Translations under genes and position numbers: made by a program
From: a virus
Length of the DNA stretch: 20,271 nucleotides
Virus record (IMG/VR): IMGVR_UViG_3300050821_000790
Coordinates: 1-20,271 of that record
Direction: 5' to 3' (one strand)
Shown: positions 1 through 20,271 of the stretch, piece after piece
Position numbering within the stretch: the stretch's first letter is position 1
Layout: each line of letters starts with the position of its first letter
The notes under the pieces: model-generated
What the model was told of the DNA's origin: nothing
Databases searched by the model: none
What the model saw: the letters and a program-made list of their open reading frames with translations, nothing else

Positions 1-225
1 GGTTCGCGCCACGCAGATCCGCGTCACTCAGGTACGCGCCACGCAGATCCGCGTCACTCAGGTACGCGTCACTCAGGTTCGCGCCACGCAGATCCGCGTC
101 ACTCAGGTACGCGTCACTCAGGTACGCGCCACGCAGATCCGCGTCACTCAGGTACGCGCCACGCAGGTTCGCGCCACGCAGATCCGCGTCACTCAGGTAC
201 GCGCCACGCAGGTTCGCGCCACTCA
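1..225. repeat. Tandem 15-bp coding repeat, 15 units
   Basis: Fifteen head-to-tail 15-bp units fill positions 1-225. Only five variants occur: ggttcgcgccacgca, gatccgcgtcactca, ggtacgcgccacgca, ggtacgcgtcactca and ggttcgcgccactca. Each unit encodes one pentapeptide on the minus strand. Units differ at a few fixed positions only, with almost no synonymous drift, which points to recent expansion or gene conversion between units. There are no spacers, so this is not a CRISPR array. Confidence 0.95.
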
Positions 226-337
226 GATCGATCTTGTTTTTGACGGCAAGCTGAAGCGTCAGCTTCATGGAGTTGTCTTCGACATCGTGCTCGAACAGCA
301 CTGCAGCCGTGAAACGATGAGTGATCTGGATTTTCAT
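1..337 (-). CDS. Pentapeptide-repeat protein, partial (runs off left edge)
   Basis: Translation from the ATG at 337 gives a non-repeat N-terminus of about 37 residues beginning [20 protein letters not shown]. It then enters fifteen consecutive pentapeptides of the A(D/N/Y)LxG class: [20 protein letters not shown] and so on to the window edge. An AAGG Shine-Dalgarno lies 7 nt before the ATG. Pentapeptide-repeat proteins fold as right-handed quadrilateral beta helices; some, such as Qnr and MfpA, mimic DNA and bind gyrase, but most phage members have no known role. The N-terminal segment resembles the short leader seen on other phage pentapeptide proteins. It lies downstream of the recombination operon, beyond a terminator. 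The family is clear; the function is not. Confidence 0.85.
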
Positions 338-356
338 GTCATAGCCTTGTCAGGTG

Positions 357-385
357 AAAAAGTGAGGCGCTGTGCGAGCCGCCTC
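357..385 (-). terminator. Rho-independent terminator of the leftward operon
   Basis: On the minus strand GAGGCG (385-380) pairs with CGCCTC (369-364), followed after two bases by five T residues (361-357). A second hairpin, GCTGCCC/GGGCAGC with a 5-nt loop (411-393), lies just upstream, between the stop codon of the preceding gene at 424 and this terminator. Together they separate the recombination operon from the pentapeptide gene. The T tract is short, so read-through is possible. Confidence 0.65.
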
Positions 386-423
386 AAACGCCGCTGCCCG
401 GGGTGGGCAGCCGCAAACGGTCG

Positions 424-1011
424 TTACTCGGCCTGCTCAGCCGTGTTCTGCGCGAGATCGCTGCCTTCGAACGGATCGCGCTCGTCGTCCTGTTCGTCCT
501 GCTGATCGAAGAGTGTCGGCATCACATCCGGCGGCGTCAGCGTGATCAGGATTTCCTGTTGGAGACGCACAGCGACTTTCCCGTGATCAACCTCGCTATT
601 CGGATGCGCAGTAACCTTGAAGCCGATGCCGACTGAGCCGCCTTCCTGCGCGACGAAGCGGATATCCTTCAGGCCGCACTCCGCAAGAAGCACGTCTTCG
701 GAGCCAGTCGCGCCGATGTGGAAGCGCAGCAGATATCCCGCGTACTTCCTATCCCAAGCCAAATTTCTCATGAACGGAAAGCGCAGCTCGGTCAGCACGT
801 TGTCGTCGTATTCGAGCGGGAGCGCACCGGGCGACGGCTGCGGCTTGCGGTACAGCATCGGGCGAAGCGCGCTGTCGAACTGGTCGAGCATCGTGCCGGC
901 GCCGACGAGATACAGGCCGATTGAGATTGCTGCGACCCGCTCTTTCCCGTGCTTCTCCGATACGTTCGTACAGGAAACTATCTTGGCGAGGTGGTCTGAC
1001 ACGGTGAACAT
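424..1011 (-). CDS. Conserved phage protein of unknown function (195 aa)
   Basis: The ATG at 1011 has an AAGGAG Shine-Dalgarno 5 nt upstream that overlaps the TAA of the preceding gene, so the start is well supported. The protein is soluble with no membrane segment. The middle (DNVLTELRFPFMRNLAWDRK, about residues 70-89) and the segment GLKDIRFVAQEGGSVGIGFK (about 113-132) look like mixed beta structure. The C-terminal 30 residues are acidic and polar (many D, E, Q), as in flexible tails that contact DNA-processing partners. It is the last gene before the operon terminator, downstream of recT, exo and ninB, so a role in recombination or DNA metabolism is plausible by position. I do not recognise a named domain. 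Confidence 0.8.
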   Translation of the reverse strand: MFTVSDHLAKIVSCTNVSEKHGKERVAAISIGLYLVGAGTMLDQFDSALRPMLYRKPQPSPGALPLEYDDNVLTELRFPFMRNLAWDRKYAGYLLRFHIGATGSEDVLLAECGLKDIRFVAQEGGSVGIGFKVTAHPNSEVDHGKVAVRLQQEILITLTPPDVMPTLFDQQDEQDDERDPFEGSDLAQNTAEQAE

Positions 1012-1020
1012 GTGTTCTCC

Positions 1021-1212
1021 TTAAGCGAAATGCTTGTTGTGCAACTCTTCGAGGCGCTCTACCTGGTTGTCGGTGAGCTTCGTGACTTCGCCAGCATTCA
1101 GGCGGCGCTCCAGACTCATCACGAAGTTGGATTCCCACTCGTTCAGATCACTGGTGCCGAGCATGCCGGTGAGACGCTTGATCATGGTCGCGGTGCTGAT
1201 GAGTTGGGGCAT
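1021..1212 (-). CDS. Small conserved phage protein (63 aa)
   Basis: A small soluble alpha-helical protein containing GTSDLNEWESNFVMSLERRL and a C-terminal KLTDNQVERLEELHNKHF. It resembles short conserved proteins of Burkholderiales phages that sit among recombination and replication genes; I know no function for them. Two adjacent ATGs exist (1215 and 1212). AAGGA is 6 nt before the second and only 3 nt before the first, so 1212 is preferred. The stop overlaps the Shine-Dalgarno of the next gene, so the two are probably translated together. Confidence 0.7.
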   Translation of the reverse strand: MPQLISTATMIKRLTGMLGTSDLNEWESNFVMSLERRLNAGEVTKLTDNQVERLEELHNKHFA

Positions 1213-1225
1213 CATTGTTCCTTTG

Positions 1226-1615
1226 TTAAACGGCTTCGAATTCGACGCCCAACTCGCGCGCCGCGTGGGATTCGACTTGGGTCATGTACTGGTTGAACTG
1301 CTCGGCGTTCATCTGCGTGGTGCTGATCGGCAACAGCCGGCCGGGGCCATCTTCCTTCGGCGCGAACAGGTCTTTGAAGTGCTCGTGCCACACATCCTTG
1401 CTGTACCACTTGCCATTCACCTGAACCTGTTCGGCGATCTCGCCCAGCAATGCCCAGTAGCGGGCGTTGGCCTCGCTGCTGCGCTTCTCCTTGTACTCGG
1501 CTACCGTCACCACCAGAGGCCGTTTAGCAGCGGCCTGAGGCCCTGCATTGGCCTTCACGTAGGCAACCATCGCCTTGGCATGCTCGGGCGCTCTGAGGAT
1601 GAATGTGCGATTCAT
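1226..1615 (-). CDS. ninB: NinB-family recombination protein
   Basis: This 129-residue protein matches the NinB (lambda Orf) family in length and layout: an N-terminal strand region, the hallmark SSEANARYWALLGEIAEQV (about residues 46-64; lambda-type proteins have RSxxQNxxLWxLLxDI), a W-x-KD-x-W-K-like segment (KWYSKDVWHEHFKDLF) and an STTQM segment near residue 99. Lambda Orf binds single-stranded DNA and SSB and can replace RecFOR in Red recombination. The start ATG overlaps the exonuclease stop by 4 nt (ATGA) with no strong Shine-Dalgarno, so translation is probably coupled. In lambda this gene lies in the rightward nin region; here it is directly downstream of the exonuclease in the leftward recombination operon. 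Confidence 0.85.
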   Translation of the reverse strand: MNRTFILRAPEHAKAMVAYVKANAGPQAAAKRPLVVTVAEYKEKRSSEANARYWALLGEIAEQVQVNGKWYSKDVWHEHFKDLFAPKEDGPGRLLPISTTQMNAEQFNQYMTQVESHAARELGVEFEAV

Positions 1616-2244
1616 GCGGCTTGTTTGCGCAAAACCGCCTCAAGGTCGCTCACGTAGTGCTCGAAGTCGATCAGATCCTTTTCGAGTTTCTCGATGAAAG
1701 CTTCGTCTCGGGCAATGCGGCGGTGATAGACCTGTTTGCCGATCACTTCGAGCTGCGGGCAGTACATAACGAAGTCAGCCCACAGGCGCCCGGTGATCCA
1801 GAGACCGCCCTGAATCTGATGCATGTAGTCCGACATATCGCCGTCTCGCCACATGGCGACGATCTTTTCTGCGCTGGCGAGCGACTTTATTTCGATCAGG
1901 CCGTCATCGCCGATAAAGCCGTCCGTGCTGTACGAAAAAACGCCGTCATCGGTCGTGACAATCCCCGACTCGGTTGCAAAGTTTCCGGTCAATGCCTCAT
2001 ATTCCATGCGCGCCTGCGGTTCGATCTCGATGCCGCGCTTCATCTGCCAGGTGACGAACTGCTCGTCGATCGGCTGATGCGAGATGCGTTCGATAGCAAC
2101 CTGCGCGCCGTAGAGGGTCGATTTGGCCGTCCGCGCGCCCTTGGCGGTCGTCTCTACGGCATCACGAAACTTGCTGGCTGTGATGCGGCCTACGCGCTGC
2201 GCAAGCCACTCCTCGCTGCCTTGTGCTACGTCGATGAAGATCAT
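1612..2244 (-). CDS. Lambda-exonuclease/YqaJ-type recombination nuclease
   Basis: The 210-aa protein has the YqaJ/lambda exonuclease motifs in order: QGSEEWLAQRVGRITAS (about residues 8-24, the N-terminal helix and ITASK signature), MKRGIEIEPQARMEYE (about 68-83), YSTDGFIGDDGLIEIKS (about 104-120, the D...ExK metal-binding core) and MHQIQGGLWITGRLWADFVM (about 140-159, the conserved Q-x-Q helix). It should degrade one strand of duplex DNA 5' to 3', giving the 3' overhang onto which the neighbouring RecT loads. The length is normal for the family. GGAG lies 7 nt before the ATG, and that ATG overlaps the recT stop by 4 nt. The exonuclease/annealase pair is a standard phage recombination module. 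Confidence 0.92.
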   Translation of the reverse strand: MIFIDVAQGSEEWLAQRVGRITASKFRDAVETTAKGARTAKSTLYGAQVAIERISHQPIDEQFVTWQMKRGIEIEPQARMEYEALTGNFATESGIVTTDDGVFSYSTDGFIGDDGLIEIKSLASAEKIVAMWRDGDMSDYMHQIQGGLWITGRLWADFVMYCPQLEVIGKQVYHRRIARDEAFIEKLEKDLIDFEHYVSDLEAVLRKQAA

Positions 2245-3017
2245 GGCTGTTCTCCGGCTGCGTCCATCGCGGCAACAAACGAATCCGTCTCACCGGTGGG
2301 CATATCGATCGTGCGGCCGTCATCGGCAGGCGCGGCAAGCTCTTCCTTGCGCCCTGCAACGGCCGCCTTGAAGTGGTTGTATAGGTCCATGTCGCCGGTC
2401 TTGCGGATCTCCGCTACGCCCGCTTTCCATGCGTCGGTCAGTGCCTGTTCGGTCAAAGCACGGGCAACCGAATCAGCCAGGCGGTTGCGCAGCGCGCCGA
2501 TGTCCGTCTCTTCGACTGCGCCCATGTTCCGCGGCGGCGCTGCAACTACGTCCTGTGCCTCTTCGACCGACAACATGCCGCCGATGGCACCGGGATAGAC
2601 GGCCCGCACGCCTTCTGCGATGCACCGCGCGCGCAGCATCGCCTGCGGATAGTTCTTCCAGTTGTCCTTGCCGGTGAGGCCGACGCGCTTTGCCTGCTCG
2701 ATCGTCCATTCAACGCGCAGCGTGCCGCCCTGCTTGTGTGAGAACGAGCCACATGCCCGCGCGCCGGTGATTTCTTCCCACGCGACCGAACCGCCGGCCG
2801 CCTGGAATCGGGCGAGGATCGAATGCGTCTTGCGGGCCGGACGACCTTGAACGATGTCAAAGTCCTGAATGGCAGCCATCGGGTGCATGCCCTCGGCCTG
2901 CGCGAGCAGCATCAGGCTCATGGCCTGGGCTTCATTCTTGGCGCCAAACAGGCCAGACTTGACGATATAGGCCGCCATGCCTTCCATTTCTTGAAATGGT
3001 ACGAGCGCATTGCTCAC
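2241..3017 (-). CDS. recT: RecT-family single-strand annealing protein
   Basis: From a GTG at 3017 (GGAG 6 nt upstream) the protein is 258 aa, the usual RecT size. The open frame continues upstream without a good start, so the GTG is preferred. Family features include the AMSLMLLAQAEGMHPMAAIQ helix (about residues 28-47), GRPARKTHSILARF (about 55-68) and the core DNWKNYPQAMLRARCIAEGV (about 113-132) followed by VYPGAIGGMLSVEEAQD. RecT anneals complementary single strands and promotes strand invasion. The C-terminal 50 residues are acidic and probably mediate protein contacts. The GTG overlaps the TGA of the 34-aa gene (GTGA), which couples the two. Confidence 0.9.
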   Translation of the reverse strand: MSNALVPFQEMEGMAAYIVKSGLFGAKNEAQAMSLMLLAQAEGMHPMAAIQDFDIVQGRPARKTHSILARFQAAGGSVAWEEITGARACGSFSHKQGGTLRVEWTIEQAKRVGLTGKDNWKNYPQAMLRARCIAEGVRAVYPGAIGGMLSVEEAQDVVAAPPRNMGAVEETDIGALRNRLADSVARALTEQALTDAWKAGVAEIRKTGDMDLYNHFKAAVAGRKEELAAPADDGRTIDMPTGETDSFVAAMDAAGEQP

Positions 3018-3118
3018 GTGATGCTCCGTTGAATGACAAGGATTGCGAAGGCGGTCAGCGCGCCGAGCACGACGGCCAGCAGCGGGCGCGCGTCGAGGTA
3101 ACGCGAGAAGGCACGCAT
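3014..3118 (-). CDS. 34-aa single-pass membrane peptide
   Basis: The frame reads MRAFSRYLDARPLLAVVLGA followed by LTAFAILVIQRSIT. A basic N-terminus leads into one hydrophobic stretch (residues 12-29), so it is a likely small inner-membrane protein with N-in topology. Its ATG overlaps the stop of the 57-aa gene (TAATG) and its stop overlaps the GTG of recT (GTGA), so it fits exactly between two genes of the operon. That fit is the main argument for it being real. No strong Shine-Dalgarno is seen, so it would be translated by re-initiation. The function is unknown. Confidence 0.6.
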   Translation of the reverse strand: MRAFSRYLDARPLLAVVLGALTAFAILVIQRSIT

Positions 3119-3291
3119 TACCGCGCGCTCCCGTACGGCTGACGGCGACGCTGCACGTGGTTCGATGGATGCAGCAGGTAGCGCTCGCCCAGCCGTTCCT
3201 TCGCGCGCTCGATGCGCTCTTCGACACTGTCCACGTAATCAGCCCACTCGCGGAGCATCGCCTTGCGCTGCTGCTCGAATTCGTCTCGCAT
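3118..3291 (-). CDS. Small helical charged protein (57 aa), unknown function
   Basis: The ATG at 3291 is preferred over a TTG at 3330 because GGAGG lies 5 nt upstream of it. The protein starts MRDEFEQQRKAMLREWADYV and is a highly charged amphipathic helix for its first 42 residues, rich in E, R and K, ending in a basic tail (HVQRRRQPYGSAR). Coiled-coil dimerisation is likely. It follows the 61-aa membrane protein, whose stop codon lies inside this gene's ribosome binding site. I recognise no family; small proteins at this place in phage operons are often host-takeover or anti-nuclease factors, but nothing in the sequence shows that here. Confidence 0.7.
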   Translation of the reverse strand: MRDEFEQQRKAMLREWADYVDSVEERIERAKERLGERYLLHPSNHVQRRRQPYGSAR

Positions 3292-3292
3292 T

Positions 3293-3478
3293 TCAGCCTC
3301 CGAATAAAGCATCGACAAGCGGTTGGCCAAAAATCATCAACAGGATCACCAGCGCCGTTGCGATGGCGGCCAGCGCGCACAGAATGGCCACGTACTGTTC
3401 ACTCATGCGCAGATCTTCGAGCGTCGGTTGCTGGCGTTTCTCACGCCACTGACGGCGGCGATACATGGTTGGCATCAT
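3293..3478 (-). CDS. Small membrane protein (61 aa)
   Basis: The N-terminal 24 residues are strongly basic (MYRRRQWREKRQ), followed by a hydrophobic helix at about residues 29-51, so a single inner-membrane span with a cytoplasmic basic head is predicted. The ATG at 3478 immediately follows the TAA of the upstream 48-aa gene. A second ATG at 3475 and an internal one at residue 25 (which would give a 37-aa membrane peptide) are alternatives; neither has a strong ribosome binding site. The stop lies within the Shine-Dalgarno of the next gene. The function is unknown. Confidence 0.65.
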   Translation of the reverse strand: MMPTMYRRRQWREKRQQPTLEDLRMSEQYVAILCALAAIATALVILLMIFGQPLVDALFGG

Positions 3479-3625
3479 TTAGCACCACACCACGTGTTTG
3501 AGGTCGACCGTGCGACGGATCAGCCAGTGCCGACGTATCTCGGGCAATTCCATGTCCGGGCACGCGATTTCGATGTAAGCGTTCGCAAGCAGCACGATCA
3601 CGGTATGGAGGCGGTGGAAGTTCAT
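3479..3625 (-). CDS. Small protein of unknown function (48 aa)
   Basis: The frame begins MNFHRLHTVIVLLANAYIEI and ends DLKHVVWC. GGAG lies 7 nt before the ATG; the ATG overlaps the TGA of the upstream gene (ATGA), and the TAA directly abuts the ATG of the downstream gene. It fills an otherwise empty interval in a fully packed operon, which together with the ribosome binding site supports it. It is mildly hydrophobic at residues 8-20, too short and polar for a convincing membrane span. No family is recognised. Confidence 0.6.
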   Translation of the reverse strand: MNFHRLHTVIVLLANAYIEIACPDMELPEIRRHWLIRRTVDLKHVVWC

Positions 3626-3837
3626 GATTGGGCTCCATCCAGCACAGCATCAAATTGCGAGCGCTCGCGCAGCGTCTTGATTGTTTCCGCCGTGAACTCG
3701 CTATCCGGAGCGTGGCCGAACCACTCGCACGCGGCGACGACACCAAATTTGCGGATCGTGTTCTCGAACTCATCGTTGGGAACGACGGCCTTGACCAGCG
3801 GAATCTCGCCAGCTCCGCCAAATGGGATTTTGCTCAT
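3622..3837 (-). CDS. Small protein of unknown function (71 aa)
   Basis: Two ATGs (3840 and 3837) follow AAAGGGG; the second has the better spacing (7 nt) and touches the upstream stop (TGATG), so 3837 is chosen. The protein starts MSKIPFGGAGEIPLVKAVVP and contains FENTIRKFGVVAACEWFGH and FTAETIKTLRERSQF, suggesting a compact helical fold. No cysteine pairs, membrane segments or catalytic motifs are seen. It is the second gene of the leftward operon, upstream of the recombination genes. The function is unknown. Confidence 0.7.
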   Translation of the reverse strand: MSKIPFGGAGEIPLVKAVVPNDEFENTIRKFGVVAACEWFGHAPDSEFTAETIKTLRERSQFDAVLDGAQS

Positions 3838-4163
3838 CATTCATCCCCTTTCATCGATGCTTCGCTCTTCAGCCGGTCGACGTACATCTCGACCGATTCG
3901 TCGACAGCGCGCTTGAACGCGGCCCGGATGATCCGGCCGACCTCCTGATCGTTGGCTTCTGTATCGCCTGCGCGCAGTGCCTTCATGAAGGACAGCTGCA
4001 TGCGCTGCGGAAGTTCGCCGAATTGGAAAAATATCTCGTCTTCGAGGATCTTCGCGGCGCAGGTATCGCGCACTGCTTGCGTGCCGGCTTCGGCATCGGG
4101 TTCGAAGAGCCAGTCGCCGGTGCGCAGTGTGCGGTTTGCTGGGATGACAAAAGGAGTGCTCAT
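3837..4163 (-). CDS. First gene of the leftward early operon, unknown function (108 aa)
   Basis: The ATG at 4163 has GAGG 7 nt upstream and is the first gene after the operator region, so it should be the first early leftward product made after infection or induction. The protein is acidic and soluble: an N-terminal beta-rich part (FVIPANRTLRTGDWLFEPD), then helices (QRMQLSFMKALRAGDTEAND, then RIIRAAFKRAVDESVEMYVD). In lambda the corresponding first leftward gene is N; this protein is too acidic and lacks an Arg-rich boxB-binding N-terminus, so it is not N-like. No family is recognised. Confidence 0.75.
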   Translation of the reverse strand: MSTPFVIPANRTLRTGDWLFEPDAEAGTQAVRDTCAAKILEDEIFFQFGELPQRMQLSFMKALRAGDTEANDQEVGRIIRAAFKRAVDESVEMYVDRLKSEASMKGDE

Positions 4164-4212
4164 TTCGGTGCCTCACTTGTCGCGCCGTGGGTGACGCTCT
4201 GGTTGTGTCTGT

Positions 4213-4264
4213 CTACAACTACAGACTACAACCTACAACCATACATTGCAAGCGAAAGTTGTAG
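4213..4264. promoter_or_regulatory. Candidate left operator array (oL), CTACAAC motifs
   Basis: Four copies of TACAAC or its complement lie here: 4214-4219, 4227-4232, 4234-4239 and, inverted, GTTGTA at 4258-4263. Two of the copies (4227 and 4234) are spaced exactly 7 bp apart. A CATTGCAA element (4244-4251) sits between the last two. The same words recur upstream of the repressor and Cro genes. The site is just upstream of the first leftward gene, so this is where PL and its repressor sites should be. No clean -35/-10 pair could be fixed. Confidence 0.6.
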
Positions 4265-4273
4265 ATGATGGCG

Positions 4274-4296
4274 AAAAAAATCCGCCCGTGGGCGGA
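4274..4296 (-). terminator. Terminator of the repressor operon
   Basis: Read on the minus strand, TCCGCC CACG GGCGGA (4296-4281) forms a perfect 6-bp GC-rich stem, extendable by one C-G pair with a smaller loop. It is followed at once by seven T residues (4280-4274). It lies 18 nt after the stop of the Rap1a-like gene and before the leftward operator, so it insulates the lysogenic transcript from the early leftward operon. Confidence 0.9.
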
Positions 4297-4313
4297 TCGA
4301 ATTGATTGTTGCT

Positions 4314-4649
4314 TTATTTGGAACAGGGGAAAGCGTCGTAGAGCGCCATGATTGAGATGTCATGCACGCTGAAGTGCAGGGTTTCCGGGTGGTCAGCCAT
4401 ATATTTTTCGATGACCTTGACGGCTTGCGGCTGCGTCGCGCCTTCTGGCCAGCAGATGAGAGTGCCGACAGCCTTATCTTTGGATGCGATCGCTGCTACG
4501 GCAATGCCTAGAAAATAATCGCGAGACTGATCATCGGCGGCGATCCATTGTTCGAACTGGTTTCCTGTCATCGTGTACATGGTCGGCCCAGCAGCTATCG
4601 CCGCCGCCGTTGCGAATGCAAAAGCGAAAGCGCCAGCGAGACGCTTCAT
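4314..4649 (-). CDS. Secreted Rap1a/Tai-family-like protein downstream of the repressor
   Basis: The 111-aa product starts MKRLAGAFAFAFATAAAIAA, a signal peptide with an Ala-rich core and a probable cleavage site near AIAA/GP. The mature part follows the Rap1a/Tai pattern: TGNQFEQWI at the start, DYFLGIAVAAI, then CWPEGATQPQAVKVIEKYMA, DHPE and a terminal ALYDAFPC. Rap1a/Tai proteins are periplasmic immunity proteins against type VI amidase effectors in Serratia and relatives; the domain is also widespread without known function. Here the usual first two cysteines (LC and FCLG) are Trp-Ile and Phe-Leu-Gly without Cys; the last two remain. The ATG overlaps the repressor stop (ATGA), so it should be made in lysogens. 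Family assignment is from pattern only. Confidence 0.75.
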   Translation of the reverse strand: MKRLAGAFAFAFATAAAIAAGPTMYTMTGNQFEQWIAADDQSRDYFLGIAVAAIASKDKAVGTLICWPEGATQPQAVKVIEKYMADHPETLHFSVHDISIMALYDAFPCSK

Positions 4650-5395
4650 TCCGGCACCCACTTCCCAATGACGACGCCGATGATGCGGGCACCTTCCGGC
4701 ATCGCTGTGATCTGGTTCGGCCAGTTTGGGTTCAGGGATTTGAGCAGGCGCGTTCCGCTCTCGTCCATAAGCAGTTGCTTGAATGCCGCGCGCTCGTTTC
4801 GATCGAGCCGCACAACCACCATGCTCCGGTTGGCCGGCGTGCGCGCCGGATCGACCGCGATGAATTCGCCCGGAGCATAAGACTTCGGTCCGGTCGGATC
4901 GTAATTGCTCTCGCCCTCAACTTCAAGAATGAACGCTGCCGGCCCATGATCAAACGGGCAGCGAATCCAGTCCTCAGCCTCTTCCGGTCTGAAGTTTCCC
5001 ATATCTGGCCCCCAATCGACGGCCTGAACCCATGAAATAAGGGGAAGAAAGCCGCTCTCAGTTTTCGGTGCGCCACCTTTGGCGCTCCGCAGGAGGGAAA
5101 CTCTACCGCTACTTACAACTTTTTGGGCAGACGAATCGGGAATTTCTTCTAGCTCTGTTCCCCGGATCAGCTCGCGCACCGATGTGCTAAGCGCGGCGGC
5201 GATCGCCTTGTGTTTTTGTGGGCGTGGCGCAGCGTTGCCAGCCTCCCATTTTTGGACGGCTTGCGGCTTGATACCCAGAGCCCGCGCCAGGTCAGATTGA
5301 TTCATGCCGACCCGATCGCGCAGCTCGGCAATCCGGATGCCGATGTGGACAGGTTTCATGTCCGCGATGGTACAAAAATCGGTTGTAGGTTGCAT
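4646..5395 (-). CDS. cI: CI-like phage repressor with S24 (LexA-type) domain
   Basis: Residues 17-78 form a helix-turn-helix of the XRE class (IRIAELRDRVGMNQSDLARA, then GIKPQAVQKWEAG). A linker follows, then an S24 domain from about residue 117. The catalytic pair is Ser163 (EVEGESNYDP) and Lys206 (RAAFKQLLMD), 43 residues apart as in lambda CI (Ser149, Lys192). The position matching the lambda Ala111-Gly112 cleavage bond is ISWVQA125-V126DW, so the Gly is Val. The ATG at 5395 has AGGGA 8 nt upstream; an alternative ATG at 5359 (MKPVHIGIRI) would leave the GTTGTA site at 5382 in the leader. Flanked by matching operator-like arrays; co-transcribed with the Rap1a-like gene. Confidence 0.9.
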   Translation of the reverse strand: MQPTTDFCTIADMKPVHIGIRIAELRDRVGMNQSDLARALGIKPQAVQKWEAGNAAPRPQKHKAIAAALSTSVRELIRGTELEEIPDSSAQKVVSSGRVSLLRSAKGGAPKTESGFLPLISWVQAVDWGPDMGNFRPEEAEDWIRCPFDHGPAAFILEVEGESNYDPTGPKSYAPGEFIAVDPARTPANRSMVVVRLDRNERAAFKQLLMDESGTRLLKSLNPNWPNQITAMPEGARIIGVVIGKWVPE

Positions 5396-5446
5396 TGCAA
5401 ATATCCCTAGTAATTTGCAGTTGTAAGTTGTAGGATTCGGTTGTAG
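5381..5446. promoter_or_regulatory. Candidate right operator array (oR), GTTGTAG motifs
   Basis: GTTGTA occurs at 5382-5387, 5420-5425, 5427-5432 and 5440-5445. The middle two are 7 bp apart, as at the left array. CATTGCAA is repeated at 5393-5400. The segment lies between the divergent repressor and Cro-like genes and overlaps the first codons of the repressor if the 5395 start is used. Divergent PRM and PR promoters must lie here, but I could not assign their -35/-10 boxes with confidence; TAGGAT at 5431-5436 is a possible PR -10. Confidence 0.65.
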
Positions 5447-5470
5447 CCACTCAACCGGAATGCATTCCCC

Positions 5471-5722
5471 ATGGAAACCGTCACAAATATTCAGCCATCC
5501 GCCATCGAACGCGCATGCGCCGTGTTCGGTTGGGGTGGTCAGTCAAAGCTGGCTCGCGAACTCTCAAGGCTCGGCGCGCCGTGCACCCCCCAGGCAGTCC
5601 AGAAGATGTGTTCAACGGGCCGCGTGCCAGCTGAACGCGTTCTCGACATCGAAAAGCTCACGGGCGTCCCGCGCCACGATCTGCGCCCTGATCTTTACCC
5701 AACAGAACAAGCAGCGGCCTAG
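5471..5722 (+). CDS. YdaS/Cro-like regulator
   Basis: The 83-aa product has the YdaS-type Cro layout: AIERACAVFGWGGQSKLARE, a turn, TPQAVQKMCSTGRVPAERVL (recognition helix near residues 41-50), then DIEKLTGVPRHDLRPDLYPTE. The RHDLRPDLYP ending is characteristic of the YdaS/Cro proteins of lambdoid and rac-like prophages. It should be the first gene of the rightward early transcript, repressing the CI promoter during lytic growth. YdaS of the rac prophage is toxic when expressed alone. The ATG at 5471 is preferred although only a weak GGAA precedes it. Note that its AVQKM resembles AVQKW in the repressor's recognition helix, as expected if both read the same operators. Confidence 0.85.
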   Translation: METVTNIQPSAIERACAVFGWGGQSKLARELSRLGAPCTPQAVQKMCSTGRVPAERVLDIEKLTGVPRHDLRPDLYPTEQAAA

Positions 5723-5761
5723 ACCGCGTCCCATCAACCTTCCTTGGACCGAGGAACTCTC

Positions 5762-6079
5762 TTGAGGCTGATCGTGGACCAATCATCGGTGCCCACGTCT
5801 GAACGCGCACGCAAGTTCGTTTCTATTGCGATGCAGCGAATTTCAGAAGTAGGGCAGAACAACGTGGCATCTGAAATCGGCGTTTCAGCGCCGACCGTGT
5901 CGCGGTTTGTCAGCGATGACCTTGAACGCGCCTGTCAGGTCTTTGCGGCCATCGGACTGAAGCTCGTCCCAAACGACAGGGTTTGCGTGGACAAGAGCAT
6001 GTACACGGCCCTCATCACAATCGCCAGTGGCGCAATGGCTAATCCAGACACGATGCAGCAGCTCGTGTGGGAGGACTGA
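5762..6079 (+). CDS. CII-like transcriptional activator
   Basis: Of several possible starts the TTG at 5762 is chosen because GAGGA lies 6 nt upstream; this gives 105 aa, close to lambda CII (97 aa). The core reads MQRISEVGQNNVASEIGVSA, PTVSRFVSDDLERACQVFAA, IGLKLVP. This matches the phage CII pattern (IGQxxVAxxLGVxxSTISR followed by a short helix and LLAxLGLKVVP). Lambda CII is a tetrameric activator that turns on the repressor-establishment and integrase promoters. The position directly after cro and before the replication gene is that of lambda cII. The C-terminal 25 residues (TALITIASGAMANPDTMQQL) may be the tetramerisation or degradation tail. Confidence 0.8.
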   Translation: MRLIVDQSSVPTSERARKFVSIAMQRISEVGQNNVASEIGVSAPTVSRFVSDDLERACQVFAAIGLKLVPNDRVCVDKSMYTALITIASGAMANPDTMQQLVWED

Positions 6080-6080
6080 C

Positions 6081-6152
6081 ATGAGCGATGCAATTTCGAT
6101 TTACATGCTCGCGCTGATCGTCGGCGCCGGTGTTCTTTGCTGGCGGGGATGA
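6081..6152 (+). CDS. 23-aa hydrophobic membrane peptide
   Basis: MSDAISIYMLALIVGAGVLC then WRG is a single hydrophobic span with almost nothing outside it. The ATG is preceded by GGAGG at a perfect 6-nt spacing, immediately after the cII stop, and its stop lies 1 nt before the ATG of the replication gene. It therefore occupies the whole 74-nt gap with a better ribosome binding site than its neighbours. The function is unknown; it may also serve to couple translation into the replication gene. Confidence 0.6.
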   Translation: MSDAISIYMLALIVGAGVLCWRG

Positions 6153-6153
6153 G

Positions 6154-6846
6154 ATGGCTCGAATTCGTAGCATCAAGCCCGACTTCTGGACCGACGAGAA
6201 AATCGTTGAGCTTTCGTTCGAGGCTCGGCTGTTCTTTATCGGTTCATGGAACTTCGCGGACGACAACGGAAATCTCCAGCGGTCCGCCCGAAAACTGAAG
6301 ATGCAGATTTTCCCGGCCGACATCATCGACTGCGAACCGCTGATTCAGACACTCATCAATCACGGATTGTTCACTGAGTACTCCGTGAATGGCGAGGAAT
6401 ACCTGCACATCAAGGGTTTCAAGAACCATCAGGTAGTCAATAGACCGTCCAAATCCAACATTCCTGAGCCTAAAAAGGATGATCTTTTCGGAGGACTCAC
6501 TGAGGACTCACTGACGGAAGGGAAGGGAAGGGAAGGGAAGGGAGAGGATATGTCGGGCACGTCGGCGGATGTCGCCTCCGTGATCGAGTACCTCAACGAA
6601 AAAGCAAATCGCAGCTATCAACCCGTTCCTGCGAACACGAAGCTCATCGCTGCGCGAATGCGTGAAGGCGCAACGGTCGACCAGCTCAAGGCGGTCATCG
6701 ATGCCAAGGTCGCCGAGTGGGCATTCGATCCGAAGATGGCCGCTTACCTCCGTCCCGAAACGCTTTTCGGGGCAACGAAATACGCCCAGTACGCCGGTGC
6801 GCTCGGTTCTCGCGTCAACGGCCATTCCGATAACCCATTCGTCTGA
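6154..6846 (+). CDS. Phage replication initiator-like protein (lambda O position)
   Basis: The 230-aa product starts MARIRSIKPDFWTDEKIVEL. The N-terminal half (residues 1-110) has the winged-helix-like pattern of phage replication proteins that begin with MARIRTIKPEFW. A low-complexity linker follows (LTEDSLTEGKGREGKGED, about 113-130), then a conserved phage C-terminal domain: VIEYLNEKANRSYQPV, LKAVIDAKVAEWAFDPKM and YLRPETLFGATKYAQY. This fits phage initiator or helicase-loader proteins. It is followed by an unknown gene and a DnaB-like ATPase, the usual order of a replication module. The ATG at 6154 has GGGG upstream, overlapping the stop of the 23-aa peptide. The repeated DNA of the linker may be the origin. 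Confidence 0.82.
   Translation: MARIRSIKPDFWTDEKIVELSFEARLFFIGSWNFADDNGNLQRSARKLKMQIFPADIIDCEPLIQTLINHGLFTEYSVNGEEYLHIKGFKNHQVVNRPSKSNIPEPKKDDLFGGLTEDSLTEGKGREGKGEDMSGTSADVASVIEYLNEKANRSYQPVPANTKLIAARMREGATVDQLKAVIDAKVAEWAFDPKMAAYLRPETLFGATKYAQYAGALGSRVNGHSDNPFV
6491..6542. repeat. Tandem repeats inside the replication gene, candidate origin
   Basis: GAGGACTCACT is repeated head to tail at 6491-6501 and 6502-6512. It is followed by a GGGAA tandem run with five GGG tracts at 6520, 6525, 6530, 6535 and 6540, each separated by AA. The latter meets the pattern of a parallel G-quadruplex on the plus strand. It encodes the polar linker of the initiator. In lambda the iterons bound by O lie at the equivalent place inside gene O. 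Origin function is an inference; the repeats themselves are plain. Confidence 0.5.
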
Positions 6847-6850
6847 CGCC

Positions 6851-7357
6851 ATGAGCCAACTCCCTCGCAATGCTGATCGCCTTGTCGCCATGCGCTCTGC
6901 TGGCGAAGTGCCAGAGCTGCCGGTGCTGATCTCGCTGGTCGGCACGCTCGATTTCAACAACGTGACGCTGTACGCGGATGCCGGCGCGAAGTACGACTGG
7001 CACCTGATTGCGGCGCTTGAGGTCGAGGTGTTCGCCTCTGCAAGCACGCCTTTCCGAAAGCTCCTAAGCCTGCTGGCTGCCGTCGCTGCTGGCGTACCGA
7101 AGCACATGGTGCTGACCTTCGGCGAAGGACCGAGGATCGATTGCGGCGAGATGCGCACAGTGACGGATTTTGCGCTGTTCGACTGGTTCCCGATGGTCGT
7201 GATGCCGGTCAACGTCACGCCAGCTCAGCACATCAAAGCCTGGAACGACGGCAAAGCGATCGAGCGAAAGCTGTGGCACGAGCTCGGCCGGGCGCTGCCG
7301 ATCCCCTACGAAAAAGCCTCGGATCTGGCTCTTCAGATCGCACAGGAGCGTGAGTAA
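6851..7357 (+). CDS. Unknown protein in the replication module (168 aa)
   Basis: The ATG at 6851 lies 4 nt after the initiator stop with no strong ribosome binding site, so translation is probably coupled. The stop overlaps the helicase ATG (TAATG). The sequence looks well folded: LPVLISLVGTLDFNNVTLYA, WHLIAALEVEVFASASTPFR, LLAAVAAGVPKHMVLTFGEG, FDWFPMVVMPVNVTPAQHIK and a helical end. No P-loop, HTH or cysteine cluster is seen. By position between the initiator and the helicase it might be a loader or accessory factor, but that is only context. I do not recognise the family. Confidence 0.75.
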   Translation: MSQLPRNADRLVAMRSAGEVPELPVLISLVGTLDFNNVTLYADAGAKYDWHLIAALEVEVFASASTPFRKLLSLLAAVAAGVPKHMVLTFGEGPRIDCGEMRTVTDFALFDWFPMVVMPVNVTPAQHIKAWNDGKAIERKLWHELGRALPIPYEKASDLALQIAQERE

Positions 7358-8325
7358 TGGCCCGCACCATACCCGACGATATCGACTGGAAAGCGTACGT
7401 CAACGATGAGAATGACGGGCGCGCTGATGTGCGGCCGGCTTCCGATTTCCTCAACGAAGTGATCCAGTACTTCCATGGCGATGATGAGGTCGCTGCGGGC
7501 ACACGCACCCCGTGGGCATCGCTCGGTAGCAATCTCGTATTTCGGCCCGGTGAGGTCACGTTATGGGCGGGCGTCAACGGTCACGGAAAATCGGGCGTGC
7601 TCGGCTTTGCGATGCTCGAAGCCATGGTGCAAAGCCAGCGGGTGTGCATCGCTTCGATGGAAATGCCGGTGCGTGAGACGATCCAGCGCTTGTGCCGGCA
7701 GGCTGCGTGCGGCGCCATGCCGTCGATCGAGTACATCGAGAAATTCCACAAATGGACCGATAACCGGCTCTGGCTGTATGCCCAGCTCGGCACCGTACCG
7801 CGTGATCGCATGATCGCCGTGGCCCGCTACTGCCGCACTGAGCTTGGCATCGATCACATGGTCATCGACAGCATCATGAAGTGCGGTATCGCACCGGACG
7901 ATTACAACGGCCAGAAATCCTTCATCGATTCGCTCTGTGTGATGGCGCGCGATACCGGCCTGCACATCCACGTCGTGCACCACGTGCGCAAGGGCGAGAA
8001 GGAAAGCAACGCGCCCGACAAGTTCGATATCAAGGGTGCTGGCGAAATAACCGATCTGGTCGACAACGTCCTGATCGTGCACCGCAACAAGCGCAAGGAA
8101 GCGCTGCTGCAGTCGCCAAAGCTGACCGACAAGGAACGCGCTGAAGCCGAGGCACAGGCCGACACCGTGCTGATCTGCGACAAGCAGCGACATTTCACGT
8201 GGGAAGGCAGTACGAAGCTCTGGTTCGACAAATCGACGCTGCAATTCCTCGACCAGCGTAGCGGCGGAGAACAGTTCCTCGACCTTGCGAAAGGTCAATG
8301 GCAGAAGACTTGGAGACGAGCATGA
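7357..8325 (+). CDS. DnaB/Twinkle-like replicative helicase ATPase
   Basis: A RecA-fold ATPase of 322 aa with no separate primase domain. The Walker A is GVNGHGKS (residues 72-79) after FRPGEVTLWA; the SMEMPVRETIQRL segment (100-112) matches the SLEM motif of DnaB-family helicases; Walker B is IDHMVIDS (165-172); HVVHHVRKG (205-213) stands for the H3/H4 sensor; KGAGEITDLVDNVLIVHRNK (226-245) is the arginine-finger region. It should unwind the fork as a hexamer. AGGAG lies 8 nt before the ATG. The N-terminal 50 residues are acidic and may contact the initiator. Some phage members of this family are annotated as AAA ATPases or DNA primase/helicase. Confidence 0.88.
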   Translation: MARTIPDDIDWKAYVNDENDGRADVRPASDFLNEVIQYFHGDDEVAAGTRTPWASLGSNLVFRPGEVTLWAGVNGHGKSGVLGFAMLEAMVQSQRVCIASMEMPVRETIQRLCRQAACGAMPSIEYIEKFHKWTDNRLWLYAQLGTVPRDRMIAVARYCRTELGIDHMVIDSIMKCGIAPDDYNGQKSFIDSLCVMARDTGLHIHVVHHVRKGEKESNAPDKFDIKGAGEITDLVDNVLIVHRNKRKEALLQSPKLTDKERAEAEAQADTVLICDKQRHFTWEGSTKLWFDKSTLQFLDQRSGGEQFLDLAKGQWQKTWRRA

Positions 8326-8504
8326 CCGGATTACTGGACGCCCCAAAGGCCGCCACTACGCATGCGCGCGATATCCGCTTCGTCACCGTCGAGCCCGGCC
8401 GTGTCTCGCTGCACGGCGTCGCGCTGACTGACGCTGAGTATCGGACGCTGCTCGCGCTTGCTGAGCGCATGAAGCAGCAGCAGATCGCGGAGGTGACGGC
8501 ATGA
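8322..8504 (+). CDS. Small protein of unknown function (60 aa)
   Basis: The ATG at 8322 overlaps the helicase stop (ATGA) and has GGAG 6 nt upstream; an in-frame ATG at 8298 would start inside the helicase and lacks this signal. The sequence MTGLLDAPKAATTHARDIRF gives way to VTVEPGRVSLHGVALTDAEY and an amphipathic helix LLALAERMKQQQ. The pattern strand-strand-helix suggests a small fold, perhaps DNA-binding. The stop overlaps the resolvase start. No family is recognised. Confidence 0.72.
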   Translation: MTGLLDAPKAATTHARDIRFVTVEPGRVSLHGVALTDAEYRTLLALAERMKQQQIAEVTA

Positions 8505-8962
8505 TCCTCGCTATCGATCCCGGTACGACATCGAGCGGTTGGGCTCTGCTCGACGATGGGCATCTCCAATGCAGCGGTGTGGTGAGCAATGCCGAAATGC
8601 TGCTCATGGTCGCCGAAAGCACATCCGACATCGCAATCGAGATGATCGCCTCGTACGGCATGGCCGTGGGCCGCGAAGTCTTCGAGACATGCATATGGAT
8701 CGGCCGCTTCATCCAGGCTGCACGCAATCCCGATGCCGTGCGCCTCGTCTACCGCCGCGACGTGAAGCTGCACCTGTGCGGATCGCCCAAAGCCAAGGAC
8801 GCAAACATCCGTCAGGCGCTGCTCGACATGTTCCCGCGCACTGGCGGCGGTAAGACGCCGCAGATCGGTACCAAATCCCAACCCGGCCCACTGTACGGCG
8901 TCTCATCGCACGCGTGGGCTGCGCTGGCAGTTGCAGTGACAGCGACCGCGAAAGCGGCTTAA
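8501..8962 (+). CDS. RuvC-like Holliday junction resolvase (RNase H fold)
   Basis: The first strand carries the RuvC signature MILAIDPGTTSSGWALLD, with catalytic Asp6. The second acidic residue is Glu47 in DIAIEMIASYGM. The segment GSPKAKDANIRQALLDMFP (94-112) is the family helix, and GVSSHAWAALAVAV (133-146) is the C-terminal helix, with His137 where E. coli RuvC-type enzymes place an acidic residue. Such phage resolvases cut branched DNA made by recombination and replication before packaging. The length (153 aa) is typical. GGAGG lies 7 nt before the ATG, which overlaps the preceding stop (ATGA). Confidence 0.88.
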   Translation: MILAIDPGTTSSGWALLDDGHLQCSGVVSNAEMLLMVAESTSDIAIEMIASYGMAVGREVFETCIWIGRFIQAARNPDAVRLVYRRDVKLHLCGSPKAKDANIRQALLDMFPRTGGGKTPQIGTKSQPGPLYGVSSHAWAALAVAVTATAKAA

Positions 8963-8979
8963 CCCCCCAGGAGCAGAGC

Positions 8980-9252
8980 ATGTCTTACTCGATTGGTTTC
9001 ACCGTGGCCACCAAGGCCATAGCTAAGGAACGTGTCATAGCTGAGATGGACAACGTCGTCGCGCAGCAACCGGTGCATGTAAAGGACCAGGCTTCTGCCG
9101 TCGCTGCTGCTCACGCATTCATCGATCTTCTGGCAGATGACGATACGAAGGACATTCAAGTCATCATGCACGGATCGGCGGGCTACTTCTGGGCGCGCCT
9201 GCAACTGTTCACTGCATCTGTCGATCGCATCACAGCCCGCGTGCGCGTCTGA
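8980..9252 (+). CDS. Small conserved-looking phage protein (90 aa)
   Basis: The ATG at 8980 has AGGAG 6 nt upstream, in a 17-nt gap after the resolvase. The sequence begins MSYSIGFTVATKAIAKERVI and includes DQASAVAAAHAFIDLLADDD followed by two strands (IQVIMHGSAGYFW and VDRITARVRV). An alpha/beta fold with no membrane segment is likely. It has the look of small phage proteins of unknown function that follow the resolvase; no activity can be assigned. Confidence 0.75.
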   Translation: MSYSIGFTVATKAIAKERVIAEMDNVVAQQPVHVKDQASAVAAAHAFIDLLADDDTKDIQVIMHGSAGYFWARLQLFTASVDRITARVRV

Positions 9253-9253
9253 C

Positions 9254-9454
9254 ATGCCCACACCCACCATCCCCGCCAACTGGCCGTGCCGCTGCGGCGT
9301 CGAGCTGTGCGCATCGCACGCATATCCGGAGCTGTCGTGTCCAGCTTGCGGGGTGGTGGTCAGTGGCGCCAACCTGCTCAAGCTCGACCTGTCGCCGAAG
9401 CGCAAGACGTTTGATGCGGATGCGCATCGACGGTTTATGAAATCGCTGGGCTGA
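9254..9454 (+). CDS. Cys-rich small protein, probable zinc ribbon (66 aa)
   Basis: The ATG at 9254 lies 1 nt after the preceding stop. The segment ANWPCRCGVELCASHAYPEL followed by SCPACGVVV contains CxC, a further Cys, a His and a CxxC, enough ligands for one zinc site. The C-terminal half is basic (SPKRKTFDADAHRRFMKSLG). A nucleic-acid or protein-binding role is plausible. It is the first of three small Cys-rich proteins in this stretch. Confidence 0.7.
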   Translation: MPTPTIPANWPCRCGVELCASHAYPELSCPACGVVVSGANLLKLDLSPKRKTFDADAHRRFMKSLG

Positions 9455-9476
9455 CCCAACAATCACGGAGAAATCA

Positions 9477-9695
9477 ATGAGCATGCAATCGAAGATGAAA
9501 CGCGCGACGAAAGCGGCCGGCAAATGGTGGCGCAAGCAGCCATCGAGCGGCAAGCATCAAAACCGGAAGATTTACGCCAAGGTGGGCCACGTGAATCCGC
9601 ATGCTCACACGGGGCCCAGTCTGCTCCTGCAGGCGTTATTCGTCGGCATGGGCCGCGAGTACATGCAGCAGGTTCAACTACGCAAGGCTGCCTGA
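9477..9695 (+). CDS. Small basic protein (72 aa), unknown function
   Basis: GGAG lies 6 nt before the ATG at 9477. The N-terminal 35 residues are very basic (MKRATKAAGKWWRKQPSSGK, then HQNRKIYAK), followed by HVNPHAHTGPSLLLQALFVG and a helical end. It could bind nucleic acid. No recognised domain; no membrane span is convincing despite the LLLQALFVG stretch. Confidence 0.68.
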   Translation: MSMQSKMKRATKAAGKWWRKQPSSGKHQNRKIYAKVGHVNPHAHTGPSLLLQALFVGMGREYMQQVQLRKAA

Positions 9696-9697
9696 TC

Positions 9698-9898
9698 GTG
9701 TGCGCCGGCAACCCGACCGAGCTACTCGCGCATGCAATGGAAGCTTCGAAGCTGACGCCGGAGCAGCGGCAGAAGTTCGAGCATGACTTTGCGCACTTCT
9801 GCGCGTATAGCGGGCTCGATGTTGATGATTGGGATTGGCAGGTGCGAGGCGTCATTGATTGGGCCAAATGGGCCTACTACTGCGGGAAGGGACTATGA
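9698..9898 (+). CDS. Small acidic protein (about 66 aa), start uncertain
   Basis: The frame is open well upstream, but its real part appears to be NPTELLAHAMEASKLTPEQR, then QKFEHDFAHFCAYSGLDVDD and WQVRGVIDWAKWAYYCGKG. A GTG at 9698 just after the previous stop is the most economical start (66 aa); an ATG at 9737 would give 53 aa but has no ribosome binding site. The protein is rich in Trp, Tyr and Asp, probably a small helical domain. The stop overlaps the next ATG (ATGA). Confidence 0.6.
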   Translation: MCAGNPTELLAHAMEASKLTPEQRQKFEHDFAHFCAYSGLDVDDWDWQVRGVIDWAKWAYYCGKGL

Positions 9899-10098
9899 AC
9901 GAGCCAGTTGTGACTGCATGCGGAGAGTGCTTCCCGAAGAATGGCGGTAGCGCTGCGCCGCTTTACGCCAATGGAGAATGCCTGCAATGCGCTCGTTGCG
10001 GCCATCGCTATGAGGACTTTGGCGCTGATGTGCCGCGAGGATGGATCTCGTTCGGGACGCTCGCAGAGTGGGGAATTAACGAGACTGAGGCGAAATGA
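9895..10098 (+). CDS. Cys-rich zinc-ribbon-like protein (67 aa)
   Basis: The ATG at 9895 overlaps the previous stop and follows GGAAGGG. It carries CGEC near residue 9 and CLQCARCG near residue 29, so two CxxC knuckles form a plausible zinc ribbon. The C-terminal half (RGWISFGTLAEWGINETEAK) lacks further ligands. Probably a DNA- or protein-binding accessory factor; no exact family is recognised. Confidence 0.72.
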   Translation: MNEPVVTACGECFPKNGGSAAPLYANGECLQCARCGHRYEDFGADVPRGWISFGTLAEWGINETEAK

Positions 10099-10280
10099 TG
10101 GAACTGACCTTCGTCCCGTCGCAGATGCGCTGCACGGCATGTTTGTCGATGCTCTACACCATTGACCCGAGCACGGATGCAGAGAAAATGCGCCTCGTGT
10201 GCTGGAGGACCGGTTGCGAGCGCATCGGCAAGCGCATGGAAGTGACGCTGCCCACGATTCGGGCGCGGGAGATTGATTGA
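10098..10280 (+). CDS. Cys-containing small protein (60 aa)
   Basis: Adjacent ATGs at 10095 and 10098 follow GAGG; the second has the better spacing (7 nt). The product MELTFVPSQMRCTACLSMLY contains CTAC, followed by CWRTGCERIG, giving two Cys pairs separated by about 20 residues, the layout of a minimal zinc finger or ribbon. Its stop overlaps the start of the next gene (TGATG at 10278-10282). No known family. Confidence 0.68.
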   Translation: MELTFVPSQMRCTACLSMLYTIDPSTDAEKMRLVCWRTGCERIGKRMEVTLPTIRAREID

Positions 10281-10435
10281 TGCGAGTTCGCCAACGCCTA
10301 CGGCTCGCGCAGAAACGCCGGTGGCGTCCTCGCCTCAGCGATATCGTGCACAGGACGATGCGCAAGAATATGGCGCAGATCTGCGCCAACATCACGCACA
10401 ACAACGCACTTTTTCGATTGCTCTCGGGGGAATGA
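10280..10435 (+). CDS. Very basic 51-aa protein
   Basis: This short frame starts MRVRQRLRLAQKRRWRPRLS and ends NNALFRLLSGE. Its ATG overlaps the previous stop and GGGAG lies 8 nt upstream. Its stop shares a base with the next ATG. About a third of the residues are Arg or Lys, nearly all in the first 30, so it should bind RNA or DNA. An Arg-rich N-terminus of this kind is seen in phage RNA-binding antiterminators, but that is only a resemblance in composition. Confidence 0.6.
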   Translation: MRVRQRLRLAQKRRWRPRLSDIVHRTMRKNMAQICANITHNNALFRLLSGE

Positions 10436-10866
10436 TGGACAAGATCGATGAACTGCTGCTCGACTGGCATGATTGGTCACGCGCCTATGCGCCAGCCTTG
10501 GACTACGGCAAGGCGGAGCCAGCCTGTCGCGATTTCCGCATCAGTCGCCAATGGATGGATTACGACGACCTGAACGACGAGGTCGAGCGAAACCTGAAGG
10601 CCGCAGTCGGCAAGGTCATAGAGCCGATGATTCACCGGCTTGATATGCGGTCGCGGCTCGCCATCAACACTGCCATGCTCAACTTCGGCGCTGGCGTCAC
10701 GGTCTGGGTCAATCCGCGCTACTCCGAGACGCAGGACGTGGACTATGCCCGTGCCAAGGCGATTCTCTGCCCGCAGATGGTCGAAGCAGGATTGCTCGAA
10801 AAATCAGCTTGTAAACCCGATAGTTTTCGGCTAATCTCCGGTTCTGTGGCGATTTCGCTCGCCTGA
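10435..10866 (+). CDS. Unknown protein at the late-regulator (Q) position (143 aa)
   Basis: GGGGG lies 4 nt before the ATG at 10435; an in-frame ATG at 10432 is also possible. The product is largely helical: MDKIDELLLDWHDWSRAYAP, a polar middle, MIHRLDMRSRLAINTAMLNF and YARAKAILCPQMVEAGLLEK. Being the last gene before a leader with terminators and the head genes, it is where lambdoid phages keep the Q antiterminator; similar proteins with a DWxxW start and a helix-rich core occur there, but I cannot show Q function. The last 20 codons use AT-richer codons than the rest, and a promoter-like sequence overlaps them. Confidence 0.7.
   Translation: MDKIDELLLDWHDWSRAYAPALDYGKAEPACRDFRISRQWMDYDDLNDEVERNLKAAVGKVIEPMIHRLDMRSRLAINTAMLNFGAGVTVWVNPRYSETQDVDYARAKAILCPQMVEAGLLEKSACKPDSFRLISGSVAISLA
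10809..10837 (+). promoter_or_regulatory. Candidate late promoter with palindromic spacer
   Basis: TTGTAA (10809-10814) and TAATCT (10832-10837) are separated by exactly 17 bp. They match the -35 and -10 consensus at 4 and 3 of 6 positions. The spacer holds the inverted repeat CCGA TAGTTT TCGG (10817-10830). It lies at the end of the putative late-regulator gene and upstream of the terminator-bearing leader, the place of the lambda PR' promoter. The -10 match is weak, so this is tentative. Confidence 0.35.
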
Positions 10867-10883
10867 AGAAAACCGAATTCATA

Positions 10884-10922
10884 CCCCGAAGCCCAGTCAG
10901 TGCGAACTGAGCGGGGCTTTTT
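10884..10922 (+). terminator. Terminator in the late leader
   Basis: AAGCCC (10889-10894) pairs with GGGCTT (10914-10919), and an inner CAGT GCGA ACTG hairpin lies between, followed by five T residues (10918-10922). It stands about 20 bp after the stop of the 143-aa gene. It may end the middle transcript or act as the antitermination target (tR' type) for late expression. The rest of the gene-free interval to 11056 holds only a second hairpin and no supported gene. Confidence 0.7.
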
Positions 10923-11017
10923 GCATGTGGGTGTGGTGAGCAGCAGGAGGGGATGATGGGACGGCGCCGTCTGCCATCTTACCCGCATGGAACTGCTCTC
11001 ATCCCCCGCTCTATTCG

Positions 11018-11035
11018 AACCGCCTCTGGGCGGTT
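11018..11035 (+). terminator. Second hairpin of the late leader
   Basis: AACCGCC TCTG GGCGGTT is a perfect 7-bp stem with a 4-nt loop, followed by TCGTCGTTT rather than a clean T run. It lies 21 nt before the next ATG. It could be a weak terminator, an antitermination site or a leader structure affecting translation of the following gene. Confidence 0.5.
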
Positions 11036-11056
11036 TCGTCGTTTACGGAGCCCGAC

Positions 11057-11335
11057 ATGGCCAAGCTCTCTTCCGCGCAGCGCGACAAGATGCCCAGCAA
11101 GGAGTTTGCGGGCCCGGATCGCAGCTATCCGATTCCCGACGCCAGTCACGCAGCGAACGCCAAGGCTCGCGCCACGCAGGCCGTGAACGCCGGTCGCATG
11201 TCGTCGAGCGAGAAAGCCAAGATCGACGCCAAGGCCGACAAGAAATTGCCCGCGCGCGGCGAGCGCACCGCGAAGAGCAAAGCCAAGGCCGACCCGAAGA
11301 AGACCGGCGAGCGCTTGGCGACGTGGATGGCCTGA
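11057..11335 (+). CDS. Small basic Ala/Lys-rich phage protein (92 aa)
   Basis: GGAG lies 6 nt before the ATG at 11057. The N-terminal half has the recognisable phage pattern LSSAQRDKMPSKEFAGPDRS followed by YPIPDASHAANAKARATQA; proteins beginning this way are common in Burkholderiales phages and are annotated as hypothetical. The second half is low-complexity, rich in Lys and Ala, and positively charged (KAKIDAKADKKLPARG). It precedes the small terminase, so it might bind DNA or take part in packaging or head assembly; nothing shows which. Confidence 0.8.
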   Translation: MAKLSSAQRDKMPSKEFAGPDRSYPIPDASHAANAKARATQAVNAGRMSSSEKAKIDAKADKKLPARGERTAKSKAKADPKKTGERLATWMA

Positions 11336-11337
11336 TC

Positions 11338-11775
11338 ATGGCCGGCACTCACTTCTCCCAAGCCGTTTTTGACCGCATCTGCGGCCGAATCGCCCTCGGA
11401 GAAAGCCTGCGTGCCATCTGCGCACAGAATGGCATGCCAAACCGCCGCACCTTTCACGACTGGTGCCAGCGCACGCCCGATCTGCAGTCGCAGTACGACC
11501 AGGCATGCCTTGACCGCGAAGAGCATTACTTCGAAGAAATCATCCAGATCGCGGACGAGTGCCGCGTCGGCGAGAAGCGCGTCACGAAGGCCAACGGTGA
11601 TGTCGAAGTGACCGAGGTCGACATGACCGAGCGCGCGAAAATCCAGATCGACGCCCGTAAATGGACGCTCGCCCGCATGAACCGCAAGAAATACGGCGAC
11701 AAACTGGGCGTCGACGGTGGCTCGGACGGATCGCCCATGATCGTCAAGATCGTGCGCCACGGAGATGAGCAATGA
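11338..11775 (+). CDS. terS: Small terminase subunit, Sf6 gp1-like
   Basis: The 145-aa product has the Sf6-type layout: HFSQAVFDRICGRIALGESL (helix-turn-helix start), RAICAQNGMPNRRTFHDWCQ (recognition helix and the conserved GMPxxxTxxxW), YDQACLDREEHYFEEIIQIA (oligomerisation helices) and the hallmark RAKIQIDARKWTLARMNRKK followed by YGDK. Small terminase forms a ring that binds the packaging site and delivers DNA to TerL. The ATG at 11338 lies 2 nt after the preceding stop; longer in-frame starts upstream run through another gene and are rejected. The C-terminal MIVKIVRHGDEQ may contact TerL. Confidence 0.92.
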   Translation: MAGTHFSQAVFDRICGRIALGESLRAICAQNGMPNRRTFHDWCQRTPDLQSQYDQACLDREEHYFEEIIQIADECRVGEKRVTKANGDVEVTEVDMTERAKIQIDARKWTLARMNRKKYGDKLGVDGGSDGSPMIVKIVRHGDEQ

Positions 11776-12038
11776 GCAAAGACCAGATTGGCCAGATTGT
11801 CGATGCTATCGTCCTTACGCGATTCGGCAAGCCAAAGCTGCGGCCCGCGGGTCGTTTCTGGACTTGCTGGACGCGGGGCGGCACGGGACATGCGCATACG
11901 CCGCGTGGTGCATATTTCGATTATCTCGAAGCTGCAGGCACACCGGTGCGCGAAGAGTTAGACGGGACAGCGCAGGTGCACCGCTTCTGCGATCTGCATC
12001 CGGAATGGCGCATTACTCGCGTGTACAACGATGCCTGA
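11772..12038 (+). CDS. ORF between the terminase subunits (88 aa), unknown function
   Basis: The ATG overlaps the terS stop (ATGA) and GGAG lies 7 nt upstream. The stop overlaps the terL start by 8 nt. The sequence includes FWTCWTRGGTGHAHTPRGAY and a C-terminal HRFCDLHPEWRITRVYND. The aromatic-rich content and absence of low complexity suggest a real folded protein. In most lambdoid phages the terminase genes are adjacent, so this gene is an insertion or a private accessory. It does not resemble a homing endonuclease: no HNH or GIY-YIG motif can be seen. Confidence 0.7.
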   Translation: MSKDQIGQIVDAIVLTRFGKPKLRPAGRFWTCWTRGGTGHAHTPRGAYFDYLEAAGTPVREELDGTAQVHRFCDLHPEWRITRVYNDA

Positions 12039-13470
12039 GATCGTCCTTCCGGCCAACGATTGGGCACCGCGGCAGCATCAACGCCGCATCTGGTCGTACC
12101 TGGAGAATGGCGGGCGTTACGCTTACCAGATCGCACATCGTCGATGGGGCAAAGACGACGTAGCGCTGCGCTGGACGAGCGTAGCGGCCTTCCAGCGGGT
12201 CGGCAGCTACTGGCACCTGTTACCCGAGGCGGCGCACGCACGTAAGGCCATCTGGTCGGCCATCAATCCGCACACGGGCATGCGCCGGATCGACGAAGCA
12301 TTTCCACTGGCCCTGCGCCGCACGACGCGCGAGCAGGAAATGTTCATCGAATTCCTGAACGGTTCGACATGGCAGGTGGGCGGCAGCGATCGATACAACA
12401 CGCTGGTGGGCTCATCGCCTGCCGGTGTCATCTTCTCCGAATGGGCTCTGGCGAACCCGGCTGCGTGGGCATACGTGCGGCCGATCCTGCTGGAAAACGG
12501 CGGATGGGCTTCATTCATCACGACGCCGCGCGGACACAACCATGCCGAACGGATGCTGAAGGCTGCCAAGAGCATGCCAGACGCATTCGCCGACGTCTCG
12601 ACAGTCAACGAAACCGGTATCTTCTCGCCGAAAGCGCTTGAGCAAGAGCGGCTCTCGCTGATCGCGGAGTACGGCGCCGAGTTCGGCCAGTCGATCTTCG
12701 ATCAGGAATATCTGTGCTCGTTCGAAGCGGCGATTCTGGGCGCGTTCTACACCGCCTGGATGGTGCAGGTCCGCGCGGAGAAGCGTGTCACGTCCGTACT
12801 GGTGGATTCGACTCTTCCGGTGCACTTTGCATTCGACCTTGGGCGCTCTGACGATACGAGCATCTGGGCATTCCAGGTGCCATGGAAGGCTGTGCACATC
12901 AATGGCTTCCATACGAGCAACGGGCACGACGTGGCGTTTTACCTGAAGTGGCTGCGCAAGTGGCTGCAGGACCACGGCAATCCGAAGCTGGGCAAGCTCT
13001 ATTTGCCGCACGATGCGAAGGCCAAGACGCTCGCGAGCAATCGCAGCGTGCAGGAACAAATCATCGACGGCACGGAAGACAGCGAAGGCAACAAGGTGCC
13101 GGGCGTGGGCTGGGATCACGTCGAGATCGTGCCGGACATTGGCGTGCAGGACGGCATTCAGGCGGTGCGCAAGGTGCTCCCGCGCTGCTGGTTCGATACC
13201 TCCTGCGACGACGATTCGAAGGGCATCAGCGGGCTTGATGCGCTGGGCCAATACCGCCGCGAGTACGACGAAAAGAATAAGGTTTTCCGCGAAACGCCGC
13301 TACATAACTGGTGTTCGAACCCGGCTGACGCGTTCCGCATGCTGGCTGTTGCATATCAGGCCGAGAAAGTGACCGCGCCGAAGCCTCCGTCCCCGAAATT
13401 CCCGACTGACCTTTCTATCGACGCGCTGATCGCACGCCATCGCGCGAAACGCGTTTCCGAAGAGGCATAG
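12031..13470 (+). CDS. terL: Large terminase subunit (packaging ATPase and nuclease)
   Basis: The 479-aa protein has both terminase domains. ATPase: the Walker A variant AHRRWGKDD (35-43), the Walker B GVIFSEW (132-138, Glu137 catalytic) and the coupling motif SFITTPRG (161-168). Nuclease: an RNase H-like domain starting FAFDLGRSDDTSIWAF (267-281; Asp269 and Asp274 or Asp275 as metal ligands) and ending near NWCSNPADAFRML with the last acidic residue. GKD in place of GK(S/T) is usual in this terminase branch. It drives DNA into the procapsid at the portal vertex and cuts the concatemer. The C-terminal tail is basic (RHRAKR), as expected for portal contact. The start overlaps the previous gene; the ribosome binding site is weak. 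Confidence 0.95.
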   Translation: MPEIVLPANDWAPRQHQRRIWSYLENGGRYAYQIAHRRWGKDDVALRWTSVAAFQRVGSYWHLLPEAAHARKAIWSAINPHTGMRRIDEAFPLALRRTTREQEMFIEFLNGSTWQVGGSDRYNTLVGSSPAGVIFSEWALANPAAWAYVRPILLENGGWASFITTPRGHNHAERMLKAAKSMPDAFADVSTVNETGIFSPKALEQERLSLIAEYGAEFGQSIFDQEYLCSFEAAILGAFYTAWMVQVRAEKRVTSVLVDSTLPVHFAFDLGRSDDTSIWAFQVPWKAVHINGFHTSNGHDVAFYLKWLRKWLQDHGNPKLGKLYLPHDAKAKTLASNRSVQEQIIDGTEDSEGNKVPGVGWDHVEIVPDIGVQDGIQAVRKVLPRCWFDTSCDDDSKGISGLDALGQYRREYDEKNKVFRETPLHNWCSNPADAFRMLAVAYQAEKVTAPKPPSPKFPTDLSIDALIARHRAKRVSEEA

Positions 13471-13472
13471 CC

Positions 13473-13709
13473 ATGCAGACAGGCCCGTTTTCCACCTATC
13501 AGACCGCCGCAGCGATCACGCCAAGCGACACAGCCGCGCAGAGCTATCGCGCGATCTATGTCGGTGGCGCGGGCAACGTGGCCGTCAAGACTACCGGCGG
13601 CAACACGGTGACATTCACCGCGCCCCCGGTCGGCTCGATTATCCCGGTCGAAGTGCAGCAGGTGCTCGCCACCGGCACGACCGCAACCCTTCTCGTGGGG
13701 CTCGCATGA
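13473..13709 (+). CDS. Small beta-rich phage virion-region protein (78 aa)
   Basis: GAGG lies 7 nt before the ATG. The sequence SYRAIYVGGAGNVAVKTTGG followed by NTVTFTAPPVGSIIPVEVQQ and VLATGTTATLLVGL is a run of short strands. This pattern (AxYVGxGGxVxV...GxTVTFxxVPxGxxLPV.V..V.ATGTTA) recurs in small proteins of the head region in many tailed phages, where the role is not settled; decoration or connector functions have been proposed for such small beta proteins. The stop overlaps the next ATG. Confidence 0.75.
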   Translation: MQTGPFSTYQTAAAITPSDTAAQSYRAIYVGGAGNVAVKTTGGNTVTFTAPPVGSIIPVEVQQVLATGTTATLLVGLA

Positions 13710-13909
13710 CAACTATGGATCCGTCAGTCTTCACCGGCATGGGCGTCTCCGGCCTCACCGCCATCGAGATTGCAGCACAGGTTACGGCGGGCGTCGGGAA
13801 TGCTGATCGCCTGCGCGGAACCGGCATGAGTGCGCAGGCAGCGGCACTCGTAGCGGCGCAGATCAACGCCAGCATCACCGACCCGCTTGTCCTCTCCGGG
13901 TTTGATTGA
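13706..13909 (+). CDS. Small protein between terminase and portal (67 aa)
   Basis: The ATG at 13706 overlaps the previous stop (ATGA). The product is rich in Ala, Gly and Thr: MTTMDPSVFTGMGVSGLTAI, then EIAAQVTAGVGNADRLRGTG and ALVAAQINASITDPLVLSGF. It looks like a helical small protein with no charged catalytic motif. It lies directly upstream of the portal; the function is unknown. Confidence 0.65.
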   Translation: MTTMDPSVFTGMGVSGLTAIEIAAQVTAGVGNADRLRGTGMSAQAAALVAAQINASITDPLVLSGFD

Positions 13910-13911
13910 GC

Positions 13912-16149
13912 ATGGACGACCTGAACAGCGTCACCATCTCGACGGTCGACAGCCCCAAGGACTTCGGTCGCGGGCCGACTGCCGAGGTCAAGCGCTGGCT
14001 GGTTGAGCTTTCGCTTGCGAAGAAGCGCATGAAGCCATGGCGCGACAAGTCGAAAAAGCTGTGGGACCTGTATCACGGCACGAGCACAGGCCGGAAGAAG
14101 AACAGCTATAACGCGCTGTATGCGAACACGGAGATCCTTGCACCCTCCGTCTACAACTCGATGCCACAGCCGGACACGCGCCGTCGATTCGCCCAGAACG
14201 ATCCTTTAGGCAAGGCTGTGTCCGAGGTCATCAACCGTTCGCTGGCGTTCAATGCGGAGACGACCGGCTTTGAGGAAGATATCGAGGCGGCGATTCTCGA
14301 CATGCTGATCATCGGACGCGGCATTGCGCGCGTGCGCTATATACCGGATCTGGTGCAGGTCGGCGATACGCAGCAGACCGGCATCGAGGATGCAGAGACC
14401 GACCTCGATCACGAGGCGCAGGAAGGCGAGGAAAACGAGGAGCTCGCCTGGGAGACCGTACCGATCGAGCACGTGAAGTGGGACAAGTACCTGTGCGGAC
14501 CGGGCCGGTCGTACAAGGAAATCCCGTGGTGGGGTTTCGAGCACAACCTCACGCGCGAGGAGCTTTGCAAGCGGTTCGGCGATGAAATCGGCAATGCCAT
14601 TCCGCTGAATGGCGGGCCGGCCGACAATGAATTACAGCGCGACGACACCGACGGCACCTATGACCTGTTCAAGACCGCAGAAGTCTGGGAGATCTGGGAC
14701 AAGGACACGCGTGAAGTCCTGTGGATCTCCGAGGCTTATCTGAAAGCCCCGCTCAAGCGTGAGTCTGACCCGCTGGGCGTCGACACCTTCATTCCCACGC
14801 CCAATCCGCTGCGCGCCATCCGCGACTCCGACACGTTCGAGCCGACATCGCTCTACGACCAATACCGCGAGCAGGCCGAAGAACTGGACCGCGTCTCGAC
14901 GCGCATCAACAAGCTGATGACCGCGTTGAAAGCCCGCGCGATCTACGATCCGTCGCTGGGCAGCCAGGTCGCCGAACTGTTTCGCGGCGACGATAACGAC
15001 ATGATCCCGGCCGACAGCGCGATCAGGCAGCTATACGAAGCTGGCGGCATCGATAAGGCGATCTGGTTCGCGCCGATCGACAAGATCATTCAGGTGCTCG
15101 ACTCGCTCTACAAGCAGCGCGAGGAGTGCAAACAGGTCATCTATGAACTGACTGGCATTGCGGACATCATGCGCGGCTCGACGGATGCGCAGGAAACGAA
15201 GGGTGCACAGGATCTGAAGGTGGCGTTCGGCATGACGCGCCTGTCACGCATGCAGCGCGATGTGCAGAAGTACATCCGCAACCTGCTCGCCATGCAGGCG
15301 CAGGTGATCTGCGAGCGCTTCTCGATTGGCACGCTCAAGCAGATGACGCAACTCGAACTGCCGACCGACGCGCAGATCATGCCGCAGCGGTATCAGATGA
15401 TGCAGCAGGCGATTACGGCCAAGATGCAGGGCCAGCAGGTGCCACCATTGCCGCCGAAGCCCACCACATGGGAAGACGTCCAGAAGGCCATGCAGGACGA
15501 CGCGCAGCGCACGTTCCGCGTGGATATCGAGACGGATTCGACGATTGCTGCTGCCCAGCAGGAAGACGCGCAGGATCTGGCGACCGTCATGACCGCCGTC
15601 GTCACGCTCGTCAAGGAAGTTGGCCCGATGGTTCAGATGGGCGTGATGCCGTTCCCGGCGTTCAAGGAACTGCTGCTGATGACGGCACGCAAATTCCGCA
15701 TGGGATCGGCGGTGGAAGACGCTATTGATCAGATGCAGCCGCCGCAGCAGGGCCATCCGCCCGTGCAGCTTCAGGTCGAGCAGATGCGCCAGACCGGCAA
15801 ACAGCAGGAAATCGCTGCCCAAGTGCAGGCTGATCGAGAACGCGCATCACTCGATCAGCAGACTGCGCTCGCCGAGCAGCACGCTCAAGGGTTGCAGGCG
15901 CAGCAGGAGAACGCGCTCGAAGCACAGCGCAACCAGTTGCAGGCTGAGAATGAAGCCGCTCTGGAGCGTATGCGCATGGCCAATGACGCAATGCTAGAGA
16001 AGATGAAGGCTGAAATGCAGGGGCAAGTTCAGATGCTCATCGCTGCAATGAACAACCGCCGGGCGGTCGAGGTCGCCGAAATTGCGGCTGGCGCGCAACT
16101 CGACGCTGCGCAGATCGGTGCCGCGCGCGCGGGCTCGGAGGCTAAGTAA
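13912..16149 (+). CDS. Portal protein, long P22-like type
   Basis: At 745 aa this is in the size range of P22-type portals (725 aa) rather than the 400-550 aa of HK97 types, which suggests a short-tailed (podovirus) morphology. Features: LWDLYHGTSTGRKKNSYNAL near residue 45, the stem and clip region with EELDRVSTRINKLMTALKAR near 325, and TGIADIMRGSTDAQETKGAQ near 415, a typical portal motif. Residues from about 610 to the end are Gln-, Ala- and Glu-rich coiled coil, matching the C-terminal barrel of P22 portals. A ring of twelve subunits forms the DNA entry channel. The ATG at 13912 is chosen; an in-frame TTG at 13906 overlaps the previous stop. Confidence 0.88.
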   Translation: MDDLNSVTISTVDSPKDFGRGPTAEVKRWLVELSLAKKRMKPWRDKSKKLWDLYHGTSTGRKKNSYNALYANTEILAPSVYNSMPQPDTRRRFAQNDPLGKAVSEVINRSLAFNAETTGFEEDIEAAILDMLIIGRGIARVRYIPDLVQVGDTQQTGIEDAETDLDHEAQEGEENEELAWETVPIEHVKWDKYLCGPGRSYKEIPWWGFEHNLTREELCKRFGDEIGNAIPLNGGPADNELQRDDTDGTYDLFKTAEVWEIWDKDTREVLWISEAYLKAPLKRESDPLGVDTFIPTPNPLRAIRDSDTFEPTSLYDQYREQAEELDRVSTRINKLMTALKARAIYDPSLGSQVAELFRGDDNDMIPADSAIRQLYEAGGIDKAIWFAPIDKIIQVLDSLYKQREECKQVIYELTGIADIMRGSTDAQETKGAQDLKVAFGMTRLSRMQRDVQKYIRNLLAMQAQVICERFSIGTLKQMTQLELPTDAQIMPQRYQMMQQAITAKMQGQQVPPLPPKPTTWEDVQKAMQDDAQRTFRVDIETDSTIAAAQQEDAQDLATVMTAVVTLVKEVGPMVQMGVMPFPAFKELLLMTARKFRMGSAVEDAIDQMQPPQQGHPPVQLQVEQMRQTGKQQEIAAQVQADRERASLDQQTALAEQHAQGLQAQQENALEAQRNQLQAENEAALERMRMANDAMLEKMKAEMQGQVQMLIAAMNNRRAVEVAEIAAGAQLDAAQIGAARAGSEAK

Positions 16150-16541
16150 TGCCGCTCTATACGACGATTTGCACTCACTGCGGGCGTAAGGATTCTATCT
16201 ACCGCCTGATAGTCGAACGCGACGTGAACATTCCCGACTGCCTGTATGACGGTCAGCCAATGCGCCGGGCGGTCGAAGCCCCCGCCGTGCATGCCGATCT
16301 TCCCGGCTATCAGTCACCGGTCGACGGTCGCTGGATCGAAGGCAAGCGCGCGCGCATCGAAGACCTGAAGCGCAACAACTGCCGTCCGTGGGAAGGCATG
16401 GAATCGGAGCGTAAGGAAGCCGTGAAGCGCGCCGAGGAAGCCGACCGCGTGCTCGATCAGAAATCCGAAGCCGCGGTGCACGAGACGTTCAACAACATGA
16501 GCGCCGAGAAGCAGCGTGTTCTCGCGACCGCGTTCGACTGA
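16149..16541 (+). CDS. FmdB-like zinc-ribbon protein with degenerate second knuckle
   Basis: The N-terminus MPLYTTICTHCGRKDSIYRL matches the FmdB-type zinc ribbon seen in phage head regions, followed by IPDCLYDGQPMRRAVEAPAV; the second pair, normally CxxC, is CLYD. The middle (VHADLPGYQSPVDGRWIEGK) is the usual continuation in phage versions. The last 60 residues are a charged helix (ERKEAVKRAEEADRVLDQKS) ending in MSAEKQRVLATAFD. GGAGG lies 7 nt before the ATG, which overlaps the portal stop (TAATG). Its role in the virion region is not known. Confidence 0.78.
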   Translation: MPLYTTICTHCGRKDSIYRLIVERDVNIPDCLYDGQPMRRAVEAPAVHADLPGYQSPVDGRWIEGKRARIEDLKRNNCRPWEGMESERKEAVKRAEEADRVLDQKSEAAVHETFNNMSAEKQRVLATAFD

Positions 16542-16561
16542 GCAAGCCCTAACCGATAACG

Positions 16562-16587
16562 AGCCCGCCAATGAGCGGGCTTTTTTT
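16562..16587 (+). terminator. Rho-independent terminator between portal and scaffold blocks
   Basis: AGCCCGC CAATGA GCGGGCT forms a perfect 7-bp stem, and the T run extends over 16581-16587. It sits 20 nt after the FmdB-like stop and 20 nt before the scaffold ATG. Termination here may lower portal and terminase output relative to scaffold and capsid only if a further promoter lies downstream; none is evident in the 20 nt, so read-through or antitermination is more likely. Confidence 0.85.
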
Positions 16588-16606
16588 ATGCCCTGGAGAA
16601 ACTGAA

Positions 16607-17665
16607 ATGGCCCAAGAAATGCCGGACATCGACGAAACCCTGAAGGCGACGTACGCGAATCTGCGCGGTGCATTCGAGGGTGGCGACTTCGCGAGCGAGA
16701 CGCCAGTCGCTGAAGTCGAAGAGGAAGAAATTCCCGCCGAAGCTTCGGAAACGCCTCAGGAAGGCGTCGAAGAACCGGAATCAGCCGAAGGTCAGGGCGA
16801 AGAGCCGCAGGCCGCTGGCGAGGCTGAGGGCGAACAGGAAACGCCGCAGAACTTCCAGCCGAAGTGGAAGAAGGCAGCGCTGGCCGAGTGGGAGAAATTG
16901 CCGCCGGCCGTGCGCGCCGAGGTCGAGCGCCGTGAGAACGACTTCCACAAGGGCATCGAGCAATACAAGGATCGTGCGACGGTCGCGCAGGAGTGGGAAC
17001 GCACCTGCCAGCCGTTCATGGCGACTATCAGTAGCTTCGGCGTGACGCCGCAGGTTGCCGCACAGGAACTCTTCAAGGCCGATCACCTGCTTCGCTACAG
17101 CCCGACGCCGCAGAAGGTGCAGATGCTGATGAAGATCGCGGGCGATTACGGCGTCGATCTCCAGACGCTCGCCAACGGCATCCAGCAGATCGCCGGCGAG
17201 CAGGTATGGCAGCAACAGAATCCGATGGACCCGCGTACGCAACAACTGCAGACGCGGGTGAATCAGTTGGAACAGCAATTGAACACCACGCAGCAGCAAC
17301 GCGTCGCTCAGGAAACCTCCTCGATCGATGGCGAGATTGCCGCGTTCGCCGCAGACCCGGACCACGAGCATTTCGGGATTCTTCAGAAGGACATGGCCGT
17401 GCTGTTGCAGAACGGCATGGCGAAGGATCTCGACGGTGCTTATGAGATGGCGATGCGGCAAAACCCGCAGACGTACCAGATTTGGCTCGCTCAACAGCAG
17501 CAAGAGTGGGACGCGCAGCGGAAAGCGAAGGTCGCAAAGGCGAAGCAGGCAGGCGCGAATAACGTACGGCCCAACGGTCGCACGAGTCAGCCGGCGGCAG
17601 CGCCCAAGCGAACGATGGAAGAGGACATCGAGGCCACGGCACGCGAGCTGGGCCTCCTCAACTGA
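16607..17665 (+). CDS. Capsid scaffolding protein
   Basis: The 352-aa product has the layout of a phage scaffold: an acidic disordered N-terminal region (residues 20-80, runs of E, P and A), a helical core with WKKAALAEWEKLPPAVRAEV and RRENDFHKGIEQYKDRATVA (common to scaffolds of this phage branch), a Gln-rich coiled coil (QLQTRVNQLEQQLNTTQQQR) and a basic C-terminal segment (QRKAKVAKAKQAGANN and RPNGRTSQPAAAPKRTMEED), which in scaffolds binds the inner face of the coat. GGAG lies 8 nt before the ATG. It lies directly upstream of the major capsid gene. No protease domain is seen, so it is probably released or recycled rather than cleaved. Confidence 0.87.
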   Translation: MAQEMPDIDETLKATYANLRGAFEGGDFASETPVAEVEEEEIPAEASETPQEGVEEPESAEGQGEEPQAAGEAEGEQETPQNFQPKWKKAALAEWEKLPPAVRAEVERRENDFHKGIEQYKDRATVAQEWERTCQPFMATISSFGVTPQVAAQELFKADHLLRYSPTPQKVQMLMKIAGDYGVDLQTLANGIQQIAGEQVWQQQNPMDPRTQQLQTRVNQLEQQLNTTQQQRVAQETSSIDGEIAAFAADPDHEHFGILQKDMAVLLQNGMAKDLDGAYEMAMRQNPQTYQIWLAQQQQEWDAQRKAKVAKAKQAGANNVRPNGRTSQPAAAPKRTMEEDIEATARELGLLN

Positions 17666-17679
17666 AATAGGAGCCAATC

Positions 17680-18666
17680 ATGGCATCTCCGGGTCAGTCG
17701 AGCCTGTTCAGCGCTTTCTCCGAACTGGTATCGACAACGTATCGCAATCACCGCAAGGACGTCGCGGACAACGTCTCGAAGCACAATGCGCTGTTCCGCA
17801 AACTCGTATCGAAAGGCCGTATCCGCATTGAAGATGGCGGCCTGTCGATCGTCACCCCGCTCGACTATCAGGCGAACTCGACCTACCAGCGCTATAGCGG
17901 CTACGATGTGCTGAACATCAACGCCGTCGACGTGCTGACCGCTGCGGAATACCCGTGGCGCCAGGTTGCCGTCAACGTTGCCGCATCCGGCCTCGAACTC
18001 CGTACGAACTCGGGCGCCCAGCGGATCATCAACTTCACGAAGGCCAAGATCAAGAACGCCCAGCGTTCGCTGGCTAACGGTCTGTCAGTCGATGTGTATT
18101 CGGACGGCACGGCTGCGAACCAGATCAACGGCACGCAAGCCATCGTGGCGGACGCCGGGACCGGCACTGTCGGCGGCATCAATGCGTCGACATGGGCCTT
18201 CTGGCAGAACCTTGTGCAGTCTGCAGCAGCCCCGATTCAGGGCGGCGGTGCGATTACTCCGTCAGCAACGACGATCGAATCGTTGATGCTTCCGACGTGG
18301 ATCAAGCTGACTCGCGGCACCGATATGCCCGACATGATCGTCATGTCCGATGACTACTTCAGCTTCTACGAGCAATCGCAGACCAGCCTGAAGCGGTATG
18401 CACCGGATGACAACGGCCAGGGCGGCATGGTGTCGATGAAGTACAAGACCGCCGATGTGTTCTTCGATTCGTCGGGCGGCATCCCGACTTCGCACGCGTA
18501 TTTCCTGAACACCGATTACTTGGAATTGGTGGTTCACCGCGACGCGAACATGACCATGATGGACGAACTGCGCAGCGTGAATCAGGACGCTGTCGTAATT
18601 CCGATCCTCTTTCAGGGGAACCTAGTTTGTAGCGCTCGATTCCTTCAAGGCGTTATGAAATCGTGA
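17680..18666 (+). CDS. Major capsid protein
   Basis: 328 aa beginning MASPGQSSLFSAFSELVSTT, with AGGAG before the ATG. It follows the scaffold gene, as expected for the coat. Characteristic segments are VADNVSKHNALFRKLVSKGR (N-arm), YQRYSGYDVLNINAVDVLTA, IVMSDDYFSFYEQSQTSLKR (A-domain helix, about 220-240) and a C-terminal HAYFLNTDYLELVVHRDANM followed by LVCSARFLQGVMKS. The N-terminus is not cleaved by any visible protease. The final stretch (from about 18600) uses CTA, GTT, TGT, CGA, CTT, CAA and GTT codons, unlike the CTG, GTC and CGC style upstream, just where the homing endonuclease gene follows. Confidence 0.9.
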   Translation: MASPGQSSLFSAFSELVSTTYRNHRKDVADNVSKHNALFRKLVSKGRIRIEDGGLSIVTPLDYQANSTYQRYSGYDVLNINAVDVLTAAEYPWRQVAVNVAASGLELRTNSGAQRIINFTKAKIKNAQRSLANGLSVDVYSDGTAANQINGTQAIVADAGTGTVGGINASTWAFWQNLVQSAAAPIQGGGAITPSATTIESLMLPTWIKLTRGTDMPDMIVMSDDYFSFYEQSQTSLKRYAPDDNGQGGMVSMKYKTADVFFDSSGGIPTSHAYFLNTDYLELVVHRDANMTMMDELRSVNQDAVVIPILFQGNLVCSARFLQGVMKS

Positions 18667-18730
18667 TGTGAGCGTTTTCTAGTCAAGACATGGTACTATT
18701 TCGGCACTACCTTGTAAATCGGAGTGTCGA

Positions 18731-19378
18731 ATGAAAACTATCGATATGATCGGGCAACGGTTTGAAAAGGCATTAGTCGTGGAACGGGCACCGAACAAAA
18801 GCGAGAAGGACACCAATGCTCGATGGCACTGCGTATGTGACTGCGGGACCAAATTCATTTCATATGGACAGGATCTGCGGCGCGGCAAGGTCAAGAGTTG
18901 CGGATGTTTGACACGCGGAACGATCGGTGCTCGCTCCCGGAATTTCAACCAGACGCATGGGATGACGGAATCGCGCATTTATCGGATTTGGACGGGGATG
19001 CTGAATCGCTGCCGCAATCCGAACAATGGCAATTTCCACCGTTACGGCGGTCGTGGCATCAAGGTTTGCGATGAATGGCTTCTGTTCGAGGGCTTCGTCA
19101 ATGACATGGGTGTTCCGGCCGATGACATGTCCCTCGATCGTATCGATGGCGACGGCGATTACTGCAAAGCCAATTGCCGCTGGTCTACACGTCACGAGCA
19201 GGCTTCTAATCGGCGCTCTTCCGTGAAACTTACACATAACGGGATAACGCTGACTGCGACAGAGTGGGCCCGAGTGCTGGGGATTTCTCCGACGACCATG
19301 TTTGGCAGGATCAACGCAGGATATCCGCCTGAAAAACTCTTTTCTCGAAATCTCAAGCGAATTGGAGGTCTACCGTGA
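18731..19378 (+). CDS. HNH-type homing endonuclease, free-standing
   Basis: The 215-aa protein begins with a zinc ribbon (Cys34, 36, 38 in CVCDC and Cys57, 59 in CGC). The catalytic region follows: HGMTESRIYRIWTGMLNRCR (76-95), YGGRGIKVCDEWLLFEGFVN (105-124), SLDRIDGDGDYCKANCRWST (134-153) and EQASNRR, the layout of phage HNH/AP2-associated endonucleases. The C-terminus (LTATEWARVLGISPTTMFGR) is a small helix-turn-helix DNA reader. It nicks or cuts DNA and spreads its own gene into empty copies. GGAG lies 6 nt before the ATG. Its GC content and codon style look lower than those of the neighbouring head genes, and its TGA overlaps the next GTG start. Confidence 0.9.
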   Translation: MKTIDMIGQRFEKALVVERAPNKSEKDTNARWHCVCDCGTKFISYGQDLRRGKVKSCGCLTRGTIGARSRNFNQTHGMTESRIYRIWTGMLNRCRNPNNGNFHRYGGRGIKVCDEWLLFEGFVNDMGVPADDMSLDRIDGDGDYCKANCRWSTRHEQASNRRSSVKLTHNGITLTATEWARVLGISPTTMFGRINAGYPPEKLFSRNLKRIGGLP

Positions 19379-20124
19379 CCACAGCAGCAACGCAGTATCC
19401 GCTGATCGGCTCGCAACCGGTCGGCAATTTCTTCACGCCGGACACGACGCAGCGTCATGTGCTGGGTGCACCGCTCGAATTCTCCGACCCGTACTGGGGC
19501 GGCGGCACGGCGGTCTATCTGGCGATTCCGACGTCGATCGCGTTCAAGGTCGGCGAAGTCGTGTACTGGGATAGCGGCAACAACGCAATCGATATCCCGA
19601 ATACGGCCAACCTCGGCTTTCCGGTTGCGCTCGCGATGAACGCCAACGTGGCGAACGCTTCGCAGGTTCAATACGGCTGGTTCCTGACCTCGGGTCAATT
19701 CCCGGCCTTGTCCGGTGCGAGCGTCGCCGCTGCAGCTGCGATCGGCATCACTGCCGCTGGCTCGCTGGGCGCGAACTCGGCGGGCAAGGAAATCCTGAAC
19801 GCGCGCGTGTCCCTCGCTGCAACCACGACCGTCGTCAAGACGAACGTGCAGACGCAGAATGGCTCGCCGAATCTTCGCGTCAACAACTCCGATGGCTGGT
19901 TTGTCGGTATGGCTCTCAGTGGAACGGGCATCCCTGCCTCGACCACGGTCGGCGCCATCTCGGCAGACGGTCGCACGGTAAGCATGGTGCAGACAGGTAC
20001 GACCACGGCGCAGAACGCAACCGCAACCGGTTCGATCAGCGCGACAGGCACGTACAACGATGGCACGCGTTTCTGGAACGTACTGGCAGTCAACTCGCCG
20101 TTCGCTCAGGGCGCAATCACGTAA
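19375..20124 (+). CDS. Probable capsid decoration protein
   Basis: The 249-aa product starts at a GTG inside the homing endonuclease stop (GTGA). The N-terminal half (LEFSDPYWGGGTAVYLAIPT, AFKVGEVVYWDSGNNAIDIP, ASVAAAAAIGITAAGSLGAN, SAGKEILNAR) has the pattern of small phage head-decoration or cement proteins. A beta module of about 75 residues follows (NGSPNLRVNNSDGWFVGMAL, SGTGIPASTTVGAISADGRT) with T/A-rich strands, before the end FWNVLAVNSPFAQGAIT. It follows the capsid gene apart from the inserted endonuclease. Decoration is inferred from place and composition; a minor capsid or head-fibre protein is the alternative. Confidence 0.7.
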   Translation: MTTAATQYPLIGSQPVGNFFTPDTTQRHVLGAPLEFSDPYWGGGTAVYLAIPTSIAFKVGEVVYWDSGNNAIDIPNTANLGFPVALAMNANVANASQVQYGWFLTSGQFPALSGASVAAAAAIGITAAGSLGANSAGKEILNARVSLAATTTVVKTNVQTQNGSPNLRVNNSDGWFVGMALSGTGIPASTTVGAISADGRTVSMVQTGTTTAQNATATGSISATGTYNDGTRFWNVLAVNSPFAQGAIT

Positions 20125-20158
20125 GCAACAGCTTTCCCCGTCGTCTCCTCGGGGCCTT

Positions 20159-20192
20159 GGCCGCGTGGCTTCATTGCTGCGCGGCCTTTTTT
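20159..20192 (+). terminator. Rho-independent terminator after the decoration gene
   Basis: GGCCGCG (20159-20165) pairs perfectly with CGCGGCC (20180-20186) across a 14-nt loop, followed by six T residues (20187-20192). It lies 34 nt after the stop codon. A weaker CCCCG/CGGGG inverted repeat (20136-20155) precedes it. Confidence 0.85.
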
Positions 20193-20206
20193 GTGTGAGG
20201 TGAGAA

Positions 20207-20271
20207 ATGTCCGACGTTCAAGTCCCAAACGAATCTGCCGGCGCTGTGCCGGCGAACTCGGTTCCGGAACC
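20207..20271 (+). CDS. Start of the next head-region gene (partial)
   Basis: GAGG lies 6 nt before an ATG at 20207, and the frame MSDVQVPNESAGAVPANSVP stays open to the window edge. The visible part is polar, disordered and rich in Pro, Ala and Val, so it gives no clue to function. By position it follows the terminator and should be a connector, tail or internal head gene. Confidence 0.6.
   Translation, partial: MSDVQVPNESAGAVPANSVPE

Follow-up and report, generated by a model that had tools for sequence, protein, structure and literature searches.

The DNA analysed here (the window) comprises 20,271 bases and forms a virus record of IMG/VR. We refer to the phage that it represents as W, to a homing endonuclease gene as HEG, and to the corresponding loci of relatives by L-numbers. 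The window carries a podovirus-type major capsid gene followed by a free-standing endonuclease gene and a further virion gene, laid out as follows:

17680-18666, forward strand: major capsid gene, an open reading frame of podovirus type
17680..18597, forward strand: body of the capsid gene, codons 1-306 (PHROG 9953 major head protein, E = 1e-80)
18598..18663, forward strand: silently recoded 3' tail of the capsid gene, codons 307-328, delimited by codon identity and GC; proposed cleavage-resistant part of a homing unit
18595..18604, forward strand: edge of the recoded segment, matching in position two sites at which relatives carry group I introns
18664..18666, forward strand: capsid stop codon, TGA
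18667..18730, forward strand: spacer of 64 bp between the capsid gene and the HEG, absent from HEG-free relatives
18731..19378, forward strand: free-standing HNH-type endonuclease gene, 215 aa (PHROG HNH families)
19375..20124, forward strand: next virion gene, a conserved neighbour with a GTG start; proposed right-hand homology arm

The capsid protein also matches the NCBIfam model capsid_maj_Podo, with 298.9 bits. The GTG start of the next gene (19375) overlaps the TGA stop of the HEG, and a GGAGG ribosome-binding site for that gene lies inside the HEG 3' end (19362-19380); the HEG is therefore not cleanly deletable without touching the next gene. In HEG-free relatives, which are the majority, the next gene begins approximately 14 bp past the capsid stop. 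The 64-bp spacer of W probably holds signals for expression of the HEG; a consensus scan for a forward sigma-70 promoter serving the HEG found none in either the tail or the spacer. At the opposite edge of the window (2-337, reverse strand) is the start of a pentapeptide-repeat-like protein with repeated units, cut by the window edge.

The HEG product matches the HNH endonuclease families PHROG 374 and PHROG 3377 (E = 1.6e-68 and 7e-53, respectively) and has no match in Pfam. It consists of an N-terminal cluster of Cys residues, a central HNH-like region (DRID...NCRW) and C-terminal helices. The AF2 model has a mean pLDDT of 92, and comparison of this model with the PDB gave no fold match below E = 0.5. 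A weak alignment to I-HmuI (1u3e, E = 0.15) places an Arg that is invariant in the family where I-HmuI has its catalytic His, with the Asn kept. Family annotation, together with the genetics of the locus, suggests that the enzyme is catalytically active.

Relatives of the capsid gene were taken from IMG/VR and GTDB genomes, which gave 158 non-identical capsid 3' regions. An HNH gene of approximately 0.5-0.7 kb follows the capsid gene in 19 of them and the others are without one: the HEG of the W locus is thus optional, occupying a single site flanked by conserved genes. The family of a Candidimonas relative yielded no further close pairs, a capsid homologue being found in only 4 of its 268 genomes.

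The recoded end of the capsid gene

The first-pass annotation, made from W alone, had drawn attention to a run of unusual codons (CTA, GTT, TGT, CGA, CTT and CAA) at the 3' end of a capsid gene that otherwise favours CTG, GTC, CGC and CAG. All of the listed codons are present. The contrast with the body is borne out by CTA and CGA, neither of which the body uses, but TGT has to be set aside as uninformative because the capsid body contains no Cys. Of the remaining codons, GTT accounts in the body for 3 of 23 Val and CAA for 2 of 15 Gln, and TTT is never used (TTC is used ten times). No other 22-codon stretch of the gene is as atypical as the last 22 codons, at 2.22 bits per codon (the next best window outside the tail reaches 2.00, and the mean is 1.42). 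GC is 0.588 over the body and 0.470 over the tail, and the corresponding drop in GC3 is 0.27; a drop of that size occurs in none of 129 HEG-free capsid genes. Taken alone, codon statistics of a single gene are suggestive, and it is comparison with relatives that makes them firm.

The segment, put there at some 20 codons, comprises the last 22, beginning at about codon 307 (18598). Its distance from the HEG needs correction. The switch had been placed 64 bp before the HEG start, which is the length of the intergenic gap; at approximately 18598 the switch in fact lies some 133 bp before the HEG (18731). A likelihood change point calculated for W alone is broad and falls at codon 300.

The five closest HEG-free relatives (L002, L005, L006, L007 and L008) have capsids with 94-95% amino acid identity to that of W. 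Codon identity between W and these five is 0.53-0.70 in the body and 0.29 over the last 22 codons; among the five themselves, identity over the same 22 codons is 0.74-0.82. In the comparison with L002, identical codons number 193 of 276 in the body and 6 of 19 in the tail (Fisher p = 0.001). The alignment to HEG-free relatives that had been proposed as a check thus shows nucleotide identity dropping sharply at approximately 18598, whereas protein identity does not, and HEG-free relatives with identical codons in this segment were not seen. The protein end is normal, as the annotation had read it: its amino acids are unchanged relative to near HEG-free relatives except for Ser328 in place of Ala, and in the tail W and L002 differ at this last residue only. 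Ser318 is encoded by AGC in W and by TCT in all five HEG-free relatives, a two-base difference. These data confirm that the tail of the W capsid gene is recoded.

Origin of the recoded tail

A HEG-bearing phage, L175, can be compared with a HEG-free twin, L385. The two have 97% of their capsid body bases in common. Codons 225-308 (84 codons) are identical; immediately afterwards come 21 tail codons of which 15 differ, all silently. Past the HEG, 96% identity resumes over 2,486 bp, with the initiation codon of the following gene as its precise starting point. From this pattern it follows that the replaced stretch extends from approximately codon 308 to that initiation codon. Although the body of L175 is closest to that of L385, its tail codons match L385 at 4 of 19 positions and L380 at 11 of 17. 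L380 also carries the HEG most similar to that of L175 (83% identical).

Such a tail might have been recoded in place, by silent mutations that gathered after the arrival of the HEG, either as an escape from self-cleavage or through mutagenic repair of breaks, with nothing imported. The conservation of the protein agrees with this: the L175 tail protein is identical to that of the HEG-free twin, lineage-specific residues included, and W departs from L002 at the one residue noted above. Silent variation associated with mobility is, moreover, known near intron sites in yeast mitochondria. However, 15 silent changes in 21 codons, beside 84 codons without any, is far more than loss of a site would need and far above background; the divergence of the tails is at the level of saturation, and recoding in place leaves the codons that L175 has in common with L380 to be accounted for. 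We therefore consider recoding in place unlikely. Because so many silent changes beside an unchanged stretch are implausible by point mutation, the tail is better explained as having come with the HEG, and the likeness of the L175 tail to that of L380 argues for the two having arrived together. Of the two explanations offered by the first-pass annotation, import with the HEG by co-conversion is thus supported over recoding in place, both by the switch between L175 and L385 and by the closeness of the L175 tail to L380.

Over all HEG-bearing phages there is no correlation between tail similarity and HEG similarity (partial Mantel r = 0.08, p = 0.23), and only the closest HEG pair shows the link. 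This is as expected if the tails are saturated at silent positions, saturation in a stretch of only 22 codons hiding the signal past the closest pair. The nearest tail belongs to another HEG-bearing phage in 9 of 19 cases; the equivalent counts are 9 for the adjacent 21 codons and 7 for the body, and we do not take this result as evidence. HEG-bearing tails match those of HEG-free relatives at the level that weakly biased, random synonymous codons would give. That they actively avoid the HEG-free sequence was considered and rejected: they seem less alike than chance would make them if the phages' own body usage is the standard (83 observed, 115 expected), but not by uniform or tail-like usage, from which 71 and 77 are expected, respectively. 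Since avoidance does not go beyond saturation combined with a weaker codon bias, the claim is limited to import and long isolation.

Recurrence of the switch and the position of its boundary

The switch is not confined to W and L175. L003 (three records) carries a HEG that is 37% identical to that of W and has a recoded tail of its own, with a codon identity of 0.31 to the HEG-free group and 0.25 to W. For a nearest-neighbour test we took the HEG-bearing phages having a HEG-free neighbour at a body identity of at least 0.80. The median fall in identity from body to tail is 0.124 for these (n = 13) and -0.02 for HEG-free nearest pairs (n = 61; Mann-Whitney p = 6e-8), and only two of the 61 HEG-free pairs show a fall reaching 0.097. 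In a first set of pairs, also with a body identity of at least 0.80, the tail was more than 0.12 lower in none of 191 HEG-free pairs and in approximately 64% of 55 pairs that combine a HEG-bearing with a HEG-free phage. The fall is weak in L014, L015, L031 and L407, and L012 shows no clear switch.

The position of the boundary varies with the type of HEG. Change points lie near codons 300-308 in W, L003, L175 and L380, and near codons 315-318 in L153 and L408, the HEGs of which are 52% identical to each other and not close to that of W. An unrelated endonuclease of the HNH_3/helix-turn-helix type occupies the same place in L012, L023, L035, L064 and L402; in L023 only the last few capsid codons are changed.

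Group I introns are found at the same point. In L406 an intron of 246 bp, ORF-less and assigned to RF00028 with 68 bits, is inserted after capsid codon 306 (equivalent to 18597/18598 in W), and a W-class HEG, 51-57% identical, lies downstream of this intron-bearing capsid gene. Four distant relatives (L436, L437, L443 and L444) have an intron after codon 308 (equivalent to 18603/18604). The window itself gave no match to any Rfam model, the group I intron model RF00028 included. The coincidence, within a few bases, of the intron sites and the recoding boundary points to a shared recognition region, and 18595..18604 may well be the neighbourhood of the ancestral cleavage site.

Introns also occur elsewhere in these loci. 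The capsid genes of L441, L443, L444, L436 and L437 (approximately 45% amino acid identity) are each split by more than one group I intron (RF00028), the positions being close to codons 158, 213 and 293 in the numbering of that protein, along with a split near codon 57 that is not called by Rfam; in L436, L437 and L441 a further intron precedes the capsid gene. Group I introns also mark a second site, at capsid codons 27-33 or thereabouts (L408:2560-2855 and L062:4014-4823), with a similar split in L041. The insert in L062 is approximately 0.77 kb and may encode a protein.

Ordinary phage mosaicism offers another account of the tails, in which recombination at gene ends imported them and the HEG is no more than a neighbour at a boundary prone to recombination. 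Nuclease genes are indeed known at exchange boundaries (PMC10448857), and the two HEG-free pairs mentioned above show a comparable fall. Nevertheless, the fall is almost confined to HEG-bearing phages, the break lies within the gene, at a codon that hardly varies within a HEG type, and it coincides with the insertion sites of introns; mosaicism by itself is accordingly quite improbable.

The right junction is also altered where a HEG is present, and so is the stop codon: the capsid genes of HEG-bearing relatives end in TGA (14), TAA (4) or TAG (1) (n = 19), and those of HEG-free relatives in TAA (119), TAG (16) or TGA (4) (n = 139). It is very improbable that regulation or relaxed constraint underlies the switch, the capsid 3' end drifting, or being shaped by a promoter or RNA, once it lacks the coupled TAAGGAG signal for the next gene and has to serve expression of the HEG from upstream: the overlap of the stop with the ribosome-binding site of the next gene (TAAGGAG), frequent in HEG-free relatives and replaced by the use of TGA in HEG-bearing ones, fits such an origin, as does the lower GC3 of HEG-bearing tails (p = 0.0016), but a constraint imposed by the start of the next gene would span only a handful of codons, well short of 22, the change at codons 307-308 is abrupt, and the scan placed no forward consensus promoter across the tail of W.

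Several relatives depart from the common arrangement. L048 and L026 are HEG-free and yet have TGA stops and HEG-type codons (AGC at Ser318 and CTA/TTT in L048); they are possibly HEG losses that retained the foreign tail. In L018:2422-3801 the HEG frame continues stop-free into the next virion gene, forming one ORF of 460 aa. Endonucleases of the W family are also found one gene further, past the next virion gene (L038:5576-6154 and L375:4266-4865).

A proposed homing unit and its known counterparts

We propose that the recoded tail (18598-18663), the spacer and the HEG (18731-19378) together form one homing unit, a reading that we hold to be probable. Co-infection or superinfection of a cell would bring the HEG together with the capsid gene of a HEG-free relative, which it would cut near codons 306-312. 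Repair from the HEG-bearing genome would follow, with the capsid body serving as the left homology arm and the next gene as the right. The recipient would lose its own tail and the gap of approximately 14 bp, and the tail and HEG of the donor would take their place. With the same protein end and most silent positions different, the donor tail would escape recognition by the enzyme; resistance of this kind fits the anatomy of the locus and published precedents. Any mixing of HEG-bearing and HEG-free tails would restore a site that can be cut, which would explain why HEG-bearing tails are isolated and at silent saturation in genes whose bodies still recombine. In some relatives (L406) protection would come instead from a group I intron in this position. 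A unit working in this way may be mobile at present.

Free-standing HEGs must spare their own genome, and for intronless ones the means is usually left as "sequence polymorphism". The capsid locus provides many natural repeats in one essential gene, and close pairs of HEG-bearing and HEG-free phages place the target within tens of bases, so that the target, the resistance and the tie to intron sites are all directly testable. It implies that the end of an essential structural gene can be owned by a selfish element, which makes the gene a chimera, and that codon-level breaks at the ends of phage genes can mark homing units.

Among known systems, SegF, SegG and MobE of phage T4 provide a likeness in their intronless homing, in the co-conversion of flanking coding sequence and in marker exclusion (PMC2988022). 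Cut sites of the T4 enzymes, however, are usually hundreds to thousands of bp from the gene, whereas the divergent segment of W is a compact 3' end adjoining the HEG. The effect proposed for the silent differences of the W tail has a counterpart in gp210 of phage PhiPA3, a phage HEG whose target in a relative is a virion-related gene that is essential: phage viability was restored by 17 silent changes in that gene designed against recognition (PMC11620839). There the enzyme is intron-encoded, the protecting element is the intron, and the silent recoding was engineered.

The WHO elements of Torulaspora and Lachancea yeasts are units of an endonuclease and a resistance-conferring FBA1 3' end, and homing swaps that end (Coughlan et al. 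2020, eLife 9:e55336, PMC7282813). As in those elements, W has a free-standing endonuclease just downstream of an essential gene whose two ends differ in history. Conversion tracts of WHO elements extend only 5-14 bp leftward (upstream) of the cut (PMC7282813), and tracts as short as these would explain the sharp left edge of the W tail. The differences are considerable: W is phage DNA with an HNH-type enzyme only, and WHO enzymes are LAGLIDADG proteins with a zinc finger; the W tail is only about 66 bp, there are no clusters, and the right homology arm is the next gene, not a duplicated fragment. A leftover fragment of capsid tail between the HEG and the next gene was found in none of the HEG-bearing loci. 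With no remnant of an old tail, the W unit would work like a WHO element without being a member of the WHO family.

In cyanophage S-PM2 the endonuclease F-CphI is directed at the intron site of psbA, the gene beside its own, and the intron blocks it there, an arrangement termed "collaborative homing" (Zeng et al. 2009; PMC6083498). Here too a free-standing HEG lies beside its proposed target gene, and the putative target region coincides with a group I intron site; L406, with both the intron and a W-class HEG, resembles the F-CphI arrangement, and W looks like its intron-free counterpart. W differs in having no intron, protection being proposed to come from the silently different tail, and the F-CphI family in having an Endo VII motif. 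Tentatively, and short of an even expectation, we suggest that the capsid 3' end may be a shared homing node at which two interchangeable protections, an intron at codon 306/308 or a travelling, saturated tail, serve against the same class of HEG, and that the cassette of tail and HEG, with at least four HEG types, may constitute a distinct and recurrent class of mobile phage element that evolved independently, in parallel to the WHO elements of yeasts.
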